Shown here one piece after another: positions 1-64,000 of a stretch of 64,000 nucleotides of DNA. Source of the stretch: a bacterium (GTDB lineage: Bacteria; Bdellovibrionota; Bdellovibrionia; Bdellovibrionales; Bdellovibrionaceae); NCBI GenBank assembly GCA_019752925.1, contig JAIELP010000005.1:124001-188000 (forward strand), in the 5' to 3' direction. A program made the translations under genes and the position numbers. The notes under the pieces were generated by a model. The model ran no database searches and was not told the origin of the DNA. It saw only the letters and a list, made by a program, of their open reading frames with translations. Numbering within the stretch: position 1 is the stretch's first letter; each line of letters starts with the position of its first letter.

Positions 1-2467
1 GAGGGTTCTTTTTATCGATTTTCAGGATTTCATCACAGAGCCATTTAAAGGTGCTGCCATCCGGCTTTTGCATAGCTAAATAGTTGTCGCCGAAGATGCC
101 GTGAAGCGAGTAAATATTATTAGGGTTTTCAAGACTGAATGGCGCTGTTTGAGTGATTTTTTTAACAGTTTCAAAAGCACTTGGTAAAGCCGCAGAAGAC
201 TGAACTTGCAGCCATTTGTTAAATACAACTGCGTCGTCTTTCCAGCGTTCAAAGAAGGCGGCGAGTGCTTTATCTTTTTCAGGGGCATCAGTTTGGCAAA
301 GACTCATCATAGCGCTCAATTTGTCAGTCATATTTTTAGCTGAGTTAAATTGTTCGAAAGCCATTGCAACTGATTTTGAATTTTTCGCATCAATTAAGAA
401 GCGTAAAATTTTATTTTTAAGAGCGCGGTCGCCTGAGGTATTATTTAAGTGGTGCTTGAAGTAAAGTGTAATTAAATCCGTTTCGTATTTAGTTACAAAA
501 GCTGTTACTAAAGTTTGGTAAGCTTTATTGAAAGCGACAGCATCTAATACATTTTCTTCCTGAGCTAAAATATCATCGTCAGGCAATTGCAGCATTAAAG
601 CTTTAAATTGCGGATCGATACTTGAGTCTTTTAAAATGTGTCCTAAAGCTTCAACGATTTCAGGCTTAGCAGTTAAATCGGTTTTACTGTGGTAGCAACC
701 GATTAATCTTTGTAGCTCTTGTAAAGTCATTTTAAAGCTGGCTTCACGGCGGTTGAATGAATCACTATCGTATTTAATTAAATGCAATAATTCAGCCTGA
801 GTAGCTTTCCAGTTTAATTTGATCGGAGCTGAGAACTCACGGTTCAAAGATAACACTGGTTTTTCGTTTACATCCGTAAATACAAAAGACTGAGTGGCTT
901 GCTTTAAGTGAACAACTGCTTTTTCGTCTGTATTGAAAGTTACATCTTTTGATTTAATGGCAATGTTATTACCTTTTGAATCAATTAAGCCGATCAATAA
1001 TGGAATATGGAAAGGTTTTTTTACCGGTTGTTTTTCAGTTACGGCACAAGTTTGAGTAAGAGTTAGCGTGTATTCTTTTTTAGAAGAATCATAAGCTTCA
1101 GTTACAGAAACTTCAGGAGTGCCTGATTGGCTGTACCATAATTTAAATTGCGAAAAGTCTGCTTTGTTCGGAGTGGCAATCGCATCTGCAAAATCAATAA
1201 TCGTTACAGCTTGTCCGTCGTGGCGTTTAAAGTATTCGTCCATACCATGGCGGAAACCTTTAGTTCCGACAATTGTTTGCATCATGCGGATCACTTCAGA
1301 ACCTTTTTCGTAAATCGTAGGAGTGTAGAAGTTATCAACGGCTAAACAGCTTTCAGGGCGCACCGGATGCGAGTTCGGACCGGCGTCTTCAGCAAACTGG
1401 CTACCGCGTAAAGCATCAACATCTTTAATACGTTGAACGGCGCGCGAATTTAAATCAGAAGAAAACTCCTGATCACGGAAAACGGTTAAACCTTCTTTTA
1501 ACGAAAGTTCAAACCAGTTACGGCAAGTAACGCGATTACCTGTCCAGTTATGGAAGTACTCGTGGCCCACAACGGACTCAATACGGTCGAAGTCAGTATC
1601 CGTAGCTGATTCTGGGTCTGCTAATACTAAACGTGAATTGAAAATATTAAGACCTTTGTTTTCCATGGCTCCCATATTGAAGTCGTCAATTGAAACAATC
1701 ATGTAAGTATTAAGGTCGTATTCTAGACCAAATCTTTCTTCGTCCCACTTCATTGATTTCTTTAAAGACTCTAAGGCATGGTAACAGCGCGATTGCTTGC
1801 CGTGTGAAGCATAAACTTCTAGTTTCACTTCGCGTCCAGACATTGTTTTAAATGTATCGCTCACAACGCCGATATCTCCGGCTACTAAAGCAAAAAGATA
1901 GCTTGGCTTTTTAAACGGGTCTTTCCATACGGCTTGGTGTTTTCCACCGTCTAAATCTTTTTTAGAAATTAAATCGCCGTTAGAAAGTAAAACCGGATAT
2001 TTCTTTTTATCGGCTTCGATTGTTACTGCGTAGCTGGTCATAACATCCGGGCGGTCTAAGAAGTAAGTGATGTTACGGAAACCTTCGGCCTCACATTGAG
2101 TGGCAAAAATTCCTTTTGATAAATAAAGACCTGTGCAGGCTTTATTTTCTTCAGGATTAATGGTTACGATAATTTCTAATGTGAATTGTTGTGGAGTTGC
2201 ATGAATTGTTAAAGTTTCTTTTTCAACAGCATACTCATTAGCTGCTAAAATTTTCCCATCAATTTTAATAGATTCTAATTTTAAAAGTTCACCATTCAAA
2301 ATAAGCGGTGCATTTTCGATTTTTTCTACAATCTGTGTAGCTTTAACTTTGGTGGCTGTTTCGTACAGGTCAAAATGAAGGTCGATACTTTTAATCCTGA
2401 AAGAAGGGGCTTTGTAGTCGCTCAGTAAAATTCTTTTAGGTTGGTTAGATTCTGTATCTGTCTTCAT
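1..2467 (-). CDS. pepN: Aminopeptidase N (M1 family), C-terminus cut by window edge
   Basis: This is a zinc metallo-aminopeptidase that removes N-terminal residues from peptides in the cytoplasm or periplasm. Reading leftward from ATG at 2465-2467 (GAGGT ribosome site just upstream), the frame stays open to the left edge. It shows the substrate-binding motif GAMENKGLN (around 1640-1670) and the zinc motif VGHEYFHNWTGNR (around 1533-1570). The last residues inside the window read DGSTFKWLCDEIL followed by KIDKKN, which matches the conserved C-terminal region of PepN, so only a few dozen residues should be missing. It starts 21 bases after ahpD and probably shares its transcript. The identification is very secure. 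Confidence 0.95.
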   Translation of the reverse strand, partial: MKTDTESNQPKRILLSDYKAPSFRIKSIDLHFDLYETATKVKATQIVEKIENAPLILNGELLKLESIKIDGKILAANEYAVEKETLTIHATPQQFTLEIIVTINPEENKACTGLYLSKGIFATQCEAEGFRNITYFLDRPDVMTSYAVTIEADKKKYPVLLSNGDLISKKDLDGGKHQAVWKDPFKKPSYLFALVAGDIGVVSDTFKTMSGREVKLEVYASHGKQSRCYHALESLKKSMKWDEERFGLEYDLNTYMIVSIDDFNMGAMENKGLNIFNSRLVLADPESATDTDFDRIESVVGHEYFHNWTGNRVTCRNWFELSLKEGLTVFRDQEFSSDLNSRAVQRIKDVDALRGSQFAEDAGPNSHPVRPESCLAVDNFYTPTIYEKGSEVIRMMQTIVGTKGFRHGMDEYFKRHDGQAVTIIDFADAIATPNKADFSQFKLWYSQSGTPEVSVTEAYDSSKKEYTLTLTQTCAVTEKQPVKKPFHIPLLIGLIDSKGNNIAIKSKDVTFNTDEKAVVHLKQATQSFVFTDVNEKPVLSLNREFSAPIKLNWKATQAELLHLIKYDSDSFNRREASFKMTLQELQRLIGCYHSKTDLTAKPEIVEALGHILKDSSIDPQFKALMLQLPDDDILAQEENVLDAVAFNKAYQTLVTAFVTKYETDLITLYFKHHLNNTSGDRALKNKILRFLIDAKNSKSVAMAFEQFNSAKNMTDKLSAMMSLCQTDAPEKDKALAAFFERWKDDAVVFNKWLQVQSSAALPSAFETVKKITQTAPFSLENPNNIYSLHGIFGDNYLAMQKPDGSTFKWLCDEILKIDKKNP

Positions 2468-2488
2468 TTCGACCTCACGTCATTCTGT

Positions 2489-3040
2489 TTATGAATTTAA
2501 GCAGCTCAGTCCTTTTGTAACTGAAGCCAGTCTTGCTAAATCATGGATTTTATCTCTAGTAACACCCAGATCCGTCAACGCTTTTTCGTGTGACGATACG
2601 CAAGTCGGGCAGCCGTTCACAACTGACACGGCTAAAGCCATCATTTCAAAGTTCTGTTTGCCGTTTAATGGTTTAGACAGCGAATTCATGCGAAGGCCTG
2701 CGCGCTGGTAGGCTGTATCGGCTAATACTTCAGCAGATAAAAAACCTTTAAATTTGTAATAGGTGTTCAGCATTCCCATAATGGCAGCGGCTTCAAAGCA
2801 CTCTGCTATTTCAGCATCACCTACGCCCAGCTCTTTCAATTCGCCGGCTGCAAAATCTTCAAGTTCTTTCCAGTGAAGTGAGCGACCAATGGCTGCGGTG
2901 TTCATGAGCCTTTCGTTTACATCTAATGAAGAGTCTTCTAAGAGTTTTTTAAAGTTAAGAGACAGGTCGCGGAAAACCGCTGACTCGCGTGCGCCGAATG
3001 TTTTTTCTAAAAATGCGTCTACCTTTTCTGACATGGACAT
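2489..3040 (-). CDS. ahpD: Alkyl hydroperoxide reductase AhpD (CMD family)
   Basis: This is a carboxymuconolactone-decarboxylase-fold disulfide reductase that in other bacteria recycles AhpC. The catalytic Cys-x-x-Cys with its downstream His is present as CPTCVSSH (Cys144, Cys147, His151 from the chosen start), and a Glu sits about 12 residues before it. The start at 3040 (MSMSEK) is chosen because AAAGGAG lies seven bases upstream. The longer frame from 3091 would begin inside a transcription terminator. It lies downstream of ahpC and upstream of pepN. No AhpF is seen nearby, so the AhpC-AhpD pairing resembles the mycobacterial arrangement. Confidence 0.9.
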   Translation of the reverse strand: MSMSEKVDAFLEKTFGARESAVFRDLSLNFKKLLEDSSLDVNERLMNTAAIGRSLHWKELEDFAAGELKELGVGDAEIAECFEAAAIMGMLNTYYKFKGFLSAEVLADTAYQRAGLRMNSLSKPLNGKQNFEMMALAVSVVNGCPTCVSSHEKALTDLGVTRDKIHDLARLASVTKGLSCLNS

Positions 3041-3065
3041 AAAATACTCCTTTGTGAGAGTTGAT

Positions 3066-3102
3066 AAAAAAAGAGCCTCAACCTTTTGCAAGGTAGAAGC
3101 TC
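3066..3102 (-). terminator. Intrinsic terminator between ahpC and ahpD
   Basis: On the minus strand a GAGC...GCTC stem encloses ACCTT-GCAA-AAGGT and is followed directly by seven Ts (3066-3072 as As on the plus strand). It lies after ahpC and 26 bases before ahpD. It probably stops most ahpC transcripts and lets a fraction read through into ahpD and pepN. Confidence 0.75.
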
Positions 3103-3139
3103 ACTTTTTAAGTTTTTAAACTTAACTAACTACTAACGA

Positions 3140-3676
3140 TTAACCGTTGATAGTAGCTTGACCTTTTTCCCAGTTACATGGGCAAAGTTCATCAGTTTGT
3201 AATGCGTCGATAGTTCTTAAAACTTCTTTAACATTACGGCCTACTGATAAATCATTTACAGAAACCCAACGAACGATACCATCTGGATCGATTACGTAAG
3301 TTGCGCGTAAAGGAATTTGTTCAGTCGGGTGTAATACACCTAAAGCGCCGGTTAATTCTTTTTTAACGTCAGCTAACATTGGGTATTCTAAATTTTTAAG
3401 ATCTGCGTGGTGAGTTCTCCAAGCGTGGTGAACAAAGTGAGAATCACAAGAAACACCGAATACTTTTGTATCGCGGGCTTTGAAATTTTTCATTTCTTTG
3501 TTGAATTCAGCTAATTCTGTAGGGCAAACGAAAGTGAAATCTAAAGGCCAGAAAAATACTACTGACCAAGAACCTTTCATGTCTGCATTTGAAACCGCTT
3601 TGAATTCTTTGCCTTTTTCTAAAGAAACACAGGCTTGCATTGAGAAAGTTGGGAACTTTTGACCGATACCTAACAT
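3140..3676 (-). CDS. ahpC: Alkyl hydroperoxide reductase AhpC (2-Cys peroxiredoxin)
   Basis: This is a typical 2-Cys peroxiredoxin that reduces hydrogen peroxide and organic hydroperoxides in the cytoplasm. The peroxidatic Cys51 sits in DFTFVCPTELAEF, and the resolving cysteine lies near the C-terminus in ELCPCNWEKG (Cys165/167). The length of 178 residues fits the short AhpC group that partners AhpD. The start has a good AAGGAG ribosome site (around 3683-3688). It is the first gene of a leftward unit ahpC-ahpD-pepN, with a terminator after ahpC. I could not find a clear OxyR or PerR site in the 160-base gap upstream. Confidence 0.95.
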   Translation of the reverse strand: MLGIGQKFPTFSMQACVSLEKGKEFKAVSNADMKGSWSVVFFWPLDFTFVCPTELAEFNKEMKNFKARDTKVFGVSCDSHFVHHAWRTHHADLKNLEYPMLADVKKELTGALGVLHPTEQIPLRATYVIDPDGIVRWVSVNDLSVGRNVKEVLRTIDALQTDELCPCNWEKGQATING

Positions 3677-3851
3677 ATATAACTCCTTGTTATGTTAATT
3701 GCTTTTGAACCCTGTCAGTTTTACGCATTGACGATCAAAACGCAATTTCTGATCGAGACTATCTATGACGTGATTGTCCATTTCTGAGGGGTCTAAAAGT
3801 GCCTTTTAAAGGGCTGTTGTCATTGAGCTAGAAATCGTGTTTTATACAGCC

Positions 3852-4820
3852 ATGAGCACAACATTTGTCCAGTCAGATACATTTAAATGGGTCGATTATT
3901 TAAATCCGGATAAAGAGGTGCTTGCGCAATTGGCAGGTGAGTTAAATCTTGATCAAAAAGTCCTTTTGAACTGTTTGGACTCTGACTATCTGCCCCATAT
4001 TGAAACATACGGTAAAACGCATTTTATAGTGCTCAGGCTTATGGAGCCGGAGTCAAAACTAAGTGCTGATAGTGTTCAGGAGTTAACCACAAAGGTAGCT
4101 CTTTTTGTAACTCAGGAACAGCTAGTTACAATACATCGCCTTCCGCTCAGCGAAATCGAAACGGTTTCTAAAAAAGTAAATGAACTTCCTCAGGACTCAA
4201 TTAACAAACAAAAAATTCTCGGACTCCTGTATGAACAGGTAGCGCAGGGTTTTGATCGGCCGCTGACGGATCTTGAAAGTAAACTTCAGGGTTTTGAAGA
4301 CAAACTTTTCAGTAAGAAAAAGCCTAAAAGTTTTTTGCAAGAAGGGTTTTACTTAAAACGTAAAGCGTCAGCCTTTAAAAAAGTACTCAAACTAAGTTTG
4401 GATTTAATTAATAAGCTTGTTGATAAAGTAGATTGTAACGCCAATCTTTTTCAGCAGCCAAAAGAACGTCTTGAAAGAAGTTTATTTTATGCTGAAGATG
4501 TTTTCGACAATATTCAGTCATTGTTGAATCTGCACGTGGCCATCGAGTCGCAAAAAACTAATGAGGCTTCCTTTAAAGCCAATGAAATCATGCGGGTGTT
4601 AACGATAATTTCTATTTTCTTCTTACCTTTAAATTTTTTAGCCGGTGTTTTCGGAATGAACTTTGAACATATTCCGCTATTAAACCATCCGCTCGGATTC
4701 TGGATTTCTATTTTTGTCATGTTGATTATATCAGGCTTATTAACAACTTATTTATACAAGCAGGGATGGCTATCGCGGCCCGAAATTGCTTCAGAAGGGA
4801 AAAAGAATGCTGACAGTTAA
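3852..4820 (+). CDS. corA: CorA-family magnesium/divalent cation transporter
   Basis: This is an inner-membrane divalent cation channel of the CorA/MIT family. The long N-terminal cytoplasmic domain includes the helical KRKASAFKKVL region. Two C-terminal membrane segments follow, and the pore signature GMN appears in VFGMNFEHIP between them. The length of about 322 residues is normal. The start is uncertain: ATG at 3852 is used here, but a GTG at 3837 in the same frame is possible and neither has a strong ribosome site. Its end overlaps the next gene by 14 bases, so the two are probably translated together. Confidence 0.88.
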   Translation: MSTTFVQSDTFKWVDYLNPDKEVLAQLAGELNLDQKVLLNCLDSDYLPHIETYGKTHFIVLRLMEPESKLSADSVQELTTKVALFVTQEQLVTIHRLPLSEIETVSKKVNELPQDSINKQKILGLLYEQVAQGFDRPLTDLESKLQGFEDKLFSKKKPKSFLQEGFYLKRKASAFKKVLKLSLDLINKLVDKVDCNANLFQQPKERLERSLFYAEDVFDNIQSLLNLHVAIESQKTNEASFKANEIMRVLTIISIFFLPLNFLAGVFGMNFEHIPLLNHPLGFWISIFVMLIISGLLTTYLYKQGWLSRPEIASEGKKNADS

Positions 4821-5139
4821 AAATCGTAACATGGGGTTACAGGTACTTTTGGTGATCGTAACTTTGGGGATTTACATCGTTTACTGGTTTTATCAAACAG
4901 CCAGCGAAATGAAAGAGGTTGTTAAAGATCCAGAAGCAAAACCTACATTGTGGACTATTTTGCTTTTTGTTCCCGTGGCTAATATATACTCTTATTTTAT
5001 GTATTCTGAGCTTTACGAAAAAATGTGCTCTGAAAAAATCAATAAATGGATTTTACTTATTTTATGGTTCTTCTTCTCACCAGCTATCTGGTTTTTAGTT
5101 CAAAGAGATTTAAATAGAATTGCGACAAAACCGGCTTAG
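4807..5139 (+). CDS. Small DUF4234-type membrane protein
   Basis: This is a 110-residue inner-membrane protein. It starts at ATG 4807 behind the ribosome site AGAAGGGA, inside the end of the CorA gene. Three hydrophobic segments are visible (VLLVIVTLGIYIVYWFY, TLWTILLFVPVANIYSYF and WILLILWFFFSPAIWFL). The pattern GIYIVYWFYQT...P..W..LLF.PVANIY is characteristic of DUF4234 proteins, whose function is unknown. The overlap with corA suggests a role at the same membrane. It converges with the next gene and the two stop codons overlap. Confidence 0.75.
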   Translation: MLTVKNRNMGLQVLLVIVTLGIYIVYWFYQTASEMKEVVKDPEAKPTLWTILLFVPVANIYSYFMYSELYEKMCSEKINKWILLILWFFFSPAIWFLVQRDLNRIATKPA

Positions 5140-6035
5140 AACTTTAAATCTAAGCCCTGTATTTTTTGATTTTCTATTGATCTAATTTCAACTTGGGCCA
5201 CTCTTTCGGCCCAGTTAATTTTAATTAAACCGAAATTCATCAGCTTGGGTTCATGGCTGCTAATGGTTCTTATCTCAGAAGTTACAGGGGCTGCGTAGAT
5301 AGGTCCTAAATCTTTGATTTCGGTGTTCTCCATGGCAAAAACTGGATGATCATTAGGTATTAATATAATATTTTTTGTTTTGGTCTTTTTAATAAGTGCC
5401 AGAAGTTTTTCTCGGTATTCTGCATTGCAGGCTAATATTTTAAGTGCTGCCGGCTTTTTAAATTCGTTTTCGAGCCAGTTCCATTGAGTGGTCTTATCGT
5501 TTGAATCCTGCAGATCAGAAATAATCACATGAATAAGATTCTTTTTGGTTCCGAATATTTTTGAGTGATAAAAACCTTGCTGACTTTCAGGAATCATATT
5601 TTTTGCATAGGGCCAGCTTCTTACGAAGTCGCGCTTGATGTCGTCTTTTTTATTGTAATCATAGTTATACCAAGCCGCCATAAACGGAACCTTTTCACGT
5701 ATCGAACGGTACTCAGGTATTTTTATTAAATTTTTTGTAGGGGCTGGAGTCGTCGTCAGAAGCATGAGTTCAGGACTGTTTTTTTCAATAGTGGCCCACA
5801 GCGGTTCCGGTGGCTCGGAGTTGAGACCTGCGCTGAAAGCGATAGTTTGAATTGGCTTATCATCTGCGAAGCCACGAAAAGGTAAATCTTTCTCGGCTTG
5901 CCTTTTTTTGTCTGCTTTAATTTGGGCCTGATATTCCTCGTTGGAAAGGCCACTGTTGGAATTTGGGTACTTAGAGAAATTCTGACATGATGTGGCTAGA
6001 GCTAAGATGTATAAAAAATAAGAAATTTTCTTCAT
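5136..6035 (-). CDS. PhoD-like lipoprotein, probably catalytically dead
   Basis: This 299-residue protein has a lipoprotein signal (LALATSC, Cys at 17). The remainder aligns by eye with the PhoD/metallophosphatase fold: PLWATIEKNSPELMLL, then VPFMAAWYNYDYNKKDD, then GFYHSKIFG, then VIISDLQDSNDKTTQWNWLE. In active PhoD enzymes these positions carry GDNIY and a DDHD metal site. Here they read TTTP and YNYD, so the metal ligands look lost. The C-terminal region is not recognised. It may be a binding or structural lipoprotein derived from a phosphodiesterase. The family assignment is by motif order only. Confidence 0.55.
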   Translation of the reverse strand: MKKISYFLYILALATSCQNFSKYPNSNSGLSNEEYQAQIKADKKRQAEKDLPFRGFADDKPIQTIAFSAGLNSEPPEPLWATIEKNSPELMLLTTTPAPTKNLIKIPEYRSIREKVPFMAAWYNYDYNKKDDIKRDFVRSWPYAKNMIPESQQGFYHSKIFGTKKNLIHVIISDLQDSNDKTTQWNWLENEFKKPAALKILACNAEYREKLLALIKKTKTKNIILIPNDHPVFAMENTEIKDLGPIYAAPVTSEIRTISSHEPKLMNFGLIKINWAERVAQVEIRSIENQKIQGLDLKF

Positions 6036-6150
6036 ATATTAATTAGAAATATAAAATGAGCAGATATCAAGTGTTGATTGCTGGTTTTTTTTGGGTCAAT
6101 ATGATTTTATTCTAAATAAACAGACATTTATGTCTAATCCGGGAGGAAAA

Positions 6151-6792
6151 ATGCTTAAAAAGCTTTTGGTTTTAGTTTCTTTATTCGGTTTAACGGCTTG
6201 TGACCCATTTGAAGGTTTATTATCAGTTAAACAACCAATGGTTGTTAAAAGCACTGAAAAAACTCCGGGATGTTCTCCTGACAGCGATCCATGGGGCTGC
6301 ACTCAGATCGTTAACGTAACCGTACCTGCAGGCGACTACACCGCAAAACTTGAATTCAACAGCAAAACTGAAATTCAAATTCAAATGAAAATTAACGGTA
6401 AGAAAAAAACTTTAACTCTAGATTTACCTAAAAAGTTAGATATTCCTAATAACGGTCCGTTCTCAGTATCGGCTCAGGATTTAGGCCAGGATTTTGGTGC
6501 TCAAGGTAATGCTCAAACAGCTGTAAGCGATTCACAAACTTACCGCGGTTGGGACCACTGTACTTACCAACGCCCTGAACAAGTATGTTACCCTACAGGT
6601 AACGGCGGCGTAACTTGCCACACAGAGTGGAGAACAGTTAACGGTCAGCAGCAGGTTGAATACTTCGATCGTAATACTAAGCAAGACTTATCAGTTAGCT
6701 TTGTAAATTCACAAAATGCATTGTTATCTAACTTTGGCGGTAACAGAACATCTTCTGAAAGAATTTATACTTACAGAGGTCAGTGCTTCTAA
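6151..6792 (+). CDS. Hypothetical lipoprotein with Cys/Trp-rich C-terminal half
   Basis: The start at ATG 6151 is set by GGGAGG just upstream. The in-frame ATG at 6091 would put the signal peptide in the interior. The signal LVSLFGLTAC gives a lipidated Cys near residue 17. The mature part has a short beta-rich domain (KLEFNSKTEIQIQMKING) and then a region with several cysteines (DHCTYQRPEQVCYP, GVTCHTEW), suggesting disulfides in the periplasm or at the surface. No family is recognised. The gene ends at a long nested hairpin. Confidence 0.7.
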   Translation: MLKKLLVLVSLFGLTACDPFEGLLSVKQPMVVKSTEKTPGCSPDSDPWGCTQIVNVTVPAGDYTAKLEFNSKTEIQIQMKINGKKKTLTLDLPKKLDIPNNGPFSVSAQDLGQDFGAQGNAQTAVSDSQTYRGWDHCTYQRPEQVCYPTGNGGVTCHTEWRTVNGQQQVEYFDRNTKQDLSVSFVNSQNALLSNFGGNRTSSERIYTYRGQCF

Positions 6793-6798
6793 GCGGAC

Positions 6799-6916
6799 GG
6801 GAGAGAATTCGCTCTTCTCCTAAAGCCTCAGACATGCAGACAAATAAAAAAGCCAGTCATCGACTGGCTTTTTTATTTGTCTGAACTCGTTTTAGGAGAA
6901 GAGCGAATCCTCTCCC
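6799..6916. repeat. Nested hairpin element A with conserved internal-loop motif
   Basis: The outer arms pair 6799-6826 with 6888-6916, with one mismatch in about 26 pairs. A perfect 21-bp inner stem pairs 6838-6858 with 6862-6882 over the loop ATC and has A/T runs that would terminate in both directions. Between the two stems lies an asymmetric internal loop: GCCTCAGACATGC (6825-6837) opposite GAACTCG (6883-6889). The same two loop strands recur twice in element B near 41.8 kb. It sits between converging genes, so it is at least a bidirectional terminator. Confidence 0.8.
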
Positions 6917-6933
6917 TCATCTTAGAACTGACT

Positions 6934-7161
6934 TTATTGATTTGATAATTTTTGTTCGAGTTCGGCAATTCTTTGTTCTAATGAACGAATTTTTTGATTC
7001 AGGCTCATTGCATCTACTACTTGCTCTGACATTGGGTAAGAACCACAAACATAATAACCATCTTTGTAAGACCAGTAATTACAGTAGTACGCAGATTTTG
7101 TTAAAACCTGCGCTGATGCTGTTGCTGATACCAATAATGATAATGCTAAGAATAATTTCAT
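6934..7161 (-). CDS. Small exported protein with C-terminal coiled coil
   Basis: This 75-residue protein has an N-terminal signal peptide (LFLALSLLVSATASAQ). A short tyrosine-rich segment follows with two cysteines (YYCNYWSYKDGYYVCGSY). The C-terminal heptad pattern (LNQKIRSLEQRIAELEQKL) predicts a coiled coil and so oligomerisation. It begins two bases after the prpC stop codon and must be cotranscribed with it. I recognise no family. A link to propionate metabolism is not implied by the sequence. Confidence 0.65.
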   Translation of the reverse strand: MKLFLALSLLVSATASAQVLTKSAYYCNYWSYKDGYYVCGSYPMSEQVVDAMSLNQKIRSLEQRIAELEQKLSNQ

Positions 7162-7163
7162 AA

Positions 7164-8330
7164 TTAGGCTCTCTCGTTTAATGGAGTTACTTTGCGTTGT
7201 GGGGCTCCGATGTACTCAGATAATGGACGGATAATGCGGTTATTAGCCGTTTGTTCCATAATGTGAGCTGACCAACCAGTTGTTCTTGCCATTACGAAGA
7301 TAGGTGTGAAGAAATCAATTTCAAAACCCATCATGTAGTAAGCAGGGCCTGCAGGGAAGTCTAAGTTAGGGTAGATTTTCTTTTTTTCGACCATTACTTT
7401 TTCAAGAGAGGCATACATCTGCATCCATTTTTGTTGGCCAGTAACATCAGCCATTACTTGTGCGTATTTTTTCATAGTTGGAACGCGTGAATCGCCTGAT
7501 TTGTAAACGCGGTGTCCAAACCCCATGACTTTTCTTTTTTGCGCTAATGCATCGATCATCCATTGTTCAGCTTTTTCAGCGTCAGCAATTTCAATCATCA
7601 TATGCATTACCATTTCGTTAGCTCCACCATGCAAAGGTCCTTTTAAAGCGCCGATACCAGCAGTGGTCGCAGAGTAAATGTCAGATTGAGTAGAAGTCAC
7701 AACACGTGAAGTAAATGTCGAAGCATTGAAGCTGTGTTCAGCGTACAAAACTAATGATACGTCGAAAGCTTTAACCACTTTAGCGTCAGGTACTTTACCA
7801 AAACACATATGGAAGAAGTTTTCAGCAATGCTTAATGCCGGATTTGGCGGAATAAAATCTAAACCTTTTTTAAATCTGTAATCTGCAGCCACCATTGTAG
7901 GAATTTTAGCTAATAAACGAATAGCTTTATCCATATTGGTTTCAGGAGATGCGTCCCAGATTCTTTCGTCTTCGCAACCTAAGAAGCTTACGCCGGTACG
8001 GATTGAATCCATCGGGTGGCACTTTTTAGGTAAGGCTTTAATCACATTTAAATTTTCTTTAGTGATATCACGTAAAGATTTTTCTTTTTTAGAAAAAGTT
8101 TCTAATTGAGCTTTGTTAGGAAGTTCGCCGTTATACATTAAGTAAGCGACTTCTTCAAAAGAGCAGTTTTCAGCTAAATCCTGCACCGGGTAGCCGCGGT
8201 AAACTAATGAATTAGTTTCTGCGTTTACTTTAGAAACACTTGAAGTGTCCATAACAACGCCTTCAAGACCTTTTTTTACATTCATTTTTTCCGGTTCGGC
8301 AACGTAATCGGGATTGATATATTCTGACAT
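7164..8330 (-). CDS. prpC: 2-methylcitrate synthase / citrate synthase
   Basis: It condenses propionyl-CoA (or acetyl-CoA) with oxaloacetate, the entry step of the methylcitrate cycle. The protein follows PrpC closely: LVYRGYPVQDLAENC, CHPMDSIRTGVSFLGC, LYAEHSFNASTFTSRV, GPLHGGANE and GFGHRVYK, with the active-site histidines in the last two. Its 388 residues fit the PrpC/short citrate synthase group. The start at 8330 is chosen for AGGAGA upstream. The prpB and prpD genes lie nearby on the same strand, which favours methylcitrate synthase. Activity with acetyl-CoA cannot be excluded. Confidence 0.88.
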   Translation of the reverse strand: MSEYINPDYVAEPEKMNVKKGLEGVVMDTSSVSKVNAETNSLVYRGYPVQDLAENCSFEEVAYLMYNGELPNKAQLETFSKKEKSLRDITKENLNVIKALPKKCHPMDSIRTGVSFLGCEDERIWDASPETNMDKAIRLLAKIPTMVAADYRFKKGLDFIPPNPALSIAENFFHMCFGKVPDAKVVKAFDVSLVLYAEHSFNASTFTSRVVTSTQSDIYSATTAGIGALKGPLHGGANEMVMHMMIEIADAEKAEQWMIDALAQKRKVMGFGHRVYKSGDSRVPTMKKYAQVMADVTGQQKWMQMYASLEKVMVEKKKIYPNLDFPAGPAYYMMGFEIDFFTPIFVMARTTGWSAHIMEQTANNRIIRPLSEYIGAPQRKVTPLNERA

Positions 8331-8455
8331 GATTTCTCCTCTAAAATTAATATGTTTAAACATTGAATGACTCAGTTAAATTTGCAATAGTAGAATGACT
8401 TGGAGCGCCTAGTTAAATGTTAAACTCAAAAAATGGCGCAGTTTAGAGGGTTTTA

Positions 8456-9178
8456 ATGGCAGTAAATGTGCCTCGCGGCAGTACTCAAAAAAATGTTAAT
8501 GAAGTTGTTTTTTCAAGCATTCAAAATAAAGTTAGAGCTTCAGGAGAGAGTTTAAAATTACTTGATGTTCCTTGCGGTCACGGGGTTTTTGCTAATTTTA
8601 TCAGAGCTCAGTACCCACAATTTAAAGTGGTGGGCATAGATTTGTTTGAAAAACCTGATAATCCCAAGTTTGAATTTCATCAAACGAAAGCTCAGTATTT
8701 TTTACTAGAAAATAAAAATGAGCAATACGATATTATAACCTGCATAAGCGGGATTATGTGTTTCGATGGTGCTGGAGATTTTTTTAATACAATTTACCCA
8801 GCCTTAAACGCTGGCGGCCTATTTGTAGTTACTAACGATAACGTGTTAACGGTGAGAGATCGTATTCACTTCATGATATTTGGGCATCTTAAAAGATTTA
8901 GGCTTTTATACGAAGTTAATGAAGGAAATTGGAATGTAATAATGCCTCAAGGTGTAGGTATGCTATTACAGCGATCAGGTTTCAAAAATATAAAATACCA
9001 ATATACATCTATCTATGTTGAAGACTTTATTTTTCTGCCAATAGCCTTGGTGATTTACCCAATTTTTGTTATTTACTTGTTATTGTTCAAAGGCACAAAA
9101 ACAGCTTCAGAACGATTGAAGTTATTTCCGTTTATGTCACTAATAGCACGGCATTACGTGGTTAGTGCAGAAAAATAA
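8456..9178 (+). CDS. Class I SAM-dependent methyltransferase with C-terminal membrane helix
   Basis: The SAM-binding motif I is LLDVPCGHGVFA, followed by VVGIDLFE (motif II acidic residue) and YDIITCISGIMCF. The order fits a Rossmann-fold class I methyltransferase of the Methyltransf_11/23 kind. Near the C-terminus a hydrophobic stretch (PIALVIYPIFVIYLLLF) predicts a membrane anchor, so a lipid or quinone-like substrate is possible but not shown. The gene is on the opposite strand to the prp genes and splits prpC from prpB-prpD. The ribosome site is AGAGGG. Confidence 0.75.
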   Translation: MAVNVPRGSTQKNVNEVVFSSIQNKVRASGESLKLLDVPCGHGVFANFIRAQYPQFKVVGIDLFEKPDNPKFEFHQTKAQYFLLENKNEQYDIITCISGIMCFDGAGDFFNTIYPALNAGGLFVVTNDNVLTVRDRIHFMIFGHLKRFRLLYEVNEGNWNVIMPQGVGMLLQRSGFKNIKYQYTSIYVEDFIFLPIALVIYPIFVIYLLLFKGTKTASERLKLFPFMSLIARHYVVSAEK

Positions 9179-9189
9179 GTTCAGAAGAT

Positions 9190-10086
9190 TTACAATTTAA
9201 AGTTAAAAATATTTTGATCGAACTGGTTATATTCTTCGTAACCGGTTAAATCGTAAAGCTGCTGACGGGTTTGCATTAGGCTAATAGCATCATTTTGTGA
9301 GCCAGTAGCCTTAATAATATCTAAACCTTTTTCGGTAGCACCCATAGCTAGTCTTAGAGTGGTAACAGGGTAAATAACTAGGTTGTAACCTAAGTTTTCT
9401 AATTCTGTTTTTGTGTAGAGTTTGCCTTTACCGAACTCAGTCATGTTAGCCAGTAAAGGCACTGAAATAGCCTTTCTCATGGCTGCAAATTCTTTTTCGT
9501 CCTGTAAAGCTTCCGGAAAAATCATTTCAGCTCCGGCATCAACATAGGCCTTAGCACGATCGATAGCTTTTTCTAAACCTTCGCTCGCTCGGGCGTCTGT
9601 ACGGGCAATAATTAAAAAATTTGAATCTAGTTTTTTACCATTCGTTGCCGCTTTTACTTTTTTAATCATATCATCAGCGCTAACTAACGATTTATTATCT
9701 AAGTGGCCGCAACGTTTTGGATTCATTTGATCTTCTAGGTGACAGCCCGCTAAGCCCATTTCAATAAATTCTTGAATAGTACGGGTTACGTTCATAGGTT
9801 CGCCCCAACCGGTATCAGCATCGATAATTGAAGGTAGTGAGGTTGTACGCGCAATTTGACGTCCACGCCCGGCCACTTCAGTTAAAGTTGTTAAGCCGAT
9901 GTCCGGGTAACCTAAGTCGTTCGACAACACTGAGCCCGAAATGTAAACGCCATCAAAACCTTTTTTTTCAATCATCATGCTTGTAAGCGGGTTGAATGAA
10001 CCCGGAAACTGCAAAAGCTTTCCGGTTTTAAGTTTATCTCTGAACTGTTTTCTTTTTTCTGCGGGTGTCAGTGTTGGAAATAACAT
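9190..10086 (-). CDS. prpB: 2-methylisocitrate lyase
   Basis: It cleaves 2-methylisocitrate to pyruvate and succinate in the methylcitrate cycle. It belongs to the isocitrate lyase/PEP mutase family. The catalytic motif KRCGH is at residues 124-128, the substrate and Mg site is in IIDADTGWGEP, and ARTDAR follows. The length of 298 is typical for PrpB and rules out full-size isocitrate lyase. It starts directly after the prpD stop codon, so prpD-prpB is a tight two-gene unit. Confidence 0.95.
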   Translation of the reverse strand: MLFPTLTPAEKRKQFRDKLKTGKLLQFPGSFNPLTSMMIEKKGFDGVYISGSVLSNDLGYPDIGLTTLTEVAGRGRQIARTTSLPSIIDADTGWGEPMNVTRTIQEFIEMGLAGCHLEDQMNPKRCGHLDNKSLVSADDMIKKVKAATNGKKLDSNFLIIARTDARASEGLEKAIDRAKAYVDAGAEMIFPEALQDEKEFAAMRKAISVPLLANMTEFGKGKLYTKTELENLGYNLVIYPVTTLRLAMGATEKGLDIIKATGSQNDAISLMQTRQQLYDLTGYEEYNQFDQNIFNFKL

Positions 10087-11595
10087 CTAGAAAATACCTC
10101 TTTGGTCACGTTTGTTGTTAACCAATTTATCGATAGGAATTTGAACGTTTAATTGTTGAATTTCAGCAGCTGTTAATTCAGGTAATCTTTCGCATAAAGA
10201 AATAAAACGGTTACGCTCTTCTTTAGTGATAATGTCAGCAGTTAACATATCAAACTTACGGATGTAGTCCGCGCGTTTGAACGGACGGGCACCTGCTGGA
10301 TGGGCATTGGCTACACCTAACTCATCAACAATTTTTTCACCGTTATTCATGATGATTTCTACACGGCCACCGAAACGTTTTTTGTTCGGGTCCATGTCGT
10401 GGTAAGCTTCAGTCCATTTAGCATCTTCAACAGTTTTAATTTTATGCCATAAACGAACCGTATCAGCACGGTTAGCACGTTCAGGAGAGTACGAATCAAC
10501 GTGGTGCCAAGTGCCATCCTGTAAAGCCACTGCAAAGATGTACATGATCGAGTGATCTAAAGTTTCGCGAGAAGCTTTAGGATCCATTTTTTGCGGATCG
10601 TTTGCACCGGTACCGATTACGTAGTGAGTGTGATGAGAAGTATGGATGATGACTTCTTTGATATCATCAAAGTTAGTGATTTTAGTTTTCATACGAGAAG
10701 CTAAATCGATTAAAGCTTGTGATTGGTATTCAGCCGAATGTTCTTTAGTGTAAGTTTCAAGAATCGCGCGTTTTTCTTCGCCCGGTTCAGGTAGAGTTAC
10801 AGTGTATTGACCATCTTTACCGTCCAGCATGTAAGAAATAACTGAATCTTCACCTTCATAAATCGGAGAAGGAGCACCTTCGCCGCGCATGCAACGGTCA
10901 GCAGCTTCGATAGCTAATTTACCGGCGTGAGCAGGAGCGTAAGCTTTCCAAGAAGAAATTTCGCCTTTACGGGATTGACGAGTTGTAAATGAAACGTGAA
11001 CCGCCTGTTGAATAGCTTGGTAAACCGTTTCAGTCGGTAAACCTAAAAGCGCACCGATACCGCCGGCCTGGGCAGGGGCTAAGTGAGCAATATGATCTTT
11101 TTTATGTTTGTGTAAGCAAATGGCTTTAACTAAATCCACATGGATTTCGTAACCAGCAACAGCGCCACGGATAAAGTCTTTACCAGTTTTACCCATTTGC
11201 TGAGCCACAGCTAAAATAGCCGGAATATTGTCACCAGGGTGAGAGTAATCGGCCGCTAAGAATGTATCATGGTAATCTAATTCACGAACGGCTGTTCCGT
11301 TAGCCCAAGCAGCCCATTCACAAGAAAATTTTTGATCATTAGGCATACCGAACACAGTAGCACCACCGGCACGGGGATGAGCTAAGGCCATTGAACGGGC
11401 AGAAGCTACAGGGTGACGGTTAGCAGCTGCAATCGCAACCGAAGCATTATCGATTACACGGTTAATAATCATATCAATAACATCATCTTTAATCGGAGCA
11501 TTATCGGTACAGATCTCAGCCATTTTCCAAGCCAATTGATCTTTGCGTTCTAATTTTTCTTTTGAAGGGTACACACGTAGTTTGTGTTGGCGCAT
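10087..11595 (-). CDS. prpD: 2-methylcitrate dehydratase (MmgE/PrpD family)
   Basis: It dehydrates 2-methylcitrate to 2-methyl-cis-aconitate. The whole 502-residue frame follows PrpD: NRHPVASARSMALAHPR, RELDYHDTFLAADYSHPGDN, TRQSRKGEISSWKAYAPAHA and the C-terminal DYIRKFDML. The start has AAGGAG six bases upstream. It is the first gene of prpD-prpB. No aconitase (acnB/acnD) or prpE lies in the window, so the hydration step and propionyl-CoA supply must be encoded elsewhere. In a predator this would burn propionyl units from odd-chain lipids and branched amino acids (inference). Confidence 0.95.
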   Translation of the reverse strand: MRQHKLRVYPSKEKLERKDQLAWKMAEICTDNAPIKDDVIDMIINRVIDNASVAIAAANRHPVASARSMALAHPRAGGATVFGMPNDQKFSCEWAAWANGTAVRELDYHDTFLAADYSHPGDNIPAILAVAQQMGKTGKDFIRGAVAGYEIHVDLVKAICLHKHKKDHIAHLAPAQAGGIGALLGLPTETVYQAIQQAVHVSFTTRQSRKGEISSWKAYAPAHAGKLAIEAADRCMRGEGAPSPIYEGEDSVISYMLDGKDGQYTVTLPEPGEEKRAILETYTKEHSAEYQSQALIDLASRMKTKITNFDDIKEVIIHTSHHTHYVIGTGANDPQKMDPKASRETLDHSIMYIFAVALQDGTWHHVDSYSPERANRADTVRLWHKIKTVEDAKWTEAYHDMDPNKKRFGGRVEIIMNNGEKIVDELGVANAHPAGARPFKRADYIRKFDMLTADIITKEERNRFISLCERLPELTAAEIQQLNVQIPIDKLVNNKRDQRGIF

Positions 11596-11650
11596 AAGTT
11601 CTCCTTAGTTTTATTAAAAAATAAAATGTAATAAGCCTATAGAAATTAGC

Positions 11651-14434
11651 TTAGAAAACGCCTATGGACAAATGAAATGCGCCGTCGGATTCGCCTGCCT
11701 TTTTAAGCAGCTTATGGGCATATTCTAGATTTAATGGGCCGACTGGAGTGTTGTATCTGATGCCGATTCCTACGGCGTCGCGCCAACTATCTACGAGCTT
11801 AACACCTTCGATACGAACACGTCCGCCATCGTAGAAGAGCGCACCCATTAGGTCGTATTTAACGCTTAATGGGAAGCGCACTTCTGATTTAACCAGCTCG
11901 AAAGTTGAGCTGGTGTTAAATCTGTACGAGGCGCCTAGTTCATTCTGTGTAGAAGGGAAGAATTCTGTTGATGAGAAACCTCTTATCGTAGTGCGGCCAC
12001 CTAAGGTGAAGCCTCTTTTATCAAATGGAATACCCTCTGTTTTAACTGGATCAATATCCTGAATATATCCGCCGCGTAAAGACTGAACAAATACAAAGCC
12101 AGTGTCTTTATAAGGGAAATAGAAAGTGGTTTGACCGATAACACGGTAGAAATCATCGATATTGTTGTTACCTAAAGACTCGGCTGCATACTCTAGACTT
12201 AGGCGGCTGAAGCTACCTTTGGTCGGATTAAATAAATTATCACGGTAATCAACGTCAATTGTAGGACCGAAAGAGCCGATTACAATACTTTCGCTGGTGT
12301 AGCCGTATTTAGTTTCGTCTTCCGGTGTGATGCCATGATCTTTAAATGTTGAAACGGTATATGAAAGTACGCCGGTAACATGCGAAGAGTAATCCTGCTC
12401 GATCGAAAATACAGCCGTATTAGCTTCAGTTACTTTGTTAATTAATATATCCGCAATAGTATTAGAGCGTGTAGCACTGGTTCTAAATCTTGCGCATGTT
12501 TCAAAAAGATAAGGTAAAACAAAACCAAGAGTATGTTTTTGTTCCAGATAACGTATAGATGCAAAATTATAATTTAATTCTGAACGTAACGATAGACCTA
12601 TTCCCCAACCATCAAAATTACGATAGGCAATACCGGCATAGCCATGTAAGGTGCCTTCATTTTCATCTGTCAAACCTACACCTAGTACTTTTACACCAGG
12701 GTCGCGTTCTGCAACTTTAACAACGACCGTTCTCAGCGCCACGTCAGTATCTTTTTCCAGTGTAGAAATCTCCACAGAATTAAAATGTCCGGTTCTTTGC
12801 AAACGCGAAATAGATTCTTCAATTTTTGCAGGAGTTAGCAGATCATTTACTTTGAAATCAAGCTCGATCAAAATTAACTTATCTTTTGTTCGGGTGTTAC
12901 CTTCAATCAAAATAGATTGGACTTCAACTTTAGGTCCTTCCTTTATTTTGAATTTAAGATCGGCTAATGAGTTATTCTCGGTGTAACTAATCAAATCTGT
13001 TTCTTCATTTAGAAGTTTATACTCAATATATCCAAGATTTTCATAATACTTGCGTATATTCAGGAGACTTTGTTCCAGCTGAATGAGGCTCAGGCTTTGT
13101 CCGATTTGTAAATTGGTTGCCTGTTTGAGGTTTTCAAGATTGGACGGACTTACGCCTTCATGCTGTATGCTGGCTATGTGAACCTGTTGGCCTTCCTCGA
13201 TTTGAATGACAACGACACCCTGCGAAGGGTTTTCTCTCGAAGTAGAAACAAATAAACGGCTCATTTTTGCATTTACAAAACCTTCGTTCTGCAAAAATAT
13301 AAGTAAATTCTTGGCGGCTAATTCAACATCCTCTTTTAAATAAACCTTATCTTGAACTTTTGCCGACGCAAGGTCGTAAAACTTCTTTTTATAAAAAGAT
13401 TCATCTCGCGAGAGTTGTCCGGTAATCTGTAGGTCATCAATAGTCGTACGAGGGCCTTCTTCGACGTTTAAATATAAGAAGATACGTCCATTCTTTTTGT
13501 TTTCATAGAACGGTATATTAACATGAGGAAAACCTTCAGAAATATAAAAAGCTTTTAATTTTTCAGTCAGATCAGAGCCTATGTTCTGGTCTTTCGATTG
13601 ATATGTTTCCAGTTTCAGAACATCTTCTTCAAGGTAAGTGTGTTCAAACTGTTTGGTATTAATAACCTCAACATAGTAGCGCTGTGCAGGTTTAAGTTTA
13701 AACATCAAACGGGCGGTTAGGTCATTAGCAGCAAAAATAATTTGTGGGGAGGGCACTTGGGTCAAATAGTAACCTTGAATACTCAATTGTTTACGCAATT
13801 CAGCCGAAACCTTATTGATTGTTTCCTGATTAACAGTGGCTGCGCGGAATTTGCGTTGAAGACGTTTCTGAATATCCTTTTGAATAGATAAAATATCTAA
13901 GCCATCTACAACAACATCCGTAAGCTCAGTCATTTCTTTTCTGATAACGTAAATATAAACATTTTTTGAAATTGTTGATTCAGATTTGATTTCATATTTT
14001 ACCTGAGCCGAGCGGTAGCCCATTTCACGGTAAAAATCTGCTAATTTTTCAGTGCCAGCCTTTAATATTTCTTCATCCAGAATATTAGTTGGGTTTAATC
14101 CCATGAGTGCAAGAGCTTCAGATTCTGTTGTATCAAATAAATCTTCAAATTTAATTTCTTTAACTTCGGGTGAAATTTCACCAACCAAAGCTAATTCGTT
14201 AGTATTGTCGACTTTGACTATTTTTAGACTATTAAAGTTAAAACTGTCGTCCAGTTTTTTCAAAATAAAATTAAGGTCTTCGGTTCCAAGGTCTTTTCGA
14301 GAAATTTCAGGAGTGGTTTTAATTATTTTGGTTGCAATATCCGGTGGCCAGTCTTTTAAATTAACGGAATACTTTTCAGCTGCAGTAGCTACAAACGAAA
14401 TAAAAATAAAGCTTAAAAAAATGAATATCCTCAT
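11651..14434 (-). CDS. tamA: BamA/TamA-family outer-membrane translocase subunit with about six POTRA domains
   Basis: This is an outer-membrane protein of the Omp85 superfamily, expected to work with TamB in envelope assembly or lipid transport. A signal peptide ends near residue 19. POTRA-like repeats start at about residues 91, 172, 252, 330, 418 and 503 (for example VEVQSILIEGNTRT). The barrel begins near 590 and carries the Omp85 signature TIRGFS and a terminal Phe. Enterobacterial TamA has three POTRAs and BamA five, so six is unusual. The start overlaps the tamB stop by four bases, which is the reason for calling it TamA rather than BamA. Confidence 0.85.
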   Translation of the reverse strand: MRIFIFLSFIFISFVATAAEKYSVNLKDWPPDIATKIIKTTPEISRKDLGTEDLNFILKKLDDSFNFNSLKIVKVDNTNELALVGEISPEVKEIKFEDLFDTTESEALALMGLNPTNILDEEILKAGTEKLADFYREMGYRSAQVKYEIKSESTISKNVYIYVIRKEMTELTDVVVDGLDILSIQKDIQKRLQRKFRAATVNQETINKVSAELRKQLSIQGYYLTQVPSPQIIFAANDLTARLMFKLKPAQRYYVEVINTKQFEHTYLEEDVLKLETYQSKDQNIGSDLTEKLKAFYISEGFPHVNIPFYENKKNGRIFLYLNVEEGPRTTIDDLQITGQLSRDESFYKKKFYDLASAKVQDKVYLKEDVELAAKNLLIFLQNEGFVNAKMSRLFVSTSRENPSQGVVVIQIEEGQQVHIASIQHEGVSPSNLENLKQATNLQIGQSLSLIQLEQSLLNIRKYYENLGYIEYKLLNEETDLISYTENNSLADLKFKIKEGPKVEVQSILIEGNTRTKDKLILIELDFKVNDLLTPAKIEESISRLQRTGHFNSVEISTLEKDTDVALRTVVVKVAERDPGVKVLGVGLTDENEGTLHGYAGIAYRNFDGWGIGLSLRSELNYNFASIRYLEQKHTLGFVLPYLFETCARFRTSATRSNTIADILINKVTEANTAVFSIEQDYSSHVTGVLSYTVSTFKDHGITPEDETKYGYTSESIVIGSFGPTIDVDYRDNLFNPTKGSFSRLSLEYAAESLGNNNIDDFYRVIGQTTFYFPYKDTGFVFVQSLRGGYIQDIDPVKTEGIPFDKRGFTLGGRTTIRGFSSTEFFPSTQNELGASYRFNTSSTFELVKSEVRFPLSVKYDLMGALFYDGGRVRIEGVKLVDSWRDAVGIGIRYNTPVGPLNLEYAHKLLKKAGESDGAFHLSIGVF

Positions 14435-17400
14435 TTAAATTCGTCCCTGTACTCTAGATCTACACCAAGAACACCCTTACTGTTGTTGGTGTTTGTAATC
14501 TGGTCCTGCTGAATCGTATCTTTATTCTGGTAATTGAATATACCGGACATGTTTTTATTGAAAATATACTGTAATTTAAATTCCTGATTTTGATCGTTGC
14601 CAGTAAACGGCTTAGAATAAGAGGCATTAACTCTGTTAGATATTTTTTTGCTCACAACAACTTTTGGTACGGCGATATTTTTGGTACTGTCTACTGAGGG
14701 TGCCAATTGCACTGTTAGACCGAATTTTTCCTGAATTTTTTTATTAAGCTTAGATTGGTTGCTGATAGCGGCTAACACTTCAAGGCCGGTTTGCTTTTGC
14801 TGGGTTTCCGAGCTTAAGTTTTGATCCGTCTGCGAAGTTACACCAAGAGCAAGAAGTGAGAAGATTTCATTTTCAGCCAGAGGAGGCTGACTTGTTGGTT
14901 TGATAGAAAGGTTTTTAGCCGGGCCCTGCACTAATAAATTGATGTCGTAATCCGACACGCGCGAATTTGCGGATATATAAACCATAGGGTTAATTTCTTT
15001 AGATTGTAAAAAATTAATTGAGGCCGTTTGAATATCAAATGGTTTGTCTTTAAAAATTAATTTTGAACCGCGGGTGATGTCTATTTTGCCTTTTATGATC
15101 GGCAGTTCTGGTGACCCACTGATATTAAGTGCTCCAGTAGCTTCTCCCTCAAGCAACTGATTACGGATAATAATACCGCGTGAAAGATCGACGTTGATAT
15201 CGAGTTTAAGCGAAGGAGTCATCTGCTCAATTTGTTGTGGTGGCAAGAAGTTGCTAGCACGTAAAGTTTGACCTTTGCTTTCATCTGCTTCAAAGTTTTT
15301 TTCTACAAGCCCGTGTGAAACCTTGTAATCAACTTTTAATGTGTAAGGAAGCCAGTTGCCACTGAACTGCACAGTAGCCTTACCGGCAGTTAAGATTTGA
15401 TCCGGAAAGTTAAGCTCAACATTGTCGGCTACCGCTCTTAGGTTAACCTGAATATTCTTGCTGCCTTGGATGTCGATATGGCCAATGCCGGTTACGTCAC
15501 TTTGTCCTAATTGACCGGTAATATCATTCAAAAATATTTTTGATTTTGAAAACTCAATAGGGGTATTGATGTTTTCGATAGGTTGCGGAAAACCTTTCAT
15601 CGCAACCAATCCGTCTGTTAACTCTCCTTCGCCAAAAAGCTCAAAAGAGTTTTCTCTGAATACTATTTGACTGTCCACAACCAGATTTCCGGCCAAAGCC
15701 TGTGCAAACGGTACCAAAAAATGAAACATACGAAGTTGTAAATCTGCCGTTACATTAAAGCGCAAATTGCTCGGAGAGTTGTTGGTCAGTTTAACATTCA
15801 GGTAAGTATCATCGCCTTTAAGATTGATCGCATCCATTTGCGAAATCCCGCTTTTAAATATTACGCTTGCGGGTTTTTGTAGTTTAATTGCCTGTGAACC
15901 TCTTTGTAATACAAAGTCCGTAAGTTTAATGAAACCTTGTGTTGTAGAAATATTACGAGTACGTGAGCTTAGATCAATTTCAGCACTCAATCTAGAATAG
16001 AAATCACTGCCAGGCTGAGGAATTGAAATCAAGGGTAACAAGAAAAGCGGATTCAAATCACTAATCAGAACTTTAGCAGAGAAAGGATCATTTTCTTTCC
16101 ATGGCCATGAAACATCGGATTGAATCTGTCTTCCGAAAAACTGTCCGTTGAAATTAAAATAATTTTTATCAATTGTAAAACGCCCTTGAGAGTTAGGGTA
16201 TTCCACTTTGTCGTAAGAAACCTGTTTTAAAGTAAAGTTGGCAGAAAGCTCAGGCTCATTGATAGTACCTTTAACCTGTCCTTCAGCATAACCTATTCCA
16301 GCTATTGCAGGTGCGTATTCAATAACATGATCTACTTCTTCAATTAAAAACGGATTGGCGCGGATTTTTAAGTTAAACACAGGGTCTTTTGAGGTAGTAT
16401 TAATATGACCGTCAACTAAGATATCGGATTTGGCTTTTCGTAAGCGTACATTTTTAAAATTAATTTTTTCGCCATCGGCTTCTAGATTTAAATTGAGATG
16501 ATCAAATTTTTCAGCAGCAATCGTACCATTTTGCAGATCAGCTTTTAACGTGTAGTTGAGCTTCCAGAAGTCAAAAGGGCCGTTAATATCAGCTTCGGCT
16601 TTTCCTGAACCTGTTAGTTCAAAAGGAAGCTCAAATTTTTTATTCAAGATAGACATTATATCTTCGCCCTGAATAGCGCCGGATTTAAAGTTACCACTTA
16701 GAATAGAGTCGCTAAAATTAAAATGTAGAAGGCCTGCAATTTCTGATTTACCTATTTGAGCAATTAAATTATTAAAGCGTAACTGAGTATTTTTGTATTC
16801 AAGTGCTGAGCTGAAATTTCCTAAACGGAAACTATCTATTTCAGCATTGGTCATTGAGACGTTAGCATTAATTATTCCGTGAGAACTGTCGCCTGAAGTA
16901 GTGCCTTTAATTTTAAGAAGGCCTTTCATGTTGAGATCCGCTAGCGACTCCACATCGTTGAAGTCGAGCTTTTCGCTTTCGAAGTTCAGATTAAAGCCTT
17001 GCTTGAAATCAACGCTTCCTGAGCTGCTGCCTATTGAAGAGCCCACTTGTAACTGGCTCTCGTAAGTCATGCCGCCTGTGCTGAAATGCGCGCTGCCGTT
17101 AACCTGCGCCTTTTTAAGTTTTACAATATGAAATGTATCTTTAAGATCGGGCTTAACCCAAATGTCTTTAAGTGAGGTATCGACAGAACAGTTGGCAAGC
17201 GGGTTTGGGTGAGCAGAGCCTTCACAGCGTGCTTCACCAGTTGCCAGCAAGCCTGCAGGAATATCATTTAGTCCTAAAGATACAAAAAGTTTTTGCAAAT
17301 CAAAGCTTTCAATTTGAATACGGGTTGAAAAATTGTGAGGAGCGCGTAAAGCAATACTTGTGTTTTTTAAAAGTATATTACCAGAAGGGTGCTCTAAGTT

Positions 17401-18396
17401 AATTTCTGTCAGGTTGAGTTGATTTTTTTTAATGTCGCCATCAATTTTTGCCTGGCCAAGTTTGAAGTGATCCAGGGCAACTTTAGAAGTCTTTAAATTA
17501 AATGAACCCGTTATGTTCGAAGCTGAGTCAAAATCAAAATCACCACTGGACTGAAGAGTTCCAGAAATAAAAGGAGTGCGGTTTTTTTGCGGGAATAAGC
17601 TAAGCCCTAACGTTCTGATGTCTTCGAGGTTTACGTAGCTTTGAAATTCGATACTTCCTTCAGGTACTAGTAAGTTCTGCAAATTTTTTAGATGGGCTTT
17701 GACTTCCAGTTTAGAGCCCAGTGTGTTCAGTTGAAGATGACTTAGTTTAAGATCGGTCGGCGTAAGTGAGGCGCTGAGGTCTAAGTCTATGGCAGCTGTG
17801 TCTTTTTGGTTCTGGGTAAACTCTAAATTAATTTTTTCGGCATTGGTTGTAAGTTCATTTTTTTTATTAGCGACAGTTAATTGCTGGATCTGAACGCTTA
17901 CGACTACATCAGGATTTTTGTTTTTTAATTTTAAATTGGAATCGTAAACAAATACACGGCTCACCGGTATTATTTTTAAATATTTAAAAATGTCTTCAAC
18001 CGGTATTTTGAAATTTTCATTTTTATCTGAACTGTCATCTTTTTTTATTTCATAGGTCCATGTTGCTGTATCGATGATAACTTTAGACAAATTAAGGCGC
18101 CCTATAATTAGGTCAAAAATATCTAACTGGCCGCTGGCTGTGCTCACATTTAGGGGTTCAAAGCTATTATCTTTAAATTCAACTTTTAAACCATGGGCAA
18201 TAAGCTGCAGTTTTAGAAGTGAAAGATCAATACTTTCAACAGATAAGTGGACGACTTTTTGAGCCGAGTTAATATGCGGGATTTGTGCCGTAATAAACTC
18301 GATAACCTTAGGTTTAATTAATTGGATCCACAGAAGCGCAACTAAGCCCAGTACAATAAACGGAGTAACGATAAGACTTATGCGCTTTGCTTTCAT
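14431..18396 (-). CDS. tamB: TamB/DUF490-family translocation and assembly module protein
   Basis: This very long protein (about 1321 residues) has one N-terminal membrane helix (ISLIVTPFIVLGLVALLWI). An extended beta-rich body typical of AsmA/TamB lipid-bridge proteins follows. The C-terminal DUF490 motif is present (ENEIFSLLALGVTSQ), followed by a region with KFGLTVQLAPSVD. It should span the periplasm and contact TamA. The start at 18396 makes a TGATG coupling with the upstream gene and has GGA nearby. An in-frame ATG at 18411 is a poorer alternative. Such proteins are now linked to phospholipid transport to the outer membrane. Confidence 0.9.
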   Translation of the reverse strand: MKAKRISLIVTPFIVLGLVALLWIQLIKPKVIEFITAQIPHINSAQKVVHLSVESIDLSLLKLQLIAHGLKVEFKDNSFEPLNVSTASGQLDIFDLIIGRLNLSKVIIDTATWTYEIKKDDSSDKNENFKIPVEDIFKYLKIIPVSRVFVYDSNLKLKNKNPDVVVSVQIQQLTVANKKNELTTNAEKINLEFTQNQKDTAAIDLDLSASLTPTDLKLSHLQLNTLGSKLEVKAHLKNLQNLLVPEGSIEFQSYVNLEDIRTLGLSLFPQKNRTPFISGTLQSSGDFDFDSASNITGSFNLKTSKVALDHFKLGQAKIDGDIKKNQLNLTEINLEHPSGNILLKNTSIALRAPHNFSTRIQIESFDLQKLFVSLGLNDIPAGLLATGEARCEGSAHPNPLANCSVDTSLKDIWVKPDLKDTFHIVKLKKAQVNGSAHFSTGGMTYESQLQVGSSIGSSSGSVDFKQGFNLNFESEKLDFNDVESLADLNMKGLLKIKGTTSGDSSHGIINANVSMTNAEIDSFRLGNFSSALEYKNTQLRFNNLIAQIGKSEIAGLLHFNFSDSILSGNFKSGAIQGEDIMSILNKKFELPFELTGSGKAEADINGPFDFWKLNYTLKADLQNGTIAAEKFDHLNLNLEADGEKINFKNVRLRKAKSDILVDGHINTTSKDPVFNLKIRANPFLIEEVDHVIEYAPAIAGIGYAEGQVKGTINEPELSANFTLKQVSYDKVEYPNSQGRFTIDKNYFNFNGQFFGRQIQSDVSWPWKENDPFSAKVLISDLNPLFLLPLISIPQPGSDFYSRLSAEIDLSSRTRNISTTQGFIKLTDFVLQRGSQAIKLQKPASVIFKSGISQMDAINLKGDDTYLNVKLTNNSPSNLRFNVTADLQLRMFHFLVPFAQALAGNLVVDSQIVFRENSFELFGEGELTDGLVAMKGFPQPIENINTPIEFSKSKIFLNDITGQLGQSDVTGIGHIDIQGSKNIQVNLRAVADNVELNFPDQILTAGKATVQFSGNWLPYTLKVDYKVSHGLVEKNFEADESKGQTLRASNFLPPQQIEQMTPSLKLDINVDLSRGIIIRNQLLEGEATGALNISGSPELPIIKGKIDITRGSKLIFKDKPFDIQTASINFLQSKEINPMVYISANSRVSDYDINLLVQGPAKNLSIKPTSQPPLAENEIFSLLALGVTSQTDQNLSSETQQKQTGLEVLAAISNQSKLNKKIQEKFGLTVQLAPSVDSTKNIAVPKVVVSKKISNRVNASYSKPFTGNDQNQEFKLQYIFNKNMSGIFNYQNKDTIQQDQITNTNNSKGVLGVDLEYRDEFK

Positions 18397-19466
18397 CACG
18401 AATTTTTCCATTCATGGATGAGAGCTTCAGTTGAACGGTACGAAGGAACTTTGGCAGAAAGTGATTCTAGTAATTGAATTGCAATATCTCGCTGGCCTAA
18501 TCCGTAATAAGCCTGTGCCTTTAAATAAATGGCGCCGTAGGTCGCTTCAGGTGTTGAGGTCATATCTTTTTCAAGATTTTCAATGTGCTTAAGCAAATCT
18601 AAAAAGCGGGCTGACTCAAAAAGAATTTCAGCTTTTAGCCATTCGCTAGCGAAAGTTTTAGGTGTTTTGTTAATAAGTTCAAGAGCTAGGTCATGTAAAT
18701 CAAATTGCAGGGCCAACATAGTTAAGTTGTAAATTTGTTCAGGCGCATCGGTTTGCAGACGGTCTGCTAAAGTATTGATGTGTTTTTTTAATTCCTGAAT
18801 AAATTCTTCAGTTTCTTTAGAAACAATTTCGATTACTTTTTTTGAGTAACGTTTGGCTTTGGGTGTGCGCACACGCGCTAAAATATCATCAGCCTTTTTT
18901 TCCAGATGAGCCTGATGTAAAAGCTTTACTTCATTGTCATGCGGAAATATTTTAACAAGCTGTTGCAGGGTTTGCTCTTCTTGTTCGTTCAATTGATAAA
19001 GTCGGTTGTGGTTCAGTTGCGAAATTAATTTTGTTTTCGCTTGAAGACGTTCGATTTCAAATTCATTTTTTTTTGTATTTAAATATGTAGACAGATGCGG
19101 AAGCGTATTAACCAGAGTGGGTGACTTTGAAGCGTTTTCGTAGTTTTGTTTATCGGCAAGCGATGATTCGATTAAGTCGGTCAGATCATCACCTAGATCT
19201 GGTTCATTTTCTTTATAGGCTTCAGCAAAAGAACCCCACGGGAAATTAGATAGCGAATCTTTTCGTAAACATTTGAGATAAAATTTAAAAAGTAAGTCGA
19301 TTCGTCCGGCTAAAGTCAGGAAGTGACTGATGCTCTCAGCTTCCGAAGGGCTGAGAACATCGCTTTTTTCGTATTTTGATATGATTTCGGCGCAGATTGT
19401 TTCAAGAGTGTTTCCCTCTTGAAACAATGTATTGATTTCAAGCTCTAGACTGTTATTACCAGCCAA
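18396..19466 (-). CDS. Hypothetical cytoplasmic helical-repeat (TPR-like) protein
   Basis: This 356-residue protein has no signal peptide and is rich in Leu, Lys and Glu. The C-terminal half shows TPR-like helix pairs (ATYGAIYLKAQAYYGLGQRD, then AIQLLESLSAKVPSYRS). It must start at TTG 19466, because no ATG occurs early in the frame and the start lies 15 bases after the efp stop. Its stop codon overlaps the tamB start (TGATG), so it is translated together with tamB. It is not recognised beyond the repeat type. A scaffold role for the Tam module is only a guess from context. Confidence 0.65.
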   Translation of the reverse strand: MAGNNSLELEINTLFQEGNTLETICAEIISKYEKSDVLSPSEAESISHFLTLAGRIDLLFKFYLKCLRKDSLSNFPWGSFAEAYKENEPDLGDDLTDLIESSLADKQNYENASKSPTLVNTLPHLSTYLNTKKNEFEIERLQAKTKLISQLNHNRLYQLNEQEEQTLQQLVKIFPHDNEVKLLHQAHLEKKADDILARVRTPKAKRYSKKVIEIVSKETEEFIQELKKHINTLADRLQTDAPEQIYNLTMLALQFDLHDLALELINKTPKTFASEWLKAEILFESARFLDLLKHIENLEKDMTSTPEATYGAIYLKAQAYYGLGQRDIAIQLLESLSAKVPSYRSTEALIHEWKNS

Positions 19467-19481
19467 GTCTTAAACCTTGCC

Positions 19482-20048
19482 TTACTTCTGATTCACGCGC
19501 TCAACATAAGCGCCTGATTCTGTGTCGATTCTTAAAACATCGCCTTCGTTGATGTGTAAAGGAACACCTACAACTAAACCTGTTTCCATTGTAGCTGGCT
19601 TAGTAGCTCCAGTTACGCGGTCGCCTTTAACGCCCGGATCAGTTTGCGCAACTTTTAAATTAACTGCGTTTGGTACATCAACCACAACCGGCTTTTCGTT
19701 GTAAAGTGTAATCACAACAACAAGATTTTCGTGTAGGTAATTTTTTGCATCACCAATTTCGTGTTCGTACATTAAAATTTGTTCGAACGTTGTTTGGTTC
19801 ATGAAGTTGTAACCGTTGTCGTCTTTGTATAAGAAAGTCATTTCAACGTTTTCAACATTAGGCACTTCAAATTTTTCGCCTGACTTGAAAGTTCTCTCTA
19901 GGTTAGTTCCAGTTAAAAGGCTGCGCATTTTTGTGCGCGAAAATTGATTTCCTTTTCCCGGTTTAACGTGTTGGAAGTCTACGATCACATAAGGTTGACC
20001 ATCGACCATTAATTTAAGACCTTTTTTAAAATCGGACGTTTCGTACAT
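19482..20048 (-). CDS. efp: Translation elongation factor P
   Basis: It relieves ribosome stalling at polyproline stretches. The three-domain protein of 188 residues is full length. The modification loop reads VKPGKGNQF with the conserved Lys near residue 34. The C-terminal OB domain ends with the family motif DVLRIDTESGAYVERV. It starts with ATG at 20048. The next leftward gene begins 15 bases after it, so efp probably leads into the TPR-tamB-tamA string. Confidence 0.96.
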   Translation of the reverse strand: MYETSDFKKGLKLMVDGQPYVIVDFQHVKPGKGNQFSRTKMRSLLTGTNLERTFKSGEKFEVPNVENVEMTFLYKDDNGYNFMNQTTFEQILMYEHEIGDAKNYLHENLVVVITLYNEKPVVVDVPNAVNLKVAQTDPGVKGDRVTGATKPATMETGLVVGVPLHINEGDVLRIDTESGAYVERVNQK

Positions 20049-20114
20049 AATAGCTCCATGTATTCTAGAAAATACTCTAGTAAATTATTGATTTCTCAGT
20101 GTAAATGATAGGGT

Positions 20115-20915
20115 TTAAGTCGACAACAAATCGCTTTTATTTGATTCAATTCTGCGTAGCAACATTTCGAGTGCAGCAATCTTCTTTTGTTTGATTACTT
20201 TTTGCTTTGCAATGGATGCATTTGCCACTGATTTGGGCTGCAGGTAATCGGGTTTTTCAAACACAGAAAGTTTAAGTCTTCTTGACTCAATTTCAGGGTG
20301 ATTTCCATATTTTACTGAGCACTCATTGAGCAAGCTGAGGGCTTTTTCGATATCGTGTCTTACTATGAGCGCATCAATAAACGAAATAGAGCGTAAAAGG
20401 GCAGCGTCTGGCTTATCCCAAGCCTGATCCTCCTGAGATAACTGAGGACTTTGCAGGTCAGCTTCCGGCAACTTTTGCATCTGGAAAAGATCATCCTCGT
20501 ACTCGTCAGCTGTTAAAAGTTCAAGTTTTGCTACAGCTCTGCGGGCCAGAGGATGGGTTGGATTAAAAAACAGAACTTTTTTAAAAGCCGTTAGTGCTTG
20601 TTTGCCATTTTTAAGTTCAAGATAGGTTTCGGCCAACTCAAGCCACGCACGCCAGTTTTCAGTGGCCAGCTTTGTTGCATCCGAAAGTGGCTGTAGGGCT
20701 TCTTTGTGCATTTTTTTAAGCTTAAAAATACGACCCATTAAGATAAGGCCGCTGGTAGAGCGAGGATGAAATTTTAAGCCTTGTTTAACTAAGTGTTCAG
20801 CTTCGTCATTCATGTCACGAGATAAATAAAGCTCTGTCAGTTTAACAAACTGAGGTGACTTTGGGTTTTCCTGCAGTTCTTTCTGAAGTTGTGCTATTTC
20901 ATCTTCTTGTGTCAT
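20115..20915 (-). CDS. TPR-repeat protein, cytoplasmic
   Basis: The 266-residue protein carries tandem TPR units in its first half: LTELYLSRDMNDEAEHLVKQ, then GLILMGRIFKLKKMHKEALQ, then WLELAETYLELKNGKQALTA. The C-terminal half is helical and charged. There is no signal peptide or membrane helix. It is divergent from ruvC across a 57-base gap and lies 66 bases before efp. The partner proteins are unknown. Confidence 0.75.
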   Translation of the reverse strand: MTQEDEIAQLQKELQENPKSPQFVKLTELYLSRDMNDEAEHLVKQGLKFHPRSTSGLILMGRIFKLKKMHKEALQPLSDATKLATENWRAWLELAETYLELKNGKQALTAFKKVLFFNPTHPLARRAVAKLELLTADEYEDDLFQMQKLPEADLQSPQLSQEDQAWDKPDAALLRSISFIDALIVRHDIEKALSLLNECSVKYGNHPEIESRRLKLSVFEKPDYLQPKSVANASIAKQKVIKQKKIAALEMLLRRIESNKSDLLST

Positions 20916-20972
20916 TCTTTTAAAATCCTCTCATTTTATTGACTGAAAGAAAAGCTACTTATTCAATAAGAT

Positions 20973-21491
20973 ATGATTATTTTAGGAATTGATCCGGGAT
21001 CGCGATTTTTAGGTTATGCCGTTATATCTGTTCAGGGTTCAACCATGAAGCCGATAGACTATGGTGTGCTTAAATTTGACGGGGATATTCCTCTGAGTGA
21101 ACGCTTAGAATCTATTGGTTTGGGAGTGCGGGAATTATTTGAAAAATACAAACCCAACCATCTTTCGCTTGAAAAAATATTTTTAGGAAAAAATGCCGAT
21201 AGTGCTTTTAAAATGGGGCATGCGCGCGGTGTGGTTATTTATGAATCACTTTTAGCTAAATGCGAAGTTCATGAATACGCAACAAGAGTTGTAAAAAAAG
21301 GCATAACTGGTAACGGCGGTGCCGAAAAAGAACATGTTCGTTTAGTTGTGCGAAATATGTTGCAAATAGGGCCGGTAAAATCGCTGGATGCCTCAGATGC
21401 TTTGGCTATGGCCTGTTTCCATGCTACACAGTTAAGGGTTTTAAAATTAAAACAGACCACTAAGCGCCAAAAAGAGCAGGAGTTAGCATGA
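20973..21491 (+). CDS. ruvC: Crossover junction endodeoxyribonuclease RuvC
   Basis: It resolves Holliday junctions during recombination repair. The RNase H-like fold shows acidic residues in IILGIDPGSRFLGYAV (first catalytic Asp), LSLEKIFLGKNADSAF (Glu) and the C-terminal SLDASDALAMACFHA (Asp pair). The length of 172 is standard. The ribosome site is weak. It overlaps ruvA by four bases (ATGA), and ruvB follows with a TAATG overlap, so ruvC-ruvA-ruvB is translationally coupled. Confidence 0.96.
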   Translation: MIILGIDPGSRFLGYAVISVQGSTMKPIDYGVLKFDGDIPLSERLESIGLGVRELFEKYKPNHLSLEKIFLGKNADSAFKMGHARGVVIYESLLAKCEVHEYATRVVKKGITGNGGAEKEHVRLVVRNMLQIGPVKSLDASDALAMACFHATQLRVLKLKQTTKRQKEQELA

Positions 21492-22072
21492 TAGGATTTT
21501 TAGAAGGAACTGTATTTGATGTTTCATCTGAAAGTTTTATTATTAACGTTAACGGTGTTGGGTATGATGTTTCGGCTTCATCACAAACCTTAGCTGATGT
21601 TCAGGTTTTACTTGGTCAAAAAATGAAGGTTTGGATTTACTCCCATGTGCGTGAAGATGCTTTCCAGCTTTTTGGTTTTTTAACTAAACCAGAAAAAGAT
21701 TTTTTCATTCAACTTTTAAAGGTTAACGGCGTGGGGCCTAAATCTGCACTTTCAGTTATGTCGGGTGCAAGACTTGCTCAAATTCAAGACTGGATTGAGT
21801 CTAGCGATGCCAAGGCGCTTTCGTCATTGCCAAAAGTCGGCAAAAAAACTGCTGAACAAATTATTCTCACTTTGCAAGGTAAGCTTGTTAGAGTTGAAAC
21901 GAAAGCAAAAGGCCCTAAACTGAACGAAACCCATCGCCAGATTTCTTCGGCTTTGGTAAATTTAGGTTTTAAAAACCAGACTGTAGATCAGTTTATTGCA
22001 ACATTGGCACAAACTATTACCATCGAAGATGGTGTGCGTGAAGGTCTTAAAAAATTATCGGGGCAATTATAA
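21488..22072 (+). CDS. ruvA: Holliday junction DNA helicase subunit RuvA
   Basis: This junction-binding subunit loads RuvB rings. The N-terminal OB domain (MIGFLEGTVFDV...VNGVGYDV) precedes the helix-hairpin-helix region (LLKVNGVGPKSAL and LPKVGKKTAEQII). The C-terminal domain III, which contacts RuvB, is present, so the 194 residues are complete. It lies between ruvC and ruvB with overlaps at both ends. Confidence 0.97.
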   Translation: MIGFLEGTVFDVSSESFIINVNGVGYDVSASSQTLADVQVLLGQKMKVWIYSHVREDAFQLFGFLTKPEKDFFIQLLKVNGVGPKSALSVMSGARLAQIQDWIESSDAKALSSLPKVGKKTAEQIILTLQGKLVRVETKAKGPKLNETHRQISSALVNLGFKNQTVDQFIATLAQTITIEDGVREGLKKLSGQL

Positions 22073-23055
22073 TGAATCGCGTATTACAGAGTGAAATGCA
22101 GGACCTAGATTTAAAATGGGAAAACAAATTAAGACCTCATACATTTGAAGATTTTCCAGGCCAAACTGACGTAAAAGAAAAAATTAAAGTTTTTTTGCAA
22201 GCCGCAAGTAAGCGCGGAGAGCCCCTAGATCACACTCTTTTATTTGGCCCCCCTGGTTTAGGTAAAACCACTTTGGCGCAAATTATGGCAAACGAATTAA
22301 AAGTGGATATTAAAATCACTTCGGCTCCGGCCATAGATAAAAAAGGTGATTTGGCTGCTATTTTAACAAGTTTAAAGCCGTTTTCTATTTTATTTATTGA
22401 TGAAATTCACCGTTTACCGAGAGTAATTGAAGAGTATTTGTATACAGCGATGGAAGATTACTACATCGATATCGTAACCGGTGATGGCCTGGGCTCGCAA
22501 TCGATGAAGTTCCAACTCGTACCCTTTACTTTAATCGGAGCGACGACCCGTGCAGGATTATTGGATAATCCTTTCCGTGATCGTTTTGGTATTCAAGAAA
22601 GATTACAGTTTTATGACCGCGAATCTTTATGCCAGATTTTAATCCGTTCAGCGCAAATTTTAAATTTAGTTTTGGATAAAGAAGCCGCAGCAGAAATTGC
22701 AAGACGTGCTCGCGGAACTCCTCGTGTAGCCAACAGATTATTAAAACGTGTACGTGATTACGCTGAAGTAAAAGGTGACGGAACCGTTACTAATGACATA
22801 GCCATTTATGCACTCGATCAGTTAGGTGTAGATAAAAACGGTCTGGATGAAATGGATCGTCGAATTCTTAAAATTATCGCTGAAAAATACGATGGAGGCC
22901 CTGTCGGAATTGAGACTTTATCGTCGGCCCTAGGTGAAGAGAGCGAGACGTTAGAAGAGGTGTATGAGCCCTTCTTAATTCAGGAAGGCTTCATTCAGAA
23001 AACTCCACGCGGTCGTATGCTTACTAACTATTCGAAACAGCTGAATTTAGTTTAA
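22072..23055 (+). CDS. ruvB: Holliday junction branch-migration ATPase RuvB
   Basis: This AAA+ motor drives branch migration. Walker A is GPPGLGKTTLA and Walker B is ILFIDEIHRL. Sensor 1 lies in LIGATTRAGLL, and the arginine finger region is in NPFRDRFGIQ. The C-terminal winged helix carries GPVGIETLSSALGEE. The 327 residues fit the family. It is the last gene of the ruv unit. The first 15 or so residues, ahead of DLKWENKLRPHTFEDFPGQ, are variable in this family. Confidence 0.97.
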   Translation: MNRVLQSEMQDLDLKWENKLRPHTFEDFPGQTDVKEKIKVFLQAASKRGEPLDHTLLFGPPGLGKTTLAQIMANELKVDIKITSAPAIDKKGDLAAILTSLKPFSILFIDEIHRLPRVIEEYLYTAMEDYYIDIVTGDGLGSQSMKFQLVPFTLIGATTRAGLLDNPFRDRFGIQERLQFYDRESLCQILIRSAQILNLVLDKEAAAEIARRARGTPRVANRLLKRVRDYAEVKGDGTVTNDIAIYALDQLGVDKNGLDEMDRRILKIIAEKYDGGPVGIETLSSALGEESETLEEVYEPFLIQEGFIQKTPRGRMLTNYSKQLNLV

Positions 23056-23107
23056 TTAGCTTCAAAATTGATGGTCAATAGAGCCGAATTAAGGTACTAT
23101 TGAACCT

Positions 23108-24013
23108 ATGTTTTTTCAAAAAACCATTCGTAAAACAGTTGAAGTTCATGGCGTGGGTATCCATTCAGGTGAAAAAACCACTTTAAAGTTTAAGCCAGCT
23201 CCGGCTAACACAGGCGTTTATTTCATTAGAGCCGATCTTCCGAACCGTCCGTTTTTAAAAGTTTCAGCTACAAATGTTCAAGCGGTTAGTTATCAAACTA
23301 CTTTAGGTGGTCCTCACTTTCAGGTGGCAACTATTGAGCACTGTGTTTCCGCTTTATCGGCTTTAAGAATTGATAATATTTATATTGAATTAGATGGCCC
23401 CGAAATTCCGATTTGCGACGGAAGTGCCCAGTTTTTTTTAAAAGCTCTGCAACAAGCCGAAGTGATCGAGCTCGATGAGCCACGCAAGTACTGTTACATC
23501 ACGGAGCCTATTTCATTTGTTGAAGGTGATAAATCAGCCTACGTATTGCCGTATCACGGTTTAAGATTAACGGTGACGATTGATTTTCCTCATCCAGCTA
23601 TTGGTAAACAAACTTTGGACATGGAAATTAACGAACAAACATTTGCTCGCGACATAGCAAATGCACGTACCTTCGGTTTTTTAAAAGATGTTGAAGCACT
23701 TAAAAAAGCCGGCCTTGCAAAAGGCGGAAGCCTTGATAACTGCATTGTTTTAGATGATGAAAAAATCGTTAATGAAGAGGGTTTAAGGTTTGCTAACGAG
23801 TTCGTTCGTCATAAGGCGTTAGATGCTTTAGGTGATTTAGTTACTCTTGAAATGCCGTTAATGGGCCATGTGGTTTTAAATAGAGCAGGCCACGATGTCA
23901 TGAATAAGCTTATTAAAAAAATCGTAGCCTCTCCCAATGCCTATAGATTTGTAGAGATGGGTGCCGATGTATCTGAAGAGGCAAAAAGATTCGCAAATTG
24001 GTCACTGGCTTAG
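23108..24013 (+). CDS. lpxC: UDP-3-O-acyl-N-acetylglucosamine deacetylase LpxC
   Basis: It catalyses the committed, zinc-dependent step of lipid A synthesis in the cytoplasm. Zinc ligands are seen in VATIEHCVSAL (His) and VRHKALDALGDL (His and Asp), and the catalytic C-terminal His is in NRAGHDVMNKL. The N-terminal VEVHGVGIHSGEKTTL is diagnostic. The length of 301 is normal. It shows that the organism makes lipid A. It stands 52 bases after ruvB and could share its transcript. Confidence 0.97.
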   Translation: MFFQKTIRKTVEVHGVGIHSGEKTTLKFKPAPANTGVYFIRADLPNRPFLKVSATNVQAVSYQTTLGGPHFQVATIEHCVSALSALRIDNIYIELDGPEIPICDGSAQFFLKALQQAEVIELDEPRKYCYITEPISFVEGDKSAYVLPYHGLRLTVTIDFPHPAIGKQTLDMEINEQTFARDIANARTFGFLKDVEALKKAGLAKGGSLDNCIVLDDEKIVNEEGLRFANEFVRHKALDALGDLVTLEMPLMGHVVLNRAGHDVMNKLIKKIVASPNAYRFVEMGADVSEEAKRFANWSLA

Positions 24014-24154
24014 TCATACTTACACAGTACTAATTATACAGTGCAATTAAAACATGCAAACCAGACTATTTAATTTTTGCTTTTCATAGGGCGAACTGGT
24101 AGTTTTTCTAGGATTCAAAAAACAAAATTAAGTACGAAAACTAAGGAGTCATTC

Positions 24155-25261
24155 ATGATTATCGGAGTACCTAAGGAAATTAAAATCAGCGAAAACCGTG
24201 TAGGTTTAACTGAAGCAGGCGCAAAGCAATTAACTAAAGAAGGCCACACAGTTATTGTTGAAAAAGATGCGGGTGTTGGTAGCGGTATCACAAACGATCA
24301 ATACGAAAAAGCCGGCGCAAAAATCATCGACACAAAAAAAGATGTTTACGCTAAAGCTGATATGATCATGAAAGTGAAAGAACCACTTCCAGATGAATAT
24401 GAATTAATGAAAGAAAACCAAATTCTTTACACTTACCTTCACTTAGCAGCAGAACCTAAATTAACAAAAGTTTTAGCTGAAAGAAAAGTTAAGTCTATCG
24501 CTTACGAAACCATCCAGTTAGAAAACGGTTCATTACCATTATTAACTCCGATGTCTGAAGTTGCAGGCCGTATGGCTACGCAAGTAGGTGCTTTCTACTT
24601 ACAAAAAGATCACGGTGGTAAAGGTATCCTTTTAGGTGGTGTTACAGGCGTTATGCCGGGTAAAGTAACCATCATCGGTGGTGGTGTTGTTGGAACGAAC
24701 GCCGCTAAAATGGCCATCGGTCTTGGCGCACAAGTAACAATCTTAGACGTGAGCACAGCTCGTTTAGAATACTTAGACGATATCTTCAAAGGTCGTTGCC
24801 AAACTTTATTCTCAAACGCAATTAACATCGAAAATTCAGTAACTGATTCAGATCTAGTAGTAGGTGGCGTTTTGATCACGGGTCAAAAAGCTCCAACTTT
24901 AGTTTCTAAAGACATGATCTCAGCCATGAGAAAAGGTTCTGTAGTAGTAGATGTGGCCGTTGACCAAGGTGGTTGTATCGAAACTTGTCGTCCAACTTCT
25001 CATACTAATCCTACATACGAAGTTGATGGCGTAATCCATTACTGTGTGCCTAATATGCCAGGTGTTGTACCTCGCACATCTACTTACGCTTTAACTAACG
25101 TAACGTTGAAATACGCTTCTATGTTAGCTGCTATGGGTGTTGAAGATGCTGTTGCTAAGGATAAAGCTTTAATGAAGGGCTTAAATGTTTACAACGGATA
25201 CGTATGTTACGAGCCAGTGGCAAAAGATTTAGGTATGGAATACCGTCCGTACAAAATCTAG
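24155..25261 (+). CDS. ald: Alanine dehydrogenase
   Basis: This NAD-dependent enzyme reversibly converts L-alanine to pyruvate and ammonia. The frame begins [19 protein letters not shown] at ATG 24155 behind AAGGAG; the longer frame from 24077 has no such support. Substrate residues are in [10 protein letters not shown] and YLHLAAEPK. The NAD-binding glycine motif is [14 protein letters not shown], and [10 protein letters not shown] follows. The length of 368 is standard. A strong terminator follows. In a predator it would feed prey alanine into the TCA cycle (inference). Confidence 0.96.
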
Positions 25262-25284
25262 CTATCTGTAAAAAATTAAATTTT

Positions 25285-25314
25285 AAAAGCCGACCTAATA
25301 AGTCGGCTTTTTTT
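25285..25314 (+). terminator. Intrinsic terminator after ald
   Basis: A GCCGAC/GTCGGC stem with a seven-base loop is flanked by four As upstream and seven Ts downstream, 24 bases after the ald stop codon. The A and T flanks extend the stem and could also serve the opposite strand. Confidence 0.88.
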
Positions 25315-25319
25315 ATGGA

Positions 25320-25862
25320 GTGAGAGTGTTTAATAAAGAATCTAAAGTTTTTGTAGTAGGTACAAGTGGCTCAGGTAAAAGCACCTTTGCACGTACTTTA
25401 TCGCAAAAAATCGGGGTTGTAGACATTGAACTCGATCAACTTTTTTGGAAAGCCAATTGGACTGAATCTCAGCCTGAAGAGTTTCGTGCAAAGATCACCA
25501 AAGCTATTAGCGATAATAAAGGTTGGGTGATGCACGGTAACTACAATAAAGTGCGTGATTTAACTTGGGGTAATACCGAAACACTTATTTGGCTCGATTA
25601 TTCTAAAACTGTGGTTATGTATCGTGTGATTAAACGTTCACTTAAAAGAATATTGACCCAAGAGGAGCTGTGGGCCGGAAATAAAGAAAGCATTAAAAAA
25701 ACGTTCTTTTCAAAACAGTCGATTATTTTATGGTCGTGGCAAACTTATGCCACTCGAAAAGCTCAGTACCTGAAGTTTATGCAAGATCCGGATTTTAAAC
25801 ATATTAAAGTTATGAGGTTTAAAACCCCGCTTGAGTCAGAAAATTTTCTAAACAATCAATAA
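25320..25862 (+). CDS. P-loop NTPase, FlaR/adenylate-kinase-like
   Basis: This small nucleoside/nucleotide kinase-like protein of 180 residues has Walker A GTSGSGKST at residues 14-22. It has the family-typical DIELDQLFWKANWTE region, GWVMHGNYNKVRDL and TLIWLDYSKTVVMYRV. These features match the group annotated as DNA topology modulation protein FlaR, whose true substrate is unknown. The start is GTG 25320, six bases beyond the ald terminator, so it probably relies on its own promoter or on read-through. The 3' end overlaps the converging comEC gene by seven bases. Confidence 0.78.
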   Translation: MRVFNKESKVFVVGTSGSGKSTFARTLSQKIGVVDIELDQLFWKANWTESQPEEFRAKITKAISDNKGWVMHGNYNKVRDLTWGNTETLIWLDYSKTVVMYRVIKRSLKRILTQEELWAGNKESIKKTFFSKQSIILWSWQTYATRKAQYLKFMQDPDFKHIKVMRFKTPLESENFLNNQ

Positions 25863-26599
25863 AACCAGATATGGCCCCAATTTTCGGTTTTTAAGATAGG
25901 GACATTGAATTCGTTGAGCCTTTTGAGAGTGTCTTTGTGCGGATGTCTGTATTTGGCAAATCGGGCTGAAGCAATGGCCAAATTCAATTTGGGAAGTTGT
26001 TGCAAAAGATTTTTTCCGGTGCTGGTGCGGCTTCCGTGGTGTCCCAGTAAAAGAACTTTACTTTGATTTATAATCTTAAACTCCTTGGACCATATTTTTT
26101 CTTGCTGTGTAGTTGAGTCTCCGGTGAGAAGTACTTTTTCATCGTAAAAAATTGTGGATGAAGCGTTGGTGTCGCGGCCTTCTTGTGGTGTCCAGCTGTA
26201 AAAATAATGAAAGCTGGGTTTGCAATCTGGAATATTCAGATCGAGAATTTTAACGACCGCTTTTTTATAAGAGCCGAATTCGGGTTTGTGTTGCCAGCAA
26301 AGTCGGGGAAGAGATCTGGCTAAAGAGGGAATATTTAAAAAATGATCATAGTCCCAATGGCTTAAGTTAATCAGATTTACTTTTTTTCCACAGTGAAATA
26401 AAAGCGACTTTTTTACAGAGTTAAAGCTTCCGAATTCTCCACCTGCATCGTAGTGAATACATTCGTCAGATAAAACATGTGTAACCCATTGCCCTTGGCC
26501 CACATTCCAAACCACCCAGCTATTAATGTAATGGGGAGTTTCGGCATACTTCATTTTAAACAAAACAATCAGAAAAATAACAATAAATTGTAAATTCAA
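25856..26599 (-). CDS. ComEC C-terminal metallo-beta-lactamase part as a separate protein
   Basis: This 247-residue protein corresponds to the periplasmic nuclease-like domain of ComEC/Rec2. It has one N-terminal hydrophobic segment (LQFIVIFLIVLF), then WNVGQGQWV, DAGGEFG, the metal motif HWDYDH (residues 81-86), LLTGDSTTQQE and GHHGSRTSTGKNLL. The final HPHKDTLKRLNEFNVPILKT matches the ComEC C-terminus. The metal ligands appear intact, so DNA-strand degradation during uptake is possible. Its start overlaps the membrane-part gene by four bases, so the two should be made together as a split ComEC. Confidence 0.82.
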   Translation of the reverse strand: MNLQFIVIFLIVLFKMKYAETPHYINSWVVWNVGQGQWVTHVLSDECIHYDAGGEFGSFNSVKKSLLFHCGKKVNLINLSHWDYDHFLNIPSLARSLPRLCWQHKPEFGSYKKAVVKILDLNIPDCKPSFHYFYSWTPQEGRDTNASSTIFYDEKVLLTGDSTTQQEKIWSKEFKIINQSKVLLLGHHGSRTSTGKNLLQQLPKLNLAIASARFAKYRHPHKDTLKRLNEFNVPILKTENWGHIWFY

Positions 26600-27510
26600 T
26601 CTAAGGCCTTTCTTTTTTGATAAACGTAAACAATATGAAAAACCCCGTGTAGCAAAAAAATAAAAACCCAGTTATAAAAAATCAACTGCGGAGGGAAAGA
26701 CTGACTCTGAATACGGAACTCGATTTCAAATGTGCTGATAATCAGCTTTAAAACCCCGATTAAATGATCAAAAACTGGGTGTAAAAAGTTAAAAAACCAA
26801 ACCATCAGGCCTAATGGGAAAAGTATCAGTTCTAGAACGGGAGCGAGCAAAACATTACATAAAATAACCACAGGAGAAGGGGTCTGAAAAAATGTTATAC
26901 TGGGTAAAAGAGCAAAATAAAAAAGACTTTGTTTAAAGATCAAACTGCGGTCTTCAAAAAAGTGTGCTCCCAGCGCAACGAGAAAAGCAGCAATCCAACT
27001 CATTTGTAAACCTAAGGATGAGACCCATTGAAAATTAAATACTAAAGTTAAAATTCCGATAACTAATAGTCTTAAATGGGCGGGCCAATAAATATTTTTG
27101 CTACGTAAATAATAACTCAGTGTGAATGCAATTAGGCATCGCACCACAGGGGCGCTAAGCCCGCAAGCAAAGGCGTAGAGGGTGAGAGTAACTAATATGA
27201 CAAGGGCAGGAAGCTTGTAGCGATGTGATGCTTTCAGCAAAAAATTTTCGATCACTATTAAATGAGCACCAGATACAACAAATAAATGAATCAGACCGGA
27301 AGAAATATAAAATTGTGAGTCGTTTAAATTAGTGAAATTTTCAGCACAAACTAAGGCTTTTAATTCAGCAATCGATGGAGAATTTTCAGGTAAATTTGAA
27401 ATACAAAACTGATGAGACTTTTTTGTCACATCCGAAAGGATTTCATAAACCGAAAAGCGGAAAATACTGACAGCAAGTAATGAAATAATAAGCAGAGAAA
27501 ATAAAATCAT
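26596..27510 (-). CDS. comEC: ComEC/Rec2 competence-domain membrane channel as a separate protein
   Basis: This polytopic inner-membrane protein of 304 residues carries the Competence domain: FYISSGLIHLFVVSGAHLIVIE, CGLSAPVVRCLIAFTLSY and LGLQMSWIAAFLVALG. About seven or eight hydrophobic segments are visible. Full-length ComEC (usually 700 or more residues) also has an N-terminal OB-like domain and a C-terminal beta-lactamase domain. Here the OB-like part is missing or very short, and the lactamase part is the next gene. With dprA nearby, this suggests a natural transformation system for single-strand DNA import. Confidence 0.85.
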   Translation of the reverse strand: MILFSLLIISLLAVSIFRFSVYEILSDVTKKSHQFCISNLPENSPSIAELKALVCAENFTNLNDSQFYISSGLIHLFVVSGAHLIVIENFLLKASHRYKLPALVILVTLTLYAFACGLSAPVVRCLIAFTLSYYLRSKNIYWPAHLRLLVIGILTLVFNFQWVSSLGLQMSWIAAFLVALGAHFFEDRSLIFKQSLFYFALLPSITFFQTPSPVVILCNVLLAPVLELILFPLGLMVWFFNFLHPVFDHLIGVLKLIISTFEIEFRIQSQSFPPQLIFYNWVFIFLLHGVFHIVYVYQKRKALD

Positions 27511-27721
27511 AAGCTTTACTGCAAAACGAATGAGCGCAAATTTAAGATTTCATTTCAGAAATTAACTCAAATGGCATATTTTTTATAAATTCTAAGTTAT
27601 TTCAAGTAGTTACTTGTGGTTAAACATAAAGCAAACCGCTGAAAGCCTTGATAATCAGTAGGTCTAAAGTCTAGAAAATGGGGTTTTAAACAATACATGT
27701 GGATAACTCTGACTCTAGCCG

Positions 27722-27750
27722 TTGATTCGAATAGAACAATCCAGTTTAAT
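27722..27750 (+). promoter_or_regulatory. Candidate sigma-70-type promoter for the TPR/LysM/dprA unit
   Basis: TTGATT (27722-27727) and TTTAAT (27745-27750) are separated by 17 bases. The gene start is 21 bases downstream at 27771 behind AGAGGGTG. Matches are 4 of 6 and 5 of 6 to the canonical hexamers. The rest of the 260-base gap from 27511 shows no gene or clear hairpin. Confidence 0.55.
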
Positions 27751-27770
27751 AGTGTGTAGAGGGTGTCATC

Positions 27771-28157
27771 ATGTTACGTCAGAATTACAAGCTCTTTATT
27801 TTAGTTAGTTGCATAGCGAACATTTGTTTTGCCGCCGTTCGAAGCGAAGATCAGAAGTTGATCGAGGAGCTAACGGGCAGAACTCATACTCCAACAGTTG
27901 CAATGCCAAAACAATCTGTGAAAAAAATGAGTCCTTCCGAGAAGCATTTATTTGCAGGACTAGATGCGTTTGCCAATAAAAATTATATTTTAGCACTTAA
28001 AAATTACAACACAGTTATTTCAATGTTTCCGAAAACAAAAGAAGTTCGTTTTGCATATATTGCAAAAGCTAAGTTGTATCATGAAATGGGTTTGCAAGAA
28101 CAAGCAACGTTGAACTCGCGCATGGCTGTTAAATTAGGTGAAAAAATATCTAAATGA
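27771..28157 (+). CDS. Small exported TPR-like protein
   Basis: The 128-residue protein has a signal peptide (LFILVSCIANICFAA). Its C-terminal half forms one or two TPR-like units (HLFAGLDAFANKNYILALKN, then AYIAKAKLYHEMGLQEQATL). The stop codon overlaps the start of the LysM gene (ATGA), so the two are translationally coupled and probably work together in the periplasm. The family is not recognised further. Confidence 0.7.
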   Translation: MLRQNYKLFILVSCIANICFAAVRSEDQKLIEELTGRTHTPTVAMPKQSVKKMSPSEKHLFAGLDAFANKNYILALKNYNTVISMFPKTKEVRFAYIAKAKLYHEMGLQEQATLNSRMAVKLGEKISK

Positions 28158-29680
28158 TCAAGAAATTGATAGTTTATTTTTTATTGTTAACTCACATGCA
28201 GCTATGGGCTCAGGATTATGCATCACAGGAGCCCGCAACCACTGAGTCGAGCACGAGTACAGAACAAACTCCTCCGGATAAGCTTAAAAAACCATTAGGG
28301 CGTGTTAAATCACTGACTGGAGTAAATAGTGAAAGCAGTTCGTTTATCGGTGATCCGGATAACATTGATCCTTTGAATCCCAATCGTGATAATCTTAAAG
28401 AAGATGAAGAGCCAGTACTTGAAGATATCAAGCAGGTTTTGAATGCTCCTGTCAAAAAGAAACCTACACAAAATGCCTCAGGGGATAATTCTCAAGCGGT
28501 AACTCCCAGTGAAAACGATGGCGTTGAAGCACCTGTGGCACCTGTTAAGAAACCACGTAAAACAAAATCTAAAACTAAAACAAAACCTAAAGCTCAGTTG
28601 AACCCAGATGATCCGGATTTGAGGCTCGAAAAAAAGTTTAATGATGTTTATCGTAAATACAATATTAATCCTACACCAGATGACGTATGGGCTCAGGCCA
28701 CTGGTAAACAGGTCTCGCAAAAATATACGGTTCAAAAGGGAGATACTTTATGGTCTATCAGTAAAGTTCTTTTTGGCGATGCTAACTTTTGGCCAAAGTT
28801 ATGGTCTCTGAATAAGCAAGGTATTTTAAATCCTCACTTTATTAAGCCAGATACATTTGTATATTTTTATGTCGGTGATGATGAGAGTGCGCCGACAATA
28901 GCAGTTGGTTCTGGCGCAGCACCTTTAGATGTTCAAAGAGCCCAGTATAACGATATTGCCCATACAAATTTGAGTAGCAGTAAGCCAGGTAAAATTCCTG
29001 AGAGTATTCCTCTATACCGCAATGAAGACTATTTCGGCAAAGCCAAGCAAAGAGAAATTATCATTGATTTGGGTGAGTTTCCGACTTTTGCTGCTGAATA
29101 TTCAAATGACATCTATTTAACGGATAAAGTAATTAATACTGCTATTAAAATTCAGATTAGCGAAATTGCAAAGTTCAGATGTTATGAAGGCCGTTTATTA
29201 AAAGATATTAAATATAATGGTACTTTGCTGGCTGAATATGATTTGTATGAGCCACTTGATACATTTAAAACAAATACTGGAATTATGTATGCTTACCGCG
29301 CTTACGGATCGGCGCAACCGTATCAAGAGAAAAATCTTAAAATCACGTCTTGCAAAGGTTTAATTACCACGGATTTGGTGGCTATTCCGAAAGATAAAAT
29401 GCAGAGCCTTGTATCAAGAAGAACTTCAGCTTTAAGAAGACCAAAGCTTATCGGCGGCCCTGATGTTGTGACTCAGCGTTTATTCTTACTCAATCAAATA
29501 GCCTATGTAGATTTTGGATCAACTCCTTATGAGCCGGGTCAGGATTATAAAGTTCAATCGCAAGTGACTGATGTGTTAAATGGATCTGTCCGTGTACTGG
29601 CTAAATACGGCTCGTATGCTGTAGTTATGGTTCTTGAGGTCGACGATGTTATGGAAATTGGTGATCCTCTTGTTCTTTAA
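28154..29680 (+). CDS. Exported LysM-domain protein
   Basis: This 508-residue protein has a signal peptide (LIVYFLLLTHMQLWA). A long acidic/proline and then lysine-rich linker follows (KPRKTKSKTKTKPK). One LysM peptidoglycan-binding domain is clear (YTVQKGDTLWSISKVLFGD...FWPKLWSLNKQ) near residues 193-245. The C-terminal 250 residues are beta-rich and unrecognised. It should sit at the cell wall. It is coupled to the small TPR-like gene before it and is followed by dprA after 32 bases. The LysM repeat is certain; the function is not. Confidence 0.85.
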   Translation: MIKKLIVYFLLLTHMQLWAQDYASQEPATTESSTSTEQTPPDKLKKPLGRVKSLTGVNSESSSFIGDPDNIDPLNPNRDNLKEDEEPVLEDIKQVLNAPVKKKPTQNASGDNSQAVTPSENDGVEAPVAPVKKPRKTKSKTKTKPKAQLNPDDPDLRLEKKFNDVYRKYNINPTPDDVWAQATGKQVSQKYTVQKGDTLWSISKVLFGDANFWPKLWSLNKQGILNPHFIKPDTFVYFYVGDDESAPTIAVGSGAAPLDVQRAQYNDIAHTNLSSSKPGKIPESIPLYRNEDYFGKAKQREIIIDLGEFPTFAAEYSNDIYLTDKVINTAIKIQISEIAKFRCYEGRLLKDIKYNGTLLAEYDLYEPLDTFKTNTGIMYAYRAYGSAQPYQEKNLKITSCKGLITTDLVAIPKDKMQSLVSRRTSALRRPKLIGGPDVVTQRLFLLNQIAYVDFGSTPYEPGQDYKVQSQVTDVLNGSVRVLAKYGSYAVVMVLEVDDVMEIGDPLVL

Positions 29681-29687
29681 ATGATGG

Positions 29688-29709
29688 CCTGTAAATTGTA
29701 ATTTACAGG
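29688..29709 (+). promoter_or_regulatory. Perfect 10-bp hairpin covering the dprA ribosome site
   Basis: CCTGTAAATT and AATTTACAGG pair perfectly across a two-base GT spacer (in RNA the terminal pairs would open to form a loop). The only Shine-Dalgarno-like bases before the dprA ATG at 29713 (ACAGG) lie in the 3' arm. No T-run follows, so it is not an ordinary terminator. It could limit dprA translation or protect the 3' end of the upstream message. Confidence 0.5.
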
Positions 29710-29712
29710 TTC

Positions 29713-30525
29713 ATGAATCAAGCCATTTTGTTTAAAATTGTACAGAGAAAATATAAATTCCGGAATCCGCAAAGTTTAACGGATATGCCGCAAAACTTTA
29801 TTTACACCGAAGAAGAGTTTGAATCGGCCAAAAAATATCTTCAGCAGCTGGATAGTAGTAACATCAAATACTCTTATCCGGGAAAATCTGATTATCCTTT
29901 AAAATTTTTGAAGATGAAGGAGCCGCCTTTATTTTTTGAATATATAGGCGAACCACTTTGGGAGCAGCTGGATTTTTTGTCAGTCGTGGGCTCACGTGAA
30001 ATTCATTGTTCAACCGAATCTTGGATGAAAGAAAATCTATCGGCCTTTTTAAATAAGATAAATGTCGGAATTGTTAGTGGTGGCGCAAAAGGTGTGGATC
30101 AGTTAGCGCATCTGATTGCAATAAAAAATCAGGCACCAACCATTTTTGTGTTACCGAGCGGCTTGCTTAATCTTTATCCGAAATCGCTTGAGGAAATACG
30201 CGAGCATTGTATGAATCAAGGGGTCTGTTTTGTTTCGGAGTTTGAACTACACCAAAAAATACATAAATCTCACTTTTATTTCCGTAATCGTCTGATAGCC
30301 GCCTTTGGTCAGCTCACTTTAGTGGCTCAAGCCTCACTCAAAAGTGGTAGCCTATTAACGGTTCATCATTGTTTGGAAATGGGTAGGCCTGTACTTACTG
30401 TTCCGGCTCATCCGGAGATGATAGGTTTTGAAGGAAATCTTAAATTAATGTTTGATGGAGCCTATTCAATCCGAAATTTTACTGACCTGCTTGATTTTTG
30501 GATGTCTGAGTCCTGCTCTAATTAG
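29713..30525 (+). CDS. dprA: DNA-processing protein DprA/Smf
   Basis: DprA binds incoming single-stranded DNA and loads RecA during transformation. The Rossmann-like core is recognisable: FLSVVGSREIHC, GIVSGGAKGVDQLAHLIA, FVLPSGLLNLYPK, FRNRLIAAFG and KSGSLLTVHHCLEMGRP followed by VPAHPE. The length of 270 implies that the C-terminal winged-helix domain of many DprAs is missing. The start at 29713 has only a weak ribosome site held in a hairpin; an in-frame ATG at 29785 is an alternative. It lies about 2.2 kb from the split comEC genes. Confidence 0.88.
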   Translation: MNQAILFKIVQRKYKFRNPQSLTDMPQNFIYTEEEFESAKKYLQQLDSSNIKYSYPGKSDYPLKFLKMKEPPLFFEYIGEPLWEQLDFLSVVGSREIHCSTESWMKENLSAFLNKINVGIVSGGAKGVDQLAHLIAIKNQAPTIFVLPSGLLNLYPKSLEEIREHCMNQGVCFVSEFELHQKIHKSHFYFRNRLIAAFGQLTLVAQASLKSGSLLTVHHCLEMGRPVLTVPAHPEMIGFEGNLKLMFDGAYSIRNFTDLLDFWMSESCSN

Positions 30526-30594
30526 ACTTTAGTTTGTGACCCCTAGCACGTATAGTTTGTTTTTGCCGATTCAATAACTAGGGATAGTGGTCCT

Positions 30595-30662
30595 AAAAAA
30601 AACTAAAAAAAACATAAAAAAAGTGAAATTTTCTAAAAAAAGCCTTTGAAAAATATGAAAAA
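30595..30662. promoter_or_regulatory. Phased A-tract (curved DNA) region with candidate -10
   Basis: A-tracts occur at 30595-30602, 30605-30612, 30616-30622, 30626-30632 (AAATTTT), 30635-30641, 30649-30653 and 30658-30662. Most are spaced about 10 bases centre to centre, the spacing that bends DNA. TATAGT follows at 30674-30679, about eight bases before the G-rich start of the candidate small RNA. The pattern fits an UP-element-like activator for a strong promoter. A -35 hexamer is not clear. Bases 30526-30594 hold only a short CCCTAG/CTAGGG inverted repeat. Confidence 0.6.
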
Positions 30663-30685
30663 CTAATTCTAAATATAGTTAAGGG

Positions 30686-30747
30686 AGGGGCGATGTGGTC
30701 AAGGATGACCCCGGTAGTACGGATGCTACTGCATCGTTCCGTTTTTT
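30686..30747 (+). ncRNA. Candidate small RNA with two A-N-GGAU hexaloops (CsrA/RsmA-type)
   Basis: Folding by hand gives a three-way junction. P1 pairs 30687-30695 with 30732-30740 (nine pairs, two G-U). P2 pairs 30697-30700 with 30707-30710 and has the hexaloop AAGGAT. P3 pairs 30713-30718 with 30725-30730 and has the hexaloop ACGGAT. Six Ts follow at 30742-30747, so P1 or an alternative ACGGA/TCCGT stem can terminate transcription. The P2 loop TCAAGGATGA matches the known CsrA/RsmE target A/U-CANGGANG-U/A exactly; P3 differs by a U-G closing pair. A TATAGT box lies upstream. No known riboswitch family was recognised. Confidence 0.6.
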
Positions 30748-30775
30748 AACCCGATCTTAATATACCCGTAAAATC

Positions 30776-31873
30776 CTAATTCCAAGACTTTCTAAGATGA
30801 TAAACGCCGAACAGAGTAAATAATATATTTGGCAGCCATAAGCCCAGCCAAGTCGCGATTTGGTTAGACCTTACCAATGATTCAAAGCTTAAGTAAACGA
30901 TCCAGTAAACGATGATAAAGCCTACTGAGAATATAAATCCGGAAGACTTACCACTGCGTCGGTTTGTTACAATTCCGAAAGCTAGGCCCAGAACACAAAA
31001 TACCATACAAGCAACAGATAAAGCAGCTCGCTTATGATATTCGATATCATACTCTTTGCGCTTTTCAGAAGAGAATCCACTGTTATTTCGAAGAGACTGT
31101 AATTCGCCTAAATTTAGCGATGAGGCGGTTTTTTCTTTTTCCTTTAACTTGATAGGGTCGCTGAGCATTACGTCGTAGGAGTCGAAATTAATAACAGTAT
31201 GAGACTCGCCCTTGCGGTGAATTTGTCCTTTAAACATGCGCAGTAAAACGGAGTGTCCGGGGTGAGTTTCATCGGGGATAATTTGGCCCTCAGTTGCTAC
31301 AATAGTTAAAGGAGCATTCGGATTTTTTTCGTCATAAATAAAAATATCACTCAGCACTCCGGTTTGTGAGTTGACTTTATTGGCGTAAACCACCATATCA
31401 AAAAAGCCTTCGGAAAAGGTTCCTTCGCGTATAGATGCAGCTGCTTTTGTGTTACCCAAGCGGTTAATTAAAACCTCAAATTGACGATTTCCCCACGGAG
31501 CCAGGTAAAAAGATGTTTGCGACGAAATAATTGTAATAATAACCGCAAATACAAGTGCGGGAAGTATAATAGCACCGGTGTTAACTCCAGAAGATTTAAA
31601 AGCTATAATTTCTGAATCAAGAGAGAACCTGTTATAGGTTAAAAGCACGGCGAATAATAAACTCATTGGCAGCAGCATGGGTAAAAACGAAATGCTCATA
31701 AAGCCCATGATTTTTACCATGGTCGTCATTTTTATACCGTGAACCAGTAAAAACTCAGTTAGGCGTAACGCCTGGAACATCAAAAGTACGGTGATGAATA
31801 CAAAGACACCCAGCAAGAAGCTGGGGATTATTTCTGATAAAAGATAGCCAAAAACCCGTCTATTTTGAAACAT
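30776..31873 (-). CDS. lptF: LPS export permease, LptF/LptG family
   Basis: This inner-membrane subunit of the LptBFG transporter extracts LPS from the inner membrane. It has the family layout of three N-terminal helices, a periplasmic beta-jellyroll-like region of about 180 residues (including EGTFSEGFFDMVVYANKV and ILRMFKGQIHRKG-like segments) and three C-terminal helices. The region EKRKEYDIEYHKRAALSVAC before the fourth helix is typical. ATG 31873 is preferred to the TTG three bases earlier. The partner permease is not in the window, so LptF versus LptG is not certain. Confidence 0.85.
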   Translation of the reverse strand: MFQNRRVFGYLLSEIIPSFLLGVFVFITVLLMFQALRLTEFLLVHGIKMTTMVKIMGFMSISFLPMLLPMSLLFAVLLTYNRFSLDSEIIAFKSSGVNTGAIILPALVFAVIITIISSQTSFYLAPWGNRQFEVLINRLGNTKAAASIREGTFSEGFFDMVVYANKVNSQTGVLSDIFIYDEKNPNAPLTIVATEGQIIPDETHPGHSVLLRMFKGQIHRKGESHTVINFDSYDVMLSDPIKLKEKEKTASSLNLGELQSLRNNSGFSSEKRKEYDIEYHKRAALSVACMVFCVLGLAFGIVTNRRSGKSSGFIFSVGFIIVYWIVYLSFESLVRSNQIATWLGLWLPNILFTLFGVYHLRKSWN

Positions 31874-31936
31874 CAAGGTCTATGTTAAACAATTTCTTTG
31901 CACAGGTCATGGGGCGTCTTCTACAATAGTAGACCA

Positions 31937-32911
31937 ATGGATAGAGTTTTATTAATAATTGATGATATTCAGTATAGTCGCCACGTAGAAATGACCCTGC
32001 GTAAGGTGGGTTTTGACGTTGAGTCGATTAATAATGAGTTCAACGTAGGTGATACTCTTTTGACCTTTAATCCTGATTATGTTGTGTGTCGTGGTAATAG
32101 TAGCCGTCTTTCTACTTTAAATGTAGGACGTAAGCTTAAGGAATCTAACACTAAATTTATTGGTAAAGTGGTTTTAATTTTTCAGGAAGGCCTCAAGGTT
32201 TCGCCGGATGACTTAATCAAGCTGAAAATGGACCTCTTATTATTTGAACCTATTAGTACATTACGATTGGCAGTTCATTTATTTTCAATGTCGGGCGGCG
32301 ATTTTGAATTTGTTAAAGATAAATTATTAAAATTTGCTATCACCGATAATACGTTCCGTAATTATGAACAACAAATGCTGAAGTATGCGGGATTAACTAT
32401 TGATTCTGAAATTCAAATTGTTTCGAGCATGGATCATTTACCGGCATTCACCAGTATTCAAACAACTGAAAATGTACCTGCGGCGGTAGAGAAGCCAAAT
32501 GCAGTAAGTATCATTAAATCGGATGCTGTTGAGAATGGCTCGGAGCCAATCGTTCAGGAAGGGGCCTTGGATTTAGCCAGAACAGTATATCATGCTAAGT
32601 CCGATTCAGAACCTAATGATGTTCCTATTTTCCCTCAGCCAGAAGAATTATCGGAGCAGAGTCTTAAGGCAATTAACGAGCAAATTCAAACACTTGAAGA
32701 TGAGCTTCCATTGCGCATTGAGAGCTATAATCGAGCTATAGGCAAAGTCGATCAAGACTTGAATATGGGCCTCAAAAAGAGGCAAACTAAAAAAGCATCG
32801 AACAAGTTGCATAAAGACTTAATAGATGAAGGAAAAACTGATAAAAAATCTGAGCAGGAGCAAGACGACGAAAAAGTCAGATTTGCGAATGCTTTATTTA
32901 AAAAGAAATAG
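31937..32911 (+). CDS. Receiver-like (pseudo-receiver) protein with coiled-coil tail
   Basis: This 324-residue cytoplasmic protein begins DRVLLIIDDIQYSRHVEM, which matches the start of a response-regulator receiver. The expected phospho-acceptor strand reads PDYVVCRGNSS, with no Asp at the usual place. The C-terminal part is acidic and then strongly charged, with a probable coiled coil (QSLKAINEQIQTLEDELPLR) and a Lys/Glu-rich tail. The start is ATG 31937. Its tail gene end lies 29 bases before trxA. A phosphorylation-independent signalling or scaffold role is inference. Confidence 0.65.
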   Translation: MDRVLLIIDDIQYSRHVEMTLRKVGFDVESINNEFNVGDTLLTFNPDYVVCRGNSSRLSTLNVGRKLKESNTKFIGKVVLIFQEGLKVSPDDLIKLKMDLLLFEPISTLRLAVHLFSMSGGDFEFVKDKLLKFAITDNTFRNYEQQMLKYAGLTIDSEIQIVSSMDHLPAFTSIQTTENVPAAVEKPNAVSIIKSDAVENGSEPIVQEGALDLARTVYHAKSDSEPNDVPIFPQPEELSEQSLKAINEQIQTLEDELPLRIESYNRAIGKVDQDLNMGLKKRQTKKASNKLHKDLIDEGKTDKKSEQEQDDEKVRFANALFKKK

Positions 32912-32940
32912 CTGTTCGCAGCTTTTAAAAGGAGATCTTC

Positions 32941-33267
32941 ATGGGACAAAATACTTCTGCTATCACAGACGCTTCTTTCGAAACGGATGTATTAAAATCA
33001 TCAACACCGGTATTAGTGGATTTTTGGGCTGAATGGTGTGGACCATGTCGTTCATTGGGACCAAAACTTGAGGAAATAGCTGGCGAAATGTCAGGTAAAG
33101 TCAAAATCGTTAAAATGAATGTAGATGAAAACCCTCAAACGCCGGGGCAATTTGGTATCCGCGGTATACCAGCAATGCTTTTATTCAAAGATGGAAAACA
33201 AGTAGGCGAGTTAGTTGGTAATCACCCTAAAGACAACATCACTGAATTTTTAAAATCTCACACTTAG
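32941..33267 (+). CDS. trxA: Thioredoxin
   Basis: This cytoplasmic disulfide reductase has the active site WCGPC at residues 32-36 and the cis-proline loop GIRGIPAMLLFKDGK. The length of 108 is typical. The ribosome site AAGGAG lies seven bases upstream. It has no signal peptide, so it should act in the cytoplasm, where it could also support peroxiredoxins. A bidirectional terminator follows. Confidence 0.97.
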   Translation: MGQNTSAITDASFETDVLKSSTPVLVDFWAEWCGPCRSLGPKLEEIAGEMSGKVKIVKMNVDENPQTPGQFGIRGIPAMLLFKDGKQVGELVGNHPKDNITEFLKSHT

Positions 33268-33284
33268 TATTTAAATAAAAATTT

Positions 33285-33325
33285 GAAAATAAAAAGCCAG
33301 TCTCAGTGACTGGCTTTTTATTTTC
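33285..33325. terminator. Bidirectional terminator between trxA and the zincin gene
   Basis: GAAAATAAAAAGCCAGTC and its complement form an 18-bp perfect stem with a five-base loop (TCAGT at about 33303-33307). The A and T runs serve both strands. It separates converging genes and lacks the conserved internal loop of elements A and B, although its GCCAGTC core is the same as the inner stem of element A. Confidence 0.9.
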
Positions 33326-33329
33326 AGAG

Positions 33330-35078
33330 CTATTCGCACTGCAAGGATTCGCGGATTTCAGGAGTTAGTAGTTTTGTACGTCGATCTTGGCCAATACTAT
33401 GAGATGCATTTGTAAACTTGAATAACACACCGGCTTCAACAGGGTAGGCTTGGCGGAACGAAGGTTTGTCACAGTAAGAGGCTACGTTGGCTAAATAGGT
33501 ATTTCTTCTATCTTCAATGCTTTCCATTTTATTCAGAATGCTGGCAGAAATTCGGCTGGCATATGAATCGACAACATCTTCTTCGATATCCTTTGCGAAT
33601 TCTTCGTTGCGGGCCTCTTGAAAAAAGTTGTAACGACCCGGAACACGCATCCATAGAGTCCAGCTTTTATTAATCATATCTGTAGCTAACTCAATACTGG
33701 TTTTAATAGCTTCATTTGGAGAAACTTTTTTATCAAGCTGGCATTGGTATTCCTCAGCAAAGAAGAGTTCAAACTGAGTGTAGTCACTAACTAGAGTGTT
33801 GAGTGCATTGGGCCAGCGGGCAGAGTTTAAGCAGGCCGATAAATAGCGGAAGTTCTTAACGCGACTGGCGTTAGGTAAGATTTCTTCGGTTTTAAGTATG
33901 CCTTCAAGTGAACGGTCGTTAATAGTATTTCTTACTGTGGTTTTACTTAAGCGGGTTGAAAGCTTTTTCATTTCTTCGCCAACCGGAATGGGTAATAAGT
34001 CGTTTTGAATAAAATTGGCTAAAAATTTATCATCATCGTAGGTGTAATTAGGAAGAGAAGATACATTAGAATCAAAATTATTTTTGAATTGAGTCCACTC
34101 TTTACAGCTGAAGTGCTTTTTCTCGCACGAGAGCTGGTGTAGATTCATGATGTCTTTGCCGTAGGCGCTTTGCCTTAAGTAGCTTTGTATACGTCTCAGG
34201 AGTGAAAATGAGTGACCCATTTCGTGTGCTAAAGTCAGAAGTGCTTCTCCGCCTATAAATTCGCCGGCACATATTGTAATATCGTGGTTGTTGGGTGAAT
34301 AAACGGCGTTGGTCATATCTATTCCGCAGGTATGCCACTGGCGAGAGTTAGACTTTGTAGGACTTTCTCCGGGAATAACCAATTTAACTGTCATCAGATC
34401 TTCGATGGCGGCTTTTTTGAGGGCTTCACTTGTGGATTTGTCATTTTTAACAAGATTAATATATTCATCACGAACTAAAGCAAAAATTTCTTTTACCTTT
34501 TTCCAGCGGGGGTGGTTTTTCCAAACGGCTACAAATAATTCCGACCAAGCCATATCCAGATTACGATAATAAATATTATTAACCTCAGAAGATTCTTCAT
34601 CGGCTTTCATACGGATATAGCCAGGAATTTTTTTCTGCGTACGTATTGTAGCCACTAGATGCATAGCATTTTCAAGATCTGATATTGAACCCCTGAAAAA
34701 AGGTACGGCGTACATATCTTCGATGTTTAATGTTTTGATGTCTTTTCGGTTGATGTAATTATGAAGAGTTTGTTTCAGTTTAATTTTGTTAAAAACTTGC
34801 TGCATGTCGGCTGGTAAAGTTGAAAAGTTTTTATATAGAGACTGTAAAAACTCGTAACGTATGTTGGAAACATCATTATTTTTAACACCAAAACGCAATT
34901 GATAATTAGTTTTTCCGTCTTTTATATCGTAGTTGCCATGGTGGGGCGCGGCCCAGAGCGTATCGCAGAAGCTTTCTACCATTGTTTGACAGGACAACTT
35001 AGGTTTTTCCTGTGCCGAAGTATTTGTAATAATAAAACAAGCTGAAACAAAAACTAGAAAACTTCCCGCATATTTCAT
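33330..35078 (-). CDS. Exported zinc metallopeptidase-like protein (HEMGH)
   Basis: This 582-residue protein has a signal peptide (SFLVFVSACFIITNTSAQ). The zincin motif HEMGH is at residues 285-289 in LLTLAHEMGHSFSLL, preceded by NAVYSPNNHDITICAGEF. That layout recalls family M13 (neprilysin-like), where NAYY.P..N.I.FPAG precedes HE.TH. The classic M13 third-ligand motif is not obvious; the later EDVVDSY segment is a possible substitute. It has about nine cysteines. It lies directly downstream of a small exported gene, so both may be made and secreted together. A role in prey or protein digestion is inference. Confidence 0.68.
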   Translation of the reverse strand: MKYAGSFLVFVSACFIITNTSAQEKPKLSCQTMVESFCDTLWAAPHHGNYDIKDGKTNYQLRFGVKNNDVSNIRYEFLQSLYKNFSTLPADMQQVFNKIKLKQTLHNYINRKDIKTLNIEDMYAVPFFRGSISDLENAMHLVATIRTQKKIPGYIRMKADEESSEVNNIYYRNLDMAWSELFVAVWKNHPRWKKVKEIFALVRDEYINLVKNDKSTSEALKKAAIEDLMTVKLVIPGESPTKSNSRQWHTCGIDMTNAVYSPNNHDITICAGEFIGGEALLTLAHEMGHSFSLLRRIQSYLRQSAYGKDIMNLHQLSCEKKHFSCKEWTQFKNNFDSNVSSLPNYTYDDDKFLANFIQNDLLPIPVGEEMKKLSTRLSKTTVRNTINDRSLEGILKTEEILPNASRVKNFRYLSACLNSARWPNALNTLVSDYTQFELFFAEEYQCQLDKKVSPNEAIKTSIELATDMINKSWTLWMRVPGRYNFFQEARNEEFAKDIEEDVVDSYASRISASILNKMESIEDRRNTYLANVASYCDKPSFRQAYPVEAGVLFKFTNASHSIGQDRRTKLLTPEIRESLQCE

Positions 35079-35081
35079 GAA

Positions 35082-35477
35082 TTATTCTTCAATCAAAGTT
35101 TTTACTTTGTATTTGGCTTTAGAAACGCAAGTGCTTTCTACGCCTTCTTTTGAGCATTCCATTTTTCCGCAGCTGTGTGAAATAATTTTGTTTTCTTTAT
35201 TGGCTTCTTTAAACTCAGTGCTCCACTCTTTACAGGCTTTTTTCCAGTTGATTTCAGCCGTTTTTCTCAGTGGGGCTTTGTCACCAGTAACGTCGTCAGT
35301 ACCCTCGGTAATTTCATACTTTTTGGTATTTTGATTTTGGTTACCAGTACCTTTTTTTACGGTAATTGTGGTTTGTTGATTGTCTTCAGTTTTAATTTTG
35401 TCGACATTAACATTAACCTCTTCGGCCCAAGCAAAAGGTGTAGCGATCACTAAAGCGATTAATAAGTTTTTTAACAT
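35082..35477 (-). CDS. Small exported Cys-containing protein
   Basis: This 131-residue protein has a signal peptide (NLLIALVIATPFAWA). A Thr/Lys/Asn-rich spacer follows, then a C-terminal domain with four cysteines (WKKACKEW, ISHSCGKMECSKEGVESTC). Three bases separate its stop from the start of the HEMGH protein gene, so they form a pair. The AAAGGAG ribosome site at the start is strong. Possible roles are a pro-peptide-like partner or inhibitor of the peptidase, but nothing in the sequence proves this. Confidence 0.65.
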   Translation of the reverse strand: MLKNLLIALVIATPFAWAEEVNVNVDKIKTEDNQQTTITVKKGTGNQNQNTKKYEITEGTDDVTGDKAPLRKTAEINWKKACKEWSTEFKEANKENKIISHSCGKMECSKEGVESTCVSKAKYKVKTLIEE

Positions 35478-35494
35478 AAGGTCTCCTTTAAATT

Positions 35495-36622
35495 TTAAAA
35501 TAGATAACGACGGTAAGCGATGCTCGAAATTAAACCCATTCCCGCCATAGTGGTGAGCATTCCTGAGCCACCGTAACTTAATAGTGGCAGTGGCACACCC
35601 ACGATCGGTAGAAGCCCGATAACCATTCCGATGTTAACAAACATGTGCCAAAATAGATAGGCACTTACCCCTACGGTTATCAATGCGCCGTATTTATCAC
35701 GAGCCTGATAGGCAATTTCAAAACAAACTTTAAATAAGAAAGCAAAGGTGATGAGTACTAGAACACTTCCTACAAAACCCCACTCTTCAGATAATACCGA
35801 ATAAATAAAATCGGTGTGGCGCTCAGGCAAAAACTCTAGTTGAGATTGGGTTCCCATGCGGAATCCTTTTCCTAAAAATTTACCAGAACCCACTGCGATT
35901 CTGGATTGAATAGAGTTATAGCCTTTTCCTTGTGGATCTAAGTCGGGAGAAATAAAAGTGATAACACGGTTGCGTTGATACTCTTTAAGTCCGTATTTCC
36001 AGGCAATTGGCATAGCTATCATTGCACTTACAACAATGAAGGCCAGTATTGATTTACGTATCTTAACAAAAAACAATATAGTTCCGCCGATAAAAAGCAA
36101 CATCATCGCCGTTCCTAAATCTGGCTGCTTTACAGTAAGTCCAAAAGGGATAAGAACTAACAGACCCGGGAAAGCTAAATCTCTTAACCCCATGCCTCGT
36201 CCCTGGGAATTATAGTTAACCAGTAAGCGTGCTAAAATTAATATAAGGCACAGCTTCATAGTTTCTGAAGGTTGGTAGCGGAAAAAGTGCAGATCAATCC
36301 AGCGCTGGCCGCCCAAAACCACTTTACCTTTTAAATCGGTATAAACCAGTGCGAGAACATTTAATACATAGACGACCCATATTAATTTATTGATCCATAA
36401 ATAATCGAGAAAGGTGAGAATAAAAAATATAGTCCAGCCACCGGCAAGCCAAACGATTTGCTGAATAAACAGGGATTCCACATTTACTGAGTTTGGGCCG
36501 TGAGTCGCACTGTAAAGATTAAATAAACCGATCACATTTAAACAGAAAATAAGTGCAATTAGTCTGAGGTCTAAACGGCTTAAAAAGTTACGTTCATTAA
36601 CATGAAGTCCGCGTAATGCCAT
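35495..36622 (-). CDS. rodA: Rod-shape SEDS glycosyltransferase RodA
   Basis: This peptidoglycan polymerase of the elongasome is an integral membrane protein with about ten helices. Family motifs include GGQRWIDLHFFRYQPSETMKL, KQPDLGTAMMLL, FLPERHTDFIYSVLSEEWGF and PLPLLSYGGSGMLTTM. The length of 375 is normal. It follows mrdA (PBP2) with two bases between, as expected for the cognate transpeptidase pair. Confidence 0.96.
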   Translation of the reverse strand: MALRGLHVNERNFLSRLDLRLIALIFCLNVIGLFNLYSATHGPNSVNVESLFIQQIVWLAGGWTIFFILTFLDYLWINKLIWVVYVLNVLALVYTDLKGKVVLGGQRWIDLHFFRYQPSETMKLCLILILARLLVNYNSQGRGMGLRDLAFPGLLVLIPFGLTVKQPDLGTAMMLLFIGGTILFFVKIRKSILAFIVVSAMIAMPIAWKYGLKEYQRNRVITFISPDLDPQGKGYNSIQSRIAVGSGKFLGKGFRMGTQSQLEFLPERHTDFIYSVLSEEWGFVGSVLVLITFAFLFKVCFEIAYQARDKYGALITVGVSAYLFWHMFVNIGMVIGLLPIVGVPLPLLSYGGSGMLTTMAGMGLISSIAYRRYLF

Positions 36623-36624
36623 AG

Positions 36625-38595
36625 TTAATCTGCGCTTTCTGTAGAAGGGGCCTGTACACGTTTTTCGCCCTTTTTAAGAGCTTCCGCGATTATGTCCGGA
36701 TGATATTTTTTAAAATAGGCTTCCATAATATCTCTGGCGATCGGAAGTGCGGCGTGACTTGAACAACTGTGTTGAGCCAGCACCGCTACAACGATTTCAG
36801 GTTTGTCCCATGGGGCCCAAGCTACGAACCAACCGTGGTGGCGTGTGTGCATGGGGCGGGAATTACAAGATTTATAAATTTGATCAGCCGAAAAACTCAT
36901 AACCTGCGCAGTTCCGGTTTTACCGGCCATTTCAACACCTGGAACTTTAAATCCCCGAGCTGTTCCGTGTGCGCCGTTACTCACTCGTCTCATAGCTTCT
37001 TTTACAATTTTGAAAGTTGCAGGATCAATTTTGTAACCGTTTGGCTGCGGTAATGTAATATCGCGAACTACTTCCGGAGATTTTTCGACAAGAATATTCC
37101 CGTCGTGATCCACAACTTTTTTAATGATGAAGGGTTTTACAACTTTACCTTCAGTTGCAATCGTATTGTACGCTACGGCCAACTGTAATGGGGTAACGGT
37201 TACGTAACCCTGACCAATAGCGAGAGTTAAATTTTCTCCCGGTTGCCAGTCTTCTCCGCGTATTGATTTTTTCCAGACTGAATTAGGTAAGCGACCTGGA
37301 GCTTCTCGATCCATTTCAATTTGGGTGCGTTGACCCAAGCCTAAAAGACTTACGTAGTTATAAATTTTATCAACGCCAAGTTTGATACCCATATTGTAAA
37401 AGAAAACGTTACTACTGCGTTCGATAGCTTCATAAACAGTAATGATACCTTCACCGTTTTTATTATGATTATGAAACCAACGGTTACCGAAATACATACG
37501 ACCCGGAGCATTGATTAATGTTTTGTCGGTAATGGCTTTGTCTTGTAGCGCAGCTAAAGCAACTAATGGTTTAAATGTTGAGCCTGGCCAAAAGTGATCT
37601 TGGATAACTTTGTTACGCAAAGGTTTGAAGGGGTCGCTTGTAAGTTTATTCCAGATTTTTGCGGGAATCTCTGTGGCAAAGAAATTAGGGTCAAATGATG
37701 GTGCATTCATCCATGTGAGAATTTCACCATCGGATTTCATGGCTACAACGGCGCCTATACGCTTGTTTTCTGTAAAGGATTTGTAGGCTGCTTCCTGAAT
37801 ATCGCGATCAATAGTTAAGTAAGCGCTGTTACCATGAATTGGGTCTAAGTCGATAATTTGTTGGCCGTATATATTTGGAATATCAGTGGTTGTTTTGCGG
37901 CCGTGGGCATCCACCTGAACAAAGCTTACACCGTCTTTGCCGCGGATTTTTTCTTCGAGATTTTCTTCCAGTCCGCTTTTACCGATAATATCGCCCTGTT
38001 CAAACAACAAAGAGCTTTTATACTTTTCATTAAGCTTATTGATTTCATTTCTTGATATTTCACCAACGTAACCGAAAATTTGCGCGCCATTTTCAGTAAG
38101 GGGATAGTGACGAATAATAGATTCGCGTATTTCAAGCCCCGGAGTATCTAAGCGTATACGTTTTAAACGAAAAACTTCTTCGCGTGATAAATTATCTTTC
38201 AAGCGTATGGTGGCAAAAGGTCCATTAATTCTTTTACTGCGCTTAAATTTTTCAACAATTTTTTCAGCTTCGATATCTAAAATAGGCCCTACGGTTTCAG
38301 ATAAGAGCTTAAGGTTTTCTACGTACTGAGGCGAGATGATAACTTCAAAGCCCGGTAAGTTTTCAACCAGTGCTTTGCCATCGCGGTCCAATATAAGTCC
38401 GCGGGGAGCGGCGATTTTATTTTGTTTAATGCGGTTGTTTTCCGAGAACTGACGTAACTCATTGCCCTGAAAAATCTGTAACCATGTTAAACGAAGTAAA
38501 AAGATAACAAAAGTAATGATAATAAATACCGAAAGCGTTTTATAACGGTTTTGAAACTCTTTTGCTTCATCGGGGTTATTAATATAGTCACTCAT
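36625..38595 (-). CDS. mrdA: Penicillin-binding protein 2 (elongasome transpeptidase)
   Basis: This class B PBP cross-links peptidoglycan during cell elongation. The cytoplasmic tail is followed by one membrane helix (TLSVFIIITFVIFLLRLTW) and a dimerisation domain (RGLILDRDGKALVEN). The transpeptidase motifs are GSTFK (SxxK), SSN in ERSSNVFFYNMG and KTGTAQ. The start at 38595 (MSDYINNP) overlaps the mreD stop by eight bases and is preferred to a longer frame that runs deep into mreD. A C-terminal extension ends in SAD. Confidence 0.96.
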   Translation of the reverse strand: MSDYINNPDEAKEFQNRYKTLSVFIIITFVIFLLRLTWLQIFQGNELRQFSENNRIKQNKIAAPRGLILDRDGKALVENLPGFEVIISPQYVENLKLLSETVGPILDIEAEKIVEKFKRSKRINGPFATIRLKDNLSREEVFRLKRIRLDTPGLEIRESIIRHYPLTENGAQIFGYVGEISRNEINKLNEKYKSSLLFEQGDIIGKSGLEENLEEKIRGKDGVSFVQVDAHGRKTTTDIPNIYGQQIIDLDPIHGNSAYLTIDRDIQEAAYKSFTENKRIGAVVAMKSDGEILTWMNAPSFDPNFFATEIPAKIWNKLTSDPFKPLRNKVIQDHFWPGSTFKPLVALAALQDKAITDKTLINAPGRMYFGNRWFHNHNKNGEGIITVYEAIERSSNVFFYNMGIKLGVDKIYNYVSLLGLGQRTQIEMDREAPGRLPNSVWKKSIRGEDWQPGENLTLAIGQGYVTVTPLQLAVAYNTIATEGKVVKPFIIKKVVDHDGNILVEKSPEVVRDITLPQPNGYKIDPATFKIVKEAMRRVSNGAHGTARGFKVPGVEMAGKTGTAQVMSFSADQIYKSCNSRPMHTRHHGWFVAWAPWDKPEIVVAVLAQHSCSSHAALPIARDIMEAYFKKYHPDIIAEALKKGEKRVQAPSTESAD

Positions 38596-39148
38596 GCTGC
38601 ATCTCGTGGTGATGATCTGTTGTTGATCGCTTCCATTCATTTTCATCGAACAACAGAGTGTTGAATTTATTCAGCACAAAATAAAGCGGGTAAGAAAATA
38701 TAAAGTTTACAAGTATCTGTAACGCGCGATCGATAAACATAAATGATGTTGGTGTAACCTCAAGGAAGTCAGAAAAATTATAGTAAGTGATTTCAAAAAC
38801 GGTGCTTCCCAGTAGTGTCAGGACTACAAATGAAAACGCGCCGGTTAATTGGATACGGTTTTTTACAAACCAAACAACCGAATAAGTTACAATTAGGGTG
38901 CTCCAAACCATTTTCAGTGGAATTTCAGAAAAGCGGGTCAGACAGTAGCCCAGAAAATAAAGATAGAAGATGGTAAATAGTGGGCGCCAGCTAATGGTCA
39001 TAAAAATAATCATAATCAACCAAATTTGTGGACTTGGTATGAAGGTAATAATATTGGGCCAGAAACTGGTTTGAAAACCGCAGCTGATGAAGAAAAGCAC
39101 AGTGAAGGCCAGAATTTTAAAATAAAAACGCAAACGTGTATTATTCAT
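38588..39148 (-). CDS. mreD: Rod-shape-determining protein MreD
   Basis: This 186-residue inner-membrane protein has five to six hydrophobic segments. There is little sequence conservation, but its place between mreC and PBP2 and its size fit MreD. Segments such as FILAFTVLFFISCGFQ-like and PQIWLIMIIFMTISW are typical. It overlaps mreC by eight bases and mrdA by eight. It links the cytoskeleton to cell-wall synthesis. Confidence 0.85.
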   Translation of the reverse strand: MNNTRLRFYFKILAFTVLFFISCGFQTSFWPNIITFIPSPQIWLIMIIFMTISWRPLFTIFYLYFLGYCLTRFSEIPLKMVWSTLIVTYSVVWFVKNRIQLTGAFSFVVLTLLGSTVFEITYYNFSDFLEVTPTSFMFIDRALQILVNFIFSYPLYFVLNKFNTLLFDENEWKRSTTDHHHEMQHE

Positions 39149-40031
39149 TTTTTGCTGTCTTTTTCTCGTCTTCTTTTTTTACTTCAGTCTGAGCGCTTTC
39201 GCCTAAGAAATCTTCGGAGGCGGTAGATTTAACAACAAACACTTCTTCAACCTTATTAGCGTCAACTACAGGTTTAACTTCAATCTGTAATGAAGCATTT
39301 TTGGTTTTACGTTCGACATTGGTAATAACAGCTAAAGGAAAACCTTTTGGAAATATATTATCAAGCCCCCCTGTAACAATCAGGTCACCGTCTTTTACGT
39401 CTTCCGTTCTTTCGACATACTGTAAAACACAGGATTCTTTAGTTTTGCCTTCAATTAAACCGTGAGCTCTGGTTTTTTGAATTAACGCATCCACAACAGA
39501 GTAACGGTCGGTGATGAGCATAACATGAGAACTTTTAGCTGAAGGTTTAAAAATGTAGCCAACTGCTCCTGAAACTGTCAGTACAGCTTGGCCCGATTTT
39601 AAGCCGTGATCAGTACCCTTATTGATTGTTATTGTATTGTGATCTGTAACTAAATCACGTCCGATAACCTGCGCAGGGATAAGATCCATTTTTGTATTTT
39701 TCTGAAAGTCGAGTAGAGTGCGCAGTCTTTCTAATTCGTTTTGGCTTTCCGCAAATAAATTAAGACGGGTTTTGAGTTCGTCATTTTCTTTTTGTAAGTC
39801 GCGATTTTTAGTTTTGACGTTAATGATGTTGATGTATTCGGCCGTGGTGGCGCGAACGCCTTGACTCAGTCCATGGAATATATTTTGCACACTTTGCGCT
39901 AAAAAACTGAAAGGTTTATTAAACCACAGGTTGGAAACTGTTTTTTGCTCCATGTTAATCGAGATTAAGGGCAAAGAAATTATGACTAACAATATAAAAG
40001 CTTTTTTTAAATTAAAGTTTAAAAAGTTCAA
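39141..40031 (-). CDS. mreC: Rod-shape-determining protein MreC
   Basis: This bitopic periplasmic scaffold of the elongasome has an N-terminal helix (AFILLVIISLPLISINM), a coiled coil (LQKENDELKTRLNLF and onward) and two beta domains with VIGRDLVTDHNTITINKG and DGDLIVTGGLDNIFPKGFPL. The length of 296 is normal; the charged C-terminal tail (EVKKEDEKKTAKNE) is longer than a minimal MreC. It is the first gene of mreC-mreD-mrdA-rodA. No mreB precedes it; the divergent gene is a chaperone. Confidence 0.95.
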   Translation of the reverse strand: MNFLNFNLKKAFILLVIISLPLISINMEQKTVSNLWFNKPFSFLAQSVQNIFHGLSQGVRATTAEYINIINVKTKNRDLQKENDELKTRLNLFAESQNELERLRTLLDFQKNTKMDLIPAQVIGRDLVTDHNTITINKGTDHGLKSGQAVLTVSGAVGYIFKPSAKSSHVMLITDRYSVVDALIQKTRAHGLIEGKTKESCVLQYVERTEDVKDGDLIVTGGLDNIFPKGFPLAVITNVERKTKNASLQIEVKPVVDANKVEEVFVVKSTASEDFLGESAQTEVKKEDEKKTAKNE

Positions 40032-40183
40032 TTAGACCTCTGAAGGTAAACGATAGCAAATGAGAAGAATATTTCAAGCACTTGTCTGTTTTTGGGGTTA
40101 AATTTTTATATTTATTTTAACTTGAAAATTAGAGCAATCCGTGAGGAGATATTGAGCTTATATAAAGAAATCTAGGAGAATAC

Positions 40184-41713
40184 ATGAAAATATCTCATCA
40201 AGCGTCTATGAGCGATAAGATCAAAAAAGGCTTAACTGACAAGGGTATTACCATTCGCAGCGTAGTCGCCTTTTTCATTTTTGGTATGATTGTACTTGTG
40301 TTTGTTTTATCAGACCTAAGCGGTCGTCAAGCTGGCGTTTCAACTATGGGTTCTGCTGCTGAAGTTAATGGCGAGTTGATCTCTTTTAAAGATTTCCAAG
40401 ATGAAGAAAATAGATTGGCTCAGTATTATTCACAGTTGTTTGGTGGCCAGTTTGACTCAGAAATGCAAAGAACAATGTTACGCGGTGAGGTGATGAACTC
40501 TCTTGTGACTAAATCTGTGGCATCGCAAGCTGCGGAAAAAGAGGGCATTTATGCTACAGACGCAGAAATCCGTCATATGATTGTTGAAGAGCTACCTTAC
40601 TTTAAAAAAGATGGCGTTTTTCAAGCGGACTCTTATAAGGCTATCTTAAGCGCAAACAAACTTACACCAGGTGAGTTTGAGGGTAAATTACGTCAAGACA
40701 TTAAAAACCAAAGATCACGTCAGTTATTTGAATCTTCGTTGGCGATGACAGAATTACAAAAAAATATCGAAAAACAATTAAGAGCATCAAAGCTTAATTT
40801 AGAATATATTTCTTTAAGTGCTAACGAGTATGCAAAGTCTAACCCTGTAACTCAGGAAGAAATCACTGCAGCCTTAGCTCAAAATGATTTTAAAAAGAAA
40901 GTTGAAGCTGATTTTAAAGCTAACGAATCTAAATACAGTAAACCTGAACAAGTTAAAGCCTCACACATTTTAATTAAAACAGAGGCTTCTAACGAAGCAG
41001 CTGCAAAAACTAAAGCGGAAGCTACTTTAAAACGACTTTCTAAAGAAGACTTCGGTAAAGTAGCTGCCCAAGTGAGCGACGACCCAGGATCTAAATCCAA
41101 AAATGGTGAGTTGGGTTATTTCTCAAAAGGCCAAATGGTTAAAGAATTTGAAGAAGCGGCCTTCTCTTTACCTGTTGGTAAAATTTCTGGTTTGGTTAAA
41201 TCAGCTTTCGGCTTTCATATCATTAAAGTAACGGACAAAAAAGCGGCGAGCACAGCTACTTTTGATTCAGCTAAAAACGATATCGCGAGAAAAATACTTT
41301 CTGATGAAAAATATTTAGCTTTCATCAAAGGTGTTGAAACAGATTTAGCCGCTAGCTCAATGGAATCTGTAATCGCTAAGTTAAACGCAGGTAAATTAAG
41401 CTGGAAAGAAACAGGCTACTTTGATATCGCAGCTCAAGTAGCTCCAGGTATGAACTCAGCTCAGGCCATCAAAGCAGGTCTTGAGTTAACAAAAGCTAAT
41501 CCGGTTTCTAGAAAACTAGTGCGCGAGGGCGATGTACAGTTCTTAATTAAACTTAAAGATATTAAAACTGAAAGCGGCGACCTGAAAGCTCAGGATCAAG
41601 ATATGCTCGAAAAACAAAAATCAATGGAAGCTTACCAAGCTTGGGTTGACAGTTTCAAAAAAACCGCAAAAATTCAAACCAACGCAAGCCTTACAAGTCC
41701 GCAACAACAATAA
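40184..41713 (+). CDS. PpiD/SurA-like peptidyl-prolyl isomerase chaperone
   Basis: This 509-residue periplasmic folding factor is anchored by one N-terminal helix (TIRSVVAFFIFGMIVLVFVL). A SurA-N-like domain follows (AAEVNGELISFKDFQDEENR). One parvulin domain is clear: VKASHILIKTE, FGKVAAQVSDDPGSKSKNGE, LGYFSKGQMVKEFEEAAFSL and SAFGFHIIKVTDKK. The C-terminus has a second helical segment. Single parvulin plus N-terminal anchor matches PpiD. The ribosome site is TAGGAG. It ends just before the large hairpin region. Confidence 0.88.
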   Translation: MKISHQASMSDKIKKGLTDKGITIRSVVAFFIFGMIVLVFVLSDLSGRQAGVSTMGSAAEVNGELISFKDFQDEENRLAQYYSQLFGGQFDSEMQRTMLRGEVMNSLVTKSVASQAAEKEGIYATDAEIRHMIVEELPYFKKDGVFQADSYKAILSANKLTPGEFEGKLRQDIKNQRSRQLFESSLAMTELQKNIEKQLRASKLNLEYISLSANEYAKSNPVTQEEITAALAQNDFKKKVEADFKANESKYSKPEQVKASHILIKTEASNEAAAKTKAEATLKRLSKEDFGKVAAQVSDDPGSKSKNGELGYFSKGQMVKEFEEAAFSLPVGKISGLVKSAFGFHIIKVTDKKAASTATFDSAKNDIARKILSDEKYLAFIKGVETDLAASSMESVIAKLNAGKLSWKETGYFDIAAQVAPGMNSAQAIKAGLELTKANPVSRKLVREGDVQFLIKLKDIKTESGDLKAQDQDMLEKQKSMEAYQAWVDSFKKTAKIQTNASLTSPQQQ

Positions 41714-41721
41714 TTTAAAAA

Positions 41722-41747
41722 GGCTAAGAGAAAAACATCTCTTAGCC
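41722..41747 (-). terminator. Terminator at the end of the ppiD-like / cdd convergent junction
   Basis: GGCTAAGAG and CTCTTAGCC (nine pairs) enclose an eight-base loop. Read on the minus strand, the stem is followed by TTTTTAAATTATT, so it terminates leftward transcripts from the cdd side. On the plus strand the tail is not T-rich. It abuts nested hairpin element B. Confidence 0.7.
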
Positions 41748-41754
41748 TGTCTCG

Positions 41755-41943
41755 CTCCTCTTAAAAGAATTCCTCAGGCCTTCCAAAGCCTCAGACATGC
41801 TTCAATTTTTAAATAAAATAATAATATCTTTAAAGCCTCGGACAGCCGCACAGGAGTGCGGAACTCGGTTTAAAGATATTATTATTTTATTTAAAAACCG
41901 AAGAACTCGTTTTGGAAGGCCTGAGGAATTCTTTTAAGAGGAG
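41755..41943. repeat. Nested hairpin element B with two copies of the internal-loop motif
   Basis: Three stems are stacked. The outer 33-bp perfect stem pairs 41755-41787 with 41911-41943. The middle 29-bp perfect stem pairs 41806-41834 with 41869-41897. The apical CCGCAC/GTGCGG stem lies at 41846-41861. At each transition the same asymmetric loop appears: GCCTCAGACATGC (41788-41800) opposite GAACTCG (41903-41909), and GCCTCGGACAG (41835-41845) opposite GAACTCGG (about 41861-41868). Both are flanked by AAA/TTT pairs, so one copy is nested within the other. It lies between converging genes. Confidence 0.85.
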
Positions 41944-41968
41944 AAATCAGCTTGGTAGGATTTTTTTC

Positions 41969-42385
41969 TTAATCTTTTTTAATGAGGTGTTCGAACTTGA
42001 AGGCAAGGGGTAATAGGTCTTTGAATTTGTAGGTTTTTTCTGTGTTTTGCAGATTTATTAGAGTTACTTGGGTTTCTGGTGTAGCGAATTCGGCTAGTAC
42101 TTGACGACAAAAGCCGCATGGGGGCCATGGTTCTGATTCGTTGCTGGCGACGAAGACTTCTGTAATTTTAATATCCGATTTATTTTCGCTGAATGCTTTC
42201 CAGATGGCGACTCGTTCGGCGCAAACTGTTCCACCGTAGGATGCATTTTCGATATTGCATCCTGAATAGCTTTTTCCGTTAGATAATACGATGCTGGCGC
42301 CGATTTTTTTATTTGAGTACGGTGAGTATGAAAATTCCATTGCAGCAATGGCCATTTTTTTTAATTCAGTTTTTAAAGAACTCAT
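41969..42385 (-). CDS. cdd: Cytidine deaminase
   Basis: It converts cytidine and deoxycytidine to the uridine forms for pyrimidine salvage. The zinc and catalytic motifs are CAERVAIWKA (Cys, Glu) and PPCGFCRQVLAEF (two Cys). The N-terminal FSYSPYSNKKIGAS is typical. The length of 138 matches the small tetrameric class. It overlaps maf by 20 bases and has AAAGGAG inside maf as its ribosome site. It is useful to an organism that takes up prey nucleosides (inference). Confidence 0.95.
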   Translation of the reverse strand: MSSLKTELKKMAIAAMEFSYSPYSNKKIGASIVLSNGKSYSGCNIENASYGGTVCAERVAIWKAFSENKSDIKITEVFVASNESEPWPPCGFCRQVLAEFATPETQVTLINLQNTEKTYKFKDLLPLAFKFEHLIKKD

Positions 42386-42965
42386 ATCCGTTCTCCTTTA
42401 AGCAGTTTGAAAGCCATATCATCGGTAATCCTTGAATGGCTGTAAAATCATCACAGTCGATGGCTTGAAACAATGTTATTCCATGTTGTTCTATTTTGTA
42501 AGACCCGGCGCAGTCCAAGGGATTATCTTTTAAAACATAGTTTTTGATTTCGTTTTCACTTAGATTTTTCATGTGTAGGTGTGTGATATGGTTTTTATGA
42601 ATAACTTTGCCGTTGATAAACAGGCTTACAGCTGTAATCAGCTGGTGTTTTTGGCCGTTAAGCTGCTGTAATTGTGCGATAGCTTTTTGGGAAGTGTTAG
42701 GTTTTCCTAAGATTGTATTGTCGAAAGCAACTAATTGGTCGCCAGCAATAATCACACTAGTATTATTGTTAATTTGCTTAAAAGCGGCCTTGCACTTGGC
42801 TTTAGACAGAGATTCCGCTATTTGCACAGGTGAGTGATTTTGTTTTAAAAGCGATTCTTTTAATTGTTCTTCATCGAGATCCGGCTTTACGCAATCAAAA
42901 CTGATTCCTATTTTTTCCAGTAGTTGTTTGCGGTAGGGAGACGTGCTGGCCAGTATCAGGTTCAT
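42366..42965 (-). CDS. maf: Maf-family nucleotide pyrophosphatase
   Basis: This house-cleaning enzyme hydrolyses non-canonical or surplus nucleoside triphosphates (dTTP/UTP or m7GTP type). Motifs are LILASTSPYRKQLLEKIG at the N-terminus, IIAGDQLVAFDN with the catalytic Asp region, and NPLDCAGSYKIEQHG. The length of 199 is normal. Its start overlaps the stop of the repeat-protein gene (ATGA), and cdd begins within its end. Confidence 0.92.
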   Translation of the reverse strand: MNLILASTSPYRKQLLEKIGISFDCVKPDLDEEQLKESLLKQNHSPVQIAESLSKAKCKAAFKQINNNTSVIIAGDQLVAFDNTILGKPNTSQKAIAQLQQLNGQKHQLITAVSLFINGKVIHKNHITHLHMKNLSENEIKNYVLKDNPLDCAGSYKIEQHGITLFQAIDCDDFTAIQGLPMIWLSNCLKENGYEFFKN

Positions 42966-44623
42966 ACAACCGATGATTTCTTTTTCATATTGGTATAGAG
43001 TTCTTTTACATTTTTTTCAGCGATAAATTTTTTATATTCCTTTTCAAAATCTACAGGCGTAAAAAGTATATGAACTCTGTTTGCAATTAAACGTTTTTTT
43101 TGATCTAGACTGAGAGCTTTATTAACTTGCGTATACACCAGATACTTTTTGTTTTCCGGAAGGTGCAAATGTAAACTGAAGCTGAGTTCCACATCTGAAG
43201 GTATTTCTTCTGTGGTGACCTGAATCAGATTTTTTTCGTCGTTAAGTTCCAATGTCATTTTTGTCGGGTCAATTGGGAAGAATAAAACATTTAGTGTGTA
43301 ATGACGTACAGTGACCTGTTCAAAGTAATCGGCTTTAGGAGCTAACTCGTCAATAAATCCTTGATCTATAAATTTAAACTCAAAAAAATCGTATTCGTCG
43401 ATTTCCTGTAAGTTATTGAATTGCAGTTTAATCCATTCGGTAAAAACTAAATCAATCGTTGAGAAATCCAGGTTGGCATCTGTTGAAATAACTAAATAAC
43501 CACACCAGTTATCGCTGTAAACCGACATACAATAAGCTCTCAGTTGGCGGTTAGTTGAAGGTTTAAATTGTTTATTTTCTTTTTCTTTAAGGGCCATTTC
43601 CAAATAGGCGGCTCGGGCTCTGGGATCTTTTTCGACGTGATCGGGAATTTCTACAGTGGTGCCATCTTCAGTGATAGAGCCGAGATTATGAGAATTAGAT
43701 AGATTTTTTTCAACAATAGACCCAAAGTCTTCACCCATACCAGTACCTTTTTGAATGACGTTACCGATACCTTCAGGATTAATTATATTTTTTTGAATGG
43801 TTGAGCCGAGAGTAGTGGCTTCGCCCAAACCTTTTTGTACAATGGTGCCGAGATTTTGCAGATTTTCAGCACCTTGCTGTATAATGACTTCCCCGTTAGA
43901 CATCGGATCATTTTCCATAACCGAAACATCATCCAAGTTTTCAAGTAAACTTTCCAGAGGAGCTTTTACTTTGTCATTAAACGATTTTTTAAGCTCATTA
44001 ATGACTTCTTCACTTAAATTAACTTTGGCCGAGCGTTGTAATATGTCGTTGCGCTCAACAATAGATTTATTGCGCAGCATTTTGTTGTTTAAATCTTGCT
44101 GGTGTTCGCTTTCGTAAGCGGCACTCTCAGATAGTGTCGGTGTGGCGGAATTTTCGTCTAAATGCGCCAGCAAATCGGATCTTATCTGTGTCAGCTCTTC
44201 TTGGTTTTTTGTCTTAGATCTTAACTGGGTAATTCGTTGTTGTTCTGCTACTGCAGCTTTTCCCGATTTTAAAACTAAACGCTCAATTGCAGGGCCAGAA
44301 ATGGGTGGATATAATTTGTAGTTAACAGGACAAATATTTAATTTACGAGTGGCTTCTTTAGTATTACTCATAATATAAGCCACAACAGGAGCCATAATAG
44401 ATTGAGTGATTAAAGCGGGGAGTTGACTAATTTTAGGATTAGGATGGTCCCAAGCTAAAAATATAAAATCAGGTTGTAACTCTAAGGCTTTGACAAGCGC
44501 ATTTTTGATATCAGATTCGGAATGGACATCGAAATTTCTCTTACTTAAAAAAGCTTCTAGCGGCTTCAGATTATGGGAAGGCGACTTTATGAATAGGAGT
44601 ACTTTTTTATCTTCTGAAGACAT
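42962..44623 (-). CDS. Receiver-like protein with six 14-residue repeats
   Basis: This 553-residue protein has no signal peptide. Residues 6-120 resemble a receiver fold (KKVLLFIKSPSHNLKPLEAF, then PDFIFLAWDHPN) without clear phosphorylation residues. A helical segment follows. From 245 to 321 a unit of exactly 14 residues repeats: glycines at 259, 273, 287, 301 and 315 each begin G-[STN]-[IV]-[IV]-[QE]-K (for example GTIVQKG, GNVIQKG, GSIVEKN). The C-terminal 200 residues are mixed alpha/beta and unrecognised. It leads the leftward unit with maf and cdd and is divergent from fur. Confidence 0.65.
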   Translation of the reverse strand: MSSEDKKVLLFIKSPSHNLKPLEAFLSKRNFDVHSESDIKNALVKALELQPDFIFLAWDHPNPKISQLPALITQSIMAPVVAYIMSNTKEATRKLNICPVNYKLYPPISGPAIERLVLKSGKAAVAEQQRITQLRSKTKNQEELTQIRSDLLAHLDENSATPTLSESAAYESEHQQDLNNKMLRNKSIVERNDILQRSAKVNLSEEVINELKKSFNDKVKAPLESLLENLDDVSVMENDPMSNGEVIIQQGAENLQNLGTIVQKGLGEATTLGSTIQKNIINPEGIGNVIQKGTGMGEDFGSIVEKNLSNSHNLGSITEDGTTVEIPDHVEKDPRARAAYLEMALKEKENKQFKPSTNRQLRAYCMSVYSDNWCGYLVISTDANLDFSTIDLVFTEWIKLQFNNLQEIDEYDFFEFKFIDQGFIDELAPKADYFEQVTVRHYTLNVLFFPIDPTKMTLELNDEKNLIQVTTEEIPSDVELSFSLHLHLPENKKYLVYTQVNKALSLDQKKRLIANRVHILFTPVDFEKEYKKFIAEKNVKELYTNMKKKSSVV

Positions 44624-44744
44624 CCTCTCAATTGTACATGTAGTACATTGTCCTATAAACGAAACAATGCTGCGTGCTCGACGTTGGTCTTTATATTGTA
44701 AAAATAGCCCATAACGATTTTAAAGCCAGAGCGCCGCTTAAAAA

Positions 44745-44759
44745 TGATAATAATTATCA
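44745..44759. promoter_or_regulatory. Perfect Fur box upstream of the fur gene
   Basis: TGATAATAATTATCA matches the 7-1-7 Fur consensus TGATAAT-N-ATTATCA at all positions. The symmetry extends to a 23-bp palindrome (44742-44764 or so). It is 83 bases before the fur start, which suggests autoregulation. It may also influence the divergent repeat-protein gene 120 bases away. The remaining 44624-44744 also holds an imperfect palindrome TGTACATGTAGTACA at 44633-44647. Confidence 0.85.
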
Positions 44760-44841
44760 TTTTTATTATTATTTTGTTGTAATTAAGGCCCTTCATCGGG
44801 TATGAATCTGTTTTAAGGTGAAGTTCGTTATGGAGGCAATA

Positions 44842-45333
44842 ATGCTACCGAGACAAAATGATCAAGATATAGTCAAAAAACAAGAACGCTATAAAGAAGA
44901 AGATTTTAAAAAAATCATTCGTTCAATGGGGCTTAAAATCACCGATCAGCGTTTAATGATTATTAATTGTTTACATGATTCTGAAGCTAAATCAGGTGAG
45001 CGCCATGTGACCGCACAGGAATTGTTCGAAAAGGTTTCTAAAAGAGATGCGAATACTGGTTTTGCCACAGTTTACAGGTTTTTAAGAGACTTGGCTGATA
45101 AGCAGTTTGTGACTGAGGTGAGAATGGGCGGGCAGCCATCGCGTTATGAGCTGAGCACTCGCGACCATCATGACCACTTAACTTGCACCAAATGCGGTAA
45201 AATCTGCGAATTCGAAAATAAAAAAATAGAAAAGCTTCAGGTTCAAGTTGCCGAGTATTTTGGCTTCAAATTGACGAACCACATTCTTGAGCTCTATGGA
45301 GTATGTCCTTCTTGTCAGTCTAAGGGTGAATGA
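44842..45333 (+). CDS. fur: Fur-family metal-dependent transcriptional regulator
   Basis: This iron- or metal-responsive repressor of 163 residues has an N-terminal winged helix (GLKITDQRLMIINCLH...GFATVYRFLRDLADKQFV). The metal-binding domain has HHDHLTCTKCGKICEF and a C-terminal CPSC, the structural zinc site. The start at 44842 has GGAGG upstream. The perfect Fur box before it favours true Fur over PerR or Zur. It is followed after 14 bases by uvrA. Confidence 0.92.
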   Translation: MLPRQNDQDIVKKQERYKEEDFKKIIRSMGLKITDQRLMIINCLHDSEAKSGERHVTAQELFEKVSKRDANTGFATVYRFLRDLADKQFVTEVRMGGQPSRYELSTRDHHDHLTCTKCGKICEFENKKIEKLQVQVAEYFGFKLTNHILELYGVCPSCQSKGE

Positions 45334-45347
45334 TTTAATCTGTTTCA

Positions 45348-47975
45348 ATGTCTAAGAAGTCCGTTCAGACCGAATTTGATGGAATCGTAATTAAAGGTGC
45401 CCGTGAGCACAATTTAAAAAACGTTTCCATTTCGGTTCCACGCAATAAAATTACAGTGTTTACCGGACTGAGCGGATCGGGAAAATCGTCTTTAGCTTTT
45501 GATACTATTTATGCCGAAGGGCAAAGACGTTATGTTGAAAGTTTATCAGCCTACGCCCGTAACTTTTTAGAGCAATTAAAAAAACCTGAGGTGGATTCTG
45601 TCACCGGGTTAAGCCCTGCAATTGCAATCGATCAAAAATCAGTGGGATTAAACCCGCGTTCAACTGTGGGAACGGTTACTGAAATTTACGATTATTTACG
45701 TTTATTATTTGCAAAAGTGGGAATTCCTGAATGCCCCATACATCATGTACCGGTAGCTTCACAAACTCCTCAGCAGATTATTGACGATATTTTTAAAAAA
45801 TCCATGGGTACGAAATTTTTAATTTTAGCACCTATGGCTCAGGCAAAAAAAGGTGAGTTCTTAGCCGAATTCCAGAAGTGGGCTAAAAAAGGTTTTGTAA
45901 AAGCTAAAGTCGACGGCGAATACATTGAACTTGAAAAAGCCACTAAGCTTGCAAAAACTAAAACCCATGATATTGATTTAGTAGTTGATCAATTAATTTT
46001 AAAAGACACCATTAAGCACCGCTTAAGTGAAAGTATTAATACCGCTCTTTCATTGGCTAACGGGCGTTTAATCATTGAAATGCATAACGGCGAACGCGTT
46101 AATTACTCACTTCACTCAACTTGTCCGATCTGTGCTTTCAGTTTTCCTGAATTAGAACCTCGCCTATTCAGCTTTAATAATCCACGAGGTGCTTGTGCAA
46201 CCTGTAATGGTTTAGGAACGGCAGATTTAGTTGAAGAAGAGCAATATTCTGATTCAGATGTTGGCGGGCGAAAGCTTGAGCAGGTTAAGTACACCTACAA
46301 AGGAAAAAAAGTTACCGAAGCTGAAGGGGATGATGAAGAAGAAGCGGAAATGATTTTATCGACCTGCCCAGATTGCGCAGGCAGCCGTTTAAAGCCTGAA
46401 TCTTTAAGTATTAAAGTAAACAACAAAAATATCGCCGAGCTTTCTGATATGTCGATCATGGAGCTGAGAGATTTTTTACTTTCAGCTAAGTGGAACGATA
46501 AAAATAAAATGATTTCTGAAAAAATCCTTAAACAAATTATTTCGCGTTTGGATTTTTTAAACCGTGTAGGCACAGCGTATTTATCAATATCTCGTCCGGC
46601 CCGTACATTGTCGGGCGGTGAGGCTCAGCGTATCCGCTTAGCCACACAAGTGGGTTCAGCTTTAATCGGTTGTATGTATGTGATGGACGAGCCAAGTATC
46701 GGCTTACACCCACGCGACCATCATCGCTTATTAGAGATTATAGGTGAATTAAAAGACCGTGGTAATACAATCATTTTAGTGGAGCATGATGAAGATACAA
46801 TACGTTACGCTGACTACGTTGTGGATTTAGGCCCCCGTGCAGGTAGCTTAGGTGGCGAGTTGATGGCTGTAGGTACTCCGGAAGAAGTTGAGAAGAATCC
46901 TAACTCCATGACTGGGCAGTATTTGTCGGGTAAAAAAAGAATTCCGCTTCCGACTGCGCGCCGCAAAGGCACAGGCAAAAGTTTAAAACTTTTTGGTGCT
47001 ACCGGAAATAATTTAAAAAATGTAGATCTTGAAATTCCATTAGGTACATTTACTTGTGTTACCGGTGTATCGGGCAGCGGTAAAAGTACATTAATTTTAG
47101 ATACACTTTATAAAATTCTGGCCCGTGAATTTTTCCGTGCGCAAGTTGTTCCATCGCCGTATAAAAAAATTGAAGGTATCGAGCATATTGATAAAGTTAT
47201 TGATATCAATCAACGCCCTATTGGCCGAACCCCTAGGTCTACTCCGGCCACCTATGTTGGATTGCTTCCGATGATTCGTGATTTGTACGCCGCTTTACCC
47301 GAAGCAAAACTACGTGGCTTTGAGCCAGGACGCTTCAGTTTTAACGTTAAAGGCGGGCGCTGTGAAACCTGTTTGGGGCATGGTCAAATCCGTATGGAAA
47401 TGCACTTTCTATCGGACGTATTTGTAACCTGTGATACCTGCGGAGGACGCCGTTATAACCGCGAAACTCTCAATGTTAAGTATAAAGAAAAAAGTATTGC
47501 TGATGTTTTAGCTATGAGCGTAGCGGAAGCATTTGAATTTTTTAAAAATCACTCACAAATTCACCGTAAATTGGAAACACTTATGAAGGTGGGTTTGGAT
47601 TATATGACTCTTGGTCAATCTTCAACCACATTATCAGGTGGCGAAGCTCAGCGTGTGAAACTATCAAAAGAACTTTCGCGTCGTGGAACTGGTAAAACTC
47701 TTTATATTTTAGATGAACCTACAACGGGTTTACATTTTGATGATGTTCGCAAACTTGTAGAATTACTACATGAGCTGGCCAATCAAGGAAATACTGTTTT
47801 GGTTATTGAACATAATCTGGAAGTTATTAAAACCGCCGATCACATAATTGATATAGGCCCAGAGGGCGGCAAAGGCGGCGGCGAAATCGTAGCCGCGGGC
47901 TCCCCTGATAAAATTATAAATATTAAAAAAAGTATAACAGGACAATTTTTAAAACCTGTTTTCAGTAAAGGATAG
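45348..47975 (+). CDS. uvrA: Excinuclease ABC subunit A, shortened form
   Basis: This damage-recognition ATPase of nucleotide excision repair has two ABC units: Walker [13 protein letters not shown] and [12 protein letters not shown]; signatures [13 protein letters not shown] and [13 protein letters not shown]. Zinc motifs are CPICAFSF...[17 protein letters not shown] and CETCLGHGQ...CDTCGGRR. The protein has 875 residues against about 940 in E. coli. The shortage lies between the first zinc module and CPDCAGSRL, where only an acidic 40-residue linker ([15 protein letters not shown]) remains. All catalytic motifs look intact. Confidence 0.96.
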
Positions 47976-47977
47976 TC

Positions 47978-49006
47978 ATGAAATTCTTTTTAGTGCCGAT
48001 TTTATCTTTATTTGCGGGATTGGCTCTTGCCGGTTATATCACGTGGAACAATACGGGTAATTTCCCAACAGTGATTCAAATGTTGTTAACTGTGAGTTTG
48101 TTATCTGTACTTGAAATTTCTTTATCGTTTGATAATGCCGTGGTTAATGCCACTGTACTTAAAAAAATGGATGAAGTATGGAAACGCCGTTTTTTAACTT
48201 GGGGTATTGCCATCGCGGTTTTTGGTATGAGGTTTTTATTTCCATTGGTGATTGTATCAGTTATTGCCGACGTTAATTTATATGAGTCTCTCATTATGGC
48301 AGTTTCTAAACCTCAAGAGTACGCTGAAATGATGCTGAATGCTCATTTGGCAGTTAGTGCCTTTGGTGGTTCTTTCCTGTTAATGGTTTTTTTAGATTTC
48401 TTTTTATCAGAAGAAAAAGACGCGCACTGGATTCAAGCTATTGAAAAACCTTTTTCAAAAATGGCCGCTTTTCAGAGTATCGAGCTTTTGCTGGCGCTGG
48501 GTGTACTCATGGGCATTTATGTGAATTTACCAGATACGGACAAAGTTACATTCCTGGTTTCTTATTTATGGGGAATCATGACGTACTTAATAGTTCATGG
48601 CATCAGTGGCTTACTTGAAAGTGAGTCAATGTCGAAACTTAAGTTTTTCAGCTCAGGTTTTGGTATGTTTTTGTATCTTGAAGTTTTAGATGCGTCTTTC
48701 AGTTTTGACGGAGTAGTAGGTGCCTTTGCCATTTCCAACCAACTACTGATTATTATGATAGGTTTGGGCGTAGGAGCTTTCTTTGTGCGTGGAATTACTT
48801 TGTATCTCGTTGAAAAAGAAACTTTAAACCAATACAAATTTTTAGAGCACGGAGCATTTTATGCTTTAGGAGTTCTGGCATTCTTTATGTTACTTGATGG
48901 TTTTTTCCATTTTCCTGAATGGTTAACGGCCTTAACAGGTGCCGCTATCTTAGTTCTTTCTATTTTGTGGTCTATAGTCGAAAACAAAAATGAAGCTAAG
49001 GCTTAA
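47978..49006 (+). CDS. DUF475/TerC-superfamily integral membrane protein
   Basis: This 342-residue polytopic membrane protein has about nine helices. The two TerC-type signature regions are VLEISLSFDNAVVNATVLK and VLDASFSFDGVVGAFAIS, where conserved acidic residues lie within helices. These match DUF475 proteins, which some genomes carry with tellurite-resistance or metal-efflux genes. The substrate is unknown; manganese export is known for some TerC relatives. It starts two bases after uvrA and converges with the EamA gene (four-base overlap). Confidence 0.8.
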   Translation: MKFFLVPILSLFAGLALAGYITWNNTGNFPTVIQMLLTVSLLSVLEISLSFDNAVVNATVLKKMDEVWKRRFLTWGIAIAVFGMRFLFPLVIVSVIADVNLYESLIMAVSKPQEYAEMMLNAHLAVSAFGGSFLLMVFLDFFLSEEKDAHWIQAIEKPFSKMAAFQSIELLLALGVLMGIYVNLPDTDKVTFLVSYLWGIMTYLIVHGISGLLESESMSKLKFFSSGFGMFLYLEVLDASFSFDGVVGAFAISNQLLIIMIGLGVGAFFVRGITLYLVEKETLNQYKFLEHGAFYALGVLAFFMLLDGFFHFPEWLTALTGAAILVLSILWSIVENKNEAKA

Positions 49007-49917
49007 TGAACAGCGGAGTGTCCTTTAGGCTTGTCCATGTATACTGAAAGGGCGCAGCTTAAAAGTATTAAAAATGCTCCGAAAAACTGAATTCCATTAA
49101 GTCTTTCATTTAAGAAATAAGCCGCAAAAATAAAAGCAAAAGGGCCTTCTAACAGGCAAAGCATGCTCGAAGTTGTAGTTGAAAGAGTTCTTTGCGCGCG
49201 TACCTGTAAGTAAAAGGCAAAGAGGCTAACCAATAAAGCCAGGGAAACCACTGAAGCAATAGATAAAAAACTGGGATTTTGAGGCCATAAACTGAGGTCT
49301 TTCGCGCGTACTTCAAATACTAAAAACGGTAAAACTGTAATCCATGACCAAAAACTTTGATAAGTATTAAACCTAAAAGCGCTTTTAGCGTGTTTAGCCA
49401 CTTTACCAATAAACATAATTTGAAAGGCCGCTGTAACAGCAGCTCCTAAAGTTAGTATTTCACCCAGCTGAATGCTGAAGTTTGAAAGATCCAGTAAAAA
49501 CCCCATTCCGGTAAAGGCCAATAAACTCAGTACTATGTGATGAGGTTTAATTTTATGACGGAAAAAAACAGCAGCAATAATCGGAATTAAAACCACATAC
49601 AAAGAGGTTATAAAACCTGAATTAGTAGCTGTTGTATAATTTAATCCATAGGTTTGAAAAAACAATGAAAGGCCTAAGAACAATCCGGCCAGCATGGCTA
49701 AGCGAGCATCGCTCCAGGAGTCTTTAAATAACTGTTTATTGGCAAAGTAATGTATGGCCTCACCCAGTATAAATGCCAGAATAAAACGCCAGAAAATAAG
49801 AGTGGTAGCTGAAAAATCGACGAGAGCCCATCTTACCAAAGTAAAAGACCCGCCCCAGATAATTCCGGCTAAGGTAAGTTCGGCCACGGCCTGATTATAT
49901 TTGTTTATTTTAAGCAT
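49003..49917 (-). CDS. EamA/DMT-superfamily transporter
   Basis: This inner-membrane drug/metabolite transporter-type protein of about 304 residues has ten helices formed by two EamA repeats (GIIWGGSFTLVRWALVDFS near the N-terminus and LLEGPFAFIFAAYFLNERL in the second half). The start at ATG 49917 overlaps the reductase stop codon (ATGA), so the two are coupled. The substrate is unknown. Confidence 0.85.
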   Translation of the reverse strand: MLKINKYNQAVAELTLAGIIWGGSFTLVRWALVDFSATTLIFWRFILAFILGEAIHYFANKQLFKDSWSDARLAMLAGLFLGLSLFFQTYGLNYTTATNSGFITSLYVVLIPIIAAVFFRHKIKPHHIVLSLLAFTGMGFLLDLSNFSIQLGEILTLGAAVTAAFQIMFIGKVAKHAKSAFRFNTYQSFWSWITVLPFLVFEVRAKDLSLWPQNPSFLSIASVVSLALLVSLFAFYLQVRAQRTLSTTTSSMLCLLEGPFAFIFAAYFLNERLNGIQFFGAFLILLSCALSVYMDKPKGHSAVH

Positions 49918-50642
49918 CAGTCGAATGCTTCTGCCCAAACGCGGGATTTATCTAAGCCATCAACTTCTAAAAGTTGGTGTTTAGCTTCTTTAATCATGCC
50001 GCCATTTCCGCAGAGATAAAAAGTTGTAGGAATTTCTTTATAATTTGTTTCATTTAAAAAGTGCTGAACATAACCTTTTTTTCCGTTCCATGAATCTGAA
50101 GCGCGACTCAGCACGTAGTGGTATTCAAAGTTAGGTAAATCTTTTTGTAATCGCTTAAGTTCTGATTCGTAATAGATATCAGCTTCTTTACGTACACCGA
50201 AGTATAATTTGTATTTTAAATTCGGATACTGCTTCATTTTAGATTCAATAAAGCAGAAGTGTTGTGAAATACCGCTACCGGTATTTAAGAATACAACTTG
50301 ATCTGTTGGTGGCTCTTGGAAGAATACTTTTCCGAATGGACCTGTCATATGAAGAGTTTCTTCACCCTTGAGACCCCAAACAAACTTACTGGCAACGCCG
50401 TTTTCTACAAATTTAAATACTAATTTAAAACCATTTTTTTGTTCATCAGTAGAAGCAATCGAATAAGCACGTAAAGCTGGCTTAGTTGCGCCTTCAACAG
50501 GTACATGAAGCATGACAAATTGGCCGGCTTTAAATGTAAAAGCAGGTTGGTTTGTTAATTCAAGAATAAGTTCACGTATTTCAGGAGTGTGATCGATGAT
50601 TTGATTAATCTTAAATTCGTATAGGGTTCTTAAATTAGACAT
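49917..50642 (-). CDS. FNR-type flavin reductase (ferredoxin-NADP reductase-like)
   Basis: This 241-residue soluble flavoprotein has the FAD motif LRAYSIAS, the glycine motif LNTGSGISQ for NAD(P)H and the C-terminal FYLCGNGGMIKEA. It has no 2Fe-2S domain, so it may reduce a separate ferredoxin or flavodoxin. The start at 50642 (MSNLRTLYEF) has AAGG upstream; the longer frame from 50741 lacks support. It is coupled to the EamA transporter gene. The direction and partner are unknown. Confidence 0.85.
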   Translation of the reverse strand: MSNLRTLYEFKINQIIDHTPEIRELILELTNQPAFTFKAGQFVMLHVPVEGATKPALRAYSIASTDEQKNGFKLVFKFVENGVASKFVWGLKGEETLHMTGPFGKVFFQEPPTDQVVFLNTGSGISQHFCFIESKMKQYPNLKYKLYFGVRKEADIYYESELKRLQKDLPNFEYHYVLSRASDSWNGKKGYVQHFLNETNYKEIPTTFYLCGNGGMIKEAKHQLLEVDGLDKSRVWAEAFD

Positions 50643-50775
50643 GGCCTTAATATTTTGCAGATGCGGGGCGTTTGTCAAAACGTTTTTTGAAGCTGAAAAC
50701 CTAACTGAGTCTGTCTCGTTCTGAGACGTGATGTTGGCCACTTTCTAGCAATTAAACTTGGCAAGTGAGGTATTA

Positions 50776-53700
50776 ATGAAAAAGAGTAATTTGAATCAGC
50801 TAGTTTTTGGGCTATTTGTTCTGTTCGCAGGCATTGCTCAAGCACAAGAAAATGTCGTACGTATCCCACTGAAAACACTAACTAAACCAGCTTATGATTT
50901 AGTTGGCCTTGATGGAAAGAAGCTATCGGTTTCGGACCTTAAGTCTCAATTTGATAAGAAAGCTGACTTGTCGAAATTGAATCCAATTGAAAACAAATTT
51001 TGGCAAAACACTGATTTAGCCTCAAATCAGGTCATCGATCAAAACTTACATAATCAAATGCCTGCGCCTAGCGAAGGTTTAGTATTTGATAGCTTTGTCG
51101 GCGTAGTACGCGAATTAGGTATGTACGCTATTAATGTAAGACCAGCGAATAATCCTAATATAGTATACCGTTTAAAATCGGGTTTACAGGTTCACTCGAG
51201 CTTATTAAAAGCAGCTCTATTAAGAAAGATAGGTATTCATCAGGAATCACCTAAGTATTATCAATCGGTTAAGTTAAAATTCAAAAGCTTAGCAGAATTA
51301 AACAGCTTTATCGTACAAGCATTCTGTGTATCGGGCCCGGATGAAACAGCAGTGAGCTGTTTATCGGTAGATCCTGAAAGCCGTGGATTCTTATCTCAGA
51401 AAAACGAACAAGACTTCACTATTATGGTGCATGGCTCTTACTTAGAAAAAATGAATGCAGAAGTTCCTAACTTATTTGACGGTTTAACACCTTCAAACCA
51501 AAACACAATTTCTTTATACGCCCAATCAAGAGCTTACCGTGCGTTAATTGCCCCTTATGTAATTGCTGACGTAGGTGAAAGTGTAAATCGCTTTTCTCCT
51601 CAATCAGTTGCTATACGCGGTGGCTGGGCTTACTTAAATTTTGCTTTTAGCACTGATTTCGACAACATCACTTCCTATGATGATGTTCGTTGGATTTTAA
51701 GAAAAATGTCGGAACTAAACGATGCCGACTGGAATGATATCGTCGCTGCAGCCTCTTTTCCGACTCAGTTAAATGAATTAGTAAAAGCTAAACTTTTACA
51801 TCGATATAATAATATGATGGAAAGCTTTTTCTCTAAACAGGAAAAAGAACAGTTAGTACGCGTTCAAATTCCTTCATTAAAAGTAAATTCAGGTGACGGA
51901 GTAGTTGTTGACGGTAAAGTAATGACTCAGCAAATTGCTGGCTATCCGCAACGTTTCTCGCATGGCGATAGACAGTCACCGTTTGAATCAGGCGACTTCC
52001 TTAAATTATTAAAAGTTAAAGGCCAGTCATTAGGAGTTGAAACAGCTTTATCTCGTTTGACTGATAAATTGCAAAAATTAGATCAGGTTTCACAGGATAT
52101 CGTTGGTATTGAAGTTGGCCCTAACGGAGTTCGTCCATTAGTTGATGCTGAGTATGTTACTTTGGGTGTGCAAGCCACAGCTAACCGTATTATTACAACA
52201 GGAACATTTTATGGTTCGCAAGCGGCAGTTCAAATGGTGGATAGCTTAACAGTAGGCGTGAATGCCGGCTACATCCATATATTAGATGGTCTAAACGGTA
52301 TAGATACAGCTTTCGGTGGCGGTGTATCTTACATTCGTAACTTTGTTCACGTTACTCCGATTGCATCAATGAATGAAGTTGGAAAAATTCCTTTAAAAGA
52401 TCTTTATGTTCCTTCAAAGCTTAAAAAATTAACGTCTCCTTTAAAAGACGGTAAATTAAATGAATTCTTAAACAATTTAAAAGTAGGTGAAGTATTTACT
52501 ATCACAGACTCTGTAGGATTGAGTGGCCGAATCGGTTGGACAACAGCTTTAGATGCGTTATTAGGATTTGCATCTGTGTACAGCCCGACAGTGGGTTTTG
52601 CTGTAGACGGTAATGCAGTTATCTTAAGACAAATTCAGTTTGTTAAAACAAACGATGGCTTACAGGTTTATATCCGTAACAATAACAGTAAGGCTTTTGG
52701 TTTAGAGTTTAACGTAAACTATTTCATTAACTTATTAAAAATCAGACATCAAACAACTAAGTTAGATATTAAGACTAATGTGTTTATGTTGAATTACAAT
52801 GCTCAGTTAATTTCAAAAGTTGATAATTTAGATATTATCCCAGACGACGACTTACAGAAAAAAGTTGATAACATGAGAGCCTTCGGTAATAAGGCGGCGT
52901 TAGCATTGCGGGCCTTGATATACGACTCTGATAAAGATGCTCTGGAAGCTAACTTTAAGCAGCAAAAATTTGAGGTTGAACATGAAATCAAAGCTTCAGA
53001 GCTAAAAGTTAAGTTACTTTGGTTACGTTCAAGTCAGCTAAAGGAAGAACATTTGTTAACAATCAAAAAGCCCGAAGTTCCAACGGATATTAACGGCGTT
53101 AAAGTAGTTAACGAGCCGGTACAGGTTGTAACATATAAAAAAGGCCGCTTAAAAGGCAGTGATAAATTGGGCTTCTTATTAGAAGTTGGCGATGGTGTCT
53201 TGTCACGTAAGTTAGGTGCAAATGCGCCAGCATCTTTAGGGCAGGCTTCGCAAAATCCAACACAAGTTCCTTTCGGCAAAGCTGAGTGGACAACCGTTCG
53301 TTCAGATACCGAGTTAACTCAAAATAGGCCAGGTGCTTTACCCTCAGTAGCGGTCATTGAGCACGTGTGGGGCGGTTGGAGTTTAAAACAAAAAGATATG
53401 CAGGAAATTTTAGCTGCAGCTAAAGAACAAACTAAGGGAATTAATTTTGCGGATTATCCTTTAGTTCCTCAAGGTGCCTTGTCACAAGTTAAAAAAGTAG
53501 ACTTTTTCCGTGTAACATCTCACTTGTCGGTGTTACCTGAAGGTGTTAAGCAAATCAAAGATTTAATGCTATCTACAGGGGCCGTTTTAGAGCCGGTACA
53601 AAAAAGAAAATTCATTTCGCGCTTATTTCAAAAATTAAGTGAAAAACTTGGTGATAAAGCAGCTCCACAGGATCAAGAGTTATTTAAAAACTTAATTAAA

Positions 53701-54186
53701 ATCATCGGTAATGGTGACGAGCAAGCTGGCCAAGCTATTTACATGGAAGAATGTAGACGTAACGCAGAACAAAGGCATTCAGGTGGTGACAGTAGTGGCA
53801 ATACCTCAACCTATACATGGTTAAATGGAACTAGTTATGAGTGTTTAGAGCCATGGGCAGAAAAGCTGATCAAGCTTTCAAGAAAATTCCCGGCAAATGA
53901 TTTACGTGAACAAAATAAATGGATGACGGAAGTATTATATGTACTGGATGAAAAAATCCCACAGGCATCTCTATTAAATTACTTAGGCCCTGAGAAATTC
54001 ATTTATTATCTCGAAGTAACAGGTTTCAGATCGGGTGATGAGGATGGCGATGACGGCGTATACGTTTCGAATGTTTACGGCGAACCTAGCAAAAAACATC
54101 CTTACGCCAATGGTTTAATCAGCGTATTTGCTGAAAAATCAAAAATTAATGTAACAGAGTTAGATCAAACAGCAGGTAGTTTCTAA
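50776..54186 (+). CDS. Large exported protein of unknown family, paired with a subtilisin
   Basis: The protein has 1136 residues with a signal peptide (LVFGLFVLFAGIAQAQ). The body is a mix of helical and beta stretches with few cysteines until the C-terminus (MEECRRNAEQ and SYECLEPWAEK). An internal region near residues 440-620 looks beta-rich and repetitive (VTLGVQATANRIITTGTFYG-like). No domain is recognised. Its stop codon overlaps the start of the S8 protease gene (TAATG), so the two are made in fixed ratio. It may chaperone, anchor or be processed by the protease. Confidence 0.72.
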   Translation: MKKSNLNQLVFGLFVLFAGIAQAQENVVRIPLKTLTKPAYDLVGLDGKKLSVSDLKSQFDKKADLSKLNPIENKFWQNTDLASNQVIDQNLHNQMPAPSEGLVFDSFVGVVRELGMYAINVRPANNPNIVYRLKSGLQVHSSLLKAALLRKIGIHQESPKYYQSVKLKFKSLAELNSFIVQAFCVSGPDETAVSCLSVDPESRGFLSQKNEQDFTIMVHGSYLEKMNAEVPNLFDGLTPSNQNTISLYAQSRAYRALIAPYVIADVGESVNRFSPQSVAIRGGWAYLNFAFSTDFDNITSYDDVRWILRKMSELNDADWNDIVAAASFPTQLNELVKAKLLHRYNNMMESFFSKQEKEQLVRVQIPSLKVNSGDGVVVDGKVMTQQIAGYPQRFSHGDRQSPFESGDFLKLLKVKGQSLGVETALSRLTDKLQKLDQVSQDIVGIEVGPNGVRPLVDAEYVTLGVQATANRIITTGTFYGSQAAVQMVDSLTVGVNAGYIHILDGLNGIDTAFGGGVSYIRNFVHVTPIASMNEVGKIPLKDLYVPSKLKKLTSPLKDGKLNEFLNNLKVGEVFTITDSVGLSGRIGWTTALDALLGFASVYSPTVGFAVDGNAVILRQIQFVKTNDGLQVYIRNNNSKAFGLEFNVNYFINLLKIRHQTTKLDIKTNVFMLNYNAQLISKVDNLDIIPDDDLQKKVDNMRAFGNKAALALRALIYDSDKDALEANFKQQKFEVEHEIKASELKVKLLWLRSSQLKEEHLLTIKKPEVPTDINGVKVVNEPVQVVTYKKGRLKGSDKLGFLLEVGDGVLSRKLGANAPASLGQASQNPTQVPFGKAEWTTVRSDTELTQNRPGALPSVAVIEHVWGGWSLKQKDMQEILAAAKEQTKGINFADYPLVPQGALSQVKKVDFFRVTSHLSVLPEGVKQIKDLMLSTGAVLEPVQKRKFISRLFQKLSEKLGDKAAPQDQELFKNLIKIIGNGDEQAGQAIYMEECRRNAEQRHSGGDSSGNTSTYTWLNGTSYECLEPWAEKLIKLSRKFPANDLREQNKWMTEVLYVLDEKIPQASLLNYLGPEKFIYYLEVTGFRSGDEDGDDGVYVSNVYGEPSKKHPYANGLISVFAEKSKINVTELDQTAGSF

Positions 54187-57100
54187 TGATAACACAATTT
54201 AAAAAATATACCTTAGTACTCAGTTTATTATCATCAACAACCTATGCGCTTAATCACCAGGAATTAATGTGGGGATTAAATAATAAAGGTACAGCGATCA
54301 ACCCTTACATTAATCCTTTACAAGGCTACAAACTGCAAGCTATCGCAGGTGAAGACATCCGCTTAGCTTCGCCGGTTAAAGGCCGTAAAGTTAAAGTTGC
54401 GGTTTTAGACACTGGTTTTGATTTTACTCACGCGGATTTGCAAGGTGTTGTTGCACGTAATGCAGCTAAGTGTGAAGCCCTTGAAAAATTAAAACAATGT
54501 CAGGAAGCTAAAGATGCAGACGAAAACGCCTGTCGTGAAGAGCATTTAAAAGCGCCTGAAAATATTTACCCAGCCGATTGCCAAGGCTGGAGTATTCTGG
54601 ATCAAAAAATTAAAAATACACCGAACAATATTATCGGTCGTCCGGACTTTTCAGACAGATCAGGTCATGGTACTCACGTAGCCGGCATTATTTCATCGGT
54701 TTCTTCAAATGTAGAAATTATTCCGGTGCAAGTTATCGGTGATGGTCCTAATCAGCCGATTAAACCTTTCAGTATTGACCTAGCTCCAAGTGAAAACGTT
54801 CGTAATGGTTACCAAACTGAAATGCTCAGCGAGCGTGTAAGCCGCGGTATAATTTACGCTATGAATGCAGGCGCGGAAGTCATCAACTTATCAATCGGTT
54901 GGCCTGAAGATCAAAACACGGACATTATTAAAGAAGCGATTGCTGAGGCTCAGCGCCGCGGTATTATTATCGTAGCGGCTGCCGGCAATGACTCTACCAA
55001 TGCATTATTACGTCCGTGTCAGTATAAAGGTGTAATCTGTGTAGGTGCTCACTCTCCAGATGGATCTTTATCAAGTTTCAGTAACTTCGGTTTCGGTGTT
55101 GATATCGCAGCTCCTGGTGTTGAGGTTTTATCAACTATACCAAACGACATTCGTTCTTTACGTTTTCCGGGCCATACAGGCTACGACTTTATGTCGGGCA
55201 CATCGCAAGCCACTCCATTTGTAACAGGTGTAGTAGCCGATATGTTAGCGCGCGGTATTTCTGCAAAAGAAATTTACCCACGCTTAATGTTAGGGGCAAG
55301 ACCTGTTAAAAAAGAGTTACCTCTTTTGGTTGGACCAGTTAACGGAACAGATCAAGCTGTTGATGCTTCGGCTCCATACACTAAAACAGTACTATCGGGC
55401 TTACTGGATATGACTCGTTCTTTAAAAGTTGAAGCCCAAGCTTTGATTTTGCCTGCAGATAAAGAAGTGCAGTATATTAATTGGGATCGTAAATCCACTG
55501 ATCTTAAGTTCTCGATTGCTCTTAAAAATTACTGGAAAGATATTAAAGGCCAAAAAGTTCAGGTTACAGTTAAACCTTCTGTTAAGTCTGAATTAGAGCC
55601 TGAAGTTGTATCGGTACAGGCTCAGCAAGATCTAAATAATTGGGCCGGTGGCGAAGAAAAATCCTTAAATATCCAGCTTAAAATAAAAGATCAAAGTGAT
55701 GCTTCACTTTCTCGCTTGCCGAGCGAGTTATCCTACCAAGTAATTGTTTCTATTGATGGAAAAGCTCACCGCAAGTTTGAAGTTAAAGCCACAGTACTGG
55801 TTAACATTACTGAAGCTATTACCGGCGGCGATGTTTATGGATATGATTTAGTAGGTCAAATCCCGCGCGGAATGAAAATGACTTTAGTAGATGAAATCTT
55901 AGACGCTAAGCAAGCGCAAAGAGACTATTTCCTCATCGGAAAAGATGAGAAAGACAAAACTTCTTTTGATATTGCTTTAGTACGTGCTTCGCAAAAAAGT
56001 TATCAGGTTGAAGCTGCTAAAAAAATGAAGTTTGACGGTGACTTAAGCTTAACGCGTCCACAGTACAAAGTACGTGTAGACTTAGATGGCGATGGTAACA
56101 GTGAATACATTTACGGTATTATTGAATACTTAGATAAAGAAGCTACGATCTACGGTGATTACCGTAATCACTTCTACATCTTTGATAACAATATGCAGTT
56201 AAAACAATATGTTATTTTTGATGATAAACGCGCAGCTTTGCCTTATCAGTTCTATTGGATGAAGGTAAAAGGCCAAATGCGTCCGGCATGGGTTGGTAAG
56301 GGACAGGAAGTTTCTAATAAAGTAGACGTAACTGATTTATGGGGCGTTGATGATTCAGATACAGTTGTTAAAAACTATAAAACTAAGTCAGACATCCATT
56401 TCTATTACCTGGATGAAAACTTTAAGTTACAACAGTTAGAATCAGACGTTAAAGAAAATAGAATTGTAGATATTATCCAGACTTCTTTAACTCAGGCTCA
56501 ACAAGGTTTGATTACAGTTCTTATGGCTAAAAACATGGGAACAGAAACTAAACCTTCATACATTAATGAGTTTTCAGTAGCCACTGTAGTTGACGGAAAA
56601 ATTGCTACGCAAACTAAGTTGGATACTTTCAGCGGTGGATTAGGTTATAGAAACTTGGTCGACACATTTGCCGATAAAACATTAAGTATGGCTTCTGAGG
56701 CTAGTGAGTACCGCGGTACAATGTGGTACGGCCTTGAAGCGCATCAAAAGCAACGCGTAACTTTAATTGATGTTGAGCAAAAGCAGATCTTCGACAAAAT
56801 GATTTCTTCGCAAAGAGCAGTACAAGACAGTGCGCTTTTAGTAAAAGCCGGTTTCCAGTCTAAAAACCGTAAAGGTGTGTTCTTGATTACGAATAGTGAA
56901 CTGGAATACCATGATTTAGGTTCTGAACAAGTAGTTGGAAGAAGTTTGAACCGTTACTCATTCTTCGGAGATCAAAACTTTGTAGAATTATATTTCCCGA
57001 TTACTTTAGTGGATCGTATGAACTCGGGCCAGAAGTTGCCGGCATTATTTACCACTGAGCAAAGTGGATTATCGCGCGGTATCCGTATGTTAGTTCCGGT

Positions 57101-57272
57101 ATATGGTAAAGACGGCAAGTTGCAACAAATGGTAACGCCGGCTCGTTTAAGATTAAAATCTGAAAAGGGCTGTAAGCCTTTAGAATCACCTGTTTACCTT
57201 GGTGAAAACTCAGGCTACGCAATGGATTACCAGTGCGGTGCTAAGATTTTACGTTTCTTATTGAAGTACTAA
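54186..57272 (+). CDS. Exported subtilisin-family (S8) serine protease
   Basis: This 1028-residue protein has a signal peptide (LVLSLLSSTTYA). The catalytic triad is complete: Asp75 in VAVLDTGFDF, His161 in SGHGTHVAGI and Ser341 in SGTSQATPFV, with oxyanion Asn269 in AAAGNDS. There is no obvious pro-domain ahead of the catalytic domain, only about 60 residues. A Cys-rich insert lies between Asp and His. The 600-residue C-terminal part is beta-rich and includes the calcium-loop-like DLDGDGNSEY. It is coupled to the large exported gene upstream. It could digest prey or surface proteins (inference). Confidence 0.9.
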   Translation: MITQFKKYTLVLSLLSSTTYALNHQELMWGLNNKGTAINPYINPLQGYKLQAIAGEDIRLASPVKGRKVKVAVLDTGFDFTHADLQGVVARNAAKCEALEKLKQCQEAKDADENACREEHLKAPENIYPADCQGWSILDQKIKNTPNNIIGRPDFSDRSGHGTHVAGIISSVSSNVEIIPVQVIGDGPNQPIKPFSIDLAPSENVRNGYQTEMLSERVSRGIIYAMNAGAEVINLSIGWPEDQNTDIIKEAIAEAQRRGIIIVAAAGNDSTNALLRPCQYKGVICVGAHSPDGSLSSFSNFGFGVDIAAPGVEVLSTIPNDIRSLRFPGHTGYDFMSGTSQATPFVTGVVADMLARGISAKEIYPRLMLGARPVKKELPLLVGPVNGTDQAVDASAPYTKTVLSGLLDMTRSLKVEAQALILPADKEVQYINWDRKSTDLKFSIALKNYWKDIKGQKVQVTVKPSVKSELEPEVVSVQAQQDLNNWAGGEEKSLNIQLKIKDQSDASLSRLPSELSYQVIVSIDGKAHRKFEVKATVLVNITEAITGGDVYGYDLVGQIPRGMKMTLVDEILDAKQAQRDYFLIGKDEKDKTSFDIALVRASQKSYQVEAAKKMKFDGDLSLTRPQYKVRVDLDGDGNSEYIYGIIEYLDKEATIYGDYRNHFYIFDNNMQLKQYVIFDDKRAALPYQFYWMKVKGQMRPAWVGKGQEVSNKVDVTDLWGVDDSDTVVKNYKTKSDIHFYYLDENFKLQQLESDVKENRIVDIIQTSLTQAQQGLITVLMAKNMGTETKPSYINEFSVATVVDGKIATQTKLDTFSGGLGYRNLVDTFADKTLSMASEASEYRGTMWYGLEAHQKQRVTLIDVEQKQIFDKMISSQRAVQDSALLVKAGFQSKNRKGVFLITNSELEYHDLGSEQVVGRSLNRYSFFGDQNFVELYFPITLVDRMNSGQKLPALFTTEQSGLSRGIRMLVPVYGKDGKLQQMVTPARLRLKSEKGCKPLESPVYLGENSGYAMDYQCGAKILRFLLKY

Positions 57273-57280
57273 GCTATTTA

Positions 57281-57306
57281 ATATGCATCTATATATAGAT
57301 GCATAT
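57281..57306. repeat. Perfect 26-bp palindrome after the protease gene
   Basis: ATATGCATCTATA and its exact complement meet with no spacer, nine bases after the S8 protease stop codon. Only three Ts follow, so it is a poor terminator by itself. It could be an mRNA 3'-end stabiliser or a dimer binding site. The true terminator is the next hairpin. Confidence 0.6.
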
Positions 57307-57351
57307 TTGGACTAAACTATTCCAAATTCAAGTTGTGATTTTTTTGGATCA

Positions 57352-57387
57352 CCCAAGCGGTTGCGAGATGCAACCACTTGGGTTTTT
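57352..57387 (+). terminator. Intrinsic terminator of the protease module
   Basis: CCCAAG and GGTTGC pair with GCAACC and CTTGGG across one C-A mismatch (loop GAGAT), followed by TTTTT. A T-run on the left side could also terminate the opposite strand. Bases 57388-57540 hold no gene or structure that I can see. Confidence 0.8.
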
Positions 57388-57572
57388 GTGTTTGAGCTTG
57401 TTAGCTGAGCCATTTTAAAAATTGCTTGAGGGCTGGCGTTTTTTGTTACATTTTTCTCTGAAAACGATGCTGTCATGAACTACTCTTATGCAACAATGAA
57501 AAAATTTCCTAAACCAAAATCTTAAATAAAATTAAACCAAAACTGGTGTCAAAAAAGTTGGTCACGCTTCTT

Positions 57573-57705
57573 GCTATAGTCCCAGCTGTCCAATAAACGG
57601 TGTCACTTTTTAGTAAGTTCGAGGGAGCTTAATAAATAGCGGCCCAAAAATTAAAATTAATGGTTTCGAATGAAACCAAAAAAACTAACTAATTCCGGAG
57701 GGAAT
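57573..57705 (+). promoter_or_regulatory. Candidate extended -10 promoter and leader of the Gly-rich lipoprotein gene
   Basis: TGCTATAGT (57572-57580) is an extended -10 element (TG-N-TATAGT). It would give a leader of about 120 bases. Just before the gene a small hairpin GGTTTC-GAAT-GAAACC (57662-57677) precedes the strong ribosome site CGGAGGG. No -35 is clear. The arrangement suggests a well-expressed gene. Confidence 0.5.
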
Positions 57706-58653
57706 ATGAAATTAAACAAATTGGCTGTAAGAGCCGGTATGATCGTAGCAGTAGCTGTATTATCTGCTTGTGGCGGCGGCGGTGGCGGCGGCGGCGGTTC
57801 ATCTTCAGGTGGTTCTTCTAATCCACCAATCGATTCTTCAGACATCGTACGTTATCCGTATGAAACAGTTTATGGAGACGCTTGCCGTTCTTCTTCGGAA
57901 CCAACTCCAGGTTGCACATTCGTACGTGCTACTGGTCAACGCGTAACTGTATCTGCTGATCCAGTTTACAACAGCCAAGGTTTCGGATCTGATGATCTTT
58001 GGTACGTTCAATTTGATAGCTCTGGACGCGCTTCTGTTTACAACGATTTAGGTCAATTCCAATATTACGCTAACCCTTCTGAATTTGCTGGTTACGTATC
58101 TGGTACAACTATTGGTGTAGGCGTTACTGGTGCTTTCTGGGAAAACGTAGCTGGTAAACAATACTGGTTCGGTAAAAACGGAGTTCTTTACTCTGCTAAC
58201 ACTGGAGCTTCAAACTACGGTCAAGCTATCAACAATAAAGATGCTAACAAAGCTGGCGACTCTGACTCTTTCGCTCTTAAGTCACAAGCTAACGTTAAGT
58301 TAATCAAAGCTGGTGCTGACAAGTTAATGAAATCTTACGGTTTATCAGCTTCTAAAGCAGTAGCAGTTGCTTCAGCTTTAAATTCTTGGGCTGTAATGGG
58401 TGCTGAGCGTGGAAAAGTAACTGAAACTGATATGGATAAAACATTCAAAACAGTATTCGGCGTACAATTCAACGAAGCTATCTCTGCTTTCAAATCTTTC
58501 CAAGCTGGTGATACTTCAGCTGCTCGCGAATTAACAAACCGTTCTGCTACAGCTTTAGGTTTAAAACCTGAGCAAGCTCAAGACTTCGTTAAGGGTATGT
58601 ACAAAAATGCTCTTGCTAAATGGGGTTACGACGTAGAACAAATCAAATGGTAA
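57706..58653 (+). CDS. Gly-tract lipoprotein of unknown function
   Basis: The 315-residue lipoprotein has the lipobox VLSAC. Directly after the Cys come nine or ten consecutive glycines and a Ser/Gly stretch, a flexible tether. The middle part is Tyr/Trp/Gly-rich beta-like (DDLWYVQFDSSGRASVYNDL, then KQYWFGKNGVLYSANTG). The C-terminal 120 residues are helical and Ala/Lys-rich (KSYGLSASKAVAVASALNSW). The start at 57706 has CGGAGGG. It is monocistronic, with its own promoter candidate and terminator. No family is recognised. Confidence 0.8.
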   Translation: MKLNKLAVRAGMIVAVAVLSACGGGGGGGGGSSSGGSSNPPIDSSDIVRYPYETVYGDACRSSSEPTPGCTFVRATGQRVTVSADPVYNSQGFGSDDLWYVQFDSSGRASVYNDLGQFQYYANPSEFAGYVSGTTIGVGVTGAFWENVAGKQYWFGKNGVLYSANTGASNYGQAINNKDANKAGDSDSFALKSQANVKLIKAGADKLMKSYGLSASKAVAVASALNSWAVMGAERGKVTETDMDKTFKTVFGVQFNEAISAFKSFQAGDTSAARELTNRSATALGLKPEQAQDFVKGMYKNALAKWGYDVEQIKW

Positions 58654-58690
58654 TTTCTTAGTTACTAATTGATCTAAGTTTTAATAACTT

Positions 58691-58719
58691 AAAAAGGACT
58701 CTAAAAAGAGTCCTTTTTT
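58691..58719 (+). terminator. Intrinsic terminator after the Gly-tract lipoprotein
   Basis: AAAAAGGACTCT pairs with AGAGTCCTTTTT across a four-A loop, ending in six Ts, 38 bases after the stop codon. The symmetric A/T flanks make it effective in both directions. Confidence 0.9.
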
Positions 58720-58805
58720 ATTTGTATGTACTGTTATGAGAATTCTAAACGCGCCGATTACTTTTTAAATTTTATTTTGTTAGCCTTGGAGCAGGTGGTA
58801 GATTT

Positions 58806-59246
58806 ATGAATTCGTTCCAACAGCTATTTTTATTTTTGTCTGTACTGTTAGCTATTAATCCATCTTTATATGTAAGTGCTGATGAGCCTACAGATTTAGA
58901 GTTGATGGCTGCTTATGCTAAGCCCAAGGCAATTAAAGTTATTGGTTATATCAGAAGTAAGCCCATCAGAGCGGGTGATTTAATTAAAGAAGAGCAATAT
59001 TCCTTTGAATTTAGTTTAACTAATGGAGTTAAGGCTGATGATGAATATTATTTGGTAAGCTATCATTTGTTGAAACATGGAAAAAAAGTTGGGAAGTGGA
59101 CATATAAACAAGGTGATCAAATAGCAATAGAAGGTGTATTTAGGCAAAATGTAGATTTTGAAAAACGCAAAATAGGTCAGTCGGATAAAGGTTTAATCGG
59201 ATATATCGACGTCAATAGCGGTGAGTCGTTAAAACTGGCCCCTTAA
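58806..59246 (+). CDS. Small exported protein of unknown family; stop codon lies in a repeat
   Basis: This 146-residue protein has a signal peptide (LFLFLSVLLAINPSLYVSA). The mature part is about 120 residues, Lys-rich and probably beta-stranded (VIGYIRSKPIRAGDLIKEEQ, then DDEYYLVSYHLLKHGKKVGK). The last codons (LKLAP-stop) are read from the left inverted repeat of the element at 59229-59513, so the original C-terminus may have been changed by an insertion. No family is recognised. Confidence 0.6.
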   Translation: MNSFQQLFLFLSVLLAINPSLYVSADEPTDLELMAAYAKPKAIKVIGYIRSKPIRAGDLIKEEQYSFEFSLTNGVKADDEYYLVSYHLLKHGKKVGKWTYKQGDQIAIEGVFRQNVDFEKRKIGQSDKGLIGYIDVNSGESLKLAP

Positions 59247-59513
59247 GTTGTGCATGAATTATCATAAGTACGCTAAATTATTTAGAAAGTCTTGATACAA
59301 ACAAAGCAGTTCGCCAAATAGATAATCGCAATTTATCCTCAAGTCTTATGAGCAAAAAAATAATCCGATATTCGGATGGTAATTTTGATTTAAGTAGGCA
59401 AATCAATAGTTAGTAACGTATGAACAATGATGATTATATGAAAAATGTCTTAAGGCGCCAGTAAAGCTCAAGTTCCTTTTTTAAAATGCACAATTAAAGG
59501 GGCCAGTTTTTAA
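59229..59513. mobile_element. MITE-like element with about 28-bp imperfect inverted ends
   Basis: The left end (59229-59256) begins TTAAAACTGGCCCCTTAA and continues to TTGTGCAT. The right end (59486-59513) is its near-complement, ATGCACAATT through GGGGCCAGTTTTTAA, with about two mismatches and one extra base. The 229 bases between have no open frame. No transposase gene is present, so this would be a non-autonomous element or remnant. A third, partial copy lies at 62339-62360. The rest of the gap to 59559 shows nothing else clear. Confidence 0.55.
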
Positions 59514-59559
59514 GGCGTTGGGCCTAGTATTTCAGATCTTTGCATAGTAGGAATATAGT

Positions 59560-61689
59560 ATGAAAACCAGTCTCAAATTTGTATTCTTAATCCTTCTGGC
59601 CATTATATTATTTGCAGCTTATCAATTGGGTTATTTCAGTTATTTAAGTTTAGATTTTGTTAAAAACTCACTTGTTGAATTTAGAAATTATGACACTCTA
59701 GAGCCTATTCAAACTAAGTTAATATTTTTTATTTCCTATATCGCTGTAGTCGCTATTAATATACCCGGAGCCACTTTTTTAACTTTACTTGCAGGGGCGC
59801 TCTTTGGCCTCGTCAATGGTTTGTTAATAGTATCTTTTGCCAGCACAATTGGAGCCAGCCTTGCATTTCTTATATCAAGGTTTTTGTTTAGAGATTGGAT
59901 ACAAAGTAAATTTGGTGAGCAACTAAAATTTGTAAATGAAGGTCTTAAAAATGATGGAGCCTTTTATTTATTTTCGCTTCGGTTAATTCCAGCCTTTCCA
60001 TTTTTTTTAATTAACGTATTGATGGGATTAACTCAAATTAAACTATTTACGTTTTATTGGGTTTCACAGATAGGAATGTTGGCTGGCACATTTGTTTACG
60101 TGCAAGCTGGTGTTGAATTAAGTAAAATTAATAATATTAAAGATATTGTTGGCCCTTCGATGATTTTAACGTTTACCGCATTAGGTTTAATGCCATTTGT
60201 TTTTAAATGGCTAATTACGGTTTATAAAAATAAAAAAATATACGCTAATTTTAAAAAACCAAGTCATTTTGAATATAATACTGTTGTAATAGGCGCAGGC
60301 GCAGCTGGTTTAGTGAGTTCCTATATTTCAGCAGCCGTTAAAGCAAAAGTTGCATTAATTGAATCGAATAAAATGGGCGGAGACTGTTTAAATTATGGCT
60401 GCGTTCCGAGTAAAGCATTAATTAAGTCAGCTAAAGTGGCTCACTTAATTAAAAATTCTTCAAAGTATGGTGTTGAGTCGATTATAAGCCCACTTGATTT
60501 TAATGCAGTCATGGTTCGCGTAAAAAATACTATTACTGGCATTGAACCTCATGACTCCGAAGATAGGTATTCAAAATTAGGTGTAGATTGTTTTAGTGGT
60601 AAGGCTGAAGTCTTGAGCCCATTTGAAGTTAAAGTAAATGATAAAGTATTAACCACTAAAAATATTATTATCGCTTCGGGAGCAGAGCCTGTTGTGCCTC
60701 ATGTTGAAGGATTAAATAGAGTTAAATATTTGACCAGTGAAAACCTCTGGAATCTGAGTGAGCTACCTGCAAAATTTTTAGTTGTTGGGGGTGGGGCTAT
60801 AGGCTGCGAATTAGCGCAGGCCTTTCAGCGGCTTGGCTCGCAAGTCACTTTAATAGAAAGAAATTCGAAATTATTAGGCCGTAGCGATGAAAAAGCTTCT
60901 CGGCTTATTTTAAGTCAGCTTTTATCAGAAGGCATTGATGTGCGTTTAAATTCAGAACTTATAAAATTCGAAAATGAAGCCCAAGCGATAATTAACGAAA
61001 GTGGCAAAATCACAGTACTTGATTTTGATAAAGTTCTATTTGCACTAGGGCGCAAAGCCCGTGTAGAAAACTCAGGTCTTGATGTATTAAATCTAGAATT
61101 AAATCAAAACAAAACTATCAAGCACAATGAATTCATGCAAACGAAATTTAGCAACATATATGTTTGTGGTGATGTGGCAGGCCCTATTCAATTAACTCAT
61201 GTGGCAGCACACCAAGCTTGGTATGCATCGGTTAACGCGCTCTTTTCTCCTTTAAAAAAGTTCAAAGTGGATTATTCAGTAGTACCAAGTGTTGTATTTA
61301 CAGACCCAGAAGTGGCACAGGTTGGATTAACGACTGAAGAAGCCAAATCACAAGGCTTGGTATTTCAAGAAACAGTTTACGAAATTGATGATTTAGACCG
61401 TGCTATCTGTGAAGGCGACAAAAAAGGCTTTATTAAAATTTTAACAAAGCAAAATTCAGATCAAATTATTGGCGCTACTATTGTTAGTGCAAATGCGGGG
61501 GAGCTCATTGCGGAGCTTACTCTAGCCATGAAGTATAAATTGGGTTTAAAGAAAATTTTAGGCACAATTCATAGTTATCCAACCTGGTCAGAATCTTTAA
61601 AAATGACAGCTGGGCGCTGGCAACAAAATAACAAGCCAGAAAAATTATTAAATCTAGTAAAATATTTTCATAAAATAAGACGAGGTTAG
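59560..61689 (+). CDS. TVP38/DedA-like membrane domain fused to a flavin disulfide oxidoreductase
   Basis: The 709-residue protein has two parts. Residues 1-225 are a TVP38/TMEM64-type membrane domain (INIPGATFLTLLAGALFGLV, then LRLIPAFPFFLINVLMGLT). Residues about 240-700 are a pyridine-nucleotide disulfide oxidoreductase of the mercuric reductase/lipoamide dehydrogenase family: FAD motif VVIGAGAAGLVSS, redox pair GGDCLNYGCVPSKALI, NAD motif FLVVGGGAIGCELAQ, second FAD motif YVCGDVAG and a dimerisation domain with HSYPTWSESLK. The His of the usual HxxxxE pair looks present. The same fusion is known in other bacteria; the substrate is unknown. Confidence 0.88.
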   Translation: MKTSLKFVFLILLAIILFAAYQLGYFSYLSLDFVKNSLVEFRNYDTLEPIQTKLIFFISYIAVVAINIPGATFLTLLAGALFGLVNGLLIVSFASTIGASLAFLISRFLFRDWIQSKFGEQLKFVNEGLKNDGAFYLFSLRLIPAFPFFLINVLMGLTQIKLFTFYWVSQIGMLAGTFVYVQAGVELSKINNIKDIVGPSMILTFTALGLMPFVFKWLITVYKNKKIYANFKKPSHFEYNTVVIGAGAAGLVSSYISAAVKAKVALIESNKMGGDCLNYGCVPSKALIKSAKVAHLIKNSSKYGVESIISPLDFNAVMVRVKNTITGIEPHDSEDRYSKLGVDCFSGKAEVLSPFEVKVNDKVLTTKNIIIASGAEPVVPHVEGLNRVKYLTSENLWNLSELPAKFLVVGGGAIGCELAQAFQRLGSQVTLIERNSKLLGRSDEKASRLILSQLLSEGIDVRLNSELIKFENEAQAIINESGKITVLDFDKVLFALGRKARVENSGLDVLNLELNQNKTIKHNEFMQTKFSNIYVCGDVAGPIQLTHVAAHQAWYASVNALFSPLKKFKVDYSVVPSVVFTDPEVAQVGLTTEEAKSQGLVFQETVYEIDDLDRAICEGDKKGFIKILTKQNSDQIIGATIVSANAGELIAELTLAMKYKLGLKKILGTIHSYPTWSESLKMTAGRWQQNNKPEKLLNLVKYFHKIRRG

Positions 61690-61690
61690 C

Positions 61691-62338
61691 GTGAAGTTAA
61701 TTTTATTTATTCTACTCTTTACAAGTAGTGTTCTGGCTCAAAACTCGAACATTGAATTTTCTAAAGAGAGGTGGGTTGAAATCTCTTTCGGTAAAAAAAT
61801 TAACCCAAATACAGTTGAATACTCACCAAACTATTTAAAAATAAATGTAGATTCTTCAGCATCGCCCTTAGTGTATAAGTTTGATAAGGTTATTGAAGTA
61901 AATTCTTTCAGTGTTGATTTAGAAGTTACCGGCCTTATGACAGATGCTGCAGATAAGTCTAAATTTGAAGATGACTCCTATTTTCGTTTAGGCTTCGTCG
62001 TTATAGGAGAAAATTATTTAGGTAACGTTGGTAAATTATTTGCTCCAGACTGGGTGTTAAAACTTTTTTCGTTGGCGCCCGAAGGTGCTGGGCTCGATAA
62101 AATTTACTTTTTTAACTTAGCAAAAAATTCAGAACTAATTGGAAAAGAGCGCTTACATCCAAGCAGTAAATATATTTTTGAAAAAATAATAGCCGCTAAA
62201 AATGGAGATTCGTTAAACTTTAAAAGTACTTTAGAAAAGCCTCTAAAAACGGCCGCGCTTTGGCTCAGTATAGACGGCGATAATACTAAATCTAAGTTTA
62301 GCGTGAAAATTAAAAATATTGGAATAGGTAGCAAATAA
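61691..62338 (+). CDS. Small exported beta-rich protein, possibly DUF3047-like
   Basis: This 215-residue protein has a signal peptide (LILFILLFTSSVLAQ). It starts two bases after the TVP38-oxidoreductase gene, so the two form an operon. Segments SASPLVYKFDKVIEVNSFSV and FEDDSYFRLGFVVIG recall DUF3047 beta-sandwich proteins, but the match is weak and by eye only. It ends at the third copy of the TTAAAACTGGCCC repeat. The function is unknown. Confidence 0.6.
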   Translation: MKLILFILLFTSSVLAQNSNIEFSKERWVEISFGKKINPNTVEYSPNYLKINVDSSASPLVYKFDKVIEVNSFSVDLEVTGLMTDAADKSKFEDDSYFRLGFVVIGENYLGNVGKLFAPDWVLKLFSLAPEGAGLDKIYFFNLAKNSELIGKERLHPSSKYIFEKIIAAKNGDSLNFKSTLEKPLKTAALWLSIDGDNTKSKFSVKIKNIGIGSK

Positions 62339-62360
62339 TTAAAAGGGCCAGTTTTAAAAA
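62339..62360. repeat. Partial copy of the 59.2-59.5 kb inverted repeat
   Basis: TTAAAAGGGCCAGTTTTAAA matches the right end of the MITE-like element in the same orientation over about 18 bases. It spans the 3' ends of two converging genes and contains the stop codon of the minus-strand barrel gene. The outer part of the repeat is not conserved here. Confidence 0.6.
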
Positions 62361-63049
62361 TAAAACATCAAAAGACCGCGAATACCGCCTCCAACCTGTG
62401 AGGTTTGTGTAGCGGTTGTGTTAACCTGTTGATAGGTTCCGTAAGCCTCGCCACGAAGTGCAGTCGAGGAGTCGCCAATAAAGTAACTCAAGAAGGCTCC
62501 GATATTGGCATTCAGGCTTGTGGAGCTTCCACCGGTAGCTGAGCTTGGATAGGATGTTGATCCAAATCCAACTAAAGCAAACGGACCCCAAATTACTTTT
62601 TTAGGATCGCGGTTGGGTATGATGTTGTAATCAAAATACCCACCGACCAACACGGTTGTAGTAGCTCCGGCACCAGCGTCAGAGCCTGTTACATCTAATA
62701 CTCCACCAATCTCTAAGCTAGAAAAATTCCAACCATAGCGCGCTTGTAATGAATAATTTGTGCTTTGTGTAGTGTCAGATTTTAAAAAATCTAACTTGGT
62801 TCCTAGTGTGAGTGAGTTGTTGCGGGTTTTGAGAACGCCGGATTTGTAATCCACATCTGCGGTTATCGATGGGTCGGTAACCAATTCGTAAGTCTGGCCT
62901 TCTTCTAAAGGGGTTTGGCTCTCGATGATAGCTTGATTTCCTTTTACTTTTCTTACGGTTACTTTCTCTGCTAGAGCGTATTCGGAAACAAAGGTGAAAA
63001 GTGCTATACAGCTTATTAAATACGAATAGGTTTTAAGAGTGTTTTTCAT
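62354..63049 (-). CDS. Outer-membrane beta-barrel protein of unknown family
   Basis: The 231-residue protein has a signal peptide (SCIALFTFVSEYALA). A short segment of about 50 residues follows (VRKVKGNQAIIESQTPLEEG), then alternating amphipathic strands (LQARYGWNFSSLEIGGVL, then VLVGGYFDYNIIP, then ALVGFGSTSYPS). It ends MFYF, the terminal-Phe signal for BAM insertion. The size suggests an eight-strand barrel. The stop codon lies in a repeat shared with the 59-kb element. The function is unknown. Confidence 0.75.
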   Translation of the reverse strand: MKNTLKTYSYLISCIALFTFVSEYALAEKVTVRKVKGNQAIIESQTPLEEGQTYELVTDPSITADVDYKSGVLKTRNNSLTLGTKLDFLKSDTTQSTNYSLQARYGWNFSSLEIGGVLDVTGSDAGAGATTTVLVGGYFDYNIIPNRDPKKVIWGPFALVGFGSTSYPSSATGGSSTSLNANIGAFLSYFIGDSSTALRGEAYGTYQQVNTTATQTSQVGGGIRGLLMFYF

Positions 63050-63131
63050 AGTTTCATTATGAGAAATAGTCTTTTATTTCTCAAGTCCAGACGATGCGTA
63101 CCCGATACATAATATATCAAGGGGAGCTTGA

Positions 63132-63773
63132 ATGGCTTGGGGTGATATTCCAGATTGGTCGTATGATTCGGTTAAGTCCTTGCTTGAAGCCTTAAAAGCT
63201 GTTGAGCCCAGCACCTATCATCATTGCTTACGCGTAGGTGAGTACAGTCGTAAATTAGCCGTTGCAATGGGTCTGAATGAATTCGAAACAAAAGTAGCAG
63301 AGTTTTCAGGTTTACTTCACGATATCGGTAAAATCGGTATCGATAGAGGCGTATTACTTAAACCGGGAAAACTAGATCCGCATGAGTTAGACATTATCCG
63401 CAGTCACAGTGTTATCAGCGAAGAAATTATTAAACCTTTTGCTGCACATCCTTTTTTCAAACAAATCTTACCCGCAGTGCGTGGACATCATGAACGCCTT
63501 GATGGTGAAGGATATCCAGATAAATTAATGGGCGAAGAAATTCCATTAATGTCGCGTATTATTTTAGTGGTAGACACTTACGATGCGATGTCGGAAGACC
63601 GCATTTACCGTAAAGGTTTACCTGACGATATTATTTATGCTGAACTCAAAAGATGTTCGGGCTCACAGTTTGACCCGCAACTCGTTAAAATCTTCTTACA
63701 GGTTCATGAGTCTTGGAGAAAACAAAAGAACGATCAGGAAACTCTCCATCATATTATCCGCAAGGTGGCTTAA
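63132..63773 (+). CDS. Stand-alone HD-GYP cyclic-di-GMP phosphodiesterase
   Basis: The 213-residue protein is almost entirely an HD-GYP domain: YHHCLRVGEYSRKLA, LLHDIGKIGIDRG (HD pair), ELDIIRSHSVISEEI and HHERLDGEGYPDKLMGEEIP, then RIILVVDTYDAMSEDR. The GYP loop and metal residues are intact, so c-di-GMP (or a related cyclic dinucleotide) hydrolysis is expected. It has no receiver or sensor domain, only about 20 residues before the domain. The ribosome site is AGGGGAGC. A terminator follows. Confidence 0.93.
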   Translation: MAWGDIPDWSYDSVKSLLEALKAVEPSTYHHCLRVGEYSRKLAVAMGLNEFETKVAEFSGLLHDIGKIGIDRGVLLKPGKLDPHELDIIRSHSVISEEIIKPFAAHPFFKQILPAVRGHHERLDGEGYPDKLMGEEIPLMSRIILVVDTYDAMSEDRIYRKGLPDDIIYAELKRCSGSQFDPQLVKIFLQVHESWRKQKNDQETLHHIIRKVA

Positions 63774-63795
63774 TAAGCGCCTAAACTTTCCTTAT

Positions 63796-63874
63796 AAGCT
63801 TAAACGCAAAAACCCGAAGCGAAACTTCGGGTTTTTATTTGGTCAATAAAACGCTGTTTGGTGCGTTTAAGCTT
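63796..63874. terminator. Bidirectional terminator with an outer 12-bp inverted repeat
   Basis: The core stem AAAAACCCGAAG/CTTCGGGTTTTT (63808-63836, loop CGAAA) terminates both ways. An outer perfect 12-bp repeat, AAGCTTAAACGC (63796-63807) and GCGTTTAAGCTT (63863-63874), encloses it. The right arm covers the stop codon of the next gene on the minus strand. Confidence 0.8.
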
Positions 63875-64000
63875 TGTTGGTACTTTCAAAAATCTTGTCG
63901 GCAGACTTCGCAATGAAGCCTTGGTAGAGCTGGCCGTTAGTCATAGGGTAGCGTTTAGCAAACTCGTAGTAGCAGCCCGGAATCGGGTAAACGCCATCGC
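63867..64000 (-). CDS. C-terminal fragment of an unidentified protein, cut by window edge
   Basis: Reading leftward from the right edge, an open frame encodes about 43 residues (DGVYPIPGCYYEFAKRYPMT, then NGQLYQGFIAKSADKIF) to TAA at 63867-63869. The frame uses GC-richer codons than its neighbours, as highly expressed genes here seem to. The start lies outside the window. I do not recognise the protein from this tail. Confidence 0.6.
   Translation of the reverse strand, partial: DGVYPIPGCYYEFAKRYPMTNGQLYQGFIAKSADKIFESTNKA

What the first reader, a model, noticed from the sequence alone, without database searches (positions are those of the whole stretch)
30686..30747. Compact candidate CsrA/RsmA-binding small RNA with two A-N-GGAU hexaloops
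In a gap with no convincing gene, about 62 bases fold by hand into a three-way junction closed by a nine-pair stem and followed by six Ts. Both arms end in hexaloops, AAGGAU and ACGGAU. The first arm reads TCAAGGATGA, an exact match to the established CsrA/RsmE recognition element A/U-CANGGANG-U/A; the second differs by a U-G closing pair. A GGGAGG at the 5' end adds another GGA. Known sequestering RNAs (CsrB, RsmY/Z) are much longer; a two-site three-way junction would be a new minimal form. Binding by CsrA is inference.
Basis: partly seen in the sequence, partly recalled or inferred. Interest (0 to 1): 0.85.

Follow-up and report, generated by a model that had tools for sequence, protein, structure and literature searches.

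The report
Tiny conserved predicted CsrA-binding RNA
A roughly 60-base RNA gene, kept in many bacteria of the class that includes the predator Bdellovibrio, folds so that two loops display the signal that the regulator protein CsrA binds, which suggests a minimal RNA trap for CsrA in bacteria that also carry its protein antagonist FliW.

Summary
The feature is real. At 30683-30747 a promoter-like site is followed by a three-way-junction RNA ending in its own U-tract. Its loops read AAGGAU and ACGGAU, and their GGAs start 18 nt apart. Full-length homologues were found in 99 of 143 genomes of the class (62 of 66 in the family of Bdellovibrio and Pseudobdellovibrio). Stems covary, while the loop letters A-N-GGA are kept. 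The 19-codon frame is broken in 5 of 32 family sequences. CsrA matches 105 of 105 high-quality class genomes and FliW 97 of 105. Neighbouring genes differ between families, so it is a free-standing gene. Rfam has no significant match, and the 2013 list of eight attack-phase sRNAs of B. bacteriovorus HD100 does not include it. Best reading: a small RNA that holds one CsrA dimer across two loops and titrates it. Expression and binding are inferred, not shown. Against it: 10 of 80 distinct copies have only one GGA, many class genomes with CsrA lack a detectable copy, and the near-invariant closing stem is unexplained. Novelty: a minimal variant of the Csr/Rsm sequestering-RNA kind, outside Gammaproteobacteria and beside FliW.

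The parts
30620..30645 (+). A-rich element upstream of the promoter, similar in the family
   Evidence: Family alignment: AAARTGAAA...TRAAAAAAG...TTTG pattern in most of 32 sequences; role as an UP-like element is inference
30646..30675 (+). Promoter-like site: TTGAAA (30646-30651), 18 nt, TAAATA (30670-30675); TATAGT at 30674-30679 is an alternative -10
   Evidence: Sequence. The consensus scan did not report it
30683..30747 (+). The RNA, about 62-65 nt including U-tract
   Evidence: Covariance model match 91.5 bits; ends inferred from the promoter-like site and U-tract
30687..30696 (+). P1 closing stem, 5' strand
   Evidence: Pairs with 30731-30740; 98.1% of cells paired in 32 sequences
30697..30710 (+). 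Arm 1, loop AAGGAU at 30701-30706
   Evidence: 4 pairs, 100% of cells paired in 32 sequences; GGA at 30703-30705
30713..30730 (+). Arm 2, loop ACGGAU at 30719-30724
   Evidence: 6 pairs, four with changes on both sides; GGA at 30721-30723
30731..30740 (+). P1 closing stem, 3' strand
30742..30747 (+). U-tract that makes the RNA its own terminator
   Evidence: Sequence; T-rich columns in homologues
29713..30525 (+). Upstream gene, DprA-like; neighbour, not part of the RNA
   Evidence: PF02481 E 1.4e-49; same neighbour in the family
30776..31876 (-). Convergent downstream gene, LptF/LptG-like; neighbour, not part of the RNA
   Evidence: PF03739 E 6.2e-85; same neighbour in the family

Best explanation
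A free-standing, non-coding small RNA of about 62 nt, made from its own promoter and ended by its own closing stem plus U-tract. Each of its two arms presents an A-N-GGA loop, and the GGAs start about 18 nt apart, so that one CsrA dimer can hold both at once. By occupying CsrA it relieves CsrA-controlled mRNAs: a minimal, one-dimer version of what CsrB or RsmY/RsmZ do with many sites. Shown by computation: the conserved gene, its fold, conservation of the loop letters against changing stems, the absence of a conserved reading frame, and the presence of csrA. Inferred: expression, CsrA binding, the 1:1 bridge, and titration as the outcome.
For: Full-length homologues in 99 of 143 class genomes (after setting aside G095 and G099); 96 of the 99 have a CsrA match, the other three (G081, G090, G114) being under 90% complete. 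Covariation: 10 double-changed cells in 5 pairs, 98.0% paired, 0 of 500 shuffles as high. Outside the family the GGA columns of arm 1 hold 2.0, 1.7 and 1.8 bits while its stem columns hold 0.03-1.0; in arm 2 the A, G, G, A columns hold 1.5-2.0 and N 0.27. GGA spacing is 18 in 44 of 61 copies with exactly two GGAs; a review gives 18 nt as optimal for a CsrA dimer on two sites (PMC3856055, passage). The genome's CsrA keeps the HREE segment. Six small genomes without a FliW match keep CsrA and an RNA match.
Against: No expression or binding data. Of 80 distinct copies, 10 have only one GGA between the P1 strands, and in two of these (L158, L159) that GGA lies in a stem. About 10 of 30 distant copies do not fold alone into the two-arm junction. 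42 of 143 class genomes gave no R2 match, and most of them have CsrA, so CsrA does not need it. The near-invariant P1 core is not explained by CsrA. One dimer per RNA is a weak sponge unless abundant.
Confidence: 0.66

Rival explanations
1. A CsrA-bound RNA whose main job is base-pairing: the invariant 5' segment and stem is a seed for target mRNAs, and CsrA serves as stabiliser or chaperone.
For: GGGAGGGGCGAUG is invariant in 44 of 44 distinct family copies, and P1 core letters stay fixed on both strands elsewhere, more than a clamp needs. Base-pairing sRNAs that also bind CsrA exist (McaS, GadY; PMC7652899, passage).
Against: The segment is locked in the closing stem and terminator in the predicted fold. 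No targets were sought.
Confidence: 0.15
2. A structured RNA that binds some other protein or ligand, the GGA loops not being CsrA sites.
For: No binding data; P1 is conserved beyond need; copies with one GGA exist.
Against: Loop letters follow the A-N-GGA code with a free N, spacing fits a CsrA dimer, csrA is present in all high-quality genomes.
Confidence: 0.13
3. Only a transcription terminator between the convergent dprA and lptF genes.
For: Stem plus U-tract between convergent genes in the family.
Against: In other families it lies beside other genes in various orientations, has a promoter-like box at its start, and conserves loop letters that a terminator does not need.
Confidence: 0.03
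4. A small protein gene (19 codons).
For: An ATG follows a purine-rich stretch at a plausible distance.
Against: Codon 2 is a stop in L032, and L016, L017, L030 and L033 carry frameshifts; the stop position is not conserved.
Confidence: 0.01

Closest known systems
CsrB/CsrC and RsmX/RsmY/RsmZ sequestering RNAs of Gammaproteobacteria
   Same: Non-coding, free-standing, GGA in hairpin loops; weak chance-level resemblance to the Rfam rsmX model including the shared stretch GUCAAGGAUGA (11.1 bits, E 6.5)
   Different: Two loops and about 62 nt instead of many sites (CsrB has 22 GGA; PMC7652899, passage; rsmX model is 114 positions); different phylum; no sequence homology shown; coexists with FliW
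McaS and GadY, base-pairing sRNAs that bind CsrA
   Same: Few GGA sites, short (PMC7652899, passage: at least two GGA motifs)
   Different: E. coli RNAs; base-pairing role not tested here; no homology shown
FliW
   Same: The known CsrA antagonist outside Gammaproteobacteria; encoded in most of these genomes
   Different: A protein, acting without occupying the RNA-binding pocket (PMC7652899, passage)
Attack-phase sRNAs of B. bacteriovorus HD100 (APsRNA1-7, merRNA; PMC3627812)
   Same: Small RNAs of the same group of bacteria; APsRNA1 also shows GGA hairpins
   Different: None of the 8 listed RNAs lies at this RNA's HD100 position

Membership tests
Csr/Rsm sequestering RNAs (by function) | GGA motifs presented in hairpin loops | tested here: met
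   Both loops in the window; kept across relatives with stems changing; exceptions with one GGA
Csr/Rsm sequestering RNAs (by function) | many CsrA sites per RNA | tested here: not met
   Two in 61 of 76 anchored copies, one in 9, three or four in 6
Csr/Rsm sequestering RNAs (by function) | csrA gene in the same genome | tested here: met
   PF02599 E 3.1e-25 in the own genome; 96 of the 99 genomes with the RNA
Csr/Rsm sequestering RNAs (by function) | non-coding, own transcription unit | tested here: met
   Frame not conserved; promoter-like box and U-tract, varied neighbours; transcript itself not shown
Csr/Rsm sequestering RNAs (by function) | binds and antagonises CsrA | not testable with these tools
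   Needs gel shift, pull-down and genetics
Rfam CsrB/RsmX/RsmY/RsmZ families (by descent) | score at or above the family's gathering score | tested here: not met
   No gathering match in the window; rsmX 11.1 bits against 56
cis-acting leader or riboswitch | conserved position upstream of a regulated gene on the same strand | tested here: not met
   In the family the downstream gene is convergent; elsewhere orientation and distance vary
small protein gene | conserved reading frame | tested here: not met
   Stop at codon 2 in L032, frameshifts in four others, of 32

The most novel reading that the evidence does not exclude
A class-wide, one-dimer CsrA decoy RNA that works in the same cells as FliW and persists where FliW has been lost: an independently evolved RNA branch of Csr control in predatory bacteria and their kin, whose loops co-change with CsrA.
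Probability: 0.45. Interest if true: 0.86.

Novelty: new variant of a known kind. Interest (0 to 1): 0.72.

Why it matters
[quoted passage not shown] If this RNA binds CsrA, it makes that question directly testable in B. bacteriovorus, a predator with a sharp switch between attack and growth. Its small size would also make it a clean model for one CsrA dimer bridging two sites.

Tried and rejected
Rejected: small protein; plain terminator of dprA; riboswitch or leader; antisense to lptF, since the RNA ends before the lptF stop in the window and lptF was not found beside the copies from other families. Extra gene copies suggested by short DNA matches: of nine such loci, four gave model matches of at most 13.1 bits and five gave none. 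Short R2 matches of 34-49 nt (in L167-L172 and L166:3784-3825) are simple terminator hairpins without arms and were not counted.

Led nowhere: a count suggesting that GGCGA stems are preferred in terminators is biased, because many loci were chosen with a model containing that stem. Phage records hold nothing similar. The consensus promoter scan reported other sites but not this one. The covariance models were run only within the phylum; the one wider scan was an exact pattern over genome contigs (39 stretches; nearly all named as Bdellovibrio kin, and L120, L128, L129, labelled otherwise, carry dprA and/or lptF beside the RNA). No record named HD100 is among the 39 although the G059 copy (sequence) fits the pattern, so that scan is incomplete. 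One literature search for CsrA antagonists in Deltaproteobacteria returned nothing, which says little.

Full report
What is there. At 30683-30747, between a dprA-like gene and a convergent lptF/lptG-like gene, lies GGGAGGGGCGAUGU, an arm with loop AAGGAU, an arm with loop ACGGAU, the returning stem and six Us.

Chance. Fold energy alone is ordinary (z -1.55, 12 of 200 shuffles at least as good). The loops are not: the window has two A-N-GGA-N hexaloop hairpins of 4 or more pairs, both here, and one of 100 shuffles has any pair within 30 nt.

Homologues. A DNA search of 59 genomes gave matches at E 1.1e-6 or better in 32, all among the 37 of the own family. A covariance model of those 32 (R1) matched 91 of 143 class genomes at E 0.1. 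A wider model (R2, 42 sequences) matched 107 of 368 phylum genomes at E 0.01: 101 in the class, of which I set aside G095 and G099 (short or partial), leaving 99 of 143, and six outside the class, of which only G207 shows arms (G363 was not looked at). By family: 62 of 66 in the own family, 37 of 77 elsewhere. The weakest counted are G101 and G109 (26.6 and 27.0 bits). A more sensitive pass over 40 of the 42 class genomes without an R2 match gave nothing above 21.7 bits; the 14 matches I looked at, in 13 of the 30 loci, were not convincing homologues. In G029 and G030 the 400 nt downstream of lptF show no such RNA by eye. The own genome has one copy; the next match is 13.1 bits, E 6.

Structure. 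In the 32 family sequences 98.0% of pair cells are standard and 5 pairs change on both sides, reached by 0 of 500 shuffles. In the 42-sequence set 90.1% are paired with 47 double-changed cells (0 of 500), but the count of pairs with a double change (8) was reached by 39 of 500 shuffles, and arm 1 is paired in only 71.5% of cells, partly through poor alignment of that arm. P1 never changes on both sides in either set. Of 30 distant homologues folded alone, about 20 give a two-arm junction as minimum-energy structure and about 10 do not (my reading).

Loops. Among 80 distinct sequences (from 87 matches; 44 family, 36 other), the stem columns of arm 1 outside the family hold 0.03-0.3 bits on the 5' side and 0.4-1.0 on the 3' side, while its GGA columns hold 2.0, 1.7 and 1.8. 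In arm 2 the loop columns A, G, G, A hold 1.6, 1.5, 1.5 and 2.0, and N holds 0.27. In the family the GGA letters of both loops are invariant, N of loop 2 takes all four bases, and N of loop 1 takes A, C or G with a bias to A. The alignment was fitted to R2. This is the A-N-GGA code of CsrA/RsmE sites (consensus recalled and given in the finding). In one search, 76 of 80 sequences could be anchored: 67 have two or more GGAs between the P1 strands and 9 have one; of the 4 not anchored, three visibly have two and one (L160) has one. GGAs were counted wherever they fell; in L158 and L159 the one GGA is in a stem. Of 61 with exactly two, the spacing is 18 in 44, 19 in 10, 17 in 3, and 15, 20, 21 and 22 once each. 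A review gives 18 nt as optimal, with a range of 10-63, for two sites of one dimer (PMC3856055, passage); it may measure distance differently from my start-to-start count.

Not a protein gene. Of the 32 family sequences, L032 has a stop at codon 2 and L016, L017, L030 and L033 carry frameshifts.

Own gene. In the family, wherever the script found the RNA it also found dprA upstream on the same strand, or convergent lptF downstream, or both; L016, L086, L128, L130, L132 and L138 show only one of them, and eight loci (L008, L012, L023, L072, L073, L122, L133, L139) were not scored because the script's anchor missed a variant stem. In the 29 fetched loci from other families neither gene was found within the stretch (up to about 2.5 kb each side), and neighbour orientation varies.

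CsrA and FliW. CsrA matches 134 of 143 class genomes and 105 of 105 high-quality ones; FliW 120 of 143 and 97 of 105. Of the 99 genomes with the RNA, 96 have a CsrA match; G081, G090 and G114, all under 90% complete, do not. Six genomes of 1.2-2.0 Mb without a FliW match keep CsrA and an RNA match (G101, G102, G109, G110, G124, G125; four of them at least 90% complete); in G075, G082 and G094 the missing FliW may be a gap in fragmented assemblies. In G101 and G102 both loops have lost GGA, and CsrA has IRSE/VRSE in place of HREE; G109 and G124 each have one GGA and QRGE and QREE; but G110 has QREE with two GGAs, and one-GGA copies also occur in f10 (for example L091 from G058, whose CsrA keeps HREE). 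The co-change is suggestive only.

Known or not. No Rfam match at gathering scores in the window; the best sRNA match at low threshold is rsmX, 11.1 bits, E 6.5. G059 has the length of B. bacteriovorus HD100 (3,782,950, recalled), and merRNA's published coordinates in it carry a c-di-GMP-I match (54.3 bits, E 3.1e-11, just under the gathering score), so its coordinates are taken as HD100's. The RNA is there at 2,374,938-2,375,008 minus. Table 2 of PMC3627812 (section 16 read, other passages seen) lists 8 attack-phase sRNAs, none at that place; the study followed up only intergenic regions more than 4-fold up in attack phase. Library searches for Bdellovibrio with CsrA and sRNA, merRNA, small RNAs and RNA-seq, CsrA, or sRNA since 2014, and for CsrA with three-way junction, listed no title or abstract start describing it (listings only, 20 of 26 shown; most subscription papers are not held).

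How it likely works. Inference: transcription gives a short, self-terminated, compact RNA; one CsrA dimer grips both loops; CsrA is withheld from mRNAs. One dimer per RNA means that abundance must be high; the A-rich element upstream fits strong expression but proves nothing. The near-invariant P1 core is the main loose end and keeps a second role open.

Noticed in passing
L226:376-582 (G059:C1:499375-499581, APsRNA1 of B. bacteriovorus HD100): This known 207-nt attack-phase RNA of unknown function shows GGA in several hairpin loops (ACAUGGACGU, AUCACGGAGUGAU, GUGCAGGAUGCAC) with covarying stems (9 of 56 pairs double-changed in 11 of the 20 fetched loci), matches 41 of 59 relatives, lies about 4.6 kb upstream of csrA and has no Rfam match at E 0.1: it looks like a multi-site Csr-type RNA. 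No comparable cluster stands out in the 8.7 kb that end at the start of csrA in the window's genome (one weak cluster).
   Followed up: partly
L157:1804-1950 (G207, another class of the phylum): Four GGA hairpins in a row, the first two preceded by GGGAGGGGCG as in this RNA, just upstream of and into a small ORF (1900-2262) with a DksA/TraR-like zinc finger by eye (no family scan): possible CsrA-controlled leader.
   Followed up: partly
csrA leaders in L212, L220, L221, L222, L225: In 5 of 20 csrA genes looked at, the start codon is preceded by TTTGACNNGGANGTTGAAGGAG, which could be a CsrA site plus Shine-Dalgarno for autoregulation.
   Followed up: no
window 1-64000: Only 2 A-N-GGA-N hexaloop hairpins in the whole window against a mean of 9.6 in dinucleotide shuffles; possible avoidance of stray CsrA-like hairpins, or an effect of coding sequence.
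   Followed up: no
L166:1927-1978 (G099): A possible diverged copy: GGUGAUGG...ACAGGAU...AGCAAGGAAGCU...CCAUCACC, with P1 changed on both strands but no U-tract directly after; not counted as a homologue.
   Followed up: partly
30687-30696 with 30731-30740 and homologues: The P1 core CGAUG/CAUCG is near-invariant on both strands in 80 distinct copies, more than pairing needs; unexplained.
   Followed up: partly
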